Assembly (NCBI GenBank): GCA_015665315.1
Contig: JADFAK010000005.1
Span: 1 to 64,000 of the forward strand
Direction of reading: 5' to 3'
DNA length: 64,000 nt
Source of the DNA: Flavobacteriales bacterium
GTDB lineage: Bacteria > Bacteroidota > Bacteroidia > Flavobacteriales_D > Sanyastnellaceae
Shown here: positions 1 to 64,000 of the stretch, one piece after another
Position numbering within the stretch: the first letter of the stretch is position 1
How the letters are laid out: each line of letters begins with the position of its first letter
The notes under the pieces: model-generated
Seen by the model: only the letters and a program-made list of their open reading frames with translations
Databases searched by the model: none
What the model was told of the DNA's origin: nothing
Made by a program: the position numbers and the translations under genes

Positions 1-133
1 GCATAATAAGAGCCGTATGAACTGCGAAGCAATCACGAATACCATAAAGATATAAACAGAAATGAGTAATTGAGAGGTTCACGTACGGTTCTGTGAGAGG
101 TTTAGGGGTGAGATTCCCCTTTACCTACTCGAC
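1..133 (+). mobile_element. 3' end of a group II intron (domains V and VI)
   Basis: The left edge carries the end of a group II intron on the + strand. GAGCCGTA at 10-17 and TACGGTTC at 84-91 form the conserved lower stem of domain V, with the catalytic AGC triad at 11-13. A second hairpin (about 99-125, GGGG/CCCC stem) is domain VI, and the intron end reads CCTACTCGAC, finishing near 133. The A at 127 lies in the usual branch-point position, 7 nt from the 3' end. The domain V apical loop seems enlarged: about 82 nt instead of the usual 34. The reverse transcriptase/maturase and 5' end would lie left of the window. The intron sits directly after the end of the ABC-3C operon, in the opposite orientation. 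Confidence 0.82.
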
Positions 134-146
134 TGGCAGCTGGTGT
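134..146 (+). repeat. Left member of imperfect inverted repeat bracketing the ABC-3C operon
   Basis: TGGCAGCTGGTGT lies between the intron end and the stop codon of the ABC ATPase. The other-strand sequence at 3878-3890 is TGGCAGCAAGTGT, an 11/13 match, so the pair frames the three-gene operon almost exactly. Function is not known. Confidence 0.45.
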
Positions 147-147
147 T

Positions 148-2166
148 TTATAATTCATCTATTTTTTTAATCCAATCAATCGGAATCAATCCTTTTTCAC
201 CTATCCACTCATCTACTTTATGAATGTTGTCGATTCCCTGCCAAGTCAGTTCAGGAGCATGTTCTACTATGATTATTTGTAATTTATTTTTAGTTCTTAC
301 CATACTATTTGCCGCTGCCTTAAAAATTTTTCTTGTTTGTGTTAAATCATCTGATTGTGATTCAAATTCAGCAAATGTTTTTATTCCCTCTATCCCTTTA
401 GGGACATCCTTTGGGAAATAAACTTGACTCGGTTGGTCAATCAAAATAAAGGATGGAACGAAATTATGTTTCAAGGATAAAAAATGTTCGTGTAATGCAA
501 ACATAACAGAAAGATGATATCCCATCCAGTTAGCGCCACTACCAACTTCCCACAAGTAGTCAGAACGACTAGAATTTGGAGAAGCAATTTTTAGAGTGAG
601 GTTTGAAATGTCAAGTTCCACGCTATCATTTTTTCTGTCAATGTCAAGCAATGAAACATAATGTGAAATAAGCACCGAAATTCTTTTCAAAATATTTTGT
701 TGGCTGTGCTTTGCTTTAATTTCTTGAAGTTTTGCGTTTCTTTCTTTTATCTGTTCTTGCAGTTCTTTAATCTTTAAATCAATAGTGCTGTCAATTTGGG
801 TGGAGATAACATTCTCTAATGCTTGTTCAAGCCGCCCAATAAACTTATAGAGTTCTTCAATAGTTTGGCGTTTATTGTTTTCTTCTGATGACTTTTTGTA
901 AATTTCTCTAAGAATGTCTCTATTGTCATTCAACTTAGATTCTAACTCCCGAACTTCTATTCGTATGTCAGCAATTTCTTTATCAAGGTTTACGTCTTTT
1001 GTATTTACTGCTTGAGAAATTGCTTCTAAATTTTTACTGTAACCTTCTAACGATTCAAGTTGTTTTTGGGCGGTTTCATTTTTTGATTCGCAAAATGGGC
1101 AAAATTCATGGTTGATTTTTTCTTTAAACCAACTTATAGGCTCTAACCTTTTTTGCTGCGTTACAACAGTTTCTTTATATTGCGATGTTGATGTGTTTAA
1201 ACTTTGAAGTTTAGTCAATCTCATTTTTCGAATTGCAATTTCGCTTTGTAAGATTCTTTCTTGTGTGTTTAGTTCTGATTGAAGTTGAACATCTTTTTCG
1301 CTTGTGCCTGATTGATAAGCAGGAATAGGATTTTCATTGAAATTTGTAACAACTAAATTCAAGTGAAATAAATACTGTTCTGAATCAAAATTTTGACTGT
1401 CTTTGGGTATATTTTTCAGAAGGCCTAATTGGATTGACCTGGTATATAAAGATTTTAAATTGTTTAACCAAGAATCAACAGCTTGTTTTTTTGTAGCTAA
1501 TTCAAGTTGAATCTTTTTGAGTGCCGCCTCTAGTTCTTTAATTTCTCTTTCAATGTTTAATGCCTCGTTTGTGATTGCACCAATTATTAACGGAAAAATT
1601 GTTTTCAATTTTTGCTGATGTTCAAATGTATCTGCTTTGTAAAACAGGGCATAAGGATTGGCTACAATGTGTTGTGGTTGAAACTGAAATGCACTTGTAT
1701 CTCTGAAACTTGCAGCACCTCCAAAATTGTTTTTGGGATTATCCAAATCAAACCTTTCTGTTGAAAGTCCCGAAAGTTGATTTAATCTGTTTATTACATG
1801 TTCACGAGTTGTTTGGTGATTTTCAGCATTTGTGATTTTATCAAGGTCAATAGGTTCGGATTGCTCAACCATTATCATTTTATCAGTTGAAATTTTGTCA
1901 CCAGGTTCTTTTCTTAAAATCAAAATTTCTGTTTTCTCGACAACAACATGAACACCGAACCAATCAGTTAGGTCTCTGATAACACCAACTGGAATTGAAC
2001 ATTTTCCACTTCCAAGGCAATAATCTATAATGTGAACTAGCGCAGATTTTCCTTTATGACTTTCTCCAGTAATTACATTGACCTTATCAAGTTCGAAAAG
2101 CACAACTCTTTTTTCTTTGCTCTTGTCTTTTGGATAAAGGACAATATTTTTGATTTTGAGTTTCAT
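148..2166 (-). CDS. ABC-3C system ATPase, DUF3732 family
   Basis: A 672-residue SMC/Rad50-like ABC ATPase, by family the sensor/motor of an ABC-three-component conflict system. Visible parts are Walker A GESHKGKSA at 34-42, long coiled-coil segments at about 200-350 and 365-490, an ABC signature-like VGSGANW near 541, Walker B FILIDQP at 573-579 and an H-loop IIIVEHAP near 631. A CPFC pair (356-359) sits where the two coiled-coil arms meet, as in the Rad50 zinc hook. The start is taken at the Met of MKLKIKN, one base after the stop of the upstream middle component; a longer frame begins at 2220 but would only overlap that gene. It is the last gene of the operon. It and its partners are AT-richer than the rest of the window, which suggests horizontal gain. 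Confidence 0.85.
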   Translation of the reverse strand: MKLKIKNIVLYPKDKSKEKRVVLFELDKVNVITGESHKGKSALVHIIDYCLGSGKCSIPVGVIRDLTDWFGVHVVVEKTEILILRKEPGDKISTDKMIMVEQSEPIDLDKITNAENHQTTREHVINRLNQLSGLSTERFDLDNPKNNFGGAASFRDTSAFQFQPQHIVANPYALFYKADTFEHQQKLKTIFPLIIGAITNEALNIEREIKELEAALKKIQLELATKKQAVDSWLNNLKSLYTRSIQLGLLKNIPKDSQNFDSEQYLFHLNLVVTNFNENPIPAYQSGTSEKDVQLQSELNTQERILQSEIAIRKMRLTKLQSLNTSTSQYKETVVTQQKRLEPISWFKEKINHEFCPFCESKNETAQKQLESLEGYSKNLEAISQAVNTKDVNLDKEIADIRIEVRELESKLNDNRDILREIYKKSSEENNKRQTIEELYKFIGRLEQALENVISTQIDSTIDLKIKELQEQIKERNAKLQEIKAKHSQQNILKRISVLISHYVSLLDIDRKNDSVELDISNLTLKIASPNSSRSDYLWEVGSGANWMGYHLSVMFALHEHFLSLKHNFVPSFILIDQPSQVYFPKDVPKGIEGIKTFAEFESQSDDLTQTRKIFKAAANSMVRTKNKLQIIIVEHAPELTWQGIDNIHKVDEWIGEKGLIPIDWIKKIDEL

Positions 2167-2167
2167 G

Positions 2168-2650
2168 TTAGAATTTAATTTTGAGATTGATGCAGATTTG
2201 TTCAAATGGCAGAGAAGCAAACCAAAACCCTAATCTATCAGCACCACGAATTATGGATTTAATTTCTTTATTGTATTGTTGCTTTTGAACTTTGGTGTCT
2301 ATTGGTAAAATCTCGTTCAACTCTTTACTGTAAGTCAAAATTTTGGATTGATAAGCAAGGTTTAAAGATTTGAACGTTTGTTCTGCCATACTTTCCATTC
2401 TCTTTTGTAAACCTGCTGGCAACCCTCTATATTCATTGGTTAGTTTAAAGAAACCGCCTTTGAAATTTCGTTTTACTATTTGCTCTAAAGTTTGCTCGTG
2501 AAACAAAAGTGGCAACACTGGCATTGCTAATGCCAAACTCGGACCTTTCAATCCTTTTTGTTCTTTCAAATAACTGTTCGTGAATTCGTGCAACGCTAAT
2601 GCACCAATTCCAATGTTTTGAATTATATCGTGTTCAATTAATCTGCTCAT
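2168..2650 (-). CDS. ABC-3C system middle component
   Basis: A 160-residue, mostly helical protein in the position and with the general pattern of the middle component of ABC-three-component systems: N-terminal NIGIGALALHEFTNSY, a central PVLPLLFHEQTL segment and a C-terminal GADRLGFWFA motif before the last helix. No enzymatic motif is visible. In this family the middle component is thought to connect the ABC ATPase to the effector. It overlaps the upstream effector gene by 4 bp (ATGA) and is followed after one base by the ATPase start, so the three genes are almost certainly translated from one mRNA. Family assignment rests on motif pattern and context. Confidence 0.75.
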   Translation of the reverse strand: MSRLIEHDIIQNIGIGALALHEFTNSYLKEQKGLKGPSLALAMPVLPLLFHEQTLEQIVKRNFKGGFFKLTNEYRGLPAGLQKRMESMAEQTFKSLNLAYQSKILTYSKELNEILPIDTKVQKQQYNKEIKSIIRGADRLGFWFASLPFEQICINLKIKF

Positions 2651-3831
2651 GTTTTAGGGAAATGTTTGTCCCAATCTGGATGCCAACCGATTTCGGGTAT
2701 GTCAGCTAATCGGTGAAATGTTCCTTTTGTTAAATAAGAATTTGTGGCAAACCCCTTTAAAGGTGCAATATATCCGCTGATTGTAGAATCATAAATTTCA
2801 AAAGCTAATTCGGCCATTTCTGCATCATTCATTACTATCTTTAGAAGTGTTCGTTTACGTCTAAAAGCTTCTTTCCATCTTTCACGACATCCTTCATCCA
2901 TTTCATTCAAATCTTCTCTATCAATATCCCCCATTAATGTTAGTCGTGTTCTTTCAGATTCAGAGCAAAGGAAATCATCTATTGCATCAAGTAAAATTTC
3001 GTTTTTATCGGGATGCTCAATTAATTCCATTTGTTTTACAAAAATCCTATCGGTTACTTTTTCCCTATCAATTTCAGTTATAGTGCTTTTCACCAAACGC
3101 TTAACATTGAAAACTATCCTGTCGTTTGTTTCCTTGTTTACTGCTTTGGTGAATCGGTTATTGAAGTCAGACTTTTTGATTATCGGAGCATGTCCTTTTT
3201 CAAGCTGCTTTAAAATGGATTCATTAAACCAACCTCTTAAAGATTCAATTACATTATCCTTTATATTTTCCGTCAAAGAAAGTGCTTCTGCAATTTCATT
3301 GGTTCTTGTTTGAATTGTATTTTCCTCAATTACTGTTATTCGGGGAATTAGCTGCTTTAAGATTTCCTCTTCTGCAATAACTGCCTCAATTATTTTTTTT
3401 ATACCTGCTGGCGGCTTTGCCGCAGCAGTTTTAAGAAGTAAAATTGCTGCAGCAATTTGTTCTTCTTTTTTTGCTGCTGCTATTTTCTTTATTAGTGAAT
3501 CATTGTCAAGTTTTTTATTGGTTACACAAACAAGTTTTGTTGTTTCAATTTTCAGTGTTCCATTTTTAATTTCTTTAGTCCAAATCATCAAAGTATTCCA
3601 AAGGTCTTTACTTCGGTCTTTGAAGGGTTGTCCATTTGTTTGGATGCTACTTTTGTCTTGCTCTCTGTAAACAACATTTCCTTTTTCATCAATGGTCGCA
3701 ACATCATCAACTAATTCAATTGAAACAGCTTCTTTGCTTTTGCAAGAACAAAGCAATACTAAAGCTCTGTCAGGTTGGAATAAGTAACCTGCCATTTGTC
3801 CTGTTGCTGTATGTGTAGTTTCAATTGTCAA
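2647..3831 (-). CDS. ABC-3C effector with nuclease-like N-terminus
   Basis: First gene of the operon, 394 residues. The N-terminus has GYLFQ (15-19), then IELVDDV (38-44) and REQDK (56-60). This matches the spacing of the E..DDV...QxK pattern of PD-(D/E)xK-like nuclease domains of the DUF4297/Cap4 type, so the effector is probably a DNA endonuclease. The remaining ~300 residues are helical and should hold the ABC-3C C-terminal domain that contacts the other components. The start codon is TTG: an in-frame TAG lies just upstream, and the next Met (residue 13) would cut the conserved N-terminus. Whether the nuclease site is complete cannot be settled by eye. Confidence 0.65.
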   Translation of the reverse strand: MTIETTHTATGQMAGYLFQPDRALVLLCSCKSKEAVSIELVDDVATIDEKGNVVYREQDKSSIQTNGQPFKDRSKDLWNTLMIWTKEIKNGTLKIETTKLVCVTNKKLDNDSLIKKIAAAKKEEQIAAAILLLKTAAAKPPAGIKKIIEAVIAEEEILKQLIPRITVIEENTIQTRTNEIAEALSLTENIKDNVIESLRGWFNESILKQLEKGHAPIIKKSDFNNRFTKAVNKETNDRIVFNVKRLVKSTITEIDREKVTDRIFVKQMELIEHPDKNEILLDAIDDFLCSESERTRLTLMGDIDREDLNEMDEGCRERWKEAFRRKRTLLKIVMNDAEMAELAFEIYDSTISGYIAPLKGFATNSYLTKGTFHRLADIPEIGWHPDWDKHFPKT

Positions 3832-4250
3832 TGTCTATCAATTTTTATATGGTTTTGTTCCTCCGCATCGTCTTGTTACACTTGCTGCCAACAACCCGCT
3901 ATATTCAATTGCACTTCATCGGCCAATATAAGTATTACACATATCCAGCTTGTTGTCGCCGACTAAGCTAATGAAAATATTTTGCCATTTTACACGTCTG
4001 AACAGGGCATTGGTGCATTCTAGTTCAGTAGAGTAGTTTTTTTTCTATTACACATATATCGCCAGATATCAAGCTTCTTTTGCTCCTAAAGGATTATTAG
4101 CCGACTATTATTCCTGTACGGATCATCAACCTTCTTGAATCCCCAAAAAACGAATTCTCCCAAACCCCCAACGCATCCTAGTTCCTCCCATTAAAACCTG
4201 TCTATTGGTCGCAATTTTAAGCCATTGATTCACCAAACATCCAATGTCTT
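3832..4250. other. 419-bp gap between defence operon and VIT/VWA gene
   Basis: No convincing ORF. It holds the right-hand inverted repeat (3878-3890) close to the effector start. It presumably also holds the operon promoter on the minus strand and the promoter of the rightward VIT/VWA gene, but no clear TAnnTTTG element was found for either. Base composition changes from AT-rich to more balanced across this gap, consistent with an island boundary. Confidence 0.5.
3878..3890 (-). repeat. Right member of imperfect inverted repeat bracketing the ABC-3C operon
   Basis: The minus strand reads TGGCAGCAAGTGT, matching 134-146 at 11 of 13 positions in inverted orientation. It lies about 47 bp upstream of the effector start codon. 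Confidence 0.45.
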
Positions 4251-6383
4251 ATGTTACGATCTACAGCATCCATCTTAGTTTTTATCCTCATCGGGTTCCT
4301 AAGCACCCAAGCCCAAGACCAATCCGAAAGCCCTTATTTCTTAATGCCTACCGAAGAGTCGGTGGACTTGTTTCCGCTGCGGAGTAATCATGTTACGGCT
4401 AGTATTTCCGGACCTATATCCGATGTTACGGTGACGCAGGTGTATGGCAACGAGGGGGACCAACCTATCGAGGCGATTTATGTGTTTCCGGCTTCTACGC
4501 GGGCTGCTGTGTACTACATGGAAATGCACGTGGGCAATCGAATTATCAAGGCCGAAATTCAGAAGAAACAGGAGGCGCGCAAGATGTATGAAGAGGCCAA
4601 AGAGGAGGGGAAGCGTGCCAGTCTGCTGGAGGAGCACCGACCGAATGTCTTCCAAATGAATGTCGCCAATATCCTTCCCGGTGAGGAGATCAAGGTTGTT
4701 ATGAAATACACCGAGTTTATGTTGCCGCAGGATCAACTATATACATTTGTGTATCCTACTGTGGTCGGACCGCGCTATACTGGGGAGAAGGCCGCTAGCT
4801 TTGCCGCTCAGCCATATACGAAGTCTGGCGTGATGCCTGCTTATACCTATGGAATCGATGTGAGTCTGCACATGCCCGTTCCTGTCCAACACGTGAGCTC
4901 CAAGTCGCACAAGGTGACCACGGGGCAATCGACGTCCAAAGATTATTCAATTAGCCTCAAGCCCGAGGAACGCTTTGCCGGTAACCGGGATTTTATATTG
5001 GAATACAGCTTGGCGGGTGGAGCGGTGGCTTCGGGAGCCATGACCTATGAACGCGATGGCGAGAAGTTCTTTTTGTGCCAAATCGAAGGTCCGCAATTGC
5101 AGGAGTCGTCGAAAATCGTCCCGCGCGAGTATATTTTCATTGTCGATATTTCGGGCTCCATGCAGGGCTATCCGCTTAGTGTATCGAAAAAACTGCTTAC
5201 CGATTTATTGTCTGGCCTCAACGCCACCGACAAGTTCAACGTGCATTTCTTCGCCGGCTCTTCCTGGAAATTGAGTGACAAATCGATCGAGGTGAACGCT
5301 TTTAATATCCAATACGCCTTGCAAAAGATTGACGAACTAAGTGGAGGAGGGGGCACCAATATGTTGGGCGCCATCCAGACTGCCATGTCCGATAAAAAAG
5401 CGCGTGGATTCTCGAGATCTTTTATCATAGTTACCGATGGATATGTATCTGTCGAGAAAGAGGCATTCGATTATATAGAAAATAATCTGGGCAAGGCCAA
5501 TTTCTTCGCTTTTGGCATAGGCAGCAGCGTGAACCGTGAATTGATCGAGGGTTTGGCCCATATCGGACGGGGAAAACCATATATCGCTACCGATGAGAGC
5601 GATGCGCATGCTGTGGCGGGCAAGCTCAAGGAGTATATCCAGTATCCCATGATGACCGACATAAAAATCGATGCCCATAACGCCGATCTCTACGACGTAA
5701 TGCCCAAAAACATTCCCGATCTCATGGCTGGCCGACCGATCTATTTCTTTGGCAAATACGAGGGAAACGAAGTACCCACATTTGAGATCACAGGAACCCA
5801 GGGAAAGTCCGATTTTGAGTCGAAAGTAACGCCTTCTAGTTCGCGTACAGGCGCTGCATTGCCCTACCTGTGGGCCCGCGAGACGATCAAGATGATGGAT
5901 GACTACGGTCTGGTCAATCGCCGTGGAAATACCGAGGAGCGCATCACAGAGCTCGGTTTGAAGTACAACTTGCTCACCAAATACACCAGTTTCGTCGCGG
6001 TCGATCATGAAGTGGTCACCGATGGGAAGTCGAAAAAGGTGAATCAGCCATTGCCGCTGCCTTTGCACGTGTCAAATAACGCCATTGGCTTCGAAATTGA
6101 GCTCACCGATTTGTGTTGGGAAGGCTGCAAAATGACCTACGATATTACCGTCGAAATGGATGATCCTACCAAGGCCCTGGCTGTTGAATACGCCATCGAA
6201 GCAATCCTCCTGCGTTCTCCTGAATTGGCCCGCCAGCTTACAGTGGGGGAATACACCTTAAAATTTGGCAACGCGACAAGCGCAAATGAGTCATGGCTTC
6301 GCGAAATCTTAACTCAGCTCGTGGCACTTGGAATGTTGAAAGAAAATGACTTGCTCACTATCCGTGTCAAGTTGTTGCAATAA
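4251..6383 (+). CDS. VIT and VWA domain exported protein
   Basis: A 710-residue protein like the inter-alpha-trypsin inhibitor heavy-chain family. It starts with a signal peptide (MLRSTASILVFILIGFLSTQAQ). A VIT domain follows (about 30-165, with the typical YVFPASTRAAVYYMEM and EEHRPNVFQMNVANILPGE segments), then a VWA domain from about 290 to 460. The metal-site motif DISGS is near 298, GGGGTN supplies the second loop and VTDG is near 395, so the MIDAS looks complete and should bind a divalent ion. The C-terminal ~200 residues have no recognised domain and no sorting signal. Probably a periplasmic or surface adhesion/scaffold protein. The gene contains one copy of the dispersed 16-bp repeat near its 3' end, and a lipoprotein gene follows in the same direction. 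Confidence 0.85.
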   Translation: MLRSTASILVFILIGFLSTQAQDQSESPYFLMPTEESVDLFPLRSNHVTASISGPISDVTVTQVYGNEGDQPIEAIYVFPASTRAAVYYMEMHVGNRIIKAEIQKKQEARKMYEEAKEEGKRASLLEEHRPNVFQMNVANILPGEEIKVVMKYTEFMLPQDQLYTFVYPTVVGPRYTGEKAASFAAQPYTKSGVMPAYTYGIDVSLHMPVPVQHVSSKSHKVTTGQSTSKDYSISLKPEERFAGNRDFILEYSLAGGAVASGAMTYERDGEKFFLCQIEGPQLQESSKIVPREYIFIVDISGSMQGYPLSVSKKLLTDLLSGLNATDKFNVHFFAGSSWKLSDKSIEVNAFNIQYALQKIDELSGGGGTNMLGAIQTAMSDKKARGFSRSFIIVTDGYVSVEKEAFDYIENNLGKANFFAFGIGSSVNRELIEGLAHIGRGKPYIATDESDAHAVAGKLKEYIQYPMMTDIKIDAHNADLYDVMPKNIPDLMAGRPIYFFGKYEGNEVPTFEITGTQGKSDFESKVTPSSSRTGAALPYLWARETIKMMDDYGLVNRRGNTEERITELGLKYNLLTKYTSFVAVDHEVVTDGKSKKVNQPLPLPLHVSNNAIGFEIELTDLCWEGCKMTYDITVEMDDPTKALAVEYAIEAILLRSPELARQLTVGEYTLKFGNATSANESWLREILTQLVALGMLKENDLLTIRVKLLQ
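6273..6288 (+). repeat. Dispersed 16-bp repeat, copy 1
   Basis: Exact GCGACAAGCGCAAATG inside the VIT/VWA gene, read there as residues A-T-S-A-N. It is in converging orientation with copy 2, about 200 bp to the right. Confidence 0.85.
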
Positions 6384-6447
6384 TCACGTTTGGGCAGATC
6401 GCTTCACGGTTCAGTTGCTGGTCTGCCCTTACTTTAAACGACCCACC

Positions 6448-7428
6448 ATGCAAAAACAGATCATACTTTTCCTCATTACCTGTATCAGCATTTGCGCTTG
6501 TCGCGAGCCCGCCCAAGAAAACCCGACCAACAACGTGCCTGGGAACAAAATTGTCTTCCTCATGGGGCATGACAAAGGGGATTCCAGCTACTTCGAATAT
6601 GCCGAAGAATACTACAGAACCAGCGATTCGACGGCGGGATTCGAAGTGGTCAAACATTGCCGAACGATCGAAGACGTGATCAATTTCATCAACGAAAGCG
6701 ACACCACTTACAGCTCGATAGACATCGTGGCGCACGGGAATTCGGCGACGGGATTGAACTTGTATTTATCCGAGGGCGGACATAAAGCAACCCCCAAAAG
6801 AATGGTGCAAGAAGTGATTTTGAGAGACTTGCCGCGATTGAACGCCGGGGTAGTGGATAGCACCTCGTCGATACGAATTTGGAGTTGTGGCATTGGGAGC
6901 AATCCGTTGATAACCTATAGCTTGCCCATGATTTTTAAAACTGAGGACGGCGAACAAGCCAAGGTCGAATGCAGCGAGCACTTTGTGGTATACAAGCCCA
7001 ATTCTGAAGGCAAAATCGAGCGTTATGCCGCCGCCTACTATCCCTACCAATACCGCAGAGGGCAGAAACCGGCCACCAGCATCATTGCGCAAGACATGAA
7101 GAAGCGCTTTCCCGATGTGGATATCGACTGGTCGGCGGCTATGACGGATGAGGAGAATTTCATCGATTACCACCTGCCCATAAGTTTCACCCGCAGCTAC
7201 GAGAAAAAAGACGATAGACCGGACCTTGGTGAAGAGCCTCAGCGATTGGCCTACGTGCAAGCCCAGCCCGAAATCACCGAACAACTTGACGAAATCGACA
7301 TGGATTACGACGACTTTTCATGGTCGGTCACCAAGCGCAAAGAGCTGCAGGCCGACGGCACCTATGCTTACTCGGTGAAGGCAATTGGCATGACGACCCT
7401 GTTGTGTTTCCTGGATCTCGCGGACTAG
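6448..7428 (+). CDS. Lipoprotein with possible caspase-like His/Cys dyad
   Basis: A 326-residue predicted lipoprotein: MQKQIILFLITCISICAC ends in a lipobox-like cysteine, followed by a linker. A longer open frame starts at 6346 but would overlap the previous gene; the Met at 6448 begins the signal peptide. The mature part has IDIVAHGNS with His96 and IRIWSCGIG with Cys147, each after a hydrophobic beta-strand. This spacing and hydrophobicity resemble clan CD (caspase-like, CHAT/DUF4347) peptidase folds, where such a His and Cys form the catalytic dyad. The assignment is tentative. The C-terminal half (about 200-326) is not recognised. It follows the VIT/VWA gene by 64 bp and may be co-transcribed. 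Confidence 0.6.
   Translation: MQKQIILFLITCISICACREPAQENPTNNVPGNKIVFLMGHDKGDSSYFEYAEEYYRTSDSTAGFEVVKHCRTIEDVINFINESDTTYSSIDIVAHGNSATGLNLYLSEGGHKATPKRMVQEVILRDLPRLNAGVVDSTSSIRIWSCGIGSNPLITYSLPMIFKTEDGEQAKVECSEHFVVYKPNSEGKIERYAAAYYPYQYRRGQKPATSIIAQDMKKRFPDVDIDWSAAMTDEENFIDYHLPISFTRSYEKKDDRPDLGEEPQRLAYVQAQPEITEQLDEIDMDYDDFSWSVTKRKELQADGTYAYSVKAIGMTTLLCFLDLAD
6489..6504 (-). repeat. Dispersed 16-bp repeat, copy 2 (inverted)
   Basis: Exact reverse complement of the word in copy 1. It overlaps the lipobox codons of the lipoprotein gene (peptide I-C-A-C-R), a different peptide from copy 1. Confidence 0.85.
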
Positions 7429-7495
7429 TGCAGTCCTTCGGAGGATGTTATTCTTTTAAGATGAACCTTTCGATGACCAAGGTGTACTTGCACGC

Positions 7496-8536
7496 ATGAA
7501 ACCTATTTTATCCAGTATCCTCACGCTCGCTTTTGCAATCAATTTCCAAACTTCAAATGCGCAGCCAGAGGGAATGACGTTCTTTTCGGAGATCATATAT
7601 CATTCGTATCACAACGGTCGACAGCTAATTGTTTTTGACAATACTTCCATGTATGATCGCGAGATGGAGAAATACCATGCGATGAGTCAGCCACCTCGTT
7701 GGTTGTGGGATAGGCCTATGTGCAACGAGTATTTTGTGCGCGATACGACAGGTGCAATTATTGCTTCCTACAATTCATCCCGAGACTGGACGTCGGTAAA
7801 AAATATGCTGGTAAAATATCCTACTATCGAAAGCGAACACAAGGGGAACTTGTACGACTTTAAATATCCCGAAAACAAGCCGGTGCATTACACGGTTTAC
7901 AGTTGTTCGGTGCAGGACTACGAGCGGCAAGACACTTCGATCACCCTGCACATTCGCAGCGGATTGATTGACACGCTTGGTAATTTGGTCCTACCCATAG
8001 AATTCCAAGAAATCCAGCGCCACGCGGATCATCTCTTGCTTAAGAAGGAGGGTAAATGGGGACTTTTTGACTCGGGTTATAAAGAGGTGCTTCCGTTCAA
8101 ATATGATGGTCAGCGCATCGAGAAAGAATTCATTTATTTCCAGGACTCACTGTGGTACGCCTTGGCCTACGACTTGAAAAACAAGAGATCCATCGATCTT
8201 CGTGATTATGAGCTTTCGACCTTCGATGACAAGCGCGGCTATTTGTCGGTCAAAAAAGAAAACGGATGGGGCTTGATGGACATTAGAACAGGTAAGATGC
8301 TCGTTCCCGCGAAGTTTGATCGCATAGTCACCTACCATCACTATTCCGACTGGAGGTATTTCGAACGCGGAATCGTACGCGTCCTCAAAGACGGCAAGTA
8401 CGGATTGGAGTCAATCTACCAAGGAAGCATTTTGCCTTGCATCTACGACGAAATCTACCAACCACAAGATGCGGAGCCGGGGTATGTCAAAGTAAAAGTC
8501 GATGGGGTGATTTCGCAGGTGAAGGTTAGGGGGTGA
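7496..8536 (+). CDS. WG-repeat exported protein
   Basis: A 346-residue protein with a signal peptide (MKPILSSILTLAFAINFQTSNAQ). The C-terminal half carries WG repeats: KWGLFDSGYKEVLPFKYD near 185, GWGLMDIRTGKMLVPAKFD near 257 and KYGLESIYQGSILPCIYDEI near 300. These repeats form a beta-rich fold of unknown ligand, common in Bacteroidota exported proteins. The N-terminal part (about 25-160) is not recognised. It is the last of three rightward genes for exported proteins; the next gene is convergent. Confidence 0.78.
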   Translation: MKPILSSILTLAFAINFQTSNAQPEGMTFFSEIIYHSYHNGRQLIVFDNTSMYDREMEKYHAMSQPPRWLWDRPMCNEYFVRDTTGAIIASYNSSRDWTSVKNMLVKYPTIESEHKGNLYDFKYPENKPVHYTVYSCSVQDYERQDTSITLHIRSGLIDTLGNLVLPIEFQEIQRHADHLLLKKEGKWGLFDSGYKEVLPFKYDGQRIEKEFIYFQDSLWYALAYDLKNKRSIDLRDYELSTFDDKRGYLSVKKENGWGLMDIRTGKMLVPAKFDRIVTYHHYSDWRYFERGIVRVLKDGKYGLESIYQGSILPCIYDEIYQPQDAEPGYVKVKVDGVISQVKVRG

Positions 8537-8605
8537 GGAATTTGTGTGTATCGTTGTCCAATTATACTTCTTTGGACAGGTACATTGATTACATACGTAG
8601 CATGT

Positions 8606-11600
8606 TTATAGATCGAGGTAGGGCTTTTCATATACCATAAGTAGGTTCTTAACTGATTTTCGCCATTTCTGGGGAGTGAACTTGCCGTGTATAATACACC
8701 CTATGAGGTAGAATTTGGGCAAGATTTGGGAGGGTAACCGAAAGCTTTGTACGATGTTCTCTGCGTCATCAAACTTGGAGTTTTTAACGGCAACAACAAA
8801 TTCTGCAATCTTGTTTCGATCTAAATCATAAGGATTATAAATCTCAGTCAATTTGTTGATCAATGAAGAATAGTCCATCTCTTCCTTGGCCTTTAATGCG
8901 ATGGCCATGAAAATGGATTGATGATCAATGCCTTCCAGCGCAGACATACTCAGCGCTTCGTCAATGACTTTCTGACTGACATTCTTAGACCCAGCTACGA
9001 ACCAATTTAACTTTTTCACATCCTCCAAAGTCAGGCGAATTGTCGACAAAGCCTGGTCATATGCACCATGATGGATTTCAAATAATGCCTTGTCGTAAGG
9101 GCTCATATTACCGGAGTCTATTCCTCCTTCTATATTTCTAACAAATTGAATGACGGGCTGTTTTTTTAGAAAGGCTTCAGTCATTGGCGAAGAGAATCCG
9201 CACATTCTCTGTGTTCCTTCAATGAGCACAGAATTAGCTATGGCCAACGAAGGAAGTTCATCAATAATAACTGAATAGCAGTCATAGGCATCGGCCCAAT
9301 TACTTTCTGTGACATACGTATGTGCGACTGCGTAATTCAACCATGGATTGTTTGGCCATTTTTGCTTACCTAAGAGGAAGTTTCGGTCTTGAATTGTGCC
9401 ATCTTCTTGGCACCGAACTTTCAAATAGTATAGGTTTCCATCGTTGGGATTCTGCGCTGATTTTTTTTCAATTGTACTGCATAGAGCCGATTTTTGCTTG
9501 TCGTTACCGAAGTCCATTACCGCGCGACATGAGAATACGTCATCCGGAAATAGTTCAAGTCTGCGATCCAAAAATTCAAGAGTACTGTCCAAATTGGAAG
9601 CAAGGGTTATCCAATCCAAAAGATTGGGATTCGAAGTGCTTGACCAGATTGCCTGAACAATTGAAGTTTCTTTCAGTTGTTGAGGATCCCGGATCCATTC
9701 TTGGGTCATGTGTACTGGATAGTTACTAAGACCGACGAGGGCTCTTCTGGTAGTGCTACTTTTCTTTCTCAATTGTATTGTGCTTGGGGCCTCTTTGAAA
9801 ATGAAATCGGCAGAAGAGGAAAACCATCTTTCAGAGCCACGATAAACTTCATTCGAAGGCCCATCGAAACCATATGATACGGTATGCTCAAGAAAGCTAC
9901 TAGCTCCCCCAATGTTGTAGACCAAATGCTTTGTGCGTTTCAGTGTTTTTGGAAAGAACATTTCAACGGTGTCTTTACCGATCGTTGAGCAAATTTCAAA
10001 TTCATCATCGAAATTCACTTCAAGCTGGTGATGCGTATGGGGGAGAACAGCTATGGGCGTGCCATTTATATTCACCTCCACTTGTCGGTCCAAACCATTG
10101 TATACCCACAACGATGAAGATTGAGACATACTGCCTACAAATACAGCCATGCCAATTAGCGATGCCGCCACACCTAATTTCGCTAGTGTTGGAAAGATTC
10201 CATCTCCTACTTGAAATCTATCCCAAAGACCTAATTTCAACGTCAATTTTCGCTCTTGTCCAGGCAAAAGCAATTTAAATTCTTCGGGGATAGTGATTGG
10301 ATCAGAAGAGAAACTAAGATTCAGTTTTTCACTTAAATAGGCCTTCTTGATCTCGTCTTCAAGTTCTAGAAGATGTGCCAAAGAGCCATTCCTTAGCTCG
10401 TACAAGGCGAAACGTGCTTGGCTAACCCATGTATCAAGATTGTTATACCAGCGCTCGAAATTCTCCATTTTTGGGGACCCCAGAACATAATCTTCCATCA
10501 AGCCAGCATATCCTTTTTCTCCTAGTTTTGACATCAAAGTACTGCCGATCTGAATTGTGGTTCTCTGCGCGTAAATAGATTCCAAGACGCTTTCCAATAG
10601 GTAGGCATCTTCTATGATTGAATCCCATTCAGAATCCGAAACTCTGCCGTCGGCAACTGAAATTTGGATTGTGTTTTCAAGTTTGCCACGGGCATCAACT
10701 AGATCAGCAATTCGATGCTCGGCATAGTGAATGAGCCGGCAGAGATCTTTCAAGTATTGAGCCTTGTCCGCATTGAGTTGTAAGCAGGTTTCATAATTTA
10801 CTTTCCGAATTTTTCTTCCCTCATCAATAAGTAGCTTTCGAAGTTCTAATTCTTCCTGGTTTAAAGCCAACAAGAATGCTGGTATTTCACGTCGCTTTAT
10901 TTCATTACCCCTGTGCATTACCACCCTTTTTTCGGCCGTGAGGGTCTCATTTTGGAACATTTTGAGAGCACTGATTTCCTCAATGATTTCATTCTGTTGT
11001 TCAATTAGGTCTGATAAGTTGGCAGGATAAAGTGTTTCATATTCCTTCTTTAGATCTAATCCAATTTGAATATCGAAAATCTCGTCGACGAGTTTGAAAT
11101 CTTGGAAAATAAACCTGCTATAATAGAATCCTCTATATTTTGGATGCAGCGGGGCCCAATCGAACAGTCTTTCTTCAAAACCAGATTGACCGTCCTCATT
11201 GCTAAGAAGTTGAGTCTCAACCTTAGCTGTTGCGATGAGCTCTTTGGTAAGGGCCTCCCTCTTTTCAATGCTATTCGAGAACAGAATCTCGGAAGATTCT
11301 GGATTTATATCTGCCTTAATATAAGTAGCCTTTGCGTTCTCCTCTCGATCTTTATCGTTTGGGTGAGTCGACCACATTTGAGGTGGGTTGGCGACACCTC
11401 TACTAAAAATACGTTTAGAAGCATTGAGCTCGTTCATATCGGGTGAGCTGCCATATGAGGGATCGTCTTTTATCCATCTCATTTTTTCGATATAGGCCGA
11501 TTGAAGAGTGAATAAATCTCGCACTGCCATCTTTTCGCCAAGTCTGAAATTTACTTCCGCGAGAGCCGCATCGTATGCTTCGTCGGCAGCACGTAATTTT

Positions 11601-12442
11601 GATAGTCCATTGATCAAGGCGTCACTTCCGGTAAGTGAAACAGCGACCAAGTCTGCTTGAAATTCCATTTCCCGTGAAACTGCCTTTTCAAGAACAGAAA
11701 TTGAATTGAATAGCACTTCGACCAATGAGCGAATAGCCCAAACAAGTATGGAAAGAATCCAGCCAATCCATGCAACCCGGAGATCAACTCTAGATAATCC
11801 ACTTAAGAAATTATCAAAAGCATCGCGTTTGTTCACTACCCTGAATGCTATCTTTTGGGCCATGTAAACATATCGTCCCAGCAGCATTGATTTTTGAGCG
11901 AAATGGCCGAATTCATGGGCCAGGACCGCCTTGAATTCTCCTACGTTTAATACATTAACCAATCCAAGACCAATCTCAAGATTTTTCTTGGTTGGATAGA
12001 TGAGGTTAATCAAAGAGAGCTCATAGAAAACACAAGCATTCACTTTGTCAGACAAGAATACCCTATGTGGTCGAGGCGCTTTGGCCTCATCGGCCAACTT
12101 GTACAAAAATTCGAATAGCACTGGCTCATCCTCTGGTTTTAACTCATGACCTTCAGGATGTTTATGTTTCTTGAAAATGAAAAGCGACTTAAGCATGAAG
12201 AAACACAGAAAAGTCATGAAGACGCCCACGATGATTGCCCGAAAGGAATTGTCGATTCCTACCGAAACAGCATTGAACAATCTGAAAGCCAATCGGCCAA
12301 ACCAAATCATCAATGTGAAATAGACAACAATAAATGCGAGCAGGCCAAGAAACGCATAGGTTACTTTCCGCTTATAGTTTTTCGAAGGAGCAGTCAAAGT
12401 CTCAGGCACATTGGCTGGAGCCGCGGTGTACAATTCGGACAT
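8606..12442 (-). CDS. Very large M48-type membrane metallopeptidase
   Basis: 1278 residues, several times the usual length of M48 peptidases. The N-terminus has two membrane segments (about 28-50 and 65-90). The zinc motif HEFGH is at 176-180, and a downstream SREMEFQAD segment supplies the third ligand glutamate, as in HtpX/Ste24 proteins; further hydrophobic segments lie between. A long, mostly helical middle part follows, then another membrane segment near 775 (LGVAASLIGMAVFVG). The last ~480 residues look like a soluble domain with TPR-like helices, where a WNWL-type or sensor role could be imagined but nothing is recognised. Probably involved in membrane-protein quality control. The start ATG at 12442 gives a short cytoplasmic N-terminus. 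Confidence 0.78.
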   Translation of the reverse strand: MSELYTAAPANVPETLTAPSKNYKRKVTYAFLGLLAFIVVYFTLMIWFGRLAFRLFNAVSVGIDNSFRAIIVGVFMTFLCFFMLKSLFIFKKHKHPEGHELKPEDEPVLFEFLYKLADEAKAPRPHRVFLSDKVNACVFYELSLINLIYPTKKNLEIGLGLVNVLNVGEFKAVLAHEFGHFAQKSMLLGRYVYMAQKIAFRVVNKRDAFDNFLSGLSRVDLRVAWIGWILSILVWAIRSLVEVLFNSISVLEKAVSREMEFQADLVAVSLTGSDALINGLSKLRAADEAYDAALAEVNFRLGEKMAVRDLFTLQSAYIEKMRWIKDDPSYGSSPDMNELNASKRIFSRGVANPPQMWSTHPNDKDREENAKATYIKADINPESSEILFSNSIEKREALTKELIATAKVETQLLSNEDGQSGFEERLFDWAPLHPKYRGFYYSRFIFQDFKLVDEIFDIQIGLDLKKEYETLYPANLSDLIEQQNEIIEEISALKMFQNETLTAEKRVVMHRGNEIKRREIPAFLLALNQEELELRKLLIDEGRKIRKVNYETCLQLNADKAQYLKDLCRLIHYAEHRIADLVDARGKLENTIQISVADGRVSDSEWDSIIEDAYLLESVLESIYAQRTTIQIGSTLMSKLGEKGYAGLMEDYVLGSPKMENFERWYNNLDTWVSQARFALYELRNGSLAHLLELEDEIKKAYLSEKLNLSFSSDPITIPEEFKLLLPGQERKLTLKLGLWDRFQVGDGIFPTLAKLGVAASLIGMAVFVGSMSQSSSLWVYNGLDRQVEVNINGTPIAVLPHTHHQLEVNFDDEFEICSTIGKDTVEMFFPKTLKRTKHLVYNIGGASSFLEHTVSYGFDGPSNEVYRGSERWFSSSADFIFKEAPSTIQLRKKSSTTRRALVGLSNYPVHMTQEWIRDPQQLKETSIVQAIWSSTSNPNLLDWITLASNLDSTLEFLDRRLELFPDDVFSCRAVMDFGNDKQKSALCSTIEKKSAQNPNDGNLYYLKVRCQEDGTIQDRNFLLGKQKWPNNPWLNYAVAHTYVTESNWADAYDCYSVIIDELPSLAIANSVLIEGTQRMCGFSSPMTEAFLKKQPVIQFVRNIEGGIDSGNMSPYDKALFEIHHGAYDQALSTIRLTLEDVKKLNWFVAGSKNVSQKVIDEALSMSALEGIDHQSIFMAIALKAKEEMDYSSLINKLTEIYNPYDLDRNKIAEFVVAVKNSKFDDAENIVQSFRLPSQILPKFYLIGCIIHGKFTPQKWRKSVKNLLMVYEKPYLDL

Positions 12443-12633
12443 TCTAGTTTAATTTTGGTAAAGGCAATCTATTGAAATAAGTCGGATCCAACAATTATTT
12501 GTATATGCCATTCCAACTGGTCGCTTATTGCTTATACGTCAACATTTAGTATTTAGCAATATGCAGTCTGGCTGAACTGTTTACTGCAATATAAATGTCA
12601 CACTTAACTTTGGCTGATTCGCTTAGAATGTAA
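12443..12633. other. Upstream region of the M48 peptidase gene
   Basis: AT-rich spacer holding the presumed promoter of the leftward peptidase gene. No ORF, hairpin with T-run or repeat was recognised. Confidence 0.4.
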
Positions 12634-12846
12634 CTACCCATTCAAGCCTAGTTCTTTGCGAACTTCTTGGCGAATCTCCTCAGCGGATGATTTCGTGAAT
12701 CCACTTTCTTCTGCTTTTTGTAGTCTAGCTCGAATATTTTGAAATTTCTCTTGTGTTACACGCTTTTTCCGAATCATATCATTGTCGACCTTACTCTTAG
12801 AATTGTGCTCTTCGTTTGCAACCTGAGTGCTTATCCATTGATTCTT
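12634..12846 (-). pseudogene. Relic of a ParD-like antitoxin
   Basis: Open frame without its own start in the expected place. It reads QWISTQVANEEHN, then SKVDNDMIRKKR, a helical middle and a tail rich in Glu, Lys and Arg ending at TAG 12634. Spacing and composition resemble the C-terminal two thirds of ParD/RHH-type antitoxins, which have a WI..QV.....S.SEV....LR pattern. An in-frame TGA (12847-12849) removes the N-terminus. A 47-residue product could still start at the ATG at 12777. No toxin gene is adjacent. Assignment is by pattern only. Confidence 0.4.
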
Positions 12847-12898
12847 TCAAGATATAAATAATTTGCTCGGTCTCGGCATCGCTATGAATAATTACTGT
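12797..12898 (-). pseudogene. N-terminal fragment of a second small antitoxin-like gene
   Basis: In another frame, starting directly after a TGA, the minus strand reads TVIIHSDAETEQIIYILKES and then loses the pattern. This resembles the first beta-strand and helix of the short antitoxin-like proteins common in Bacteroidota (DUF2683-like, M-x-T-V/L-I-I-H/N-x-D). No start codon and no C-terminus remain. It overlaps the ParD-like relic, so the locus appears to be a decayed mixture of two modules or one frameshifted gene. Confidence 0.3.
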
Positions 12899-12903
12899 TC
12901 AAA

Positions 12904-15900
12904 TCACTCCTTCACCATCTTCACGCGATAAACGCTATCCATCGCGTCCACCATGCGAAGGATATAGATTCCTGAGCTAAATGCGGTTAAGTCCAATTCA
13001 AACTGACCAGCGTTTTGGGCTATGCGGCCTGTTTTTACGATTTCACCGGTATTTGTGTACACCTGGTAGTGAAATTCAGCCGCAGATGGTAGGGCCACGG
13101 TCATAATACCCGCCGAAGGCACTGGAAAAACCGTGACACGCTGATGAGGGTTTTCTTGCACGGATGGATTCACCTCGTTACATCCAACAAACGAAAATTC
13201 GGCTGCTGAGGCCCATGCATTGCCGTTTACTTCCGACAAAGCGACTAGTCGGAAATAATCTCCCTGTGCCGGGGTGTCAAATTCGATGATTTGAGGAGCC
13301 GACGTATTTTCAAATTCCCCTACATAAACTGGCGTTCCCCAGTTGTTTACATCGTTGCTCACGTACAATTCAAAATCTTTGATTCGGCCGTTTTGTCCGT
13401 CTTGTCGGGTGAGGTAGGTAAAGCTAAAAAGGGTGTAGGCTTCGCCCAAATGTGTCTGTATTTCGTGAGGATAAGGATCTGATCCAGAGCTCCAAGCTGT
13501 GTGCCAGATCGTGGATGGATCGTTGTCGAAGGCCATGACGGCCAAACCAGGATCACCTGTTTCTTCGCTGTCGACGTAGACCAAATCCCAGATATCTGTA
13601 GGCACGTTTGCTGGATTGCCGCAGTCATCAATGGCCGGACAAGTCGTTGTTGTCACCATGTTGACCATGGTTTTATTGTACTCGATTCCGTCTTTGGTAA
13701 CCGTGAAATCAACCGTGTATGAGCCCGGTGCACCGAGTACGACCTGAGGATTGCGGATATTGGCATTGCTGATGTATAGCGGTTCGGGCGTGATTTCCCA
13801 GTGCCAACTGGCATTGTCGTGATTCATGATGGAGTGATCGTCGAAGAATAAGGTGTCAGTCATGCAGTTGTAAAAAGACTTTTCGACCCATGGATTAATA
13901 ATAGGCTCGAAGCTCGTTTCTTCCATGGGAGATTCCCAAATACCGCCGTAACCTGCCACACGCAATTTGCTGTCGCGGTAAAAGGGAAGAGCTAGATTGA
14001 CTCCCATGCCCGCTGGATAATTGGTGTTGAACAATTGCCACTCGCTGTCTTGAGCGTTGCGCATATATACTTTGGCGGCCTGTCCGTTGCGGGCTGTGGT
14101 GAATAGGTAGACCAATTCTTCCCCTTCTGTAGTCGGTTGAATGACAATATTCTTGGTGTATTCGTTCAATCCGCCTGTCCAGTCTTCCCAAGTCACTCCG
14201 CCATCTGAAGAGCGAAATACCTCACCGATATCGGCAGACCAGGTGCCGTTTTGCAGACAAGCATAGATAACATCTTCGTCGTAAGGAGAAATGGCGAAGA
14301 AGAGTTTTCCATTCCAGTAGCTGCTGCCGTACGGAGACTGTGTTAAGCTAGGCAGGGTAGTCCATGTTGATCCGCCATCCGATGACTTTTGTAGGCCAGA
14401 TCCAACGATATCTGCATAGATCACATTTGGATTGCTGTAGCTTCTTTGAATATACCGCACAGCTTGACCGAAGTCATATAAGAGATCCCAGGTCACGCCC
14501 ATGTCAAGACTTTCCCAGAATCCGTTTCCGGCACCTACGTGGATAAGTCCGTAATAATTGGGGTGAATGAGTACATTGCTTCTTCGTCCGCCATACTCCT
14601 CCATATTCGGGTACTTGCTAAAAATGAAGCGACCTTCTGGTTCGCCCTCGGCGGTAGAGGGGAGAATCCAACCATTCCCAAGATCATTAAAAGCTACGTG
14701 CCGACTTTTCCCCTGAAGCACCCAACCTGTAGGGGACTCGGCGCCACCCATGCGAAGGGCTTTTGGTTGATAGAAATCGGCGATGGCCGTGTTTCCGTTG
14801 TGGTACCTACCCCCCACCACAATGTCTTCGTTCCAACCTTGATCGAATCCCCACATGTCGGAGCCTACGAGTCCGTTGTTGCGAGCGAAGTAGTTGGAAA
14901 TATTGCTGTACATATCGGTCGAGTAAGTGAAACCGCCATCTGTTCCCACCCACATGTTTCCGCTAGGAAGAATTTTCATGCTCTGGATATCAGGATGAAT
15001 GGCATAGCTTCCTGTGTATCCTCCCACTGCGGTGAAGCTGTTACCACCGTTCACTGTCTTGTATAAGGTTGTTGTGCCCACGAAGAATACGTCGGCATTG
15101 TTCGGGTCGATCTCTATGGCCAGGTCGTAATAGCCTTGTCCGTTATTCAAAGGCAATTGCGTTGTTTGACCAGTGGCTAGCAGTTCCCATGCGTCTGCGG
15201 CGAGATCGGCTTTGTAGAGAAGAGGCGTGTAGTCGGCACTAAGCAGAATTGCGAGCATTGAATTAGGGTCATCGGGAGTAACCGCTAGCAGACCGCCACT
15301 GTCGTTGGTAATGCCAGTCGGAAAACTCACCATCGAATTGAAAGAGCTACCTCCGTCAAGCGAGATGGCCGTTGTGAAATTACCTCCAGAAGTGGATAGT
15401 GCATAGATAACCTGACTGTCATCGGCCTTGATCACCACGTCGTAGCTACTCAGATTCCACACTTCGTCCCATGTAGCGCCACTATCGGTCGAACGATGGA
15501 TACCATCTCCTGAGGCCGCGAAAAGCACGTTCGTATTGTTGCTGTCGATGATCAAGCGGCTCGCGCCAAATGTATCGTTGGCATCCAGCATTGGCAGCCA
15601 TGTGTTGCCACCGTCAATGGTTTTGTGAATTTGATTGCCTGCCGCTGCATATACCGTATTGGCATCTGTAGGATCAATGGCAATCGCTGTCACTCCGCCG
15701 CCAAAATAGTAGTTAGGTGCCGAGAGTTGCCAGGTCATCCCCTGATCGCTTGTCTTGTTGACAAAGCCCGTCTCCGTTCCACAAAATAGAATGTCGTTGT
15801 TGGAGGCGGCTACATCGAAACTATAGATATTGGCTTGCCATGGACAGGGATCAGGAGCATCGGGATCGCCCGCTTCGTTGAGCCAGAAAGTCTCTTTTGG

Positions 15901-16320
15901 GCCTAGGAATGACCAGTTTGAGGCCATGCGATTACCCTCTTGTGCCATACCAGCTTCTTGTTGAATTCGCAGCAAATTGCTCGCGTATTCTTCTAAATCA
16001 GGCAAAACGATTGTGCCATCGGGCAAGGCAAAAGGTTCTATGGCTCGTCTCCACAATTTGAAATACCTGTTCACAGCACTCAGCGAAGGGTTGTCGATTT
16101 TATCTTGAGATCTGTATGCCGACACCACATCATTGTAGTTGGCGGGAAATTGGTAGAGCATTAATGCCCATTCGGGATAATCGGCGTGATATGCTGGTTT
16201 ATCGTTGATGTTTAATCCTGGAAGTTGGTCATAAGGAGTGTCCAGCATTTGCGCGCTAGCGCTGATCATGCTGAAAATAACGAGCAAACAGAAGAGTGAA
16301 AGGGGAAGCAGATTTTTCAT
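12904..16320 (-). CDS. Large T9SS-secreted beta-propeller protein (sortilin/YTN-like)
   Basis: 1138 residues with a signal peptide (MKNLLPLSLFCLLVIFSMISASAQ). From about 150 to 800 there are many Asp-box/BNR-type repeats of the form S.DGG.TW (for example TSDQGMTWQLS, SSDGGVTWEDW), as in sortilin/VPS10 and YTN-type beta-propellers. A PKD-like segment follows (about 830-900), then a discoidin (F5/8 type C)-like domain (about 915-1040, with DNDPSTIWHTAWS) and a C-terminal T9SS type A domain (about 1060-1138, VFPVPSAGIMTVALP to the end). It should be exported through the outer membrane and perhaps anchored to the surface; the discoidin part suggests glycan binding. The antitoxin relics lie directly after its stop. 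Confidence 0.85.
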   Translation of the reverse strand: MKNLLPLSLFCLLVIFSMISASAQMLDTPYDQLPGLNINDKPAYHADYPEWALMLYQFPANYNDVVSAYRSQDKIDNPSLSAVNRYFKLWRRAIEPFALPDGTIVLPDLEEYASNLLRIQQEAGMAQEGNRMASNWSFLGPKETFWLNEAGDPDAPDPCPWQANIYSFDVAASNNDILFCGTETGFVNKTSDQGMTWQLSAPNYYFGGGVTAIAIDPTDANTVYAAAGNQIHKTIDGGNTWLPMLDANDTFGASRLIIDSNNTNVLFAASGDGIHRSTDSGATWDEVWNLSSYDVVIKADDSQVIYALSTSGGNFTTAISLDGGSSFNSMVSFPTGITNDSGGLLAVTPDDPNSMLAILLSADYTPLLYKADLAADAWELLATGQTTQLPLNNGQGYYDLAIEIDPNNADVFFVGTTTLYKTVNGGNSFTAVGGYTGSYAIHPDIQSMKILPSGNMWVGTDGGFTYSTDMYSNISNYFARNNGLVGSDMWGFDQGWNEDIVVGGRYHNGNTAIADFYQPKALRMGGAESPTGWVLQGKSRHVAFNDLGNGWILPSTAEGEPEGRFIFSKYPNMEEYGGRRSNVLIHPNYYGLIHVGAGNGFWESLDMGVTWDLLYDFGQAVRYIQRSYSNPNVIYADIVGSGLQKSSDGGSTWTTLPSLTQSPYGSSYWNGKLFFAISPYDEDVIYACLQNGTWSADIGEVFRSSDGGVTWEDWTGGLNEYTKNIVIQPTTEGEELVYLFTTARNGQAAKVYMRNAQDSEWQLFNTNYPAGMGVNLALPFYRDSKLRVAGYGGIWESPMEETSFEPIINPWVEKSFYNCMTDTLFFDDHSIMNHDNASWHWEITPEPLYISNANIRNPQVVLGAPGSYTVDFTVTKDGIEYNKTMVNMVTTTTCPAIDDCGNPANVPTDIWDLVYVDSEETGDPGLAVMAFDNDPSTIWHTAWSSGSDPYPHEIQTHLGEAYTLFSFTYLTRQDGQNGRIKDFELYVSNDVNNWGTPVYVGEFENTSAPQIIEFDTPAQGDYFRLVALSEVNGNAWASAAEFSFVGCNEVNPSVQENPHQRVTVFPVPSAGIMTVALPSAAEFHYQVYTNTGEIVKTGRIAQNAGQFELDLTAFSSGIYILRMVDAMDSVYRVKMVKE

Positions 16321-16425
16321 GGATTAAATGTAAAGAAAAGAGTGGGGAATTGATGCTAAGCGAGAAGAATTGGTAAGATTTTAAGTCTGCAGTCAGCAGT
16401 AAATTTTAGAAAAAATATGTTAAAC

Positions 16426-16457
16426 TTGCATTTGCGATAGTAATACTATTATCTTTG
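16426..16457 (+). promoter_or_regulatory. Promoter with palindromic operator for the TetR gene
   Basis: TATCTTTG (16450-16457) matches the Bacteroidota -7 element TAnnTTTG, and TTG (16426-16428) lies 21 bp upstream as the -33 element. In the spacer, ATAGTAATACTAT (16437-16449) is a perfect inverted repeat with a 3-base centre. Its position suits autorepression by the TetR protein encoded 26 bp downstream; this is inferred from position only. Confidence 0.6.
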
Positions 16458-16482
16458 CAGCTGATACTTTAAAACGATCCAA

Positions 16483-17169
16483 GTGATTCCTGTTCAATTT
16501 TCATTAAACGAAAAGCTTTATTTGAAAGATCCCTTATCCAGTGAACTGGGAAAGAAGATTTTGAGTGGGAGCATTACGCTTATTGACAAATTGGGCTTTG
16601 AGGGGTTTACGTTTAAAAAACTGGCCACCGCAGTGGGAACTACAGAGGCTTCCGTGTATCGCTATTTTGAGAGCAAGCACAAGGTATTGTTGTATCTCAG
16701 CGCTTGGTATTGGAATTGGATGGAGTATCGCTTGTTGTTCCGACTGGCCAATATTGAGTCGGCCGAACAGCGCTTAAGCATTGCCATTGCAGTACTCACA
16801 GAAGTAATTGAGGAAGACAGCAGTTTTTCTTTTATCAACGAAGTGAAACTGAACAGAATAATTATCGGCGAATCATCGAAATGCTACCTTACAAAGGAAG
16901 TTGATTCCGAGAATAGGGCAGGCGTGTTTTTGGCTTACAAGCGATTGGTACAGGTGGTTTGCGATATCATACTTGAAATAGATGCCGAATATCGTTTTCC
17001 ACACATGTTGGTTTCAACTATGATTGAGGGAGCGCATCTACAAAGATATTTTGCGGATCATTTACCAAAGCTCACAGATGTAATTATAGGGAGCGATTCA
17101 GTGACCACCTTTTACCAGGAAATGATGTTGTCTACTATTTCACAAAACAGCAAAACGGACAGATCATGA
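16483..17169 (+). CDS. TetR/AcrR family transcriptional regulator
   Basis: 228 residues starting with GTG. The N-terminal DNA-binding domain is typical of TetR proteins: helix LIDKLGFEGFTFKKLATAVGTTEASVYRYFESKHKVL (about 32-70) contains the helix-turn-helix and the YRYF.SK signature. The C-terminal ~150 residues are helical and should form the ligand/dimer domain; the ligand is not known. A near-consensus promoter with a palindrome lies directly upstream. The next small membrane-protein gene overlaps its stop by 4 bp (ATGA), and SulP and carbonic anhydrase genes follow, so it may control that unit. Confidence 0.85.
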   Translation: MIPVQFSLNEKLYLKDPLSSELGKKILSGSITLIDKLGFEGFTFKKLATAVGTTEASVYRYFESKHKVLLYLSAWYWNWMEYRLLFRLANIESAEQRLSIAIAVLTEVIEEDSSFSFINEVKLNRIIIGESSKCYLTKEVDSENRAGVFLAYKRLVQVVCDIILEIDAEYRFPHMLVSTMIEGAHLQRYFADHLPKLTDVIIGSDSVTTFYQEMMLSTISQNSKTDRS

Positions 17170-17528
17170 GGATTTACCACCAGATGGCTCACAAAGGCTA
17201 CGCGCGTAAAATAAATATGAGCAGGGGAAACTTGGTAATAGTCCTTTTCGCGTCACTTATGCTCGGCTTTTTTCTTTCGACGTGTACAATTCCGTATTTG
17301 ATTTCTGCCGACAACTCTATTTCTTTGGTGCTTGAATTGGAGGATAAAGGTGATGGGGAGGAAAATGATAGCGAGGAAATCTTCATAGCAGACAAAGCTG
17401 CAGGTTTAGGGTTGAAAATGGTGTCGGCCCGACTCCATGACTACTCTGGATTGATGGTAAAGCATCAGCTGCCACTTCCCTCGATTCCGTACCTTGAGAC
17501 GATTTGTCCGCCTCCGGACTGGGTCTGA
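17166..17528 (+). CDS. Small membrane-anchored protein upstream of SulP
   Basis: 120 residues from the ATG overlapping the TetR stop, or 103 from the internal ATG at 17217, which starts a better membrane anchor (MSRGNLVIVLFASLMLGFFLSTC). The rest is acidic in the middle (EDKGDGEENDSEE) and ends in a proline-rich PPPDWV tail. No known domain. Its position directly before a SulP/carbonic anhydrase pair suggests a link with anion transport, but this is context only. The sequence around the second start carries TACGCGCGTAAAAT, also found before the asparaginase-type gene at 24.8 kb. Confidence 0.6.
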   Translation: MRIYHQMAHKGYARKINMSRGNLVIVLFASLMLGFFLSTCTIPYLISADNSISLVLELEDKGDGEENDSEEIFIADKAAGLGLKMVSARLHDYSGLMVKHQLPLPSIPYLETICPPPDWV

Positions 17529-17629
17529 ACTATTCTTACTTGCACTGGTTTTATACCTCAAGTACCGAATCACGCCTACGAGCTGATTCATTCTGTTAGC
17601 CATATTCGATTATTTCAACGTTTTTTTCC

Positions 17630-19222
17630 ATGAGTTCATCAAAATCTGGCCTATTGGCCAATATTAAGTTTGACCTACCTGCGGGTATCGTCGTTTTCCT
17701 TGTCGCAGTTCCCTTATGTTTAGGAATTGCCCTTGCCAGTGGTGCGCCACCGCTTTCGGGTATTGTTGCCGGAATTGTGGGTGGTATTGTGGTCACACTG
17801 TTTAGTGGTTCGCCATTGGGAGTGAGCGGACCGGCAGCTGGATTGGCGGCCATTGTTCTGACAGCGATTCCTGCCTTAGGAGGTTTTGAGATATTCTTGC
17901 TTGCGGTGGTTGTCGCAGGTTTGATCCAATTTATTCTAGGTGTTTTAAAGGCTGGAATTATCGGTTATTACTTTCCCAATTCAGTCATTAAAGGAATGTT
18001 GGCAGGTATTGGAGTCATTATTTTTCTCAAGCAAATTCCACACGCCTTTGGCTACGATAAGGACCCAGAAGGGGAGGTGTCGTATGTCCAGCCCGATGGA
18101 GAGACTACGTTTAGTGAGCTTTTTAATATGATGGATTTCATTACCCCGGGATCCTTGGTTATTGCTGTCATTTCCCTGTTGATTTTGATTCTCTGGGAGC
18201 AAAAATTCATCAAACGTCTTGCTGTTTCTCAATGGATTCAAGGCCCTTTGGTCGTAGTAGTTATGGGGGTAATCTTAGGCTCTGTGTTCGCAGGTATCGA
18301 TTCTTTGGCCTTAAGCCCTGAACATCTTGTCGCCTTGCCAGTTACAGAGGGATTGAGTGGTTTGTCGGAATTGATTCGATTCCCAGATTTCAGTCAGTGG
18401 AACAATCCGGCCGTGTATGGTACCGCCGTAACGCTTGCAGTTGTTGCGAGTTTGGAAACGCTACTCTGTGTGGAGGCGACAGATAAATTAGATCCTCAAA
18501 AACGAGTTACCCCTACGAATCAAGAGTTAAGAGCTCAGGGTATTGGTAACATGGTTTCAGGTTTGATTGGCGGCTTGCCGGTTACACAGGTAATTGTTCG
18601 TAGTTCGGCCAACATCCAGTCCGGAGGTAAGTCCAAACTGTCGTCACTTATTCATGGAATTTTAATTCTACTATGTGTGGTGTCGATTCCGTTTATCCTG
18701 AATATGATTCCATTGGCTTCACTGGCTGCCATCCTCCTTGTAGTGGGCTATAAATTGGCAAAACCTGCTTTGTTCAAATCCATGTATGAAAAGGGCTGGC
18801 TGGAATTTGTCCCATTTTTAGTAACTATCGTTGGTATTGTCTTCACCGACTTACTTACCGGAATTGCCTTGGGAATGATGATAGCCATCTTCTTTATTCT
18901 CTTCAAAAATTACCAAAAACCATTCTTCTTTGACGCTGAGGCATATAGTCCAGGACATCCAATTCACTTGCATTTGGCCGAGTCAGTATCCTTTCTCAAT
19001 AAAGGAAGCATCATCAAGAGTTTGTCGCAATTGCCCGACGATTGTGAAGTAATCATCGATGCCTCAAAAACCAGGGATATGCACCCAGATGTGATGGAGA
19101 TTATCGACGACTTCAAAGAGAACGCCGTTGGCAGAAATATTAAAGTCACAACTATGGGTTTTGACAATGAATTCGCTGCAAAAGGGGTGAAACATTTTGA
19201 AAAAGCAGTGGTCACCAAATAA
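17630..19222 (+). CDS. SulP family anion transporter with STAS domain
   Basis: 530 residues. Hydrophobic transmembrane segments fill about 1-420, with SulP signatures AGIVVFLVAVPLCLGIALASGAPP near 19-42, SGPAAGLAAIV near 67 and the conserved TQVIVRSSANIQSGGKSKLSS segment near 319-340. The C-terminal ~100 residues form a STAS domain (VIIDASKTRDMHPDVMEIIDDF). The family carries sulfate, bicarbonate or other anions by proton or sodium coupling. With a carbonic anhydrase gene 44 bp downstream, bicarbonate is the most likely substrate here. It acts in the inner membrane. Confidence 0.9.
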   Translation: MSSSKSGLLANIKFDLPAGIVVFLVAVPLCLGIALASGAPPLSGIVAGIVGGIVVTLFSGSPLGVSGPAAGLAAIVLTAIPALGGFEIFLLAVVVAGLIQFILGVLKAGIIGYYFPNSVIKGMLAGIGVIIFLKQIPHAFGYDKDPEGEVSYVQPDGETTFSELFNMMDFITPGSLVIAVISLLILILWEQKFIKRLAVSQWIQGPLVVVVMGVILGSVFAGIDSLALSPEHLVALPVTEGLSGLSELIRFPDFSQWNNPAVYGTAVTLAVVASLETLLCVEATDKLDPQKRVTPTNQELRAQGIGNMVSGLIGGLPVTQVIVRSSANIQSGGKSKLSSLIHGILILLCVVSIPFILNMIPLASLAAILLVVGYKLAKPALFKSMYEKGWLEFVPFLVTIVGIVFTDLLTGIALGMMIAIFFILFKNYQKPFFFDAEAYSPGHPIHLHLAESVSFLNKGSIIKSLSQLPDDCEVIIDASKTRDMHPDVMEIIDDFKENAVGRNIKVTTMGFDNEFAAKGVKHFEKAVVTK

Positions 19223-19266
19223 GTTTTAGCGCAGACCTATAAATTAATCAATCAGAAAAATATATT

Positions 19267-19887
19267 ATGAAAGCACATACATCAGAAACCCAAGCGACGA
19301 TGACACCCGAGAAAGCATTGAACTTTCTCAAAGAGGGCAATCAGCGATTTTTAGAGAATATGAAACTGAATCGAAACTTGATCGACCAAGTGGATCAAAC
19401 GAGACAGGGTCAGTTTCCTTTTGCTACTATTTTGCATTGCATAGACTCACGAGTTTCAGCCGAGCTCTTGTTTGACCAAGGAATTGGCGACATCTTTAGT
19501 ATTCGTATAGCTGGAAACTTTGTCAATGACGATATTCTTGGAAGCATGGAGTTTGCCTCTAAACTGGCCGGTACCAAATTGATTTTGGTGATGGGACACA
19601 CACACTGCGGAGCGATCAAAGGGGCTTGTGACCATGTGGAGATGGGAAACCTTACCACATTATTAGAGAAGCTACAGCCAGCAGTTAAAGCGGTTGAGCC
19701 GAAGTACACAACCTTGGGCTCCGGCAATGCTGAGCTTGTTCAAGAAGTGGCTGATGTCAATGTCAAACTTACCATCGAGCAAATCAGATCAAGAAGTAGC
19801 ATATTGAAAGAAATGGAGGACAAGGGAGAAATTGCGATTGTTGGCGCGATGTACGACATCGAAAGTGGAAACGTGACTTTTTCGTAA
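19267..19887 (+). CDS. Beta-class carbonic anhydrase
   Basis: 206 residues. The family zinc ligands are visible: Cys58 in HCIDSR (with the Asp60/Arg62 dyad), His111 and Cys114 in VMGHTHCGAI. The length and the downstream helices fit beta-carbonic anhydrases, which interconvert CO2 and bicarbonate in the cytoplasm. It follows the SulP gene with a short gap and is closed by a strong terminator, so the two probably form one transcript for bicarbonate uptake and use. Confidence 0.93.
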   Translation: MKAHTSETQATMTPEKALNFLKEGNQRFLENMKLNRNLIDQVDQTRQGQFPFATILHCIDSRVSAELLFDQGIGDIFSIRIAGNFVNDDILGSMEFASKLAGTKLILVMGHTHCGAIKGACDHVEMGNLTTLLEKLQPAVKAVEPKYTTLGSGNAELVQEVADVNVKLTIEQIRSRSSILKEMEDKGEIAIVGAMYDIESGNVTFS

Positions 19888-19910
19888 AGCGATATTGACT
19901 AGGAAATAGG

Positions 19911-19940
19911 AGGAGAGGCCCATGGCTTCTCCTTTTTTTT
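19911..19940 (+). terminator. Rho-independent terminator after carbonic anhydrase
   Basis: AGGAGAGGCC, loop CAT, GGCTTCTCCT (one G-T pair), followed directly by a run of T. It lies between the convergent carbonic anhydrase and response-regulator genes and serves the + strand. Confidence 0.9.
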
Positions 19941-19968
19941 GCCTTGATTTTACCTCTGACGGCGAAAA

Positions 19969-20610
19969 TCAGGAAATAAGTTTGTTGTGAAAAGCAAAGC
20001 GAACCAACTCGACCACATTGTGCATGTCAAGTTTGCGCATGATGTTGGTGCGGTGGGTGTCAACTGTGCGCGGACTGATAAATAGAATCTCTGCAATTTC
20101 TTTGTTCGAGAAACCTTTGGCGACAGACTTGATAATTTCGATTTCACGTTCGGTGAGCTCGGCTAGGAGCGGACTTTGATTCACCATGGGTTCGATGGTC
20201 TCTTTTTGGACCAGAGCACGTGTAACGTCAGACGGAAAATGCTCACCACCCTTGGCAATCGTTTTTATGGCATAAATCAATTCGTCCTTGGGAATGGTTT
20301 TTAGAAAATAGCCTTTGACGCCAAATTCGATAAATTTCTGAATCAATGATTTCTCCTGATGCATGGTGAGAATGGCAATGAGAACATCTGGAAATTGCTT
20401 TTGGACAGTTTCGGCACATTGCAGACCGTTCATCTTGGGCATGTCGAGGTCGAGTAGGAGTACGTCCACATCCGATCCAGGAATACGCTCTAGGACTTCT
20501 TCTCCGTTCTTACACGTCGCAAGGATATTGATCTCTGCTTCACCCTCCAATAATTTGGTGATGCCGTCAAGAATCAATTGGTGGTCGTCGGCTAGAATTA
20601 CATTAATCAT
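19969..20610 (-). CDS. NarL/FixJ family response regulator
   Basis: 213 residues. An N-terminal receiver domain (MINVILADDHQLILDG with the acidic pocket, phospho-acceptor Asp in LLLDLDMPKMNG near 54, Lys in YFLKTIPK) is joined to a C-terminal LuxR-type helix-turn-helix (TEREIEIIKSVAKGFSNKEIAEILFISPRTVDTHRTNIMRKL). It is the output of the kinase encoded directly upstream, whose 3' end it overlaps by 8 bp. Targets are not known. Confidence 0.93.
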   Translation of the reverse strand: MINVILADDHQLILDGITKLLEGEAEINILATCKNGEEVLERIPGSDVDVLLLDLDMPKMNGLQCAETVQKQFPDVLIAILTMHQEKSLIQKFIEFGVKGYFLKTIPKDELIYAIKTIAKGGEHFPSDVTRALVQKETIEPMVNQSPLLAELTEREIEIIKSVAKGFSNKEIAEILFISPRTVDTHRTNIMRKLDMHNVVELVRFAFHNKLIS

Positions 20611-22747
20611 CAGAAACTGGAATTTTTACTGTTGCTAAAGTGCCACTTTCCGAGCTCGGCTCAAAATTTACTTTGCCGTTAATTGTGTCCAGTCTGCTTG
20701 AGATATTCATCAGTCCAATACCGTCTTTCTGCTGGTCAGACCGCATTCCTTTCCCATTGTCTTCAATCATCAAGAGCAGGTCCTTCCCTGTCTTGAACAA
20801 TTGGACATTGACCTTGCTGGCCTGGCTGTGCTTGATGACATTGTTGACCAATTCTTGTGCAATTCTATATATGGCGATCTCTACTTTTTCACTGAATCTC
20901 TGATGAATCCCAAAGTGTTCGAACTGAAAGGCTACTTCACTATGTCCAAGGCTGTTCTCCAACATGTCGTTCAAGGCGGGAATCAATCCAAGTTCGTTCA
21001 ATGAACGCGGCATCATTTGGTGCGACAATTCCCGCAGTTCTGTGGCCGAATCATCCAATACCTTAATCAGTTTTTCCGTATCCTTCGTTTCATTTCCCGA
21101 AAAGACTTTCTGAAGTCCCAGTTTCAATCCGCCTAACTGCTGAACAATACCGTCGTGCAAGTCTTTCGCTATTCGCTTGCGCTCTTCTTCCTGGACTTGA
21201 ATTACCGCCGACAGACCTTTTTGCTGTTCTTCGATGCGGATTTGGGCAAGTTTGTTCTTCTGCGTTTGTTTCGAACGGTAGAATAGAAATCCACCAACAA
21301 GAAGTAGGAGGAAGGATGCACCAATGAGTAGTTTTAGCTGCTCATCTTTCTTTGCTGCTTCCAATTCGGCTGTAGCCTTGTCCTTTTCCAAAAGTTGGGT
21401 CTTGAGCTGCTCATTCAGCAATTCATTCTTTGTCCGCTCCGATTCAAAGGACACAAAGAGTTGGTTCATCTTACTGGTGTAGTCCTCATTGTAAATTGAA
21501 TCTTTGAGGGCACTTTCTATTTTGCGTAAACTGGCTGCAAGTTTGTAATCTCCAAAACGCTCGTAGTGATCGGCAAGCTTCTCAGCAGCTGTACGCTGTC
21601 GGTCCAGCAAACCCAATTCAATAGCCTGCTCATTCCCCGCCTTCAGCAGAATCAAAGCACTGTCTGGTCGATTGGTCAAGCTCAACAAGTTTCCGATAGC
21701 GATTCTTGTGATCACGGCACTTGAAGCCACATCAATCTGCTCCTTAATGACGAGTGCTTCACGATAGTATGAAAGAGCCTTATCCAATTCACCCAACTCT
21801 TCATAGATTGAACCTATGTTATGAAGGCTAATGGCTATTTCATCTTCGCTCTTGGTCTTCCTGTTCAGTTCCAAACTTTGGTTGTAACAATCAAGCGCAC
21901 GTTGGTAATTTCGAACACGTTTGTACTCCGAACCCATGTTAGAAAGTATGTTGCCTATTAAATCCTCTCTGGATTCTCGTTGGAAGATCTCCATACTCAA
22001 CTCTGCATACTTTATAGAGTTTTTATGGTCTCGCAGGTCAGTAAATAGGGAGGCAAGATTGCTATAGGTATAGGCTTCCAGAATAAACTCTCCTTGTTCT
22101 CTTCTCAGGTTTGCCGACTTCAAGTAATATTCTAAAGCCAGATCAAAGCGGCCTAGATAATGGTAACACGTTCCAATATTGCTGTAGTTCGAATGGATTT
22201 TGGGCGATTTCTGAGCTTCACGAATAGCAATGGCCTTTTTCTGGCAGATTATCGCCGAGTCCAAATTCCCCAGCGAAGTATACGCATTCGAAAGATTGCC
22301 ATAGGCGATTGGGATGCCTGAACTATCATTGACTTGTTCATACATTGAAAGCGAGCGCCGGTAATAGTTGACTGCACTCTGATATTCGGCCGTCCTTTCA
22401 TAGGTCATCGCGATATTATTGAAAAAGTTTCCCGTAGTCAATACATCGCCCTTCTCTTTCGATTGCTCAAGTCCATCTAAGAAATATTGCAAGGCTTTAT
22501 CAAACTCATAGTTGTCGAAATAAGACCACCCAATTGCGGCATGGGCATCCATTTCGTATTTGAATACCCCTTTTTCTCGCGCTAGTTCTCTTGCCTCCAT
22601 AGCCAAAGTTCTTGCCGAGTCGAGGTTGACCGATAAAGCATCGTAAGCGGCATCAGTTTTTTCCTTGAGAAAGGCAGAGTCAGCCGCTGTTTGAGCAAGT
22701 GCATTGCCTCCAAGACCAACGAAAAGTAGGAAGATAAATCTGTTCAT
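20603..22747 (-). CDS. TPR-containing sensor histidine kinase (HisKA_3 type)
   Basis: 714 residues from the Met of the signal peptide MNRFIFLLFVGLGGNALAQ (a longer frame adds five residues). About 30-420 are tetratricopeptide repeats (for example GDVLTTGNFFNNIAMTYERT, SNIGTCYHYLGRFDLALEYY) expected in the periplasm. A coiled coil and one membrane helix follow (near 475, LLIGASFLLLLVGGFLFY), then the HisKA_3 phospho-acceptor region (ERKRIAKDLHDGIVQQLGGL) and the ATPase domain (NNVIKHSQASK, DNGKGM, GIGLMNISSRL). This is the standard Bacteroidota TPR-kinase layout, paired with the NarL-type regulator. The stimulus cannot be read from the sequence. Confidence 0.92.
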   Translation of the reverse strand: MNRFIFLLFVGLGGNALAQTAADSAFLKEKTDAAYDALSVNLDSARTLAMEARELAREKGVFKYEMDAHAAIGWSYFDNYEFDKALQYFLDGLEQSKEKGDVLTTGNFFNNIAMTYERTAEYQSAVNYYRRSLSMYEQVNDSSGIPIAYGNLSNAYTSLGNLDSAIICQKKAIAIREAQKSPKIHSNYSNIGTCYHYLGRFDLALEYYLKSANLRREQGEFILEAYTYSNLASLFTDLRDHKNSIKYAELSMEIFQRESREDLIGNILSNMGSEYKRVRNYQRALDCYNQSLELNRKTKSEDEIAISLHNIGSIYEELGELDKALSYYREALVIKEQIDVASSAVITRIAIGNLLSLTNRPDSALILLKAGNEQAIELGLLDRQRTAAEKLADHYERFGDYKLAASLRKIESALKDSIYNEDYTSKMNQLFVSFESERTKNELLNEQLKTQLLEKDKATAELEAAKKDEQLKLLIGASFLLLLVGGFLFYRSKQTQKNKLAQIRIEEQQKGLSAVIQVQEEERKRIAKDLHDGIVQQLGGLKLGLQKVFSGNETKDTEKLIKVLDDSATELRELSHQMMPRSLNELGLIPALNDMLENSLGHSEVAFQFEHFGIHQRFSEKVEIAIYRIAQELVNNVIKHSQASKVNVQLFKTGKDLLLMIEDNGKGMRSDQQKDGIGLMNISSRLDTINGKVNFEPSSESGTLATVKIPVSDD

Positions 22748-23026
22748 ATAACATCGTTTCAACTGTAAAACTAAGGTTTTGGATATTGATTGAATTCTAA
22801 ATCAATTTCTATTTCAATAAAGGCCGTTCTTTTTCTCCAGTAGTCGGTATTCTTTGTACTTTTCGCGGGCAACCACCAGCCAGTTTTTAACCAAGCTAAA
22901 GGATTTGATGCACTATTCTCAAGACCATAATCGAGGTTGGTGAACTGCGAATTCCGCTTACTTGATGGTGAGTTATATACGCACTGCGCATAGCCATTAG
23001 AGTAGTAGAAAAGCTTTTTGTTAAGA

Positions 23027-24808
23027 ATGATAGCCACAAAAACACAAGCCAAAACAAAGCTGTCCAATAGCATGGCTCTGCTTACCTCTGTGACCGTGGC
23101 TATCGGCTCGATCATTTTGTACTTTATAGGGGCCTCGGCTGGTTTGCTGACTGTTCTCGCAATTTCTTCAGCGGTCTACTGGATTCCAATCACACTCAAT
23201 AAATTGGGATATAATCTAACTGCGCGACTCACGCAGATCATGCTGTCCTTTGTACTCATATTTATCCTTACGGTCTTATTTGATACCAATACCGATTTTG
23301 ATTTTCACTACCTCGTAATGATCGGATTAGCCATACTCTTTTTCGATGATGAAATTGGTAAATGGAAGTGGGTGTTGGCGGCTATGACCTTGCCTTTGTG
23401 GATTCTGTCTCTGACGGCTGCTCATTATTTCGGACCTATTGTCGAGTTAGAATCTGGTGTGGTGTCGACTATGAAGCTCATGAATAACATCCTTCAATTT
23501 GTGTTTGTTGGTGCTATTTTGTATTTCTTCTCCAATGAAACGCAGGTGTATGTGGACAAAGTCGAGATGCAAAAACAATCGCTTGAAAAGACCAATGAAG
23601 AACTTGACCGGGCGCTAGAGAAAGCGAATGAGGCCACGGAGTATAAATCGATGTTCCTGGCCAATATGAGCCATGAAATTCGCACACCACTAAACGGAGT
23701 CATCATGGCCGGGAACCTCCTGCTCAATTCCGAGCTAGATGATTCTCAAAAGGAAGCAGCCAATATTATCCGCGATTCTGGAGGTAATCTCTTAGTGATC
23801 GTCAATGACATCCTCGATTTCAGCAAGGTGGAGGCGAATAAGTTGGTTTTTGAAAATGATCCTTTCGCACTTCGGCAAACGATTGAGAGCACCCTCTTAC
23901 CTTTCAAGTACGAATGTGGCAAAAAGAAGATAGACCTAGCATTGAACTATAAATCTGAGCTGCCAGACGTATTGGTTGGGGACAAACAAAGAGTGCGACA
24001 GGTACTCACAAATCTCGTCGGAAATGCGGTAAAATTCACGGATACAGGAGGCGTCAAAGTCTCTGTGGAGTCTCTGCCTTCATCACATGTGAATCGAACA
24101 AAAATCTGCTTTGTTATTGAGGATTCCGGAATAGGCATCGCGCCCGACAAACTCGAGTCTATTTTTGAAAGCTTTACGCAACAAGATGGCGGGACCAATC
24201 GAAAATATGGAGGGACGGGACTCGGTACGTCGATAGCAAAAATGCTAGTGGATATGATGCACGGTGAGATCAAAGCCATCAGTCCGAATCCCAAGAACGA
24301 TTACAACAATTGTCCGGGCACGGTTATGCAGTTTTCTATAGACTTGGAGATGTCAGATCTTCCTGTTGATCAAGTTGCTCAACCAACGCTTAGGCCAGCT
24401 GGAGAATTTGATAGTGGCAAACAGTCTGAGGAAAATCAGCAAGCGTGGTCATCCACGACGAAGATCTTGCTCGCCGAAGACAATCTGATCAATCAAAAAG
24501 TCGCTAAAATGGTTTTCGAAAAAATGGGATTGTCGATTGAAGTTGTGGAAGATGGTGAACAAGCTGTACATCGAGCGAGGGAGGAGGAGTTTGATCTTAT
24601 CTTCATGGATTACATGATGCCCAAAGTAGATGGCTTGCAGGCCACCGCCATGTTGCGTGAAAGCCATGTTCAAACTCCCATCATTGCCGTTACCGCCAAT
24701 GCGCGCGAACAAGATCGTACCAAGTGTTTGGAGGCGGGGATGAACGATTACATAAGTAAGCCTGTCAGCATCGAGAAATTACAGCTGATTCTGAACAAGT
24801 GGCTTTGA
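23027..24808 (+). CDS. Hybrid sensor histidine kinase/response regulator
   Basis: 593 residues from the Met at 23027 (frame opens at 23018). Five to six membrane helices fill about 15-185 without a recognised sensor domain, followed by a short coiled coil. The HisKA domain has the acceptor motif FLANMSHEIRTPLNG near 212, and the HATPase domain shows VGNAVKFTD, EDSGIGIAPDK and GGTGLGTSIAK. A C-terminal receiver domain (about 475-593) has ILLAEDNLINQKVA, the phospho-acceptor in FDLIFMDYMMPKVDG and the SKP lysine. It probably passes phosphate onward through a separate HPt protein, not seen here. The gene stands alone, divergent from the TPR kinase. Confidence 0.92.
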   Translation: MIATKTQAKTKLSNSMALLTSVTVAIGSIILYFIGASAGLLTVLAISSAVYWIPITLNKLGYNLTARLTQIMLSFVLIFILTVLFDTNTDFDFHYLVMIGLAILFFDDEIGKWKWVLAAMTLPLWILSLTAAHYFGPIVELESGVVSTMKLMNNILQFVFVGAILYFFSNETQVYVDKVEMQKQSLEKTNEELDRALEKANEATEYKSMFLANMSHEIRTPLNGVIMAGNLLLNSELDDSQKEAANIIRDSGGNLLVIVNDILDFSKVEANKLVFENDPFALRQTIESTLLPFKYECGKKKIDLALNYKSELPDVLVGDKQRVRQVLTNLVGNAVKFTDTGGVKVSVESLPSSHVNRTKICFVIEDSGIGIAPDKLESIFESFTQQDGGTNRKYGGTGLGTSIAKMLVDMMHGEIKAISPNPKNDYNNCPGTVMQFSIDLEMSDLPVDQVAQPTLRPAGEFDSGKQSEENQQAWSSTTKILLAEDNLINQKVAKMVFEKMGLSIEVVEDGEQAVHRAREEEFDLIFMDYMMPKVDGLQATAMLRESHVQTPIIAVTANAREQDRTKCLEAGMNDYISKPVSIEKLQLILNKWL

Positions 24809-24824
24809 TCATTTCTTCATTCAA

Positions 24825-24859
24825 TTTACGCGCGTAAAATCCGAATTCAGCTATCTTCG
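24825..24859 (+). promoter_or_regulatory. Promoter region with palindrome before isoaspartyl peptidase gene
   Basis: TTTACGCGCGTAAA (24825-24838) is a perfect 14-bp palindrome. TATCTTCG (24852-24859), a variant of the -7 element, ends four bases before the ATG at 24864, so the mRNA may have almost no leader. The palindrome sits where a -33 element or operator would be. Confidence 0.45.
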
Positions 24860-24863
24860 CTCC

Positions 24864-25793
24864 ATGAACAATCCTATTTCTATTGCCATCCATGGTGGTG
24901 CAGGAACAATCTTGCGCAGTAGCATGAGTCCCGAAAAAGAAGCTGCCTACAATGCGGCCTTATCTCTTGCTCTTGATGCCGGCTATTCGGCGCTTGAGAA
25001 AGGTCTCTCTGCACTAGATGCCGTTGAAATAGCTGTTTGCTCACTTGAAGACTCGCCACTTTTCAACGCAGGAAGAGGTGCTGTGTTCACGCATGAAGGC
25101 ACGCATGAGATGGATGCGTCTATTATGGAAGGTGCCAACAGAATGGGAGGTGCAGTGACGACTATCCACGGCATCAAGAACCCCGTTAAACTGGCGCGTT
25201 TGGTAATGGAGCAAACGGAGCACGTATTCCTTGCCGGAGAAGGAGCTATGCAGTTTGCCAAAGAACAAGGAATAGCGCTTGAACCCGACGCGTATTTCCA
25301 TGATGAATTGCGCTACCAGCAATGGCAAGAGTCGCTAAAAAGCGATGTAGTACAATTGGATCATTCACCTTTGAAGGAAAACAAGTTTGGAACTGTTGGA
25401 GCTGTGGCCTTGGATCAATTTGGGAACCTAGCAGCGGCTACCTCTACCGGTGGAATGACCAACAAGAAATTTGGTCGAGTAGGTGATAGCCCTATGTTAG
25501 GTGCGGGAAACTATGCCAACAATAAAACATGTGCCGTCTCGTGCACAGGTAGCGGCGAATTCTTTATACGCGCCGTGGTTGCCTATGACGTAAGCTGCCT
25601 CATGGAATACAAAGGCTATACGCTAGCCCAGGCTTGCCGTGAGGTCGTTCAAAATCGATTGATGGAAATCAATGGGGATGGCGGACTCATTGCCGTCGAT
25701 GCCCAAGGGAATGTGTGCCTAGAGTTCAATACGGACGGTATGTACCGCGGTATGAAGAAAAGTACTGGTGAAAGTGAGATTGCTATTTATTAG
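24864..25793 (+). CDS. iaaA: Isoaspartyl peptidase / plant-type L-asparaginase
   Basis: 309 residues, the normal length for Ntn-hydrolase asparaginases of the IaaA/EcAIII type. It starts with IAIHGGAGT and contains the autoproteolysis site KFGTVGAVALD. The Thr of GTVG (near 176) becomes the N-terminal nucleophile of the beta subunit, and GRVGDSPMLGAG and GSGEFFIR follow as substrate-binding loops. The enzyme cleaves beta-aspartyl dipeptides. Here it most likely splits the beta-Asp-Arg released from cyanophycin, because cyanophycinase and cyanophycin synthetase genes are next to it. Confidence 0.93.
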   Translation: MNNPISIAIHGGAGTILRSSMSPEKEAAYNAALSLALDAGYSALEKGLSALDAVEIAVCSLEDSPLFNAGRGAVFTHEGTHEMDASIMEGANRMGGAVTTIHGIKNPVKLARLVMEQTEHVFLAGEGAMQFAKEQGIALEPDAYFHDELRYQQWQESLKSDVVQLDHSPLKENKFGTVGAVALDQFGNLAAATSTGGMTNKKFGRVGDSPMLGAGNYANNKTCAVSCTGSGEFFIRAVVAYDVSCLMEYKGYTLAQACREVVQNRLMEINGDGGLIAVDAQGNVCLEFNTDGMYRGMKKSTGESEIAIY

Positions 25794-25798
25794 CCGAC

Positions 25799-26656
25799 TT
25801 AAATAAAGCTAGCTGTCATTGGAAGAACTTTGACTACCCGGTTATCAATGGTGAACTCATCTCCATTGGCCAGAATATGAACCGTCAAATTACCTAAGCT
25901 TATTGGAGTACCCTTCGGTAGCTCTGCGTGGCGATTGTGAGTCAATCCGCGTGGATCGAATAGAATAACCATGCCCGAGCCAATTACGCGAAATTTATTT
26001 CCTTTTTCAATCACAATGCCCGTGTCTTCGGCCAAGCCCACTCCCAGTAAGGTTGGGTGAATGGCTACTGATTCAGCCAGCCTTCCAAATCTTCCCCGTC
26101 GAATGAAATGTGTGTCGATAACAAGGCCCTCGATTAATCCAAGTCCCTTCTTCATCAATACGGCACCTTTGAGTAAGGATTCCTGACTACTTCCTCCCGC
26201 TACCATCTCAGTGCTCATGGCCATAGCTCCAGCGCTGGTTCCAGCTATAACTAGACGTTCATTTTGATAACGTCTAGACAGAATCTCATGAGCTTTGGTG
26301 CCTCCTATATGTTTTGCGATCTTGCTTTGATCTCCACCCGTGAACATGATGCATTCACATGCTTCCAACGTTTCAAGTGCTTCTTTGCTATTGCTATCTT
26401 CTTTGGATCGAATATCAAGCACGGTTAGATCTGTACATCCAAGATGTCCAAAAGCCTGGATATAGGCCTCTGCTACTTCATCAGGAATGCTGGATGCCGT
26501 AGGAATAATCACAATTTTGGCGTCCGGTCCGCCAGCCTCTTTGACAACGTGGCTTAAAATGCCATCGTCAATAAAATCCACGCTAAAACCTTCATCGATT
26601 TCGTCCCCCTTGTGCTCATTCCCCCCGATCGGAATTAATACTCCCTTTGGCTCCAT
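25799..26656 (-). CDS. cphB: Cyanophycinase
   Basis: 285 residues of the S51 serine peptidase family. GGNEHKG is near the N-terminus, TGGDQ at 106-110, and the nucleophile elbow GTSAGAMAM places Ser141, matching the catalytic serine of known cyanophycinases; IDTHFIRRGRFGRL supplies later active-site residues. It hydrolyses the branched Asp-Arg polymer cyanophycin to beta-Asp-Arg dipeptides. No signal peptide is seen, so it should act on intracellular granules. It is convergent with the isoaspartyl peptidase gene (5-bp gap) and divergent from the cyanophycin synthetase gene, with a 111-bp shared upstream region. Confidence 0.93.
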   Translation of the reverse strand: MEPKGVLIPIGGNEHKGDEIDEGFSVDFIDDGILSHVVKEAGGPDAKIVIIPTASSIPDEVAEAYIQAFGHLGCTDLTVLDIRSKEDSNSKEALETLEACECIMFTGGDQSKIAKHIGGTKAHEILSRRYQNERLVIAGTSAGAMAMSTEMVAGGSSQESLLKGAVLMKKGLGLIEGLVIDTHFIRRGRFGRLAESVAIHPTLLGVGLAEDTGIVIEKGNKFRVIGSGMVILFDPRGLTHNRHAELPKGTPISLGNLTVHILANGDEFTIDNRVVKVLPMTASFI

Positions 26657-26767
26657 GGCTAAAAATTGAATTAATCCACGAAAATACTACTTCAGAGGAA
26701 AAAAAATATTTACTTTTCAAACACACTATACAGAAGTTATAAACGCTGACCAAATAACGCTTAGAAT

Positions 26768-29431
26768 ATGATTATCCGCGCAATAAACGCAATGAGGGGA
26801 CCGAATTATTGGTCTATCCGTCGCCATAAATTAATTGTAATGGTGCTGGATTTGGAGGAGATGGAACAACGCCCAACCAATAAAATTCCTGGATTTAGAG
26901 AAAGACTTGAAGCACTTTTACCAACCATGGTCGAGCACCGCTGTTCGGAAAAGGTCGAAGGAGGATTCTTCATGCGCGTCGACGAGGGTACATGGATGGG
27001 TCATGTCGTTGAACATATTGCGCTTGAAATTCAGACGCTTGCTGGAATGGACGTGGGTTTTGGACGTACTCGTGGATACGGTGAGGAAGGCGTTTACCAT
27101 GTTGTTTTTGCCTACATGGAGGAAAAAGTTGGCGTATATGCCGCCAAAGCTGCAGTTCGCATAGCTGAAGCACTTGCTGAAGGCAAAGACTATGATTTGG
27201 AAGCGGATATCCAAGAAATGCGTGAGTTGCGCGAATCTGTGCGTCTTGGACCTTCAACTGGCAGCATTATCGAAGAAGCTGCAAGCCGCGGTATTCCGTG
27301 GATTCGATTGAATAAATACTCCTTGTGTCAGCTTGGATACGGTAAAAATCAAAAACGAATTCAAGCAACTGTAACAAGCGAGACCAGCAGCATTGCGGTC
27401 GAACTAGCTTGCGATAAAGAAGACACGAAATTCATCCTCGAACAAGCCGAAGTCCCCGTTCCAAAAGGTGATATTATTCGCACCGAGGCTGGTCTGCGTG
27501 AAGCTGTTGACTATGTTGGTTACCCGCTGGTCATCAAGCCTGTCAACGGTAATCACGGACGCGGAATTACAGCCAATCTCAACAATTGGGAGGATACGCT
27601 CGTCGCCTTCCATGCTGCGAAAGAAGTCTCGCGAACAGTTATTGTCGAACGATTTATCGTCGGAGAAGATTACAGACTTCTAGTAATCGACTACAAACTT
27701 GTCGCAGCCGCGAAAAGAACTCCGGCTGGTGTGACTGGCGATGGTAAATCGACTATTCAGGAACTTATCGACCTGGTAAACGCCGATCCGAGAAGAGGTT
27801 ATGGTCATGAAAAGGTGCTTACGCAAATTTCAGTAGATGCCATGACCAACAATATTATCAAAGAAGCCGGTCGTACATTGGAAACTGTCCTTCCAGCAGG
27901 GGAGTGGATGGCACTCAAAGACACGGCAAATTTGAGCACGGGTGGTACGTCTACCGATGTGACAGATATAGTACATCCGTACAATGTGTTTATGGCCGAG
28001 CGCATTGCCAAGATTATCGGACTCGATATTTGTGGAATTGATATCATGACTAGTGATATAAGCACGCCCTTACACGAAACAGGCGGCGCTATCCTCGAAG
28101 TCAATGCTGGCCCCGGTTTTAGAATGCACTTGGCTCCTTCAGAAGGACTTCCAAGGAACGTGGCTGGAGCAGTAGTCGATATGTTGTTCCCTCCAGGAGT
28201 GGAATCTCGCATCCCAATCATTGCCGTTACCGGTACCAACGGAAAGACAACCACAACGCGCTTGCTCGCGCACATCATGCGGATGAAAGGCTTTAAAGTA
28301 GGTTATACTACAACCGATGGTGTCTATATCCAAAACAGGCTGCTGATGACGGGAGATTGTACCGGGCCAGCTAGCGCCGAGTTTGTCCTAAAAGATCCTA
28401 CCGTTGATTTTGCTGTTCTGGAGTCTGCTAGAGGTGGCTTGCTGCGCGCAGGACTTGGATTCAAATCATGCGACGTGGCGATTGTGACCAACGTAGCTCC
28501 GGATCACTTGGGGATGAAGGGAATTCATACCATTGAGCAACTGGCTAAAGTAAAAGGCGTTGTCCCAGAAACAGTGCACGCAGGAGGATATGCCATTCTG
28601 AATGCCGATGATGACCTGGTTTACGGCATGCGTAAGTCTGTCGAAGCCAATGTTGCCCTGTTTTCAATGGATGAGAACAACCCTAGAATCAAAGCGATCG
28701 CCAAAGTAGGTGGTTTGGCCGCAATCTACGAGAATGGATACATCACAATTTGCCGCGGCGATTGGAAGATGCGTATCACCAAAGCAGTTAATGTCCCTCT
28801 CACTTTTGGAGGCAAAGCAGCTTTCATGATTCAGAATGTTCTCCCAGCAGCGCTTGCAGCCTATACTCGAGGTGTTCCTTTGGAAGATATTAAAGTGGCC
28901 CTAGAGTCATTTATTCCGTCGCCTGCTCAAACGCCAGGCCGACTCAACTTATTCGAATTCGAGAACTTTACTGTTCTGTTGGATTACGCACACAACGCGG
29001 CTGGTCTGCGCGCAGTAAGCCACATGATTCAGAAAATTGAATGTACCAAGAGAGTTGGAATCATCGCCGGAGTAGGTGATCGACGCGTTGAAGACACCAA
29101 TGAGGTCGGACAAGTCGCTGCAGAGGCTTTTGATGAGGTGATTATTCGCCAAGATAAAAACCTGCGCGGACGAACTGAAACCGAAATCATCGATATGCTC
29201 GCCGATGGTATTAAAATGGTCGATCCGAATAAAAACGTGAAGGTTATTCAAAAAGAAAGCGAAGCCATTGACTACGCGATAAAAAATGCCATTCCTGGAA
29301 GTTTGATTGTTATTTGTAGTGACGTCATTCCCGATGCATTGGCACAAGTCCAAAAATACAAGGAAGAAGAAGCCGAACGCCTCAATGGGTTTTCAAGGGA
29401 TGATATTCCCAATCTTCAACCTCTGGTTTAA
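26768..29431 (+). CDS. cphA: Cyanophycin synthetase
   Basis: 887 residues, typical of CphA1. An N-terminal domain (1-160) is followed by an ATP-grasp domain (about 165-475; KPVNGNHGRGIT, IVERFIVGEDYRLLVID, GICGIDIM/EVNAGPGFRMHLAPSEG) that adds Asp to the backbone. A Mur-ligase-like domain (about 480-887) has the P-loop VTGTNGKTTTTRLLAH near 488 and LLDYAHNAAGLRA, and adds Arg side chains. The polymer stores nitrogen and carbon as granules. Start and length agree with the family. A clear terminator follows directly. With the two degradation genes it forms a complete make-and-use cluster for cyanophycin. Confidence 0.96.
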   Translation: MIIRAINAMRGPNYWSIRRHKLIVMVLDLEEMEQRPTNKIPGFRERLEALLPTMVEHRCSEKVEGGFFMRVDEGTWMGHVVEHIALEIQTLAGMDVGFGRTRGYGEEGVYHVVFAYMEEKVGVYAAKAAVRIAEALAEGKDYDLEADIQEMRELRESVRLGPSTGSIIEEAASRGIPWIRLNKYSLCQLGYGKNQKRIQATVTSETSSIAVELACDKEDTKFILEQAEVPVPKGDIIRTEAGLREAVDYVGYPLVIKPVNGNHGRGITANLNNWEDTLVAFHAAKEVSRTVIVERFIVGEDYRLLVIDYKLVAAAKRTPAGVTGDGKSTIQELIDLVNADPRRGYGHEKVLTQISVDAMTNNIIKEAGRTLETVLPAGEWMALKDTANLSTGGTSTDVTDIVHPYNVFMAERIAKIIGLDICGIDIMTSDISTPLHETGGAILEVNAGPGFRMHLAPSEGLPRNVAGAVVDMLFPPGVESRIPIIAVTGTNGKTTTTRLLAHIMRMKGFKVGYTTTDGVYIQNRLLMTGDCTGPASAEFVLKDPTVDFAVLESARGGLLRAGLGFKSCDVAIVTNVAPDHLGMKGIHTIEQLAKVKGVVPETVHAGGYAILNADDDLVYGMRKSVEANVALFSMDENNPRIKAIAKVGGLAAIYENGYITICRGDWKMRITKAVNVPLTFGGKAAFMIQNVLPAALAAYTRGVPLEDIKVALESFIPSPAQTPGRLNLFEFENFTVLLDYAHNAAGLRAVSHMIQKIECTKRVGIIAGVGDRRVEDTNEVGQVAAEAFDEVIIRQDKNLRGRTETEIIDMLADGIKMVDPNKNVKVIQKESEAIDYAIKNAIPGSLIVICSDVIPDALAQVQKYKEEEAERLNGFSRDDIPNLQPLV

Positions 29432-29436
29432 TATTT

Positions 29437-29464
29437 AAGGAGTTCCAAACGGAGCTCCTTTTTT
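29437..29464 (+). terminator. Rho-independent terminator after cphA
   Basis: AAGGAGTTCC, loop AAAC, GGAGCTCCTT and a T-run, starting 5 bp after the cphA stop codon. Confidence 0.9.
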
Positions 29465-29671
29465 ATTCTACCTCACTTTTTCGGATTACCTCAGCCTCAA
29501 GAATAGCTCACCAATTGCCGCAGTTTACCCATCCTCTTTTAGTCAAAGAATCCTCTAGAAAACGGTTGATAAATATTTTTGAAATAAACTGGTCCCGAAT
29601 AATTGTATTTCTGCCCAATTGTGCATATTCGTTCCGTTTTTCAGCTCTAAAATGAGCACTGAATTTGCATT

Positions 29672-30280
29672 ATGATACACCCGAATACAGAATTAAAATT
29701 AATCAGCAAAGAAGTGGGGTATGGCGTCGTTGCCACCGATTTTATTCCAGCTGGTACCATTACTTGGGCGCTCGATAAATTGGATCGAGAATTTAGCCCC
29801 GAAGAGTTTGCAAAGATGGCTCCGATCTATCAAAACATCCTAGATACCTACACTTTTCGCAATAACAAAGGAAACTTTGTACTGTGTTGGGATCATGGCC
29901 GCTACGTGAACCATAGCTTTAACTCCAATTGCCTCACTACCGCTTATGATTTTGAAGTCGCGATTCGAGACATTTTACCAGGTGAACAATTGACCGATGA
30001 TTACGGATATCTCAACATTCCCTATCCTTTTCGTGGAATTGATGAAGGGACCAAACGAAAAATCGTCTACCCCGATGATCTGCAAAAATATTACAAGGTC
30101 TGGGACAAAAAAATCGAGAAAGTATTTGGTCATGTTCCCAATCTTGAACAACCTCTTCGAGAGCTCATTGACGATGCTCTGTGGACCAAAATTGGTCTGA
30201 TTGTCGAAGGAAAGGAGAAGATGGATTCAATATTGAATAATTACTATTATGGGCAGACTATAAAGAACACCAAGAACTAG
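29672..30280 (+). CDS. SET domain protein (putative protein lysine methyltransferase)
   Basis: 202 residues containing a compact SET domain. LISKEVGYGVVATDFIPAGTI marks the first strands, RYVNHSFNSNC corresponds to the SAM-binding NHS..PN motif, and LPGEQLTDDYGY to the catalytic GEELT.DY motif. The post-SET zinc cysteines of eukaryotic enzymes are missing, as in most bacterial members. The C-terminal ~70 residues are helical. It probably methylates lysine in a protein using S-adenosylmethionine; the target is not known. The next gene is convergent and overlaps its stop by 4 bp. Confidence 0.8.
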   Translation: MIHPNTELKLISKEVGYGVVATDFIPAGTITWALDKLDREFSPEEFAKMAPIYQNILDTYTFRNNKGNFVLCWDHGRYVNHSFNSNCLTTAYDFEVAIRDILPGEQLTDDYGYLNIPYPFRGIDEGTKRKIVYPDDLQKYYKVWDKKIEKVFGHVPNLEQPLRELIDDALWTKIGLIVEGKEKMDSILNNYYYGQTIKNTKN

Positions 30281-30984
30281 TTGTCGAGACGTAACGAATC
30301 ACTGTCGCCAAGTATATATCCTTCCCCATGCACGTTTTCGATGTGTATGCAGGGATCTTCCACCAAGTACTTGCGCAGCTTTGCGATATACACATCCATA
30401 CTCCGTGTCGTGAAGTAGTCGTCGTTTTTCCAGATTTCCAAGAGTGCCTTTTGACGAGGCATGACTTCATTTTTATATTGGCACAAGAGTGCAAATAATT
30501 GAGATTCCTTTGGTGTCAATCGCCGCTTGGTTGTAGCACTTTCAAGTGTTCGCGACTTTTTGGTAAACGTAAAGTCACCAATGGTCCATATTTCTTGCTG
30601 TGCTTCGTGTACTGGCTTTCTTTTCAGTATGGCCTTGATTTTATACAAAAGCAATTCTGTATCAAAAGGCTTCGTAATGTAGTCATCCGCACCAATTTTA
30701 AATCCCTTGACCTGATCTTCCTTATCCCCGCGTGCGGTTAAAAACAAGATCGGAATTGTGGGGTTGATTTCGCGAACGTCCTTGGCCAACTCAAATCCAT
30801 CCTTTTCAGGCATCATTACGTCGAAAACGCACAGGTCATAATTCCCTTGTCGAAATTTGCTGTAACCCAGTTTTCCGTTTACGGCCCAGTCGACCTGGAA
30901 TTTGGATAGCTCGAGGTAGTTTCTCAAGACCGCTCCAAAGTTCTCTTCGTCTTCAACCAACAATATGCGGGGCAGGACACTCAT
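30277..30984 (-). CDS. OmpR family response regulator
   Basis: 235 residues. The receiver domain begins ILLVEDEENFG, with the phospho-acceptor Asp in YDLCVFDVMMPEKDG near 54 and Lys in DDYITKPFD. The winged-helix DNA-binding domain (about 130-235) has RRLTPKESQLFALLCQYKNEVMPRQKALLEIW and SMDVYIAKLRKYL. It overlaps the kinase gene by 4 bp. Candidate binding sites are the TTTAACC direct repeats upstream of the kinase gene (32611-32649). Confidence 0.94.
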   Translation of the reverse strand: MSVLPRILLVEDEENFGAVLRNYLELSKFQVDWAVNGKLGYSKFRQGNYDLCVFDVMMPEKDGFELAKDVREINPTIPILFLTARGDKEDQVKGFKIGADDYITKPFDTELLLYKIKAILKRKPVHEAQQEIWTIGDFTFTKKSRTLESATTKRRLTPKESQLFALLCQYKNEVMPRQKALLEIWKNDDYFTTRSMDVYIAKLRKYLVEDPCIHIENVHGEGYILGDSDSLRLDN

Positions 30985-32546
30985 GATAGTGGTAAGGTTA
31001 TGCCTATGCGAGTTCCTTTTCCAAGCGCCGATTCAACTTGAATTTCTCCGCTGTGCCTTTCTACGATGGTTTTCACATAGCTAAGTCCCAATCCAAATCC
31101 TTTGACCTCGTGTAAATTCCCTTGCTGGGCACGATAAAATGTCTTGAAGATGCGTGACTGAACCTCTTTGCTCATGCCAATACCATTGTCCAAAACTTCC
31201 AATAGCACGTGATCGCCTTTGCGTTCCGTCCGCAGCGAAATCGATGGTGGATTCTTACAGTATTTTATTGCATTGTCGACCAAGTTCAGAATAGCGTTGT
31301 ACAAATGATTCTGATCTCCATCAACCGATAATTCACTGCTTTCGAGCTTCGTCACGATCGAACCATCCTTGCTTTTCACTTGAATGTCCATCGATGTAGC
31401 CACGCGCTCAACCAACTCATTCAAATCTACACGCACAATATTGAGTTTCAATTCCTCTTTCTCCATCCGCGCAATTTGTAGAACGTTCTCCACATGTGCA
31501 CTCAATCGCGTATTCTCGTCTTGGATCACATCAAGGTAATAGTTCACCTTTGGTGCGTCCCCGCTCACTTCAGGATGCCGAATCGAATCTGCAGCCAAAC
31601 GAATGGTCGCCAATGGGGTCTTGAACTCGTGGGTCATATTGTTGATGAAGTCTGTCTTCATCTGGGAGATTTTCTTTTGACGTAGAATGTAATAAACCGT
31701 AAACCCAAAAGTGAAAACCATAATTAGCGTCAACCCAATTGCTAGAAAGAGGATTGCCGACATAGAGCCCAACACAACCGCGTCTTTCTCAGGAAAACTT
31801 AGCCCCAACTGATACTGATCAAGGACTTCCATTCCCGGAAATAGGGAAGCACTATATTGTGGGATCATCGAACTTGCCTGTAGTTGGTTGCTGTCTGGTA
31901 GATTGAGCTTGTAGTCTGCTTGAATGCCTTGCCCCGCGAGTTTTTGCGTGAGCAGACTGTCGATATTGCACACCGAAAGACGAGCTTTCAGCGGATCATT
32001 TGACGTAAGTTCGGCCACGATCATCTTGCCCAGCACGTCTCCGACAACATTTACTTTGTGTTCAAACTGTCGGCGGTGAATGATCGTATCGCTATAACTC
32101 GTATCCTGTGATGCGTATCGAGTAATCGTGTATGTGTTTTGTGTCTGATCGCCCGATTCGGTGATAATCTGAATATCATGGTCAACTTCGGCCGAATCTT
32201 CCTCGCTCCAAATGATAACTTCCGTTTTCTCCCCATCTTGATCATTTGCCGAAGGCTCAATCACTTTAAACTCATCCTCTCTTGTCCAAGTACCTTCCTT
32301 GTATTCCCGCATCAATACGGTGAGTTCTGGGATAAACTCGTTGGATAAACTCTTGTCGATGTATAACTCCGTTTGTTTATGCTCCAACTCCTGCACGGTA
32401 GCCGTCAAAGCTTGTTTGACCGACCGATCAAATTCAGCCTCTTTCTCAGCATAGGCCGAGGTCAACCAATGCCATTGCAGCGCCCCAATTCCCAAAAGAG
32501 AAACGGTCATGAGGATTACGATAAGTGTAACGTGATTCTTTGTCAT
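30981..32546 (-). CDS. Sensor histidine kinase, membrane-bound
   Basis: 521 residues from the Met of MTKNHVTLIVILMTVSLLGIGALQW (the open frame extends 35 codons further without signs of coding). A first membrane helix (about 5-25) and a second near 262-290 enclose a periplasmic sensor region of about 235 residues, unrecognised but acidic. The cytoplasmic part has HisKA with NNMTHEFKTPLATIRLAADSI and HATPase motifs NLVDNAIKY, LDNGIGMSKE and GFGLGLSYVK. It pairs with the OmpR-type regulator downstream (4-bp overlap) and is divergent from the acidic T9SS protein, which it may control. Confidence 0.93.
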   Translation of the reverse strand: MTKNHVTLIVILMTVSLLGIGALQWHWLTSAYAEKEAEFDRSVKQALTATVQELEHKQTELYIDKSLSNEFIPELTVLMREYKEGTWTREDEFKVIEPSANDQDGEKTEVIIWSEEDSAEVDHDIQIITESGDQTQNTYTITRYASQDTSYSDTIIHRRQFEHKVNVVGDVLGKMIVAELTSNDPLKARLSVCNIDSLLTQKLAGQGIQADYKLNLPDSNQLQASSMIPQYSASLFPGMEVLDQYQLGLSFPEKDAVVLGSMSAILFLAIGLTLIMVFTFGFTVYYILRQKKISQMKTDFINNMTHEFKTPLATIRLAADSIRHPEVSGDAPKVNYYLDVIQDENTRLSAHVENVLQIARMEKEELKLNIVRVDLNELVERVATSMDIQVKSKDGSIVTKLESSELSVDGDQNHLYNAILNLVDNAIKYCKNPPSISLRTERKGDHVLLEVLDNGIGMSKEVQSRIFKTFYRAQQGNLHEVKGFGLGLSYVKTIVERHSGEIQVESALGKGTRIGITLPLS

Positions 32547-32610
32547 GGTCGAGCGGCATTCGCCAAATGTCTTGTACAAAGCTAGTTGGCTCAATTCCGA
32601 GCACAAAAAC

Positions 32611-32649
32611 TTTAACCTTTCTTTAACCTGTTTTGGGGAGTGCTTAACC
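32611..32649. promoter_or_regulatory. TTTAACC direct repeats, candidate OmpR-type regulator site
   Basis: TTTAACC at 32611-32617 and 32622-32628 are 11 bp apart, and CTTAACC at 32643-32649 is 21 bp further. Spacing by one or two helical turns is typical for OmpR/PhoB-family binding. The array lies between the divergent kinase gene and the acidic T9SS protein gene. Confidence 0.5.
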
Positions 32650-32670
32650 AAAATGGGCGTGCTTCAGAGG

Positions 32671-32678
32671 TAATTTTG
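32671..32678 (+). promoter_or_regulatory. TAnnTTTG promoter element of the acidic T9SS gene
   Basis: TAATTTTG matches the Bacteroidota -7 element, 27 bp before the ATG at 32706. The direct-repeat array ends 21 bp upstream, a suitable place for an activator. Confidence 0.55.
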
Positions 32679-32705
32679 GCTTCGAACAATCATAAACTCA
32701 TTAGC

Positions 32706-34046
32706 ATGAAAAGAAAAATATTTATTCTGACAATGTTGGCACTAAGTGCTGGTTTTGTGGCCTTTACTGCCCAAGAAGATTCTGGCGAACTTACAAAAGT
32801 AAGCGTCGTTCATCACGAAGGAAATCAAGTCATAGTCCTCGACACCGTTTTTGACCCGGCATCGGGATATACCGTTGAGCAGTTTTTATTGGATCATGGA
32901 TTGAATCCTGACGAAACAGACATTATCAATACCGATAACTTGGAAGGTGCCCACGTGCACGATCTTGGACACGATGTGTGGTTCATGGAAGATCAAGGCA
33001 AGGGCTGTGACGTAAAATGTGTCCAAAAGTTTCGTTCGAATCCAGGTGAAAACAGCTTCATTTCTGTTGACGGTAGTCACAAAGATGTCCGCATCGAAAA
33101 GACGGTCGACGATGAGGGAAATGTGAGCATCAGACAATTTGTAAACGGTGAAGAAGTAGAACCTTCCGAGGAAGACGTGCGCTGGATTGAGGAAGGTAGC
33201 GATGCCGCTCGGCCGAAGCATCGGGTGATGGTGCTAGAAACCGAAGACCAAGAAGGAGATGGCGATGTCGTCATTGAAAAGCGCGTTTTTCGTTCGGCAG
33301 ATGATGCTGAAATGAGCGAGGAAGAAATCCAGCAAATGGTTGATAAAATCAAAAGCGAGCATGGAGTCACAGGAGAAGGTGATGAGAAGGTCATCGTCGT
33401 TATGGATCAAGTGCATTCTGGCATCGTTGACCCAGAGAATCTACCCGAGGGCGCACAGATGATGGAAGTTGAAGTCGAAAAATTCATTGACTCAAATGGT
33501 GAAGAACAAATCCAAATGTGGATCAACGGGGAAGAGGTAGATCCAGCTGATCACCAAGATTTGATGAATATGGAAGAAGGTGATGGAACTATCGAGATCG
33601 AAATTGAAATGATCGACGGTGAAGATGATGGGGAAAATACGTGGATCATCAACGATGACGGTGAAGATCAGGAAATCATCATCGAAATGCTCGGAGGTAA
33701 TGGGTATACAATTGCTATTGTATCGACTGTAACTGAGAATGAGCAGGCTCAAGGTGAAAATAAGGATGTAAAGCAGGACAAGCATGAACTTGCTATCAAC
33801 GACTTGCGGTTTTCTCCAAATCCGAATGGCGGACAGTTCAACCTTAGCTTCAATCTGCCCGAAAAAGGGCGCACCGAATTGGTCATCTTTGATCTCCAAG
33901 GAAAGCGGGTGTACGAAGAGAAATTGGGTAAATTCTCTGGCGAGTACAACAAACAAATTGACTTGAGCTCAGCCGGACCGGGAACTTATATCCTAAACAT
34001 CTTGCAAGGCAATCACAAATTGGCGGAGAAGATTATCGTGCGATAA
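32706..34046 (+). CDS. Acidic T9SS-secreted protein
   Basis: 446 residues with a signal peptide (MKRKIFILTMLALSAGFVAFTAQ). The middle part (about 25-345) is very rich in Asp and Glu, with repeated segments of the type FVNGEEVEPSEEDVRW and MWINGEEVDPADHQD, and DGDVVIEKRVF-like strands. No enzyme motif is visible; calcium binding is possible but not shown. The C-terminal ~75 residues (LRFSPNPNGGQFNLSFNLPEKG to the end) form a T9SS type A sorting domain. The start is at 32706; an upstream extension to 32640 runs through the promoter. It is divergent from a two-component system and closed by a hairpin. Confidence 0.82.
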   Translation: MKRKIFILTMLALSAGFVAFTAQEDSGELTKVSVVHHEGNQVIVLDTVFDPASGYTVEQFLLDHGLNPDETDIINTDNLEGAHVHDLGHDVWFMEDQGKGCDVKCVQKFRSNPGENSFISVDGSHKDVRIEKTVDDEGNVSIRQFVNGEEVEPSEEDVRWIEEGSDAARPKHRVMVLETEDQEGDGDVVIEKRVFRSADDAEMSEEEIQQMVDKIKSEHGVTGEGDEKVIVVMDQVHSGIVDPENLPEGAQMMEVEVEKFIDSNGEEQIQMWINGEEVDPADHQDLMNMEEGDGTIEIEIEMIDGEDDGENTWIINDDGEDQEIIIEMLGGNGYTIAIVSTVTENEQAQGENKDVKQDKHELAINDLRFSPNPNGGQFNLSFNLPEKGRTELVIFDLQGKRVYEEKLGKFSGEYNKQIDLSSAGPGTYILNILQGNHKLAEKIIVR

Positions 34047-34071
34047 CCAATTCCAATTATCCCACATAAAT

Positions 34072-34101
34072 AAAGGCAGCGGTTCGTTTACCGCTGCCTT
34101 T
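34072..34101. terminator. Terminator hairpin between convergent genes
   Basis: AAAGGCAGCGGT, loop TCGTTT, ACCGCTGCCTTT: a perfect 12-bp stem between the acidic T9SS gene and the leftward LamG gene. The T-tract is short on either side, so it may work in both directions but not strongly. Confidence 0.75.
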
Positions 34102-34152
34102 GTACTTAGTTACCTTAACCTTAACTAAAAAGCACTGAGTAGTGCCTATATT

Positions 34153-35118
34153 TTAATGCTTTACAACAAGCTTTCCCTGGTATACGGAGTTGCCCATTTG
34201 CGTAAGCGAAACCATATAAATGCCCGATTCTAAAGCTGTGATATCAATTGAATGCATGTTGCTTGTCACGTTTTCTTCCATCACCAAGTCACCCGTTACA
34301 GAATAAACCTGCACGTAGTCGGCCGACAAATCCTTGCTCTCAATCGTCAAATAATCATTCGCTGGATTCGGGTAGATCAAGAGGTTTTCTGGGCGAAGGA
34401 TGTCTACGATATTAACTGTACACGAACTGCCCATCACGAATAATTCGCCAATTTCCTCTTCACTCAGTGCACTTTGATAAAAAGCCACATCATCCAAAAC
34501 ACCTTCAAATCCCACGCCCATGACGATATCCGAACTCCATTGTCCGATCAATGCTTCTTCGCTTATAAATTCGTTGACCAACACATTGTCCAAATACATC
34601 TTCCAATGTCCCGGTATAAATACACCAACAACATGGTGCCATTGATCATCGGCGGGGAAGGGGAGAATATCGTCGTCTAACCACAAACTCTGAAAATCGG
34701 CCTGCATAAGGATTTTATTTAAGTCGTATAAACTCAATGCATAGTTCGGATTGGCCAATGGATTAAAGCCAAATCCATACTTGAGAAAAAGCACCTCGAA
34801 ATCGCCTGCTTCGTCCGATCCTCCTTGAAACCACAAGCTTATGCTCATCACCGAATCAGGGGATACATCGAAATCTTCCATGCCCTGAACGAGTAACATG
34901 GCGCTCTGACTTCCATCAAATGCATAAGCACATCCATCTTCTCCAAAACGATCGGCGGCAGGGAGAACATTTCCGACAATAATACCGTCATTAATTCCCA
35001 CCATGTCATCCGGACTTCCCGAAAATGGCCAATATGCTCGAAGACCGTCTGTCGGCATTTGAGCGTTCATTGCGACACATAATAGTGCTAGGAGCAGGGT
35101 GGCTGCAGAGTTTTTCAT
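34153..35118 (-). CDS. LamG-domain T9SS-secreted protein
   Basis: 321 residues with a signal peptide (MKNSAATLLLALLCVAMNAQ). From about 25 to 225 it has the pattern of a concanavalin A-like/LamG jelly roll: LRAYWPFSGSPDDMVGINDG, CAYAFDGSQSAMLL, ISLWFQGG, DDQWHHVVGVF and GVLDDVAFYQSALSEEEIGEL. The C-terminal part from about 245 (NLLIYPNPANDYLTIES to VKH) is a T9SS type A sorting domain. A sugar- or protein-binding surface role is likely; no catalytic residues are seen. It ends toward a shared hairpin. Confidence 0.86.
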   Translation of the reverse strand: MKNSAATLLLALLCVAMNAQMPTDGLRAYWPFSGSPDDMVGINDGIIVGNVLPAADRFGEDGCAYAFDGSQSAMLLVQGMEDFDVSPDSVMSISLWFQGGSDEAGDFEVLFLKYGFGFNPLANPNYALSLYDLNKILMQADFQSLWLDDDILPFPADDQWHHVVGVFIPGHWKMYLDNVLVNEFISEEALIGQWSSDIVMGVGFEGVLDDVAFYQSALSEEEIGELFVMGSSCTVNIVDILRPENLLIYPNPANDYLTIESKDLSADYVQVYSVTGDLVMEENVTSNMHSIDITALESGIYMVSLTQMGNSVYQGKLVVKH

Positions 35119-35276
35119 TGGGTAGTTTAATTGTAGTAAGTACTATAAAGACTTCGACGAAAGTCACTTGGTTGCATCCATGATAAAAAGCGGTAATGGG
35201 TCCCGGTCTCCTCTTAAATAGATTGGTATGAACTTTGTCCTTGCAATGGTGTACTTTCACTTGTAATATGATGACG

Positions 35277-36083
35277 ATGCCCAAATATCTCTTAACCCTC
35301 TGCTTCTTTGCGCTTCTAGCCGCTTGTAATTCCAGTAAATCGGTAAGTTCCGATGAGCTCTCGACCGACGCTAAAACCAACGTGGCAAGCACGCAAGTCC
35401 TAATTTCTCAAGAAGGACCAATTCAAATAACCCAATCGGAAGATGCTGAGAGCTATACGATTAGCAGGTCTGACATCAACAAGGAAATCACCGATCTTCG
35501 CTTCGTTAAACGCTACTTTCGGTACTACCAAACCATCAACGAAAAGAATGAAATCCAGTATTTGGACGACTCTCTGAATGTTTTTAATGAAGTGGAAGAC
35601 TTCTTTTGGACCTGTGGGACGGTTCCGCATTATACGATGACAATTATTTCGGAAGGGAAGTTTTTTGTGGTGTATTCCGACGAGACATTCTTTGACATGA
35701 ATAACGATGAGCCAGCAAAGGAAATCGCCCGGATTTCAATGGATAATATCGATGCCCTCATGTTTATCAATGGCGAAACGACTTTCAATTACACAACAAA
35801 TTTTGGCGTTGGACAAGAGAACCGACTTGAGCCAGAAACACTCATTGCTAAAAAGGGCGAGAAGTATCATTTCCACGGAGCACCGCAAGTCGAGTACGAC
35901 GAGATTTTTTTCACGAAATTCTCACCCAGCTTAACCACACGTAATGGCCGCTTGTATGGTCTGCACAATATCATAGAGCCTACGATTACCGAGTTAGGGG
36001 AGTTCACTTACTTCCTGGCCCCAGTGACATTTCCCTCGGGTGAAAAGGCGATTTTGGACGTGTTCGGCAAGGTCTATCGCTAG
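35277..36083 (+). CDS. Putative lipoprotein of unknown function
   Basis: 268 residues from the ATG at 35277, which begins the lipoprotein signal MPKYLLTLCFFALLAACNSS (cleavage before Cys). Upstream Met codons at 35268 and 35271 are alternatives. The mature protein is mixed alpha/beta without any motif I recognise; it includes FFWTCGTVPHYTMTII and GEKYHFHGAPQVEYDEIFF. The gene stands alone between the LamG gene (divergent) and a Crp/Fnr gene. The dispersed 16-bp repeat (copy 3) begins 15 bp after its stop. Confidence 0.65.
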   Translation: MPKYLLTLCFFALLAACNSSKSVSSDELSTDAKTNVASTQVLISQEGPIQITQSEDAESYTISRSDINKEITDLRFVKRYFRYYQTINEKNEIQYLDDSLNVFNEVEDFFWTCGTVPHYTMTIISEGKFFVVYSDETFFDMNNDEPAKEIARISMDNIDALMFINGETTFNYTTNFGVGQENRLEPETLIAKKGEKYHFHGAPQVEYDEIFFTKFSPSLTTRNGRLYGLHNIIEPTITELGEFTYFLAPVTFPSGEKAILDVFGKVYR

Positions 36084-36097
36084 CTTTATCACAATCA

Positions 36098-36113
36098 GCG
36101 ACAAGCGCAAATG
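36098..36113 (+). repeat. Dispersed 16-bp repeat, copy 3
   Basis: Exact GCGACAAGCGCAAATG in the gap after the lipoprotein gene. Identity with copy 4 extends to CA before and GCT after, 21 bp in all (36096-36116). Confidence 0.88.
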
Positions 36114-36243
36114 GCTATTCTAGTCCTTTCATTTCCTCAACTCATTTATTAGCTACCAAGCCTCTGCGATTGGGTGTTTTAATTAGTGTTGCTTGCGATT
36201 TTGGCTCGAATAAATTGAAATGTTTTTATCTTTTCCATCGAAA

Positions 36244-36834
36244 ATGAGTTCATTAACCCCTCTTGATGCTTTCAGCGAGTACCTGTCGCAATTCCCCGAT
36301 TTCTCGTCGGAATCATTCGACTTGGTAAAACCCTTTATTCAGGAAAAGGTGCTGCTTGAAGGCGATTATCTCTTGAAGCAAGGTCAGACTTGCCGACAAG
36401 TCGCATTTATTGTTGACGGACTTTTCCGAAGCTCATATCTCCGTGATGGGAAAGAGATTACCACTTGCTTCTGCCCAGAAAATAGTATCACTTGCTCTTT
36501 TGAAAGTTTGATTAGTCAGCAGCCTAGCGAGAACTCCATTCAAGCCATTGAGAAATGTAGAATTCTGTGCATTGAATATGAGAGTCTCCTAAAGCTTTAT
36601 GAGATAGATTCTTTTTGGCAACAAGTCGGACGCATAGCAGCTGAAGGTGAATACTTGGTAACAACCAATCACAATCGATTTATAAACGACTTAAGCGCAA
36701 CCGATCGCTACTTGCAGATTCTGATGAAAAACAAGGAACTTCTTCAACGAGTACCCTTGAATTATCTAGCTTCCTATATCCAGGTTGAACCCGAAACATT
36801 AAGCCGCATCCGAAAGAAGACCGCGCGTTCTTGA
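36244..36834 (+). CDS. Crp/Fnr family transcriptional regulator
   Basis: 196 residues from the ATG at 36244 (a second ATG at 36220 would add eight). The N-terminal ~120 residues form a cyclic-nucleotide-binding-type beta-roll (LLKQGQTCRQVAFIVDGLFRSSYLRDGKEITTCFCPENS). The C-terminal helix-turn-helix (RVPLNYLASYIQVEPETLSRIRKK) is of the kind usual in Bacteroidota. There is no FNR-type N-terminal cysteine cluster. An FNR-like palindrome overlaps its stop codon, 58 bp before arsM, so this protein may control the arsenic genes. The inducing signal is not known. Confidence 0.88.
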   Translation: MSSLTPLDAFSEYLSQFPDFSSESFDLVKPFIQEKVLLEGDYLLKQGQTCRQVAFIVDGLFRSSYLRDGKEITTCFCPENSITCSFESLISQQPSENSIQAIEKCRILCIEYESLLKLYEIDSFWQQVGRIAAEGEYLVTTNHNRFINDLSATDRYLQILMKNKELLQRVPLNYLASYIQVEPETLSRIRKKTARS

Positions 36835-36844
36835 CCTAGATCAA
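36831..36844. promoter_or_regulatory. FNR/CRP-type palindrome upstream of arsM
   Basis: TTGACCTAGATCAA fits the Fnr-family consensus TTGAYN4RTCAA. It overlaps the stop codon of the Crp/Fnr gene. A weak -7-like AACTTTG (36868-36874) lies downstream; if that is the promoter, the box is centred about 41 bp before the transcription start, the classic activator position. Confidence 0.6.
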
Positions 36845-36901
36845 TTGATGCTGAATGCAGGCCGCCCAACTTTGCATTTCTAATCAACTAAAAGGATCAA
36901 G

Positions 36902-37735
36902 ATGAATTCAGAAAAAACAAAATTGGATATTGTAGCGAACTACGGAAAGCTCGCCAAGTCAGTAAATGGAAATGTGTTAAGTAAACTCTTCGCTTGCTGT
37001 GATCCAGGCGAAATAGCTGCACAAGTTGGAAATAAAATCGGATATACTTCCGATCAGATGGCCTCAGTACCGGCCAATTCTAATCTCGGCGTAGGTTGCG
37101 GAAACCCTTCGGCTCTTGCACAGATAAATCAAGGAGAAACCGTCGTCGACTTAGGGGCTGGAGCAGGTTTCGATGCATTTATTGTCGCTCGTGAAGTTGG
37201 TTTGAACGGAAGGGTAATTGGAGTCGATCTTTCTGAAGACATGCTCGCATTGGCCCGTAAAAATGCGCAAAAAGGAGAGTACACTCATGTCGAATTTCTC
37301 AAAGGAGATATTGAAAATCTTCCCTTGGCGGCCAATATCGCAGATCATGTAATTTCCAATTGTGTCATCAATCTTTCTTCTAGGAAAGATCTCGTTTTTA
37401 AAGAAGCATATCGTGTATTGAAAGCCAATGGCCACTTGTCGGTCTCCGATATCGTCCTGAAAAAAGATCTCCCAGAGATGATCAAGAATTCCTTGGCCGG
37501 ACATATCGCTTGTATTTCAGGAGCCGCGAAACTGGATACGTACCTGACATACGTGCGGGATGCAGGATTTAAAGACGTGAAAATAGAGGAGGAGAAAGCC
37601 TTTCCTCTGGAACTCATGATAAGCGATCCGCAAATCAAGAAAATGGCCGCTGAGATGGACTTTGATCTAAATAGCGAGGAAGCTGCCGACTTAGCATCTC
37701 GGGTGGTGAGTATTTCGTTGACCGCAATTAAATAG
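36902..37735 (+). CDS. arsM: Arsenite S-adenosylmethionine methyltransferase
   Basis: 277 residues. The SAM-binding motif VVDLGAGAGFDAFIVA (81-96) and VIGVDLSEDML are typical. Cys66 (GVGCGNP), Cys154 (ISNCVINLS) and Cys204 (HIACISG) match the three arsenite-binding cysteines of ArsM enzymes. An extra Cys32-Cys33 pair lies near the N-terminus, also common in the family. It methylates As(III) to volatile or less retained forms in the cytoplasm. It lies between a Crp/Fnr gene and a MerT-like gene that starts 3 bp after its stop, so the pair is co-transcribed. Confidence 0.93.
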   Translation: MNSEKTKLDIVANYGKLAKSVNGNVLSKLFACCDPGEIAAQVGNKIGYTSDQMASVPANSNLGVGCGNPSALAQINQGETVVDLGAGAGFDAFIVAREVGLNGRVIGVDLSEDMLALARKNAQKGEYTHVEFLKGDIENLPLAANIADHVISNCVINLSSRKDLVFKEAYRVLKANGHLSVSDIVLKKDLPEMIKNSLAGHIACISGAAKLDTYLTYVRDAGFKDVKIEEEKAFPLELMISDPQIKKMAAEMDFDLNSEEAADLASRVVSISLTAIK

Positions 37736-37738
37736 GCG

Positions 37739-37975
37739 ATGAAGTTCGATCACAAAAAAGGATTTATCGGAAGTCTTGTCGCTCTTATGATTGGTACGAG
37801 TTGCTGTTGGCTCACCAGCCTAGCTATTTGGTTGGGTGGGGCCACAGTACTCAGCACCTTGGCCATTGCAATTGAAGAAAGTCGAGTCATGATTATAACC
37901 GTCGCTGGCGCTCTGGCAATTTTCTCTTTCATCATCTATTGGCGTAGAAAGAAAAGCAGGGTGCCGAATAAGTGA
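37739..37975 (+). CDS. Small MerT-like membrane protein
   Basis: 78 residues with two membrane helices (about 9-45 and 48-68) and a positively charged C-terminal tail (RRKKSR). A vicinal Cys22-Cys23 pair sits in the first helix (GTSCCWLTSLAIWLGGA), as in the metal-binding helix of MerT mercury transporters; the third helix and second Cys pair of MerT are missing. Directly following arsM, it may carry a thiol-binding metal or metalloid species. The assignment as MerT-like is by motif, not by full similarity. Confidence 0.6.
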   Translation: MKFDHKKGFIGSLVALMIGTSCCWLTSLAIWLGGATVLSTLAIAIEESRVMIITVAGALAIFSFIIYWRRKKSRVPNK

Positions 37976-38040
37976 AGTGCTGTTTTTTCACCACATTTCT
38001 TTCAACTTAGTGGAATGGTTTTGTCTCAATTTTTCGTGCG

Positions 38041-38082
38041 AGCCATTTGGGTAATTGTGCACAGCGACAAGCGCAAATGGCT
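38041..38082. repeat. Inverted repeat containing 16-bp repeat copy 4
   Basis: AGCCATTTG (38041-38049) and CAAATGGCT (38074-38082) are perfect inverses 24 bases apart. The right arm is the end of copy 4. The left part (CATTTG...TTGTGC) resembles a degenerate inverted copy of the same word. Confidence 0.55.
38064..38079 (+). repeat. Dispersed 16-bp repeat, copy 4
   Basis: Exact GCGACAAGCGCAAATG, between the MerT-like gene and the end of the CotH gene. It is in converging orientation with copy 5, about 108 bp to the right. Confidence 0.88.
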
Positions 38083-38095
38083 CACTTTGTCACGA

Positions 38096-40420
38096 TCATT
38101 GAACCACTAGCTTTCCGCTGTGAATTGGGCCTTCTTTCCCTACCAATTGATAGAAATAGACACCAGGTGATTCTACCGTGAAATCACATTTGCGCTTGTC
38201 GCTAGTCATTGAAATCGTTCTCACTAGCCGTCCAGTAGACGAATACAGATTCAATTGATTGCGTTCTTCAATCCCCTCAATGGTAAACTTCCCTGAACTC
38301 GGATTGGGGTAAAGTTTGAAGCCTCGATTCGCAGATTGTGCAACGAGAGTAGGCTCACCAAGACATATGCCCGGGATGTTGTCGTCGAGCCAGGTGATGC
38401 GCAGACTGATCCAGTTCTTCAATTTTTCAATTTCCTCTTCAAAGGTCTCTGCTAGCGGATCCATTTCTGGAGCGCCCACACCTACACCTAAAGTTGGCCA
38501 TTTCTGGTAATGTCGGCCCTGTGCGTTCTCGATCAAGGTCGCTACACTGTCGATATAATGAAACATGACTGTCGTATCCAAAACCTGATTCGGAGAGCGC
38601 AATTCTTCATACCTGCAGCGCATAGTGTTGGAAAATGTACTGTCTTCGAACATGCGCAAATACCAGCCTGGGGAATAGTTGTCGGTCGGACAATCATTGA
38701 TGAGATGCGCCCATCCCGATCCATCTTGGTTCTCGAAAATCGAACATGAATACAAGTCTTTCCAAGCCCAATCAAAGTCCCACGTTGGGCCGGCGTGCAA
38801 CTTGCCTCCGTTCGAGTGTTTGTCCTTGAAGTAATACCGACTCTTCTTGAACCCGTCGTTGTTGCGCGATAATTCATTCAGGAGGAAGTAGTCGATAAAG
38901 GATAGTTCGTCCAAATACTTGCGGTATCCAAGAGCTGTATCAGCGAAATTTACGCCGTACATAGCTGTTTCCATCGAGTCCAAGAATGAGGCGATGTACT
39001 CCTTCTGCGGATCGGTGATGTCTTCTGGCTTCGGGTCGTGATACACAAAGCGCACGTCGTATTCAGGGTGGTCAATAGGATGATAATTTGACGTCCAGTA
39101 ATTGTCGCCCCAAGCGAGGTCCGATTTGAAAATATAGCCTCCCGTTACGTCGTTCCCTTCGTTGTCATTGGGCGACAAATCAGCAATGTTCAATCGGTTG
39201 TTGTCGGTCTTGATTTTCTCGCCTATCACGTATATGCCACGATAAGAGTCGTCGATAAACACTTCGCACAAGGTCATTCGTGGGGCATAATGTCCCATCT
39301 CTTGGAAGATGTGTTGCGAGAAGGTATTACGGATAAAGGACTTGTCGTTGTAATTGGACAGCAGAACCCAGTCGTTCTCAGCTGGCATGTCGAGTAGGGG
39401 GACGTTGTTGTTATTTCCGTCGGCATCACGTGTCTCGAATCCATAAGGCGTTTGAGGGTATCCCGCCGAAGAAGCCCCTCGAATCTCAATGCCTATTTGA
39501 CCATAATAGTGATTCGCACTGTCGGCCAAGGTGCTCAGATTGCCAATTCCATTGTATATCAAACGCATCGAAGCCGTAATCTTCGGTTCGTCGGGAATGG
39601 TTTGACCCCCTGTTTGTATGTCTACCAAGGGAAGTTCGCTACCACTGAAGTCGAAGCCTCCGAGGTCTTGAAAACAAACCTCAAATTCTCCCGTAGCGCC
39701 TCCGCCATAGATCCAGAGTTGAATATATACCGTTGATCCAGGTTCCAGAAAGTCAAGTGTAACGAAAGAAAGATAGCCCTCTCCGCTGTCGTCGTCGCAA
39801 GCGACGAGGGATAAACCCGCGCAAGAATCTCCCGTCCACAAGGCCACCCCTGTGTCGTTTATCCCACTTCCCGGTGCTTGATTCGTTGAAACAGTGATGT
39901 TTCCTGATTCAGGAACTTCTACGGCAAACCACAAATCGCCACCGTTGTAGAACGAACAGTTAGGCGTAAATCCTGATCCGATCATCCCTGTATTGTCTAC
40001 TATCACACATGAATTGGTGTCCAAAGGAAGCGCTACACAAGGAAAATCACCCGGAATGGCATCTGATTCGCAACTCACGGTTAAAGTGACTACGTTTCCT
40101 ACCTGCGGCTCGGGTCCATCTTGAAATATCGGGGCACCCACGGCATCAAGGACTGTGTATGAATTCTCGTTTTCGTAATCTCCTGGCGAATAGCTAAGTT
40201 GAAGTTCGTCTCCAGGGCAAACTGCGATCGTAGCTGCCGATGAATAGTTCTCTGCCGCAAATTCACCGATGGATTCTCCATTGATAAAAACTTCCAATGC
40301 GCCCCCATTCCAGCCATCCCCATAACTGTCGGCCATGTAAATATAATGATCACAGCACTGGGAAATAGCCGTAAACGTTGAGAAAACAAGTAGAAATGTG
40401 GTGAGAAATCGGTAGCTCAT
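38096..40420 (-). CDS. CotH kinase family T9SS-secreted protein
   Basis: 774 residues from the Met of MSYRFLTTFLLVFSTFTAISQ; eight residues upstream are possible. The N-terminal part (about 20-260) has two beta-sandwich-like segments, with DSYGDGWNGGALEVFING and DDDSGEGYLSFV. From about 280 to 600 it has the CotH-type kinase pattern: YYGQIGIEIRGASSAGYPQTPYGFE, NDWVLLSNYNDKSFIRN, GGYIFKSDLAWGDN, FIDYFLLNELSRNNDGFKKSRYYFKDK and GPTWDFDWAWKD, which holds the family's metal-binding Asp. The tail (RGFKLYPNPSSGKFTIEG to the end) is a T9SS type A domain. Related eukaryotic and spore-coat proteins are atypical secreted kinases; activity here is assumed. Confidence 0.88.
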   Translation of the reverse strand: MSYRFLTTFLLVFSTFTAISQCCDHYIYMADSYGDGWNGGALEVFINGESIGEFAAENYSSAATIAVCPGDELQLSYSPGDYENENSYTVLDAVGAPIFQDGPEPQVGNVVTLTVSCESDAIPGDFPCVALPLDTNSCVIVDNTGMIGSGFTPNCSFYNGGDLWFAVEVPESGNITVSTNQAPGSGINDTGVALWTGDSCAGLSLVACDDDSGEGYLSFVTLDFLEPGSTVYIQLWIYGGGATGEFEVCFQDLGGFDFSGSELPLVDIQTGGQTIPDEPKITASMRLIYNGIGNLSTLADSANHYYGQIGIEIRGASSAGYPQTPYGFETRDADGNNNNVPLLDMPAENDWVLLSNYNDKSFIRNTFSQHIFQEMGHYAPRMTLCEVFIDDSYRGIYVIGEKIKTDNNRLNIADLSPNDNEGNDVTGGYIFKSDLAWGDNYWTSNYHPIDHPEYDVRFVYHDPKPEDITDPQKEYIASFLDSMETAMYGVNFADTALGYRKYLDELSFIDYFLLNELSRNNDGFKKSRYYFKDKHSNGGKLHAGPTWDFDWAWKDLYSCSIFENQDGSGWAHLINDCPTDNYSPGWYLRMFEDSTFSNTMRCRYEELRSPNQVLDTTVMFHYIDSVATLIENAQGRHYQKWPTLGVGVGAPEMDPLAETFEEEIEKLKNWISLRITWLDDNIPGICLGEPTLVAQSANRGFKLYPNPSSGKFTIEGIEERNQLNLYSSTGRLVRTISMTSDKRKCDFTVESPGVYFYQLVGKEGPIHSGKLVVQ
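38187..38202 (-). repeat. Dispersed 16-bp repeat, copy 5 (inverted)
   Basis: Exact inverse copy inside the sorting domain of the CotH gene. In that gene the word encodes S-D-K-R-K-C, a third different peptide. Confidence 0.88.
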
Positions 40421-40509
40421 AGGTCTTTGGTGTATGAAAGGCACAGCCCATCAATTCCTCAAAAATAGGGATTGGAAATGTTTTCTCAGACATTGGTTGC
40501 TTCCATCTA

Positions 40510-40538
40510 TTGGCATCCCATGTGAAACTCTATTTTTG
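40510..40538 (+). promoter_or_regulatory. Promoter of the glycosyltransferase pair
   Basis: TTG at 40510-40512, then 18 bp, then TATTTTTG (40531-40538), matching TAnnTTTG, 20 bp before the TTG start at 40559. Confidence 0.6.
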
Positions 40539-40558
40539 TACGACGAAATTCTCCGCTA

Positions 40559-41656
40559 TTGAGTAAAATTTGCCACATAACGACCATCCATCCCACCTTT
40601 GATACACGCATCTTCAAGAAAGAATGCAGGTCCTTGGTAAATGCTGGTCATGATGTGACTTTGTTGGCGGGAAATGCCCAGTCTCAGACGATAGATGGAG
40701 TCAATATTGTCGGACTCCCGTACAACGCCGGTCGCATCAATCGCTTTCTCGCTGGACCAAAAGTTTTTTACCAATGGTGCCTGGAACATGAATTCGACGT
40801 ATACCATTTCCACGACCCCGAATTCCTGCCCTTTGCCAAGAAGTTGGCCCTCAAAGGAAAAAGAATAATCTACGATGCACACGAAGATGTACCCCGACAG
40901 ATTTTGGCCAAATACTACATCCCCAAGTTCATTCGCCCACTGGTCTCTCGCAGATTTGAGCGCATGGAAGATGCGTGTATCCCACACTTTTCAGGAGTAG
41001 CGACTGCAACTGAACACATTGCTGAGCGTTTCAAACCCATGAACAGGAATGTCATGGCAGTTCACAATTATCCCAGTTTGAAAGAGCTCGGTGAATTTGT
41101 CCTGCCAAGCGCTAAGCCTTCCGCTACGATGTGCTATATCGGTTCTATCACTCGAATTCGTGGTGCATTTGATATGCTGGATTTAGTAGGGCGCATTCGC
41201 GCAAATCTGAACCTAGGGGGTAGTTTTTCACCAACTTCCTTGCAATTGGAGCTAGAACAACTCGATGGCTGGAAAAAGGTCAAAAATCTGGGGTTTCTGA
41301 GTAGGGAAGATGTAGTTCGTACCTTGGATGAATCCCAGCTTGGGCTCGTGCTCTTACATCCTACTGTGAATTACAAGGACGCCTTACCTGTGAAAATGTT
41401 CGAATACATGGCCAAAGGATTACCCGTCGTTATCACCAATGTCCCCTTGTGGAAATCGATCGTCGATCGCTGCCACTGCGGATTGGCGGTCGATCTAAAC
41501 GCACCCGATCAAATAGCCAAAGAAGTCCAAACGTTGTTGGACGATCCAGGGAAAATGGACGCCATGGCAAAAGAAGGAAGAAAGGCCGTTGAAAGGGAGT
41601 ATAATTGGGAAGAAGAAGAGCATAAGTTGTTCGAATTGTATCAAAGAATTGCATGA
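40559..41656 (+). CDS. GT4-type glycosyltransferase
   Basis: 365 residues starting with TTG. The N-terminal Rossmann half opens with KICHITTIHPTFDTRIFKKECRSLVNAGHDVTLLAG, the normal beginning of GT-B fold enzymes of this group, and contains YHFHDPEFLPFAKKLALKGKRIIYDAHEDVP. The C-terminal half has MCYIGSITRIRGAFDML and the nucleotide-sugar site LVLLHPTVNYKDALPVKMFEYMAKGLPVVITN (the E of the EX7E motif). Donor and acceptor sugars are not known. The stop overlaps the start of the next glycosyltransferase gene by 4 bp. Probably part of surface polysaccharide synthesis. Confidence 0.87.
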   Translation: MSKICHITTIHPTFDTRIFKKECRSLVNAGHDVTLLAGNAQSQTIDGVNIVGLPYNAGRINRFLAGPKVFYQWCLEHEFDVYHFHDPEFLPFAKKLALKGKRIIYDAHEDVPRQILAKYYIPKFIRPLVSRRFERMEDACIPHFSGVATATEHIAERFKPMNRNVMAVHNYPSLKELGEFVLPSAKPSATMCYIGSITRIRGAFDMLDLVGRIRANLNLGGSFSPTSLQLELEQLDGWKKVKNLGFLSREDVVRTLDESQLGLVLLHPTVNYKDALPVKMFEYMAKGLPVVITNVPLWKSIVDRCHCGLAVDLNAPDQIAKEVQTLLDDPGKMDAMAKEGRKAVEREYNWEEEEHKLFELYQRIA

Positions 41657-42672
41657 TAGTATCAGTCGTCATACCATGCCGCAACGAAGAGGCGCACATT
41701 CAGTCTATGCTTCAGTCTTTGTTAGAGCAGGAGCTCAAAGACATTGAATTGGAGATTTTGGTGGCCGACGGCATGAGTACTGATCGTACCGCTACCATTG
41801 TGGCCGAGATGGCAGCCGCGCACGATAATATCCGCCTAATCGAAAATCCAGACCAAGTTGTACCACACGGATTGAATAAGGCGATAAATGCATCTTCTGG
41901 AACGATCATTGTCCGCATGGATGCCCATTCCGAATACCCCCAAAATTACATCCAAAGAATGGTCGATGTCTTGGTCTTTGAGGGGGCCGATAACGTAGGG
42001 GGAGTTTGGGACACACAACCCGGAGCCGATACCAACATGGCGCGATCTATCGTGATTGCAAGCTCTAGTAGGTTTGCTATAGGTAATGCGCATTATCGAT
42101 ATGAAAATGAGGGAATTATAGAAGTAGATACCGTTCCTTTTGGATGCTACGTACGTACGGTGTTTGACCGCATTGGCTTGTTTGACGAGGACATGGTTCG
42201 CAACCAAGATGATGAACTAAATGCCCGTCTTATCAATGCGGGAGGTAAGATTTTATTGATCACCGACCTGAAGATCAAATACTACGCGAGGCCAACCTTG
42301 AAGAAGCTATCCAAAATGTTCTATCAGTACGGATTGTTCAAGCCCTTGGTAGCGAAGAAAGTGGGCCAACCAGCAACCTGGAGGCAATTCTTCCCAGCTT
42401 TGTTTGTGTTGGGTAATCTCGTGGGCATCGCCTTGGGCTTTCTGCACCCTTTCTTCTGGGGCATAGTCTTAGTGGTCAATCTGATCCACTTATTTATCGG
42501 GAAGATGATAGGCTTGAGCAATTACAAAGAATCAAAGTCGATCTCGACCATATGGCAAGTTCCTTGGATCATTTACTGCATCCACTGGTCCTACGGATGG
42601 GGCTATTTAATCGGTATTTGGAGATTCATCATACTGGGCCGCAAGCCGAAAAGAATCAAGCCATCAAGGTAG
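41653..42672 (+). CDS. GT2-type membrane glycosyltransferase
   Basis: 339 residues. The GT-A fold begins MIVSVVIPCRNEEAHIQSMLQSLLEQ, the metal-binding DxD-type motif is in IIVRMDAHSEYP near 95, and the acceptor-side acidic motif is in DEDMVRNQDDELNARL near 180. The C-terminal ~90 residues have two or three membrane helices (for example FFPALFVLGNLVGIALGFLHPFFWGIVLVVNLIHLF), which anchor it to the inner membrane. It is translationally coupled to the GT4 gene. The succinoglycan/ExoA-like arrangement suggests extracellular polysaccharide synthesis; the sugar is not known. Confidence 0.87.
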   Translation: MIVSVVIPCRNEEAHIQSMLQSLLEQELKDIELEILVADGMSTDRTATIVAEMAAAHDNIRLIENPDQVVPHGLNKAINASSGTIIVRMDAHSEYPQNYIQRMVDVLVFEGADNVGGVWDTQPGADTNMARSIVIASSSRFAIGNAHYRYENEGIIEVDTVPFGCYVRTVFDRIGLFDEDMVRNQDDELNARLINAGGKILLITDLKIKYYARPTLKKLSKMFYQYGLFKPLVAKKVGQPATWRQFFPALFVLGNLVGIALGFLHPFFWGIVLVVNLIHLFIGKMIGLSNYKESKSISTIWQVPWIIYCIHWSYGWGYLIGIWRFIILGRKPKRIKPSR

Positions 42673-42674
42673 AC

Positions 42675-44582
42675 TCAGTCGCACACAGAGCCATATTGAC
42701 TGAGCATTTGCAATAGATCCACCGTGTCAACCACTCCGTCATAGTTCAAGTCTGCCCCACATCCCGGAGAAATAACACATTGCTGCCATACAAGACTCCA
42801 ATAAGTTCCAGGCCCACAAATCCCCTCTGCGAGAATGCAAGAAAGGTCATCCATGGTGGCTATGGGGTTGTAGTTCAATGCCAAAGGATTTGTACAACCC
42901 GCGTAAATACAGCTTCCATTGTCCAATGTCGCCAATGGGTCGTAATTAAAGGCCGATGAATAAGTGCATCCAAGGACATCTGTTCCCATCGGTAAGACGT
43001 TGATTGTGTGAGGAAAAACGGCCACAAATTGCGTCCAGCTTCCAAACAAGAGAATAGTGAGCTGTCCGGTAAAAGACACATTGAACTCGCCCGACTCGGT
43101 GGGCGTTCCTGTCAATTGAATACACGCCTGCTCGTCGACCATAAGATCCATGCTGCCGTTCAAAATACCGTCGATTTCGTAGTCAATTCCTGCCGGCAAA
43201 CCAGTAACCGACTGCAAGACAAATTGACTTACATCGTAAGATGTATTTGTGCCAGGGTCGAATAGGGAATTCGTCATATTGAAGGCTAGGTCTGCCGTTT
43301 CAGACTGACCAAGAGTCATTTCCGAATAAGCACCGTAAAGTCCCGTAGTCAACGCCGACCAGTCGATACCTCCTAAATTGTTACAATCGACGTAGAAACA
43401 TGACCCATTGTCATCATTGGCGGTAGATTCAAAGTTCACCGCCGATGGATCGGTACAGCCAGAGCAGTCGAATACGCATGAACCATCGTCTGTGTCGGCC
43501 AGTGAATCAAAATTGCAAGCTGTCGTATCGATGCAGCCAGGAGTGGTACAACTATTTATATTGATGTTGTTCTCATCAAACACCACCGCAGCAGTGAAAA
43601 GGGTGTTTCCTACGCCGGCATATAAGTTCTCTCCAACAATTTCACTTGTTGGATTTACTAGCAATAGAGTGGGGAAGGAATTTACACCGAATGCCAAGCG
43701 CACGGCCTCTGAGCCACCGTCCTGAGAGACCATTGGTGGTAGGTATCCGTAATTCGTGACGAAATCAAGCGCCGACAAATCTCCATTCGCAGAATTGTTC
43801 ATCGCCACCACAAAAACATCATGGTTGTTGCATCCGAAGAAAGTGTACAAATCATTGACCTCAGGTACCAAGTCTTGATCGAATACATTCCAATCCCCCA
43901 TAAAATGCATCAATAAATGTTGTCCGCCATCTATAATCGCCTGAAGCGATAAGGTCTCCCCATAAATGTCGGTCAATGTAAACCCAGTGAGATCTATGAA
44001 GTAAGTACAAGAACCATCATTGACCATGGCCATTGAGTCATAATTACCTGCGCTCGGATCTGTGCATCCAACTGGAGCGCAAGGATCGGTGTTTATGCCT
44101 TGGATGAAAAATGCCTGTTCAACATTGTTTGCGCTTGCTATCGGCCAAATATTGTTGTTCAACATAACGTTCGAAGGCGAAATTAGAAGCAAACTGGGGT
44201 AGGAGGCAATTCCATATTCACTAGCCACAGTGCTGCTCGCGGCTACAGGAAACGAAAAGTCATAATCGGCCTCAAAATTGGAAGCATCGACAGTTGTTCC
44301 ATTCACAATCGTGATGAAAACGACTTCCTCCACATTGCAGCCATAATTCAAGTAGGATTCTTCAATGTAAGGTGCGGTGGTCAAGCAATCGACGCATCCA
44401 TCTTCGACAAAATTCAAGGCTACATGGAAGCCTGCGGAGGTGATGGCCGACAAAGAGATAAAGTTCGATTCTGTGTCTATGACAGTAAAGTCAGGGACAC
44501 CAGCTCCATTTGGAATAGAAGATTGGGAAAAAGCAAGGGTGCCAATTAGAAAATATACTGCTGAAACAATTAGCCTGGTCAT
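42675..44582 (-). CDS. Exported thioredoxin-like protein with Cys-rich repeats
   Basis: 635 residues with a signal peptide (MTRLIVSAVYFLIGTLAFSQ). Two segments (about 30-170 and 195-345) resemble redoxin/TlpA folds: PDFTVIDTESNFISLSAITSAGFHVALNFVEDGCVDCLTTAPYIEE has a CVDC pair in the active-site position, while the second copy lacks cysteines. Five repeats of about 23 residues, GCTDPSAGNYDSMAMVNDGS-type, occur near 182, 348, 380, 550 and 575. The end, DLNYDGVVDTVDLLQMLSQYG, is a dockerin-like EF-hand motif in place of a T9SS domain. How it is retained outside is not clear. It may act in extracytoplasmic thiol chemistry or adhesion. Confidence 0.7.
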   Translation of the reverse strand: MTRLIVSAVYFLIGTLAFSQSSIPNGAGVPDFTVIDTESNFISLSAITSAGFHVALNFVEDGCVDCLTTAPYIEESYLNYGCNVEEVVFITIVNGTTVDASNFEADYDFSFPVAASSTVASEYGIASYPSLLLISPSNVMLNNNIWPIASANNVEQAFFIQGINTDPCAPVGCTDPSAGNYDSMAMVNDGSCTYFIDLTGFTLTDIYGETLSLQAIIDGGQHLLMHFMGDWNVFDQDLVPEVNDLYTFFGCNNHDVFVVAMNNSANGDLSALDFVTNYGYLPPMVSQDGGSEAVRLAFGVNSFPTLLLVNPTSEIVGENLYAGVGNTLFTAAVVFDENNININSCTTPGCIDTTACNFDSLADTDDGSCVFDCSGCTDPSAVNFESTANDDNGSCFYVDCNNLGGIDWSALTTGLYGAYSEMTLGQSETADLAFNMTNSLFDPGTNTSYDVSQFVLQSVTGLPAGIDYEIDGILNGSMDLMVDEQACIQLTGTPTESGEFNVSFTGQLTILLFGSWTQFVAVFPHTINVLPMGTDVLGCTYSSAFNYDPLATLDNGSCIYAGCTNPLALNYNPIATMDDLSCILAEGICGPGTYWSLVWQQCVISPGCGADLNYDGVVDTVDLLQMLSQYGSVCD

Positions 44583-44743
44583 GGTCTTAGTTATTGGAAG
44601 TATAAAGATACGCTAATTCCTTTGTTCAGCCGCAAAACAACGAGTTTCGTCGGGGAATAGTATGACTTCGTGGTGTGTCATGAAGGCGTGGTGGAAACAC
44701 TACAATTAGTGAACTATGCCGCGAAAGTTCCTTTCCAATGGCG

Positions 44744-44751
44744 TAATTTTG
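44744..44751 (+). promoter_or_regulatory. TAnnTTTG element before ywbE
   Basis: TAATTTTG, 16 bp before the ATG at 44768. No clear -33 element. Confidence 0.5.
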
Positions 44752-44767
44752 CACAGTCAAATACTAG

Positions 44768-44992
44768 ATGGGAATGAATTCAGAAAAGTCAGACGGGTCA
44801 ATACGATCCAATATAACAGTGGGTGCTGAGGTCGAAGTTGTTCAAAAACACCACCAACGATCAGGAGAGCTCACGACTGGAATAGTCAAAGGTATTCTCA
44901 CAAAATCACCAAAACATACGCACGGAATCAAAGTGATATTGGAGACCAATCAAGTTGGCCGCGTGAAACGTGTAATCCTTGATGAGGACTGA
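44768..44992 (+). CDS. ywbE: YwbE family small protein
   Basis: 74 residues. ITVGAEVEVVQKHHQRSGELTTGIVKGILTKSPKHTHGIKVILETNQVGRVKRVIL is the full pattern of the YwbE (DUF2196) family, small SH3-like beta-barrel proteins of unknown role, possibly linked to RNA or ribosome. The family size is 60-75 residues, so the gene is complete. The first Met was taken; Met3 is an alternative. It is preceded by a promoter element and stands alone. Confidence 0.88.
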   Translation: MGMNSEKSDGSIRSNITVGAEVEVVQKHHQRSGELTTGIVKGILTKSPKHTHGIKVILETNQVGRVKRVILDED

Positions 44993-45049
44993 TTTCAGCG
45001 AAAACTATTTTAAGAATCTATTACCTTTACTTAGAACGAAAGACTTAAA

Positions 45050-46318
45050 ATGAAGAATTGTTTATTAATGGCTCTAGCTCTTTTGAGCACCAGCATTTCC
45101 CCCCAAGGACAGTCCTTGCCAGCAGTACATCACTGTAAAACCAATCATGACCTCAGAGAGTTTCTCTTGCATAAAGATGGCCTTCCAACTTCGCATCCTC
45201 GTTCACAAGAAGTTGATTGCTATATCATCCCTGTGGTGATCCATGTGTATGGTACAACGCAAGGAGGCTATACAGTTGACGACCAGTTGATTGTTGACGC
45301 AATGGCCGACTTGAACAAGGATTTCCACGGCTTGAATGATGACTTTGACCTCGTCCACCAAGAATTTCTGGCCAATCGTGCGCAATTGCAAGACATCCAA
45401 TTTGCCTTGGCGCAATTGGACCCGTACGGACAACCCACTACAGGAATTGTGTACCACCCAGAGGCTGCTGGTTATGCCAATGGTTCCGGATACGACGACC
45501 AGATCGCCGCAGATGCGTGGAACAATTACATGTATTGCAATGTATACCTCATGAACGACCTGTTTGACGACGGTTCGACCAACAATTCGGGATATGCCTA
45601 TTACCCGAGTACTTCGATGTCCAATAACAATACTGCGAGAATTGTCTACAACGGACAATACCTGGGCGCCAATTGCGATTGGGAACCCGAATTTGCATCT
45701 ACCTTCACACATGAGTTCGGACATTGGCTCAATCTCTATCATACTTTCACCGATGGATGCACCTCAGGAAACGACCAAGTCAATGATACGCCGGCTTGTG
45801 ATTATCTAAATGACTTCTACGGTTGCCACATCAATGCATTTGCGCAAGCGCCACTCAATTGTTATGATGAGCTTATCAATGCCGAAAATTATATGGACTA
45901 CTCTGGAGCCTATGGCTGCTACAGAATGTTCTCTCTTGGACAAGCTGAGAGAATGTACGATGCGCTCTATTTCGATTCGCGATTTCCCTTATGGCAAGAA
46001 TCCAACTTGATTGCCACCGGGTTGCAAGACCTATGCGAACCAACAGTTTCCATTGAAGATGAGGTAGATCCAACCATTGAATTGGTGGTCTATCCAGTGC
46101 CATCTCGTGGAATAGTCAATGTACGCGGACTGAATTCTTCGACCGAAAAGCAGCGTTTTGAAATCGTCGATTTTCTAGGAAGGGTAGTTGAAAACGGAGT
46201 TTGGTCCCCAGATACTGTTGAACTCGAAATCAACTTACACCATTTGGAATCAGGTTCGTATTCATTTCGACTCCCACATCTTGGCATTTCTAAACCATTT
46301 GTATTGCTTGCCCAATAA
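45050..46318 (+). CDS. M43 (pappalysin-type) zinc metalloprotease, T9SS-secreted
   Basis: 422 residues with a signal peptide (MKNCLLMALALLSTSISPQGQS). The catalytic motif HEFGHWLNLYH starts at His221 and is the full HEXXHxxGxxH of metzincins; the Met-turn is in ENYMDYSGAYGCYRMFS near 280. Upstream, IPVVIHVYGTTQGGYTVDDQLIVDAMADLNKDFHGLNDD is typical for M43 enzymes of Bacteroidota. Several Cys pairs suggest disulfides. The C-terminal ~75 residues (LVVYPVPSRGIVNVRGL to LLAQ) are a T9SS type A domain, so the protease should reach the surface or medium. Its target is not known. Confidence 0.92.
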   Translation: MKNCLLMALALLSTSISPQGQSLPAVHHCKTNHDLREFLLHKDGLPTSHPRSQEVDCYIIPVVIHVYGTTQGGYTVDDQLIVDAMADLNKDFHGLNDDFDLVHQEFLANRAQLQDIQFALAQLDPYGQPTTGIVYHPEAAGYANGSGYDDQIAADAWNNYMYCNVYLMNDLFDDGSTNNSGYAYYPSTSMSNNNTARIVYNGQYLGANCDWEPEFASTFTHEFGHWLNLYHTFTDGCTSGNDQVNDTPACDYLNDFYGCHINAFAQAPLNCYDELINAENYMDYSGAYGCYRMFSLGQAERMYDALYFDSRFPLWQESNLIATGLQDLCEPTVSIEDEVDPTIELVVYPVPSRGIVNVRGLNSSTEKQRFEIVDFLGRVVENGVWSPDTVELEINLHHLESGSYSFRLPHLGISKPFVLLAQ

Positions 46319-46335
46319 GGAATTCACAGGCTGGC

Positions 46336-46917
46336 ATGACCGAACCTACAACGCATCGTCATTTCATCGTACACAAACCTTCGGGCATGATTTCTCAGTT
46401 TGTCCGCGACGGAAAACGAAAAAAACGTCTGCTCGGTGAATTACACGATTTCCCACCTGGCACGATGGCTGTTGGCCGATTGGATGAAAATTCTGAAGGA
46501 CTCCTTTTGCTCACTACCGACGGGAAAGAAAGCGAAAGAATAAGGGGGAAGCATGTTGAAAAAGAGTACTATGCCCAAGTGGATGGAGAAATTTCTCAGG
46601 AAGCAATTCGACAATTGAATCATGGGGTTGAAATAGGAGTGGAGGGAAGTAAATACACCACTTTGCCTTCCAAGTGTAGCAAAATATCCTCCCCCGATAA
46701 ACTGAATCTAGGTCAAGTAAGAATTCGAGATGATCGACACGGTCCTACAAGTTGGGTTTCTATCGTTGTATCCGAAGGAAAATTCCGACAAGTCAGAAAA
46801 ATGACCGCCGCTGTTGGATTTCCCACCCTTCGCCTTGTTCGCGTGCGCATTGGAAATATCCGTTTGAACGACATGGAATCAGGAGCAGTCGTTGAAATGA
46901 ACGAGTTCGACGCATAA
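46336..46917 (+). CDS. rRNA pseudouridine synthase (RsuA/RluE type)
   Basis: 193 residues. FIVHKPSGMISQF starts the catalytic domain and GRLDENSEGLLLLTTDG carries the catalytic Asp of the RsuA family. Later motifs are KEYYAQVDGEIS and SEGKFRQVRKMTAAVGFPTLRLVRVRIGN. There is no N-terminal S4 domain, which fits RluE-like enzymes (modifying 23S rRNA U2457 in E. coli). Exact target here is not certain. The start 17 bp after the protease stop may mean readthrough co-transcription. Confidence 0.88.
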   Translation: MTEPTTHRHFIVHKPSGMISQFVRDGKRKKRLLGELHDFPPGTMAVGRLDENSEGLLLLTTDGKESERIRGKHVEKEYYAQVDGEISQEAIRQLNHGVEIGVEGSKYTTLPSKCSKISSPDKLNLGQVRIRDDRHGPTSWVSIVVSEGKFRQVRKMTAAVGFPTLRLVRVRIGNIRLNDMESGAVVEMNEFDA

Positions 46918-46943
46918 GGCTTTAACCACTCCATTTTTTTATT

Positions 46944-46961
46944 TAGCACAAGGCAAATGAT
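46944..46961 (+). repeat. Dispersed 18-bp repeat, copy A
   Basis: TAGCACAAGGCAAATGAT, identical to 55417-55434. It resembles the 16-bp repeat with one or two bases missing (ACAAG-GCAAATG against ACAAGCGCAAATG). It lies 27 bp after the pseudouridine synthase stop. Confidence 0.75.
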
Positions 46962-47109
46962 GAAGAATGCACGAAGACCTGTTTATTAATTCTACAAATA
47001 ATCAACTGGAATCTCCTCCTAAACAATATCTTAGTTTCTTTCAATAGAAGCTAGTAGAAGTTAACAGTTTGTGCTACTACAAGCAAATGTCAAATTAAAA
47101 GATACAGCC

Positions 47110-47217
47110 ATGGCCAAAGGAACTGACGCTAGGAAAACAGTCAAGAAAGAAGCTTTGTTGACTCCAAAAGAGAAAAAAGCAGCGAAACGCGAAAAAAAGA
47201 ATAAAAAGGACTACTAA
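47110..47217 (+). CDS. Basic 35-residue microprotein
   Basis: A short ORF from ATG 47110: MAKGTDARKTVKKEALLTPK, then a lysine-rich tail ending KKNKKDY. Almost half the residues are Lys or Arg. The start, even codon use and isolation in a 425-bp gap with no other gene suggest a real gene. Similar short MAKG-type basic peptides occur in Bacteroidota to my knowledge. Binding to nucleic acid or the ribosome is likely from charge alone. Confidence 0.6.
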   Translation: MAKGTDARKTVKKEALLTPKEKKAAKREKKNKKDY

Positions 47218-47341
47218 TTTGTTTGTTCAATCTGTTTACGACTATGTTGAGGACTTTCAGATCGAAACGCTTATAGTTTCGTTATTTTCCTTGACACAGT
47301 CGTGATACAATATCGATTGTATTTGACTTCCTTTGTTTGGA

Positions 47342-47893
47342 ATGAAGAACAATTACCTATTCCAATCTGAGCGCTTGGGTTTTCGGACGTGGCAAGATGC
47401 AGACTTAGCTGGTCTGGCTGAGATCAATTCCAATCCCGAGGTAATGAGATTTTTTCCCGGAATCCCTACGACAGAAGATACTTGGGCTTTTATTCAGCGC
47501 ATGCAATTGCAATACGCCGATAATGGATTCTGCTATTATGCAGTCGAGATTTTGGAAACGGGGAAACTTGTCGGCTTTACTGGTATAGCTAAGCAAGAAT
47601 ACGAGGCCGACTTCACTCCTTGCATTGATATTGGTTGGCGCCTGGATCCTTCAGTTTGGGGCCAGGGAATAGCCACCGAAGGCGCACTCAGATGCGTCGA
47701 ATACGCCTTTCAGATCTTAGGCATCAACGAACTACTTTCAGTTGCACCCGTTCTCAATAAGCCGTCGATTTCCGTCATGGAGAAGATTGGCATGACTAAG
47801 GTAAAGGAGTTCTTGCATGCTGGCTTAAAAGAAAGCCCGAAGCTCCAAAAATGCGTGTTATACTCCTTGAAGAACAAGCAGTCCAAAGAATAA
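47342..47893 (+). CDS. GNAT family acetyltransferase (RimJ/RimL type)
   Basis: 183 residues from ATG 47342. SERLGFRTWQDADLAGLAEINSNPEVMRFFP is the typical start of the RimJ/RimL branch. The acetyl-CoA site is in DIGWRLDPSVWGQGIATEGALRCVEYAF (Q/RxxGxG/A-like WGQGIA), followed by ELLSVAPVLNKPSISVMEKIGM. It transfers acetyl from acetyl-CoA to an amine: a ribosomal protein N-terminus, antibiotic or metabolite. Substrate cannot be told. It stands alone. Confidence 0.9.
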   Translation: MKNNYLFQSERLGFRTWQDADLAGLAEINSNPEVMRFFPGIPTTEDTWAFIQRMQLQYADNGFCYYAVEILETGKLVGFTGIAKQEYEADFTPCIDIGWRLDPSVWGQGIATEGALRCVEYAFQILGINELLSVAPVLNKPSISVMEKIGMTKVKEFLHAGLKESPKLQKCVLYSLKNKQSKE

Positions 47894-48042
47894 ACCTCAC
47901 TTTTGTATTCTTATTGATTTCACAATAAATATGGATATATGTCTGAATTCCGCAATCCCTGGGTCCATAATAGCATACAAGCCATGTCGATTCATGATAT
48001 TTGCGTTTGAAGCACCAAATAGGCCTAATTAAGTTACGCGGA

Positions 48043-48933
48043 ATGAAGCAAGTGAAAGTGAAAATAGAAGGGGTGCCAGAGCACTACAACCTTCCTTGGC
48101 TAATCGCAGTTGAAAGAGGATTGTTTGCCGCTGTGGGCATTGACCTGGTTTGGTCGGAAAATAAAAGCGGAACAGGCGCCATGTGTCAGAATCTGCGAAC
48201 CGGGAAGTCAGATTTAGCCATTCTTCTCACAGAAGGTGCTGTCCTGGATATCAACAAGGGAAATAGAAGTAAAATTTGCTCCTTTTTCATTCAATCTCCC
48301 CTTATCTGGGGAGTGCATGTTTCTGGAGAAAGTGAAGCTACAAAGGAGAATTTCGCCACGTCCCGATTCGCTATCAGCCGATTTACCTCAGGATCTCACC
48401 TAATGGCCTTTGTCTATGCCAATAATTTTGGTCGCGAACTTGACAAGTCTGACTTTGAAATCGTCAACCACATGGAAGGCGCGCGAATGGCCATGAAAGC
48501 GGACAAGTCGCTCCTGTTTATGTGGGAGAAGTTTATGACGAAGCATCTTGTGGACTCGGGAGAATTCAGACGAATCGATGAATGCCCAACGCCATGGCCC
48601 GCCTTTGTTGTTGTCGCTAGTGATAAATTCATTGGCGCCAACAAGGAAGTTGTGAATCAGATCCTCGCCATTGTCCAATTGCAGGCGAAAGAATTGAAGG
48701 AAGATGAGTCGACCATCGACCTCCTCGTGGCGCGCTACAACCTGTCACTTGAAGACGCGAAGGAATGGTTCTCCTCAGTAGAATGGAGTCCAACTAGCAG
48801 CGTCGACGAATCTGTGTTGGAAAATGTGTCCAATACCTTGAAAGGACTGGGTTTGTTAGAAGAATGTAAGGACCCTGAAGATCTTTGCTCGTCCAATCAA
48901 ATTCCGCGTGGCAATTGGTCGATCCTCGATTAA
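48043..48933 (+). CDS. Cytoplasmic substrate-binding-like protein (NMT1/SsuA fold)
   Basis: 296 residues from ATG 48043. The pattern VKIEGVPEHYNLPWLIAVERGLFAAVGIDLVWSENKSGTGAMCQNLRTGKSDLAILLTEGAVLDINKGN is typical for the N-lobe of NMT1/SsuA/ThiY-type periplasmic binding proteins. Unlike transport components, there is no signal peptide or lipobox, and no ABC permease or ATPase gene is near. It may therefore act as a cytoplasmic ligand-binding protein or enzyme. It is closed by a strong bidirectional hairpin. Confidence 0.75.
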   Translation: MKQVKVKIEGVPEHYNLPWLIAVERGLFAAVGIDLVWSENKSGTGAMCQNLRTGKSDLAILLTEGAVLDINKGNRSKICSFFIQSPLIWGVHVSGESEATKENFATSRFAISRFTSGSHLMAFVYANNFGRELDKSDFEIVNHMEGARMAMKADKSLLFMWEKFMTKHLVDSGEFRRIDECPTPWPAFVVVASDKFIGANKEVVNQILAIVQLQAKELKEDESTIDLLVARYNLSLEDAKEWFSSVEWSPTSSVDESVLENVSNTLKGLGLLEECKDPEDLCSSNQIPRGNWSILD

Positions 48934-48942
48934 AGAGCATGA

Positions 48943-48983
48943 AAAAAGGGCTGACATCCCTTTATCGGAAGCCAGCCCTTTTT
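48943..48983. terminator. Bidirectional terminator
   Basis: AAAAAGGGCTG and CAGCCCTTTTT form an 11-bp stem with a 19-base loop between convergent genes. A/T runs on both ends suit both directions. Confidence 0.85.
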
Positions 48984-49000
48984 ATTTCCCTTCAAGTAGA

Positions 49001-49318
49001 CTAGTGACCAGTCTTAACTGCTTTTTTACCAGCATCGACAGCTTGTTTAGCTTCTTCTTTGGCACCTTCTACTGCCTTAGAACCTGCTTCAACAGCTTCG
49101 TCTGTCAATTCAACAGCCTTAGTGGCCAATGAATCTGCACCTTCTTTTACGGCGTCAATGGCATCTTCTGCCACCTCAACAGCACCTTCGGCTGCATCTT
49201 CTACTCCTTCAACTGCATTTTCTACACCATCTTTAACAGTGTCTGTTGCGCTGTCTGCAGAGTCTCCACAGGCACAAAGCATTGCTGCTGAAGCAAATAC
49301 TAAAAATAACTTTCTCAT
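49001..49318 (-). CDS. Small Ala/Glu-rich lipoprotein (LEA/apolipoprotein-like)
   Basis: 105 residues from the Met of MRKLFLVFASAAMLCACGDS, a lipoprotein signal with Cys17. The mature part is one long amphipathic helix of near 11-residue repeats, rich in Ala, Glu, Asp, Val and Lys (VENAVEGVEDAAEGAVEVAED, AVELTDEAVEAGSKAVEGAKEE), like LEA-type or YtxH-type stress proteins. It probably coats the membrane or helps in stress; function is not shown. The terminator at 48943-48983 serves its 3' end as well. Confidence 0.7.
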   Translation of the reverse strand: MRKLFLVFASAAMLCACGDSADSATDTVKDGVENAVEGVEDAAEGAVEVAEDAIDAVKEGADSLATKAVELTDEAVEAGSKAVEGAKEEAKQAVDAGKKAVKTGH

Positions 49319-49550
49319 GATCAAGGTTTTATTATTGACCGCAAAGAAACAAATTTTACTGAATTTCTATACAGTAGTACACAAGACATTCCAGATAGTT
49401 TTAAAAAGAGCGTTGATCTCGGATTAAAAGTTAACCCAAACTTTACATTTGACCATCAGTTTTAGCTAATCGTTATGCTTGTGTAAACCTTCGTTCTTAC
49501 GCTTTTATCGCGCGTATTGACCCCTTATTTTTGGCTCAAGAAGGAAAACA

Positions 49551-49883
49551 ATGAGCAAATCAAAGCAATTCGAAGATGATAGTGTCATGCTCTCAGCATT
49601 TGCAAAGGCGCTCGGGCATCCAGCTAGAATTGCGATTCTCCGATCGATTGCCGAAAGTGGGGGCGTGGTCTCGGGCGAAATAATTGAGGTGCCCATGCTG
49701 GCTCAAGCTACGGTATTCCAACATTTGCGTGAGCTAAAAAAAGCCGGACTTATAAAAGGAAGAATATTTGGAAGTCGCAGTCGCTATGAAATCAATTGGG
49801 AGTTTCTTCGCGAAAACCTTATCACTTTTGAAGATTTTTCAGATTTCTTGAAAGAAAACCATTCAGAGGATACGTCTAAGTAG
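49551..49883 (+). CDS. ArsR-type winged-helix transcriptional regulator
   Basis: 110 residues. DSVMLSAFAKALGHPARIAILRSIAESGGVVSGEIIEVPMLAQATVFQHLRELKKAGLIKGRIFGSRSRYEINWEFL is a complete ArsR-like winged helix (recognition helix AQATVFQHLRELKKAG). There are no obvious metal-binding Cys motifs, so its signal is probably not a soft metal. A DUF493 gene follows 22 bp later with its own promoter element. Confidence 0.85.
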   Translation: MSKSKQFEDDSVMLSAFAKALGHPARIAILRSIAESGGVVSGEIIEVPMLAQATVFQHLRELKKAGLIKGRIFGSRSRYEINWEFLRENLITFEDFSDFLKENHSEDTSK

Positions 49884-49894
49884 TTATGGTTGCT

Positions 49895-49902
49895 AAATTT
49901 GC
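49895..49902 (+). promoter_or_regulatory. TAnnTTTG element before the DUF493 gene
   Basis: TAAATTTG ends 3 bp before the ATG at 49906. If it is used, transcription would begin at or after the start codon, so either the mRNA is leaderless from a later site or the element is chance. Confidence 0.35.
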
Positions 49903-49905
49903 GCC

Positions 49906-50178
49906 ATGGATGAAGAGAAAATGAATCGCCTGCGTGCTCAACTTGATAAAGAGCACAATTGGCCTTCGATTTACATGTTCAAATTCATAGTTCCAAACGA
50001 AGCGCAGTCGATTGAAAGTCTGCGCGTTATTTTCGACGAATCGGTTGAGATGCGTGAGAAACTTTCGAAAAACGGGAATTATGTTTCCTTCACTATCAGA
50101 GAAATGATGCTCAATGCCGATTCAATTTTTGATCGCTATACAAGAGCCTCAAGCATCAAAGGCATTATTTCGCTTTAA
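49906..50178 (+). CDS. DUF493 (YbeD-like) small protein
   Basis: 90 residues of ferredoxin-like fold: WPSIYMFKFIVPNEAQSIESLRVIF, MREKLSKNGNYVSFTIREMMLNADSIFDRYTRASSIKGIISL. This matches the DUF493/YbeD family, whose E. coli member is thought to have a regulatory ACT-like fold. Role unknown. It is followed 11 bp later by a small membrane-protein gene and may share its transcript. Confidence 0.85.
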   Translation: MDEEKMNRLRAQLDKEHNWPSIYMFKFIVPNEAQSIESLRVIFDESVEMREKLSKNGNYVSFTIREMMLNADSIFDRYTRASSIKGIISL

Positions 50179-50189
50179 CCCCCAACTCC

Positions 50190-50546
50190 ATGGAAACTCT
50201 TCGCCTGGCATTACTTGTTACTTTGCTCGCATTGCTAGCCTATATCCTTTATAAAAAGCTGCTTACGCGCATGCAAAGGGGGAACCTCGTGCAGAACTAC
50301 ATCGAGTTTGAAGATCCGAAGAAGTTAGGAGACGGGAAATATCGCATTGACGTTAATTTCCCACAAACGGAGAAAGTGACTTTGCTTTTGCTTGGCCCAG
50401 ACGGGCAAATATTGAGCACTCTTTTAGATGATACTGTGCAGACAGGCGAACAGAGTTTCGATATCGAACTCGCTCCTGGAACCGGTAAACATTCCCTGGC
50501 CTTGAAAAGCGAACGTCAAAGTACAGAATGCTTTATTCATGCCTGA
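50190..50546 (+). CDS. Small membrane-anchored protein, unknown
   Basis: 118 residues. One N-terminal membrane helix (METLRLALLVTLLALLAYILY), then a basic patch and a C-terminal beta-sandwich-like part (KYRIDVNFPQTEKVTLLLLGPDGQILSTLLDDTVQTGEQSFDIELAPG), similar in pattern to FlgD-/T9SS-type Ig folds but without a sorting signal. It ends one base from the convergent argS stop. Function unknown. Confidence 0.6.
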   Translation: METLRLALLVTLLALLAYILYKKLLTRMQRGNLVQNYIEFEDPKKLGDGKYRIDVNFPQTEKVTLLLLGPDGQILSTLLDDTVQTGEQSFDIELAPGTGKHSLALKSERQSTECFIHA

Positions 50547-50547
50547 G

Positions 50548-52458
50548 TTACATTCTTTCCGGCATTTCTATTCCCAATAATCCCATGCCCGTTTTCAGGG
50601 TATCTCCCATCTTCGATGAAAGGGCTACGCGGAAATCTCGGCGGTTTGGATCTTCCTCTTTCAAAATCGGATTGCTCTGATAGAAAGACGAATACTCTTT
50701 GACCAGCTCGAAGCAATATGAACTAATTACCGACGGATCGTAGGCCATGGCAGCGTCAGAGATAATTCCCGGAAAATCGTGCAGTTTGATGAGCAATGAC
50801 TTTTCGGTGGGAGACAAGTTGAAATTTGTTTCCAACGTAGCGGGAAGGGCCTGATCATATCCACGTAATAAAGCACGTGTTCGCACATAGTTGAACTGCA
50901 AGTAAGGTCCCGTGTTTCCATTAAAGTCAACCGATTCGGTCGGATCAAACATCATGTTTCGCTTAGGGTCAACGCGCAGAAGGAAGTATTTTAGTGCGCC
51001 GTGACCAATGATCTTAAACAACTTTTGTCGTTCCTCTTCAGCCAAACCTTCCAGTTTGCCCAATTCAGTCGTAATTTCACCCGCAGTAGCGGTCATCTGC
51101 GCCATAAGATCGTCAGCATCTACCACAGTTCCTTCACGAGATTTCATCTTTCCAGAAGGGAGTTCAACCATGCCATAACTCAAATGGAAATTGTCCTTGG
51201 CCTGCTCAAAACCTAGTTTGCTCAAAATGTGGAACAATACCTTAAAGTGGTACTCTTGTTCGTTTCCAACCGTATAAATTTGGTAGGTGAGAGATGGATA
51301 ATCCTGAAATCGCAGAATGGCAGTGCCAATGTCCTGAGTCATATATACAGCAGTTCCATCCCCACGTAGGACCAATTTCTCATCCATGCCGTCGGCCGTC
51401 AAATCACACCATACCGATCCATCTTCTTTCTTAAAGAATACTCCTTTGTCAATTCCAGCTTCGACCTCTTCCTTGCCTTTGAGGTAAGTATTGCTTTCAT
51501 AATAAAGTTTGTCAAAGGTCACACCCATTTCGCGATAGGTGTCTTCAAATCCCTTGTAAACCCATGCGTTCATAGTTTCCCATAATCCATACACTTCTGG
51601 ATCTTTGGCCTCCCATTTTTGGAGCATTTCTTGAGCCGCCAGTAATATTGGAGCCTGCTTCCCTGCTTGGTCCAATAGCGACTTCATTAGTTTTAATTGC
51701 TGCTTCTCGGTCTCATCAAGCTCCGCCGACTTTCCTTTGTTGGTGAGCATCTTGTTGTATTCCACAACATCTTCGACGTTCTTTAGAAGATACTCGGCAC
51801 TTGCTAGCTCTTGTGCAAGTTGCTTGATTTCCTCTTTGTATTGTTTGTCAAATGCGACGTAGTACTTGCCGACTAGATGATCGCCTTTTAAACCCGATGT
51901 TTCAGGCGTTTCACCTTCTCCGTATCGTTGCCAGGCCAACATACTCTTGCAAATATGAATTCCTCGATCGTTGATGATTTGAACCTTGATAACATCGTGT
52001 CCATGAGCCGCTAGAATCCGGGCGACCGAATACCCTAGAAAGTTGTTGCGTAGGTGTCCTAGGTGCAATGGTTTATTGGTATTCGGAGATGAATACTCGA
52101 CCATAACCTGACCCTTTGATTTTGGCGCTGCTAGTCCAAAACGCTCTTCGTGCAATATAGAATTGAAGTAATTGAGCCAGTAGGCCTCGGATATAACCAA
52201 GTTTAAGAATCCCTTGACTACGTTGTAGCCCACTATTTCTTCGCAGTGTTCGACTAGGTATTCACCCAATATGGCTCCAGTCTCGGGAGGAGACTTCTTG
52301 GAAAAACGAACGAATGGAAAAACAACAACAGTCAATTCCCCTTCAAAATCCTTGGATGTCTTTTGAAGCTGAAGTTGCTTTGGATCTAAGTCATGCCCGA
52401 ACAAACTAGAGATTCCTTCGATGCATTTACTGATTAATATGTCTTCAATTCGTTTCAT
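50548..52458 (-). CDS. argS: Arginyl-tRNA synthetase
   Basis: 636 residues, class I synthetase. The HIGH motif is HLGH in SPNTNKPLHLGHLRNNFLG near 125. ELPSGKMKSREGTVVDADDL near 415 carries the KMSKS-like loop. The N-terminal additional domain (1-110) and C-terminal DALR anticodon-binding helices (from about 515) are present. It charges tRNA-Arg. Its start overlaps the CtlX gene stop by 14 bp, and that gene follows arginase, so an essential gene is coupled to two arginine-consuming enzymes. Confidence 0.96.
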   Translation of the reverse strand: MKRIEDILISKCIEGISSLFGHDLDPKQLQLQKTSKDFEGELTVVVFPFVRFSKKSPPETGAILGEYLVEHCEEIVGYNVVKGFLNLVISEAYWLNYFNSILHEERFGLAAPKSKGQVMVEYSSPNTNKPLHLGHLRNNFLGYSVARILAAHGHDVIKVQIINDRGIHICKSMLAWQRYGEGETPETSGLKGDHLVGKYYVAFDKQYKEEIKQLAQELASAEYLLKNVEDVVEYNKMLTNKGKSAELDETEKQQLKLMKSLLDQAGKQAPILLAAQEMLQKWEAKDPEVYGLWETMNAWVYKGFEDTYREMGVTFDKLYYESNTYLKGKEEVEAGIDKGVFFKKEDGSVWCDLTADGMDEKLVLRGDGTAVYMTQDIGTAILRFQDYPSLTYQIYTVGNEQEYHFKVLFHILSKLGFEQAKDNFHLSYGMVELPSGKMKSREGTVVDADDLMAQMTATAGEITTELGKLEGLAEEERQKLFKIIGHGALKYFLLRVDPKRNMMFDPTESVDFNGNTGPYLQFNYVRTRALLRGYDQALPATLETNFNLSPTEKSLLIKLHDFPGIISDAAMAYDPSVISSYCFELVKEYSSFYQSNPILKEEDPNRRDFRVALSSKMGDTLKTGMGLLGIEMPERM

Positions 52459-53398
52459 TCTGTATTCGGGGTAAAAATATTTCGGCGATCATGCAACGAG
52501 CACTTCCTCCGCCGTAATTCTCTATTGTCTGCAAATCAACATAAACTAACTTGCCAAAAGCCTCTAACTGCTTCGCCTGCTTTGTTGTCAATGACTCTCT
52601 TGCTCTGGCCGACATAACTATAATAGCGTCGCCTGAGCCAGTTCGCAATTCGAGTATGTTGCCTGCAAAATTATCTATTTGATCCAAACTGAGGTCGATA
52701 AGCTCAAGACCACTTTCTTTCAGGGATGAGATAACGCTTTCTCTTTCCTCCGAGTCGGCGATGCTCTCAGTGCAAACAACCGCAAAACCGTTTCCAATGC
52801 TCATCATGACATTGGTATGGTAGATAAGGTGTTGCTGTCCGTTCACACGGTGGTAGGCTTTAAAAAGAATAGGAGAGTAACCCATTTCAGCACAAAAGTG
52901 AGCCACAGCTTTCTCATCTGTCCGACCCGAAAGCGCAGCATAACACATGCGATTCTTGCGATCCAATACCATGCTGCCGGTCCCCTCGAGAAATTTACCA
53001 TGCTCCTCGAATTCGGTAAAATCAAAAACTCCCTCCAAAGCAAAATTGAATTCATCCTTGATCGTCTTGAACACGTCATCTCGCCGTTCCATTCTTCTGT
53101 TCTCCGCAAGCATAGGGTAGAGGCACACAATCTTGTTGCTGTGGAAGCTGATCCAATTGTTGGGAAAAAGAGCGTCTGGTGTTTCAGGTTCAACGGTGTC
53201 ATTCACCACAATAACTTGGACTCCATGGTCTTGTAAAGCAAGAACGAGGCTCTCAAATTCCTTCTGAGCCAATTCGTTTGCATCCACATCTAGCCCCGAA
53301 TCCTGTTGGAAATGATTGTCTACTGCAGTCTCTTGATTCATTCGGAAACTAGCCGGTCGAATCATCAAGACGCAATCGGTCGTTTGTGAATGAGTCAT
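52445..53398 (-). CDS. ctlX: CtlX-type guanidino-group hydrolase (arginine deiminase-related)
   Basis: 317 residues from the Met of MTHSQTTDCVLMIRPASFRMNQETAVDNHFQQ. A longer frame from 53473 would overlap arginase; the chosen start lies 22 bp after its stop. The amidinotransferase-like propeller shows DALFPNNWISFH, EGTGSMVLDRKNRMCYAALSGR, YHTNVMMSIGNGFAVVC (catalytic His) and GGGSARCMIAEIFLP, with the nucleophile Cys. Family members are annotated as citrulline-utilisation hydrolases; the exact substrate (arginine, citrulline or related) is uncertain. It is the middle gene of a leftward operon with arginase and argS. Confidence 0.85.
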   Translation of the reverse strand: MTHSQTTDCVLMIRPASFRMNQETAVDNHFQQDSGLDVDANELAQKEFESLVLALQDHGVQVIVVNDTVEPETPDALFPNNWISFHSNKIVCLYPMLAENRRMERRDDVFKTIKDEFNFALEGVFDFTEFEEHGKFLEGTGSMVLDRKNRMCYAALSGRTDEKAVAHFCAEMGYSPILFKAYHRVNGQQHLIYHTNVMMSIGNGFAVVCTESIADSEERESVISSLKESGLELIDLSLDQIDNFAGNILELRTGSGDAIIVMSARARESLTTKQAKQLEAFGKLVYVDLQTIENYGGGSARCMIAEIFLPRIQNETN

Positions 53399-53420
53399 AA
53401 ATACGATGTATAAGGAAGGC

Positions 53421-54386
53421 CTACCTTTCTTTGATAGTATTGAACGCGCGCTCGACGATTGGGTAAACAGCAACGGCCATTTTGTTAACCGTATCCAATA
53501 GCGGATTCACTTCAACGACCTCAAAACAGCACACTTTAGGGTCTACCAAGAGAACGTCAAGAAGTTGCTCAACCTCGTTCACTTCAAATCCATGAGGAAC
53601 AGGGGTTCCCGTTCCTACTGATATAGATGTGTCCAATGAATCAACATCGAAAGAAACATAGATTAAATCGCAGGCCTCAAGGTATTTGAGCGTTTCCAAT
53701 CCAATATATTTAGCCGATTGCGACCGGAGCTCGTCAACACTAAATTTCTTTATGTTGAACTTTTCACAAATTCGATCTTCCTCTTTTTCAGTATCCCTCA
53801 CACCAATGAACACGATGTCTTCAGGAAGTACTTTTGGCGAAGGACCGCCGGTATTCTTAAGACTTTCCCAACCAGCGACTGCTTCTTTTGCAGGCTCCTT
53901 CTTGGCCATTTCCATATTGTCATACCCGATAGCTGTTGCCAGCGGCATTCCATGGACATTGCCAGAAGGTGATGTATAAGGAGAGTGAAGATCTGCGTGA
54001 GCGTCAATCCAAACCACTCCGAGTCGTTTGCTAGGGTGTGCCGACTTAATACCAGCAATCGTGGCACCCGCCGAACTATGGTCCCCTGCAATGATAAAAG
54101 GAAAGTCGTTTTTCGAAAAAGTAGACTTCAGCTGAGTGCAAATACGCTCATACATTCTCGAAATTCCAGCAATGTACTTCGCATTGTTGGTCGGGCTAGG
54201 AAGCAGTAAGAGGTCATTCTCTGTCTCAATTTGAACACGACCTGGTTCACGAAAAATGGAATTTTCACTTTCCAAAGATGCGATTTGCAAACTTCGACTC
54301 CCAAGACTTGCCCCCCGTGTACCTGCACCGAGTTCGGAATTAACTTCTATGATTGTGATCAATTGTCCTACAATTTTGAAGAACAA
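53421..54386 (-). CDS. rocF: Arginase
   Basis: 321 residues of the ureohydrolase fold. The manganese motifs GDHSS (IIAGDHSSAGATIAG), WIDAHADLHSP and SFDVDSLDTS are all present, with the C-terminal EVVEVNPLLD. The N-terminal ELGAGTRGASLG is characteristic of the arginase branch. It cleaves arginine to ornithine and urea. First gene of the leftward operon with CtlX and argS. Together with the cyanophycin cluster at 25-29 kb it could use the Arg freed from the polymer. Confidence 0.93.
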   Translation of the reverse strand: MFFKIVGQLITIIEVNSELGAGTRGASLGSRSLQIASLESENSIFREPGRVQIETENDLLLLPSPTNNAKYIAGISRMYERICTQLKSTFSKNDFPFIIAGDHSSAGATIAGIKSAHPSKRLGVVWIDAHADLHSPYTSPSGNVHGMPLATAIGYDNMEMAKKEPAKEAVAGWESLKNTGGPSPKVLPEDIVFIGVRDTEKEEDRICEKFNIKKFSVDELRSQSAKYIGLETLKYLEACDLIYVSFDVDSLDTSISVGTGTPVPHGFEVNEVEQLLDVLLVDPKVCCFEVVEVNPLLDTVNKMAVAVYPIVERAFNTIKER

Positions 54387-54643
54387 AAGTAAGTCTTTTG
54401 CGAACGAATGAAAACGAATGCTGCAATTATTGGATTTTTAGCCTAAAAAGGTGGCCACGGAGTAAGAGGTCGGCCAATAAATTCAGCAATATCAAGTAAG
54501 TGAAAGACAAAAATATCGAAATAGGAGTTTTCAAGGGAGTTGGTGGTGAAAACTTTAATGTACTACCTCGCTTATCCCTAGATAATTATGCCAATTTTGA
54601 CAATATCGACACAGCCACTTTTACAAATAGATCTCTAAGACCT

Positions 54644-55402
54644 ATGTCTAACGTTACAACCGCCCTTTTTGCATTGTTCGGAATTTTACTATTTTCTTCC
54701 TGTTCACCGAATGCTGAAGAGAAGAAATTCTCCGAAGGAACAATTATTTACGATGTTACTTTTCCGTTTCAACAAAATGACATCCTCGTAAATTTATACC
54801 CGTCTGAAATGATCATGGACTTTAAAGACGACAAGGTCAGAATGTCCATGCAGTCGCTCGGTGGTCTCGTGGCTACGGAATTTGTCGTCGACAATGGCAC
54901 GCATGAATTTAGCCAAATCCTTCGCGCTCTGAAAGAAAGACATTTCATGAGCTTGAACGAGACGGAGGTAGGGGAGATGGTTAACAGCATGCCCAAAATG
55001 ATTTTGACACCTACCAATGAAACAGATACGCTTGCCGGTTATTTGTGTAAAAAGACAATCGCTATTTTCGACTCAGACTCAGTCCCTCCGATCGAACTTT
55101 GGCATACCGATCAAATTGATCTGACAAATCCCAATTGGTGCAATCAGTTTTACGAATCTAAAGATGTACTACTCGGGTATGAAATTGAACAATACGGAAT
55201 GCGGATGCGTCTGCGAGCCAGAAGCGCTATGCCAACCGATGTGCCTGATTCTCGATTTGCTCTGCCCGAAGGTTATTCCAAGTTAGACTACCTCGGTATG
55301 CGCGCACATGTCAAAGAATTGTTAGGCCAGTTTCAGAAAAAAGAGGATGATTCCACTGAAATTGAAGGTATTCCCAGTGAAGGACAGCAAATTGTAGAAT
55401 AA
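54644..55402 (+). CDS. Putative lipoprotein, DUF4412-like
   Basis: 252 residues from the Met of MSNVTTALFALFGILLFSSCS, a lipoprotein signal (Cys20). The ORF opens at 54500 but the first 48 codons look non-coding. The mature part (EGTIIYDVTFPFQ, EMIMDFKDDKVRMSMQS, GYLCKKTIAIFD, PPIELWHTDQID, LGYEIEQYGMRMRLRA) follows the beta-rich GLPGLI/DUF4412-like pattern of exported Bacteroidota proteins. Function not known. One 18-bp repeat lies 14 bp after the stop. Confidence 0.65.
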   Translation: MSNVTTALFALFGILLFSSCSPNAEEKKFSEGTIIYDVTFPFQQNDILVNLYPSEMIMDFKDDKVRMSMQSLGGLVATEFVVDNGTHEFSQILRALKERHFMSLNETEVGEMVNSMPKMILTPTNETDTLAGYLCKKTIAIFDSDSVPPIELWHTDQIDLTNPNWCNQFYESKDVLLGYEIEQYGMRMRLRARSAMPTDVPDSRFALPEGYSKLDYLGMRAHVKELLGQFQKKEDDSTEIEGIPSEGQQIVE

Positions 55403-55416
55403 AGGTGCTATTATTC

Positions 55417-55434
55417 TAGCACAAGGCAAATGAT
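55417..55434 (+). repeat. Dispersed 18-bp repeat, copy B
   Basis: TAGCACAAGGCAAATGAT, identical to 46944-46961, directly between the lipoprotein stop and the stop of the leftward gene at 55436. Confidence 0.75.
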
Positions 55435-55435
55435 T

Positions 55436-55846
55436 CTATTTGCACTTTTCATCAAAACTCAACTCGATATCCATTAAGGCATACTCGAAATCTTCGCTTA
55501 GCATTTGCTCCCTCGTAAGCGAATCACTTTGAAAGTAGATGCCATTGACTTTTCCTTGAGCTTTGTAACCCGCTTTCAGACAATTAGTCTTGGCCGAAAA
55601 TGAATCGGTTGTTTTATCGTTTAGATAGAAGTCGATACCGAGAGTATAGGTGCAATCTTTGTCCGTGTCATTGACAACCTTGAGAAAAATCGCTACATCC
55701 GAACCTCCGTCATCGCGCTTAGCTTTGCCCGTCTTTGTGTAGAATTTAACCCCTTGATCTTCAAATTGCAGAGTGTATTTCTTCTGAGCTTGAGCCGTGA
55801 ACGTGAAGCCCAAAAGCAAACTACTTATTATTATAAGCGCTCTCAT
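55436..55846 (-). CDS. Small secreted protein, unknown
   Basis: 136 residues with a signal peptide (MRALIIISSLLLGFTFTAQA). The rest is a beta-rich domain (KYTLQFEDQGVKFYTKTGKAKRDDGGSDVAIFLKVVNDTDKDCTYTLGIDFYLN) with Cys residues at about 68, 90 and 135. The pattern resembles an Ig-like fold, but no family is recognised. It overlaps the upstream lipoprotein gene by 26 bp and is probably coexpressed. No sorting signal for T9SS. Confidence 0.65.
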   Translation of the reverse strand: MRALIIISSLLLGFTFTAQAQKKYTLQFEDQGVKFYTKTGKAKRDDGGSDVAIFLKVVNDTDKDCTYTLGIDFYLNDKTTDSFSAKTNCLKAGYKAQGKVNGIYFQSDSLTREQMLSEDFEYALMDIELSFDEKCK

Positions 55847-56498
55847 ATTGTTTTAATATTTTGATGTTGTCAAAATCGATCACTCCTCCCATTCGGTCTG
55901 TTCCAATAAATCGCTCATTGATAAACCTAAAATCGTTGTAGTTCTCCGATGTTATGGCATAAACCATTTGAATGCCATGCCCATTGTACTGGGTGTTGAC
56001 CGAGTCCCATTCCATCGTTAAACGGGTAAATGTCCCATTTATTTGTCCTTCATACGTTTCTGGAGAACCTTCAAAATGATCTTCAAAATCGACGGTGAAG
56101 TCGCCTTCGAAAAAGGCGATATAAGCCATGGTCGTATCCAATTGAACACCTGGTGATACATAGTCCAGCCTGATGTTCTGACCGTAATTCTTCAATCCCT
56201 TCCTTCCCCAGTCAGATAGCGTTTCGATCATCGTCACTCGCTCTTCATCAGTTTTGAAAATGCCGGGAAAAGCCATGTCTACGTACGTTTCATAATCCTG
56301 ACCATTCAGCGAGCTGAAGTAAACTTGTAGGTTGCTATCTATCGCCTTGTACACCTCTTCACTAGCTTTGGGTAATTCGTAGACTTCCCCAATATTTTCA
56401 CCGGGAGTTGTAGATGGATGACTCAATTTCTTTTCATCACATCCGTTGCATGCGAATAGAATTAGCAAGGGGAATAGGTAAATCAGCGTTTTCTTCAT
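55821..56498 (-). CDS. Putative lipoprotein, unknown
   Basis: 225 residues from the Met of MKKTLIYLFPLLILFACNGC, a lipoprotein signal. A six-residue extension is possible. The mature part contains AIDSNLQVYFSSLNGQDYETYVDMAFPGIFKTDEERVTMIETLSDWGRKG, a pattern reminiscent of SnoaL/NTF2-like small folds, but this is uncertain. The gene overlaps the following small secreted-protein gene by 26 bp; overlap of this size supports coupled translation. Function unknown. Confidence 0.65.
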   Translation of the reverse strand: MKKTLIYLFPLLILFACNGCDEKKLSHPSTTPGENIGEVYELPKASEEVYKAIDSNLQVYFSSLNGQDYETYVDMAFPGIFKTDEERVTMIETLSDWGRKGLKNYGQNIRLDYVSPGVQLDTTMAYIAFFEGDFTVDFEDHFEGSPETYEGQINGTFTRLTMEWDSVNTQYNGHGIQMVYAITSENYNDFRFINERFIGTDRMGGVIDFDNIKILKQYESAYNNK

Positions 56499-56871
56499 GG
56501 TGTTTGTTTGATGCAAAAATATACTTTCTGGGGAAATTCAACACTTTATCTAATGTGTTGATTCTGATAATATTGACACCACAACGGATCGGCTATTCGT
56601 CAACAAGTGCACGGACGAAATCAGAATCCCGAGAAAAAATTATCTGTCGGATAAATCTTATAGTGGCCAAATGGTGCAACAATTCTAAAGGGAAGTCAGT
56701 ATAACAGAAAAGAGCAGTATTAACGACAACTACCCAAAAGAACTACTACTATAGTTTAGCTTGGTTTAGGAAAACGTGGCATCAAGCTGAGAACTTGCGC
56801 CGCGTTTTTCTTTTTCCTTTTGAACCTATTTCAGTTTGAGGTGTACGGTGCCATGAAAACATCTAATTCTC
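56499..56871. other. 373-bp gap with an orphan rightward terminator
   Basis: No ORF was found that looks coding. It should contain the promoter of the leftward lipoprotein pair and that of the RnfD-like gene. A rightward hairpin with a T-tract near 56771-56808 ends a transcript that matches no known gene. Confidence 0.45.
56771..56817 (+). terminator. Orphan terminator-like hairpin
   Basis: AAAACGTGGC (56771-56780) pairs with GCCGCGTTTT (56799-56808, one G-T pair), followed by a T-rich tract. No + strand gene lies directly upstream, so it could end a small RNA or an antisense transcript. Confidence 0.5.
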
Positions 56872-57699
56872 ATGGCTCAAACTGCATCTTTCCCCCAAAC
56901 AATCAGTTCAACTGTCAGGTCTCTTGATCCAAGAGATTTTCAGATTTTCTTTCTTTCAATCTTTCTTTGTTACGGTATTTATGCCCTTGATTGGGGAGCC
57001 GAATGGTCCAAGTATACGACTTTGATTGGCGTTTCACTGATGGTCCAGCTTTTGGGGGAATGGATTGTTGGCAATCAGCAATCGTCCTGGAAAAGTGCTG
57101 TCATTACCGGACTTGGTCTGTGCCTCCTTCTCAAAAGCAGTGAACTATGGGTTCTAGCCTTGGCTGCTACAATTGCCATAGCCGGAAAATTTCTGATTCG
57201 ATACAAAGGGAAACATGTCTTTAACCCCGGAAACCTTGGGATCATAGCTGTTTTACTACTCACCGATGTTGCCTGGATCTCTCCAGGACAATGGGGGAGT
57301 GGATTCATGCTTCTTTTCTTCTTTGGTGCCGCTGCAACAATGGTGTTGCTCAAAGTTGGAAGGATCGATACATGTCTTTCTTTTCTGATCACTTTCGCGG
57401 CCCTAGAATTTTCACGAACGGTACTATACCTCGGCTGGGGACCAGATGTGTTCTTCCACAAAATGTGCAATGGTAGCTTTCTTCTCTTCACGTTTTTCAT
57501 GATTACCGACCCCGTCACTACGCCCAGTGATGGCAAAGCGCGGATTATTTGGTCTGTGCTAATTGGTGTACTTGCCTTTGTGCTCTCGCATTGGCTGTAC
57601 ATCCACGCTGCTCCTATATGGGCGCTCATTATCGCCGCGCCTTTAACTGCGCTACTTGATAGAAAATTCAAGCACTCACTTTTTCAATGGAATCGATAA
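56872..57699 (+). CDS. RnfD/NqrB-like membrane protein
   Basis: 275 residues with about nine hydrophobic helices. KHVFNPGNLGIIAVLLLTDVAWISPGQWGSG (the NP.N motif) and NGSFLLFTFFMITDPVTTPSDGKARIIW are the hallmark of the RnfD/NqrB family, where this loop carries a covalently bound FMN in redox pumps. The conserved S/TGAT flavinylation Thr is replaced (NGSF), so covalent FMN may be missing or on Ser. It is shorter than true RnfD and no other Rnf/Nqr subunits are near. The next gene starts 12 bp later and encodes a DUF2330 protein, with which it probably forms a unit. Confidence 0.82.
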   Translation: MAQTASFPQTISSTVRSLDPRDFQIFFLSIFLCYGIYALDWGAEWSKYTTLIGVSLMVQLLGEWIVGNQQSSWKSAVITGLGLCLLLKSSELWVLALAATIAIAGKFLIRYKGKHVFNPGNLGIIAVLLLTDVAWISPGQWGSGFMLLFFFGAAATMVLLKVGRIDTCLSFLITFAALEFSRTVLYLGWGPDVFFHKMCNGSFLLFTFFMITDPVTTPSDGKARIIWSVLIGVLAFVLSHWLYIHAAPIWALIIAAPLTALLDRKFKHSLFQWNR

Positions 57700-57711
57700 A
57701 TACATAATACT

Positions 57712-59154
57712 ATGAATATGAAAAAAGGATGGGCCATCTTCTTCATGGTCCTTATTGCAATGACCCCAGCAATGCCAACTTTAGGTTTCTGTGGGTTCTA
57801 CGTCGCCAAAGCAGACGCGAATCTCTTCAATGATAAATCCGAGGTAATCCTCGTTCGTGATGGAAACAATACGACCATTACGATGAGCAATGACTTCCAA
57901 GGTGACGTTAGTGAGTTTGCCATGGTAGTCCCCGTGCCAGTTGTACTCCGTAGAGATCAAATCCGTATTGCCGACCCCGGACTCTTCGCCAAACTGGACA
58001 CTTATTCATCACCAAGATTGGTTGAATACTACGATCCTATGCCCTGTATGCCTGAGTACAACTATCGAATGATGGAATCGGATATGGAGATAAACTTGTC
58101 ATCAGTGATGGTGTTTGACGCAGTGGCCGAATCTGCCAAGGACCTCGGAGTGTCCATCGAAGCTCAATATGACGTTGGAGAATATGATATCCTCATTCTA
58201 TCAGCCAAAGAATCTACTGGTCTGCAAAAATGGCTCACGCAGAACGGCTACAAAATCCCAGCCCAGGCCAATGAGGTACTTGCTCCCTACATCAAAGATC
58301 AGATGAAGTTCTTTGTCGTCAAAGTAGATGTAGAGCAAAGAGGTCAGTTCTCAAGCGATCGACTGAATCCCATTCAAATTTCATTCGAAAGCGACAGGTT
58401 TATGCTTCCAATCCGACTGGGAATGGCAAACTCACAGGGAACTCAAGATATGATTGTCTACGCTTTCACAAAAGAAGGGAGGGTCGAATGTGCAAATTAT
58501 AGAACCGTTAAAATCCCAACGGATAGGAATATCCCTACCATCGTCCAGCCACGTTTTGGTCAGTTTTACAAAGATCTTTTCGACAAAGCCTATAAGAACG
58601 AAGGACGCAATGCGATCTTTCTAGAGTATGCGTGGAATGTGAGTCCAACCTGGGGCGTAAAATGCGATCCTTGCAATGGGCCCCCTCCAATTGTACAAGA
58701 GATGAACAATGCTGGCGTAAGTTGGATGACCGGGAATTCGGGTCAAGTGTTTTTTACCAGACTTCACGTTAGATATTCAAGAGACAAGTTTCCTCAAGAC
58801 CTCATGTTTCAAGTCACCCCAAACAAAGAACATTTTCAATGCCGGTATGTCATGAACCACGCGGCACAAGGTGATATGAGTTGCGACGAAGGACAGCGAT
58901 ACTTGAAAGAATTGGAGTCGAGGAGAAAAATGGAAATGGACGAGTTGAGTGCGCTGACCGGTTGGGACAGCCCTCTTCAGAAGAATTATATCCAAGAGTT
59001 TTCGAATCAGATAAAAGGAGACGTCATGACAACAATTGATCCTTCATCTGCCTGGAGTATTATCAAAGGGATATTCGTGATACTTCTAACCCTGGCGCTT
59101 TTTTCCAGCGCTTGGTGGGTATTCGAACATAAAAGAGCCTCAGACCTAGAATAG
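57712..59154 (+). CDS. DUF2330 exported membrane-anchored protein
   Basis: 480 residues; Met3 (57718) is an alternative start. The signal peptide MKKGWAIFFMVLIAMTPAMPTLGFC is followed by the DUF2330 pattern GFYVAKADANLFNDKSEVILVRDGNNTTITMSNDFQGDVSEFAMVVPVPVV, and LGVSIEAQYDVGEYDILILSA and RYVMNHAAQGDMSC later. Cys residues (for example CDPC near 322) could bind metal or form disulfides. A C-terminal helix (SIIKGIFVILLTLALFSSAWWVF) anchors it, with the body outside the cytoplasm. Function is not known. It pairs with an RnfD-like protein. Confidence 0.82.
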   Translation: MNMKKGWAIFFMVLIAMTPAMPTLGFCGFYVAKADANLFNDKSEVILVRDGNNTTITMSNDFQGDVSEFAMVVPVPVVLRRDQIRIADPGLFAKLDTYSSPRLVEYYDPMPCMPEYNYRMMESDMEINLSSVMVFDAVAESAKDLGVSIEAQYDVGEYDILILSAKESTGLQKWLTQNGYKIPAQANEVLAPYIKDQMKFFVVKVDVEQRGQFSSDRLNPIQISFESDRFMLPIRLGMANSQGTQDMIVYAFTKEGRVECANYRTVKIPTDRNIPTIVQPRFGQFYKDLFDKAYKNEGRNAIFLEYAWNVSPTWGVKCDPCNGPPPIVQEMNNAGVSWMTGNSGQVFFTRLHVRYSRDKFPQDLMFQVTPNKEHFQCRYVMNHAAQGDMSCDEGQRYLKELESRRKMEMDELSALTGWDSPLQKNYIQEFSNQIKGDVMTTIDPSSAWSIIKGIFVILLTLALFSSAWWVFEHKRASDLE

Positions 59155-59161
59155 TTATGAG

Positions 59162-59205
59162 AACACCTCCTTTTTGCTGGTAAACTTGGCGGAATAGGAG
59201 GTGTT
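59162..59205 (+). terminator. Terminator after the DUF2330 gene
   Basis: AACACCTCC (59162-59170) pairs with GGAGGTGTT (59197-59205); the loop is 26 bases and a short T-run follows. Confidence 0.7.
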
Positions 59206-59282
59206 TTCCTACAAGGTAATTAACCTAGCGCCTACTAACTATCGATGCTTGCTCTCGTTAACAACATAAGATAATAAGAGCA

Positions 59283-59660
59283 ATGAAGTTAAAAGCTATT
59301 ACCCGCAACCTAGTAACGTTCAGCTTCAGTGCAGTCCTTCTAGTTTCATGTTACGATGAAACAAAAGACCTAGCACGATTCTATGATTCAGAAATGACTT
59401 ATAGTGAGCGCCAAACGTATTCGTATTACGATTGGAACGAAACGAAAAATGTTAGTCTCGAGATTAAAACACCAGAAGATGGATTAATAAAAGTCCGCGC
59501 TCTAAACGGCGAAATTCTCTTTCAAGGATACCTGGTGGATGGAGTACTTTCTGAACTCACACTGTCGGTTCCGATTGAAATCGACCAAATCTTGATCGAG
59601 TACAAGGATCAAATTGAAAATGTGAGTTGTGGCGCACGAAAAATCAGATTTGCGTTCTAG
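59283..59660 (+). CDS. Small lipoprotein, unknown
   Basis: 125 residues. MKLKAITRNLVTFSFSAVLLVSCYDE is a lipoprotein signal (Cys23). The mature part is beta-rich (KNVSLEIKTPEDGLIKVRALNGEILFQGYLVDGVLSELTLSVPIEIDQILIEYKDQ), which fits a carboxypeptidase-regulatory- or Ig-like sandwich. It lacks recognised motifs. It is closed by a strong bidirectional terminator shared with the gap gene. Confidence 0.65.
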   Translation: MKLKAITRNLVTFSFSAVLLVSCYDETKDLARFYDSEMTYSERQTYSYYDWNETKNVSLEIKTPEDGLIKVRALNGEILFQGYLVDGVLSELTLSVPIEIDQILIEYKDQIENVSCGARKIRFAF

Positions 59661-59694
59661 CAGAAAGCTGCACACAAAAAAATGTAGGATACAA

Positions 59695-59724
59695 AAAAGG
59701 GTCGGCTAATACCGACCCTTTTTG
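59695..59724. terminator. Bidirectional terminator between lipoprotein and gap genes
   Basis: AAAAAGGGTCGG, loop CTAATA, CCGACCCTTTTT: perfect 12-bp stem with A and T runs on both sides, between convergent genes. Confidence 0.92.
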
Positions 59725-59740
59725 CTGAATAGTAATATCT

Positions 59741-61204
59741 CTAGTAATAGATGTTACGACGAACTTTGGCAACATATTTGGCCAATCGAATAACCTGCTT
59801 GGTGTATCCGAATTCATTGTCGTACCAAACATAAAGTACGATGCTCTTGTTGTCAGGTCCAACAATTGTAGCCGGACTGTCAAACACCGAACAACATTCA
59901 TTTCCAATTATGTCGTTAGAAACCAACTCGTTGTTGATAGAATAGAAGATCTGGTTCACCAAATCACCTCCCAAAGCCGCATCCTTCATAATGCCCTGAA
60001 CTTCCTCAACTGTAGTAGTTCGATCAAGCTGCAAGTGCATAATGGCCAAAGAACCATTCGGTGTAGGAACACGAACTGCATTGGCAGAAAGCTTATTGGC
60101 TAGCGCAGGTATAACCTTTGTTACCGCTTTCCCTGCACCAGTGCTTGTGATGACCATATTGATGGCTGCTGATCGACCACGACGTGGGCCTTTGTGCATG
60201 TTATCCAACAAGTTTTGATCGTTGGTATAAGCATGGATGGTTTCGATATGCCCTTTATCGATCCCCATTTTATCGTGAATCACTTTTAGTACAGGACTAA
60301 TCGCGTTTGTCGTACAACTTGCTGCCGAGAAAATATCAGTACCATCTAGGTCAAGCTCCTTGTGGTTAATTCCGTACACAATATTTGGAATGCCAGCTCC
60401 CGGAGCAGTAAGGATGACTTTGCTTATCCCTTTTGCCGATAAATGCTGCGAGAGTGCTTCTTTGTCTTTATATATCCCCGTATTGTCGATGAGTAGGGCG
60501 TTTTCAATGCCGTACTCCGTGTAATCTATTGTGCTCGGATCTGAAGAAGAAATGAACTGTACACGCTGACCATTGATAATCAAGCAAGAATTCGGAACAT
60601 CAACCTCTATCGTACCAGCAAAACGACCGTGAACTGAGTCATTTTCGAACAAGGAAGCCCGCTTGGCCAAGGTTTTTTCGTCTAATCCTCTGGCAACAAT
60701 ACCACGCAACCTAAGCTGTTGACCTTTACCAGCTTGCTTGATCAATTCGCGCGCTGCCAATCGACCAATTCGGCCAAAACCATAGAGAACAACATCTCTT
60801 GGCTCTATATTATCGCCGTCTGTCGAGGTAAACTGACCTAACTTCGAGTCCAAGAAAGAACGCATCGAATCTTGATTCTCTCTCTCTAGCAACCACTCAT
60901 TGGCAAGTTTACCAATGTCGATTTTAGAAGGAGCTAGATTCATATTGAGGATCTCTCGTGCTAAATCAGCACAATCGAACACACTCACAGGTTTTCCAAC
61001 AACATCGCCCGCATATCGGTGCAAACGAAGAATATCTGTAATGCTGCAATCGACCAGGTGATTGCGAAATAATACAAGCTCAATTGACTTTTCAAATTGC
61101 AACTTGCCTATTGAGTTTTGAAGATCAATAACAGCGCGTTCTTGGTTAACATAAGCATCTAATTCATTGCTATACGTTTGAGCGCGTTTGCTTAAAACTG
61201 ACAT
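59741..61204 (-). CDS. gap: Glyceraldehyde-3-phosphate dehydrogenase, long form
   Basis: 487 residues from the Met of MSVLSKRAQTYSNELDAYVNQ. The ORF opens at 61276, but the near-perfect promoter (61247-61277) lies inside that stretch and rules it out. An extra ~130-residue helical N-terminal region precedes the NAD-binding domain (VVLYGFGRIGRLAARELI near 140). The catalytic Cys is in FSAASCTTNAISPVLK, and the catalytic domain ends with YVWYDNEFGYTKQVIRLAKYV. This long form is common in Bacteroidota. It catalyses the glycolytic/gluconeogenic step between glyceraldehyde 3-phosphate and 1,3-bisphosphoglycerate. Confidence 0.95.
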   Translation of the reverse strand: MSVLSKRAQTYSNELDAYVNQERAVIDLQNSIGKLQFEKSIELVLFRNHLVDCSITDILRLHRYAGDVVGKPVSVFDCADLAREILNMNLAPSKIDIGKLANEWLLERENQDSMRSFLDSKLGQFTSTDGDNIEPRDVVLYGFGRIGRLAARELIKQAGKGQQLRLRGIVARGLDEKTLAKRASLFENDSVHGRFAGTIEVDVPNSCLIINGQRVQFISSSDPSTIDYTEYGIENALLIDNTGIYKDKEALSQHLSAKGISKVILTAPGAGIPNIVYGINHKELDLDGTDIFSAASCTTNAISPVLKVIHDKMGIDKGHIETIHAYTNDQNLLDNMHKGPRRGRSAAINMVITSTGAGKAVTKVIPALANKLSANAVRVPTPNGSLAIMHLQLDRTTTVEEVQGIMKDAALGGDLVNQIFYSINNELVSNDIIGNECCSVFDSPATIVGPDNKSIVLYVWYDNEFGYTKQVIRLAKYVAKVRRNIYY

Positions 61205-61246
61205 AGAGGATAGATTGAAGTGTGTATTGGTTCTCAAATTTTGCCG

Positions 61247-61277
61247 CAAAAGTAATTTACTCATCGTGTGTACCAAA
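61247..61277 (-). promoter_or_regulatory. Consensus promoter of the gap gene
   Basis: On the minus strand TTTG (61277-61274), 19 bp, then TACTTTTG (61254-61247). This is the full Bacteroidota TTTG-N19-TAnnTTTG consensus, about 43 bp before the gap ATG. Confidence 0.85.
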
Positions 61278-61554
61278 GACTTTTTGGATTAAGTTGTCAC
61301 GCATGATGAACAAAATCGCCTTTAAAAATTAAGGAGTTGTGAAAATTTGAGCAATACCAAACGCTTCACTTGATACTGTTTGAAATACAATAAGTTAGAA
61401 TGTTTTTGGTTCAATTTTTTGAACCGACCTGAATGGATAAATTAGAGAAGAATACCTATAGGATCAATGGATTATTAGCAAGTTTGAGTGCTTGATTGAT
61501 TCTAAAACGGGTACACTACACGTCATAAGAGAAGATTAAGCTTCTATCGAGATC
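61278..61554. other. Spacer between gap promoter and CocE gene
   Basis: AT-rich spacer with no ORF, tRNA or repeat that I can support. Confidence 0.4.
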
Positions 61555-61580
61555 GAAGGTCTTCCGAAAGGGAGACCTTC
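61555..61580. repeat. Hairpin after the CocE gene
   Basis: GAAGGTCTTCC, loop GAAA, GGGAGACCTTC. The T-run follows on the + strand, opposite to the neighbouring leftward gene, so it is not an ordinary terminator for that gene. It may still slow or protect its mRNA 3' end. Confidence 0.5.
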
Positions 61581-61584
61581 ATTT

Positions 61585-63453
61585 TTACAGCTTGATGAAC
61601 TCCATCCGTTGAACTCCTCGCTCGGTTGCTATTTCGATCAAATAATGACCTGGTTTTAGACCACTTATATTGGGAGGGTTCCATGTGTTCATGAATCCAG
61701 TCAGCACAGTTTTTCCGCTCATGTCGATCACTGAGTATCTCGTGTTCTCCGGCAAACCACCAATATTAAGGACGTCTCCAGCAGGATTGGGGTATAAATG
61801 GATTGAATCTTCCTTCTTGTTAAGAGCTACATTGTCCGCAAGCGATACAATAGGCAGGACAACGTATGAATTCATGGCAGGTCCAATATGCACACTGTTA
61901 TGTGCCACCAAGGGATTCACCAAGGTATCAAGGTTAAGACCGGGATACATTTCTCCACCGTTGTTCATGTTGCGATTGTATTGGGGATAGTTTGAAGAAG
62001 AGATGATGATTCTTAATTGATGGCCTTCGGCAAATGTGTAAGCAAGTGCAGGTAAAGTTATCTCTACATCATAGATATCTCCGGGGATCAGGTCGCTCTC
62101 TGCCGATGCAGTATATCCCTCCATAAAACGCATCCGTTGTCCATTGGAATTCAACATGTATGAAGACCCATCTGGGAATACGTCAGTTAGGCGCACAATG
62201 AAGTCTGTGTCGACTTGATCACTTGAAACCTGTATTCTGACAACAATATCCCCCGAAATATCCAGTGCGCCATCTTCGATAGGAAGTGAAAAGAGTAATA
62301 CATCATCTCTCGATTCTACAGCCTCACTTAAATCAAACGGCCCTTGTGGCAACGACAATACTTGTCCGCCAATAGTAGGAGAGGGGTCCTCTGGGTCGTA
62401 GTCGTAGCCAATAACGGCGTCATTTTCTGGTGAAGTCGCTGTAATCGAATGATCTTCCCGAAAGTAAAAAGTCGACTGCTCAACATTTGCCGGAGGCCAA
62501 ACATTGCTAGAAAGCCATTGATCGGTATTGGTTTGGAAATACGAGATGCTCGGTTCATCTTCCCAGTCATTGTCTATTCCCCGTAAATAATAATCGAAAA
62601 ACTGCATAGCTTTGATTACGTTAACACTAGCTGCAGCAGCGTAGGTTAGTTCGCCCTGTTGCTCCGATCCGACATATGCCGGTCCATTGCCACCGTGAAC
62701 CCACGGACCCATCAATAATTTGTGTTTATCGGCTACTGGCGACAAGGCTTGTAAATCGCTAAAAGTGCGCATGACATCCGTCGTATTGATATCGTACCAA
62801 CCGCCGATCAACAACATTGGGACCTCAATGTCATCTGTATACTGTGTTTCTTCTTCGGCGATTTGCCACACAATATTGTAATATGGCAGAGAAGCGTATA
62901 AACTTGAAATACCAAATAAGACTCCCAACTGAAGAATATGCTCTGTTTTGGCAATTCCACCTGGGAAAAAGTGGAAGTAATTCTGCTGGGGAGCACCCAC
63001 TTCAGGAACACAGCATTTTAAGTGGGGAGGGTGGAAGGATGCTGTTTGGTATTGTACTGTTGCCAATGCAGATGGTCCATAAGTCCCTATGTTGCCATCG
63101 CACCAGTCTTGCTCAGCAATCCATTCCACAGCGTCGTACCCGTCTTGACCATTGTCAGAATCTTCGACGCATGCATCCATACTGGCAAATCGACAGCGCC
63201 AGTCAAGAATGACAAAACCGTAATCCGAACTTTCCTGATCCCAGCCCACACCCAAGGGCAACCCAAGATGATATAGGTCTTTGTTGTAAGGGGTCTGTAT
63301 TAAAATGATTGGGTAGGTACCCTCGGCACTAGGTAAGTACACATCTGCAACCAAAAACTCACCGTCAGACATGGGAATAGCAATGGTTTCCCACTCCGGT
63401 TGCGAAAAACACACTGTAGAAACGAGAAGAAGTAGACAGGTCAAATATTTCAT
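61585..63453 (-). CDS. CocE/NonD-type hydrolase, T9SS-secreted
   Basis: 622 residues from the Met of MKYLTCLLLLVSTVCFSQ, a signal peptide (11 further codons upstream are possible). The alpha/beta-hydrolase part resembles CocE and X-Pro dipeptidyl-peptidase (S15) enzymes: ILIQTPYNKDL, DWRCRFASMDACVEDSDNGQDGYDAVEWIAEQDWCDGNIGTYGPSALA with the nucleophile Ser128 in GPS, and a jelly-roll domain (about 330-530). LLIGGWYD and LMGPWVHGG carry the acid and the His. The C-terminal ~75 residues (IHLYPNPAGDVLNIGGL to the end) form a T9SS type A domain. It probably cleaves esters or peptides outside the cell. Confidence 0.87.
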   Translation of the reverse strand: MKYLTCLLLLVSTVCFSQPEWETIAIPMSDGEFLVADVYLPSAEGTYPIILIQTPYNKDLYHLGLPLGVGWDQESSDYGFVILDWRCRFASMDACVEDSDNGQDGYDAVEWIAEQDWCDGNIGTYGPSALATVQYQTASFHPPHLKCCVPEVGAPQQNYFHFFPGGIAKTEHILQLGVLFGISSLYASLPYYNIVWQIAEEETQYTDDIEVPMLLIGGWYDINTTDVMRTFSDLQALSPVADKHKLLMGPWVHGGNGPAYVGSEQQGELTYAAAASVNVIKAMQFFDYYLRGIDNDWEDEPSISYFQTNTDQWLSSNVWPPANVEQSTFYFREDHSITATSPENDAVIGYDYDPEDPSPTIGGQVLSLPQGPFDLSEAVESRDDVLLFSLPIEDGALDISGDIVVRIQVSSDQVDTDFIVRLTDVFPDGSSYMLNSNGQRMRFMEGYTASAESDLIPGDIYDVEITLPALAYTFAEGHQLRIIISSSNYPQYNRNMNNGGEMYPGLNLDTLVNPLVAHNSVHIGPAMNSYVVLPIVSLADNVALNKKEDSIHLYPNPAGDVLNIGGLPENTRYSVIDMSGKTVLTGFMNTWNPPNISGLKPGHYLIEIATERGVQRMEFIKL

Positions 63454-63492
63454 TGAATAAAAATAGTGATTTTCACCTCGAATCACTTGGCC

Positions 63493-63533
63493 AAAAAAAA
63501 GGTCGACTTCTGCAATTCAGAATCGACCTTTTC
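63493..63533 (-). terminator. Terminator of the DegP gene
   Basis: On the minus strand AAAAGGTCGATTCTG, loop, then CAGAAGTCGACC and a run of eight T. It ends the leftward gene at 63551. Confidence 0.9.
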
Positions 63534-63550
63534 TAGACACTTATTATTTT

Positions 63551-64000
63551 CTACAATCCGAATCCATAATAGGCTTTTGTACCATTTGGGTATACGCCTT
63601 CAATCAAGACGCCTCCAGACTTGTTCTTTAGTACTTCCTCCAGGTCTTTCGGACTTTGGATTTTTTGTCCGTCCACTTGGGTGATTATAAAGTTTTGTTT
63701 GACTCCACTTTGACTGAGTTTGCCATTCCCTAGGTTGGCTATTTTTGCACCACCTGAAATACGCAAGTCGGCCTTTTGTCGTTCAGAGATTTCCTCAAAA
63801 TTGGCTCCGAGCAAAGACGTAATGGCTCTGGCCGAAAAGTCCTCTAATTCGGCAATGCCAGCCTGATTTCTCAACTTCATATCCAAATTCCGTGAAGATC
63901 CATTGCGCCATATCTCCACATCGACTTGATCGCCAGGGCGGAAGCGGCTCACTTGTTCTTGAAGCTCGGGAACCGTTGCTACACCTTTTCCACCGACTCG
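63551..64000 (-). CDS. degP: DegP/HtrA-type serine protease, C-terminal part (partial)
   Basis: The frame is open to the right window edge; 149 codons plus stop are visible. The part seen is the end of PDZ1 (VPELQEQVSRFRPGDQVDVEIWRNGSSRNLDMKL) and a second PDZ-like domain (GAKIANLGNGKLSQSGVKQNFIITQVDGQKIQSPKDLEEVLKNKSGGVLIEGVYPNG). This is the usual C-terminus of Do-like proteases. The protease domain and its catalytic triad lie beyond the window. It degrades or refolds damaged proteins in the periplasm. A strong terminator follows. Confidence 0.88.
   Translation of the reverse strand, partial: RVGGKGVATVPELQEQVSRFRPGDQVDVEIWRNGSSRNLDMKLRNQAGIAELEDFSARAITSLLGANFEEISERQKADLRISGGAKIANLGNGKLSQSGVKQNFIITQVDGQKIQSPKDLEEVLKNKSGGVLIEGVYPNGTKAYYGFGL

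Follow-up and report, generated by a model that had tools for sequence, protein, structure and literature searches.

Is a short relative of RnfD and NqrB, encoded next to an exported protein of the DUF2330 family, one half of a two-part system that stands apart from the Rnf and Nqr pumps, and what might such a system do? The question is raised by a locus in the 64,000-nucleotide stretch of Flavobacteriales bacterium DNA analysed here (the window). Two open reading frames lie on the forward strand, at 56872–57699 (275 aa) and 57712–59154 (480 aa). The 12-bp gap between them (57700–57711, forward strand) makes translational coupling likely; at many loci elsewhere the two genes overlap by 4 bp or are separated by 10–30 bp. 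The first encodes a short RnfD/NqrB-like membrane protein, for which we have coined the name mini-RnfD; its sole Pfam match is PF03116 (NQR2_RnfD_RnfE) at 65.3 bits against a cut-off of 27.7. The second protein matches PF10092 (DUF2330) at 259.7 bits against a cut-off of 24.7, with one further match below threshold. An earlier, sequence-only reading had described this architecture, and we confirm both frames, both families and the 12-bp spacing, together with the three motifs it had picked out in mini-RnfD: FNPGN (residues 117–121), NGSF (200–203) and ITDPVTTP (211–218). Its statement that no other Rnf/Nqr subunits are present holds near the locus, where the ORFs of 80 aa or longer between 53000 and 63000 include none, but not genome-wide: contig C1 carries a separate nqrA-nqrB-nqrC operon (named from sequence). 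The genome also has two ApbE genes.

We searched 198 genomes of the window's class with a mini-RnfD profile built from three proteins, taking E < 1e-80 as a strong match. Strong matches were found in 20 genomes; the next-best match (2.4e-36) was to a protein of the UnbU type described below, and the remaining NqrB/RnfD-like proteins lie at 1e-7 or weaker. PF10092 is found in the identical 20 genomes. Ignoring kinship, the probability of this coincidence is 1/C(198,20), about 8e-28; because kinship matters for such a figure, families containing both states were also counted, and in all five (f2, f52, f58, f61 and f95) mini-RnfD and DUF2330 change together. The genes are neighbours in 17 of the 20 genomes, four of these having them fused, and are unlinked in three (G296, G397 and G451). 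Within a sample of 296 genomes from the phylum, DUF2330 occurs in three, with mini-RnfD adjoining or fused to it each time. The sequence-only reading had named a co-occurrence survey as the test that could refute it; the pair is conserved and the result favours it.

We also scanned genome_contigs with an alignment of 23 proteins and kept the best 80 of the 552 relatives that turned up. These come mostly from Bacteroidota, with three from cyanobacteria (L164, L167 and L168). DUF2330 is fused or side by side with mini-RnfD at 75 of these best 80 of 552 loci, a count biased towards the pair because the best 80 are the most window-like. The 75 comprise 11 fusions, 59 pairs within 400 bp and five classed as near by the script rule (reading frames that overlap, or that lie about 530–545 bp apart). 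Two of the 11 fusions are partial: L127 leaves its contig and the frame of L164, which is part of no structural model, is broken. At L106, L126 and L154 DUF2330 is not adjacent but is encoded elsewhere in each genome; it was not found in the assemblies of L099 and L151, both contig-end loci. Several tandem DUF2330 copies were also observed beside a single membrane protein. The history of fusion was followed on an 84-protein tree of mini-RnfD, in which 78 proteins were scored, 13 as fused and 65 as separate, and six were left out of the scoring. Six changes of fusion state are needed, five of which are forced by well-supported branches; fusion or splitting has therefore happened repeatedly. Joint presence and absence, together with repeated fusion, is why we read the pair as one system. 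Neighbour clustering of 22 Bacteroidota loci and of 43 loci, mostly cyanobacterial, gave no widespread shared third gene, ruling out a third component in both locus sets.

Mini-RnfD belongs to the PF03116 superfamily by both score and fold, but falls far under the cut-offs for RnfD/NqrB proper (34.7 against 207.05 for TIGR01946; 23.3 against 414 for NF003756). Folds were compared with an AlphaFold model of the naturally fused protein at locus L156 (764 aa, pLDDT 83.9). With a pTM of 0.58 (9 fused rows), this model positions its two domains against each other only tentatively. Against RnfD the model gives Z values of 22.7–24.2, the best being 24.2 to 8rbq_D (4.6 Å over 253 residues), and against NqrB 21.3–22.5; Foldseek concurs on the fold matches. 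As modelled, mini-RnfD retains the RnfD fold. The amphipathic helices that form part of the quinone site, within the first 40 or so residues of NqrB, are absent from mini-RnfD, and for this reason a quinone partner is not supported. There is no conserved cysteine in mini-RnfD either, the best cysteine column reaching 47% across 132 aligned rows.

Residues were numbered by aligning the NqrB of the window's own genome to the solved NqrB of V. cholerae, in which Thr236 lies in DGYSGAT, Asn200 in GRNFLNP and Asp346 in ATDP. We take Thr236 to be the carrier of the covalent FMN, consistent with the T236Y mutant entry 9ud3. It sits within residues 205–268 of NqrB, between the NP motif and PGSIGE. In the window protein the corresponding stretch, from P119 to P138, is down to about 18 residues and ends in SPGQWGS. 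The profile of the short proteins pairs PGQWG with PGSIGE/PGSLGE at NqrB 269 and RnfD 211, so the stretch bearing Thr236 is gone. Alignment and distances thus place the deletion between N118-P119 and PGQWG142 (57223–57297, forward strand). Between the NP motif and the Asp of TDP the distance is 94–108 in the short proteins (measured in 79/80, 21/21 and 20/26 rows, the last set being 25 cyanobacteria plus Metabacillus) against 133–246 in NqrB/RnfD (9 of 11 rows). The flavin motif [ST][GA]A[ST] is present in 9/9 measured NqrB/RnfD proteins and in 3/79 measured short rows from genome_contigs, at varying positions. NGSF had been proposed to stand where the flavin Thr is expected; that proposal fails, since NGSF aligns with NqrB L333–F336, before the gate helix, and the Thr236 loop is deleted altogether. 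Because of this deletion a canonical covalent flavin would not be expected in mini-RnfD.

The non-covalent riboflavin site appears to have fared differently. In the NqrB study (PMC10643135) riboflavin is contacted by D346, T162, N200 and the backbone of G198, with D346 making two hydrogen bonds, and the constriction is formed by F338/F342. By alignment, Thr162 is matched by Thr79 of mini-RnfD (codon 57106–57108; a two-residue gap is needed), Asn200 by His115 (57214–57216) and Asp346 by the invariant Asp213 (57508–57510), all on the forward strand. Conservation was counted over the 132 aligned rows, fragments included, using rows with a letter at the site. The first position is Ser or Thr in all such rows (92/92 in Bacteroidota), the second His in every row, UnbU-type proteins included, and the third Asp in every row. 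F209, equivalent to Phe342, is Phe, with Tyr in five UnbU rows and one other. Two of three predicted riboflavin contacts (Ser/Thr79 and Asp213) thus seem to be kept and the third is an invariant His. The conserved Thr and Asp could alternatively be structural in this fold.

The partner is an exported protein with several cysteines, as the sequence-only reading had proposed: its N terminus is a hydrophobic signal, its C terminus a helix, and it contains seven cysteines. Sequence, a model helix at residues 4–16 and the alignment together predict a signal peptide at residues 1–25 (57712–57786, forward strand). The conserved FCGFYV that follows would be the mature start after cleavage. In the natural fusions this signal segment comes after the C terminus of mini-RnfD. 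The C-terminal helix (residues 444–479; 59041–59148, forward strand), identified from the model and hydrophobicity, is probably a membrane anchor. Modelled alone (pLDDT 83.9), the window protein has a beta-rich domain as well as these two helices. Among solved structures baculovirus P35 matches it best (Z 11.1, 4.6 Å over 221 residues, 6% identity), the next fold having a Z of 6.7. The P35-like fold recurs in the fused model (Z 10.7) and in a viral library (E 0.008); it gives no functional lead. A search with a three-row profile (E up to 5) found no solved sequence relative.

Five cysteines of the DUF2330 protein, C27, C112, C318, C321 and C391, are 99–100% conserved among 80 aligned proteins. 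C318 and C321 form a CDPC motif (58663–58674, forward strand) found in 100% of the 80 rows, which marks the subfamily paired with mini-RnfD: it is present in 24/24, 79/79 and 32/32 strong DUF2330 proteins in three overlapping sets and in 0/15 of the unpaired type (14 cyanobacterial, one Nocardia). A broken DUF2330 copy on a Deinococcus plasmid has it too. Other DUF2330 proteins (the Nocardia protein at L088 and the cyanobacterial long forms) belong to the same Pfam family, PF10092, but lack CDPC, have an N-terminal cysteine pattern ACGG... and have no mini-RnfD companion where examined. Haem binding by CDPC is rejected, the sequence having no CxxCH.

The reading we favour, with a probability of roughly 0.45, is that mini-RnfD carries electrons in the membrane on its own, by means of a non-covalent flavin, and serves an exported thiol protein. 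The pair would form a two-protein redox module of the envelope. Mini-RnfD, having lost the periplasmic covalent-FMN loop and acting outside any Nqr or Rnf complex, would hold its flavin in the riboflavin pocket near the cytoplasmic face. DUF2330 would be held on the outer side, either through fusion or through the helix at its C terminus, and would occupy the role that the FMN shuttle NqrC/RnfG has in the pumps. There CDPC and C391, perhaps with C27 and C112, may trade electrons with the membrane flavin, thereby moving reducing power between the membrane and some extracytoplasmic substrate. We infer a redox function since it fits both the riboflavin-site contacts and the subfamily-specific CDPC. 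The five cysteines could alternatively be structural disulfides or metal ligands.

Relatives of mini-RnfD with other partners bear on this assignment. In one genome of the class (G007, locus L055) the RnfD-like gene overlaps a CRTAC1/UnbV gene, and on plasmids of Streptomyces (L287, L288) and Serratia (L285) it lies downstream of a gene for CRTAC1 or a VCBS-repeat protein; a polyketide synthase follows in both Streptomyces loci. Many of these proteins carry the NCBI label "enediyne biosynthesis protein"; UnbU is the name for RnfD-like proteins of enediyne clusters, UnbV_ASPIC being a Pfam name. Plasmid searches with DUF2330 and with mini-RnfD or UnbU returned few records outside Streptomyces. 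The CRTAC1 partner is fused to the UnbU-type protein at L276, and in cyanobacterium G540 an RnfD-like domain and FG-GAP/UnbV_ASPIC form a single protein of 1014 aa. No redox activity is known for CRTAC1/UnbV. In Metabacillus the RnfD-like gene overlaps a redoxin gene (AhpC-TSA/Redoxin) whose sequence has CxxC, an observation that was counted towards the redox model. A tree of 47 proteins separates 38 short proteins from nine NqrB/RnfD at 100/100. Within it the 30 DUF2330-linked rows form one clade (98/93), and the CRTAC1 and redoxin rows group more weakly (93/77), long branches included. Mini-RnfD thus appears to form a clade with the CRTAC1/UnbV-partnered UnbU proteins. The two branches would be sisters that share His115, Asp213, the NP motif, a short flavin loop and an exported-looking partner; UnbU proteins differ in that this partner is CRTAC1 (FG-GAP, UnbV_ASPIC) and that they are set in polyketide clusters or stand alone in cyanobacteria. 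The window pair is not of the UnbU type: it falls in a separate clade and its partner is DUF2330 rather than CRTAC1 with a polyketide synthase.

That a single membrane family is combined with partners of different families (DUF2330, CRTAC1, redoxin), two of these fused at its C terminus, and that one membrane protein can accompany several tandem DUF2330 copies, is what would be expected if mini-RnfD served to anchor, assemble or mature DUF2330 (and UnbU its CRTAC1) with no electron or ion transfer. We regard this as rather unlikely. DUF2330 proteins own a C-terminal helix, those of the other type manage without mini-RnfD, and the buried polar residues H115 and D213 are unnecessary for anchoring, yet are kept.

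It is also improbable, in our judgement, that mini-RnfD has reverted to a channel or transporter, with a solute or ion role like that of its ammonium- and urea-transporter relatives and with DUF2330 as a periplasmic gate or binding protein. The deletion of the covalent-flavin loop would suit such a role. Published work relates RnfD/NqrB to the ammonium/urea-transporter family, and the L156 model resembles AmtB and urea transporters with Z values of 10–12. The Z values to RnfD/NqrB are, however, about twice as high, and two of the predicted riboflavin contacts are retained. So is the constriction Phe (F342 in NqrB, F209 here), and the pore of mini-RnfD would therefore stay shut, as in NqrB. Nor does any transporter gene recur near the pair in the neighbour clustering.

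The electron-carrier reading supposes that the pair works apart from the pumps, and a survey of 117 cyanobacterial genomes bears directly on this point. With E < 1e-60 as the threshold for either protein, strong mini-RnfD and strong DUF2330 occur in the same 27 genomes. The genes are adjacent by coordinates in 23 of these and unlinked in four (G554, G558, G571 and G583); co-occurrence persists even where linkage does not. Weak DUF2330 matches only, with no strong mini-RnfD, were found in G488, G494, G504, G516 and G522. RnfD-like matches near 1e-35 with no DUF2330 were found in G531, G540 and G589; the first two are CRTAC1 fusions (that of G531 partly seen, at a contig end) and the third ends at a contig edge. 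No canonical NqrB/RnfD (PF03116) is present in the 27 pair-bearing genomes. Among all 117 a canonical RnfD was found only in G494, outside the 27; what else PF03116 matches, apart from mini-RnfD itself, is linked to CRTAC1 (in G531, in G540 and in an additional gene of G556). Of the 117 genomes 12 encode ApbE, and among the 27 only G479 does. With no canonical RnfD in any of the 27 and no ApbE in 26, it therefore appears that the pair is independent of Nqr, Rnf and flavinylation. That mini-RnfD is an accessory subunit of the host Nqr (or Rnf) complex, as the nqr operon in the window's genome might suggest, is contradicted by these 27 cyanobacteria and by the absence of the pair from most genomes of the class whose matches reach only the NqrB/RnfD level, and we consider it highly improbable.

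That mini-RnfD and DUF2330 constitute a single two-gene membrane system, apart from the known pumps, is on this sequence evidence well supported. The sequence-only reading had suggested a two-part redox or ion system outside the known Rnf/Nqr complexes; co-occurrence, fusion and the cyanobacteria without NqrB/RnfD bear out the two-part system, while its redox or ion nature we only infer. Mini-RnfD resembles RnfD/NqrB in fold (Z 21–24), in the NP and TDP motifs, in the predicted Thr/Asp riboflavin contacts and in the PGxxG motif that follows the flavin loop. It differs in lacking the flavin-Thr loop, in having His for Asn200 and in its scores. Subunits of an Rnf/Nqr complex are encoded with the other subunits; mini-RnfD has no partner Nqr/Rnf subunits and an exported DUF2330 protein instead. 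Of the arrangements described, the nearest is the two-subunit Nqr/Rnf-like complex. Such complexes contain an NqrB/RnfD-like subunit without a flavinylation site, and electrons were modelled to pass between a flavin bound non-covalently and an exported flavoprotein partner (PMC10979944). Their defining feature was an added NAD-binding domain, inside ApbE-linked clusters (Meheust 2021, PMC8238504). Our pair shares with them a membrane subunit devoid of the flavinylation site and one extracytosolic partner, but has no cytosolic NAD-binding domain (PF00175), no NqrC/RnfG-like partner and no ApbE link.

The literature searched, which left most subscription papers outside it, gave no mention of DUF2330 (weak evidence of absence), no description of the mini-RnfD/DUF2330 pair, including under RnfD/NqrB, flavinylation and enediyne topics, and no role for UnbU in enediyne clusters. 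Tentatively, and with the odds somewhat against it, we suggest a general class of stand-alone, ApbE-independent carriers of the RnfD type, each with one exported partner (DUF2330, CRTAC1/UnbV or redoxin), in which the CDPC of DUF2330 supplants covalent FMN and NqrC/RnfG. If this is true, the class would be represented by DUF2330 in Bacteroidota and cyanobacteria, by CRTAC1/UnbV in enediyne clusters and cyanobacterial fusions and by redoxin in Metabacillus, and its DUF2330 branch would be a minimal two-protein transmembrane redox path without a pump. Once either the mini-RnfD or the UnbU branch has a function, that function could be tested directly in the other, and the natural fusions put both domains on one chain for structural and cofactor studies. 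The database label "RnfABCDGE type electron transport complex subunit D" can mislead metabolic reconstructions, because the mini-RnfD branch occurs in genomes without such a complex. For DUF2330, whose function Pfam leaves unassigned, the pairing supplies an obligate partner, CDPC as a marker of the subfamily and a testable setting.

The model of the DUF2330 protein (window 57712-59154, + strand) contains a beta domain that resembles baculovirus P35, a caspase inhibitor, with a Z-score of 11.1; a second model matched P35 again (Z 10.7). In a viral library the top matches to DUF2330 were also P35 proteins (E 0.008). The TM-scores between DUF2330 and P35 are low (0.28/0.44), and the apparent likeness of the modeled fold is thus treated as a lead only.

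Tandem DUF2330 paralogues, two to five in a row, occur at five loci (L040, L046, L048, L124 and L283). A single mini-RnfD gene adjoins the tandem in the first four; at L283 there are four DUF2330 copies, unlinked from mini-RnfD. Flavobacteriales new MAG-311 carries two complete mini-RnfD/DUF2330 pairs on separate contigs (L094, L153). The mini-RnfD of genome G296 is unlinked from that genome's four DUF2330 genes and is followed by a small Cys-containing protein and by what we take, from sequence, to be a CusA/CusB-like metal-efflux operon (L052:7941-15985). A plasmid of Deinococcus sp. QL22 holds a DUF2330 gene of the CDPC type split into three frames (L085:7001-8176, + strand), with no RnfD-like gene near it. 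D. taeanensis holds a DUF2330 fragment.

Two other features of the window were noted. A DDAH-like gene adjoins one of the arginase family (52445-54386, − strand), and the related genome G045 has both genes upstream of its mini-RnfD/DUF2330 pair too; beyond the window and G045 they were not seen near such a pair. In the GAPDH-like protein (59741-61276, − strand) the NAD domain starts at residue 161, preceded by about 160 residues.

RnfD-like proteins also have other partners. In cyanobacteria the membrane domain and CRTAC1 form one protein (L276:5255-8296, − strand, and L275), the CRTAC1 part comprising FG-GAP repeats and UnbV_ASPIC. No polyketide synthase was present among the neighbours read of these fusions, therefore the UnbU–UnbV pair of enediyne clusters (RnfD-like membrane protein and CRTAC1-type partner) has relatives outside such clusters. 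On a Metabacillus plasmid an RnfD-like gene shares 4 bp with the gene of a redoxin that looks exported (L086:6396-7783, + strand); from this one instance, redoxin is a possible third partner class for RnfD-like proteins.
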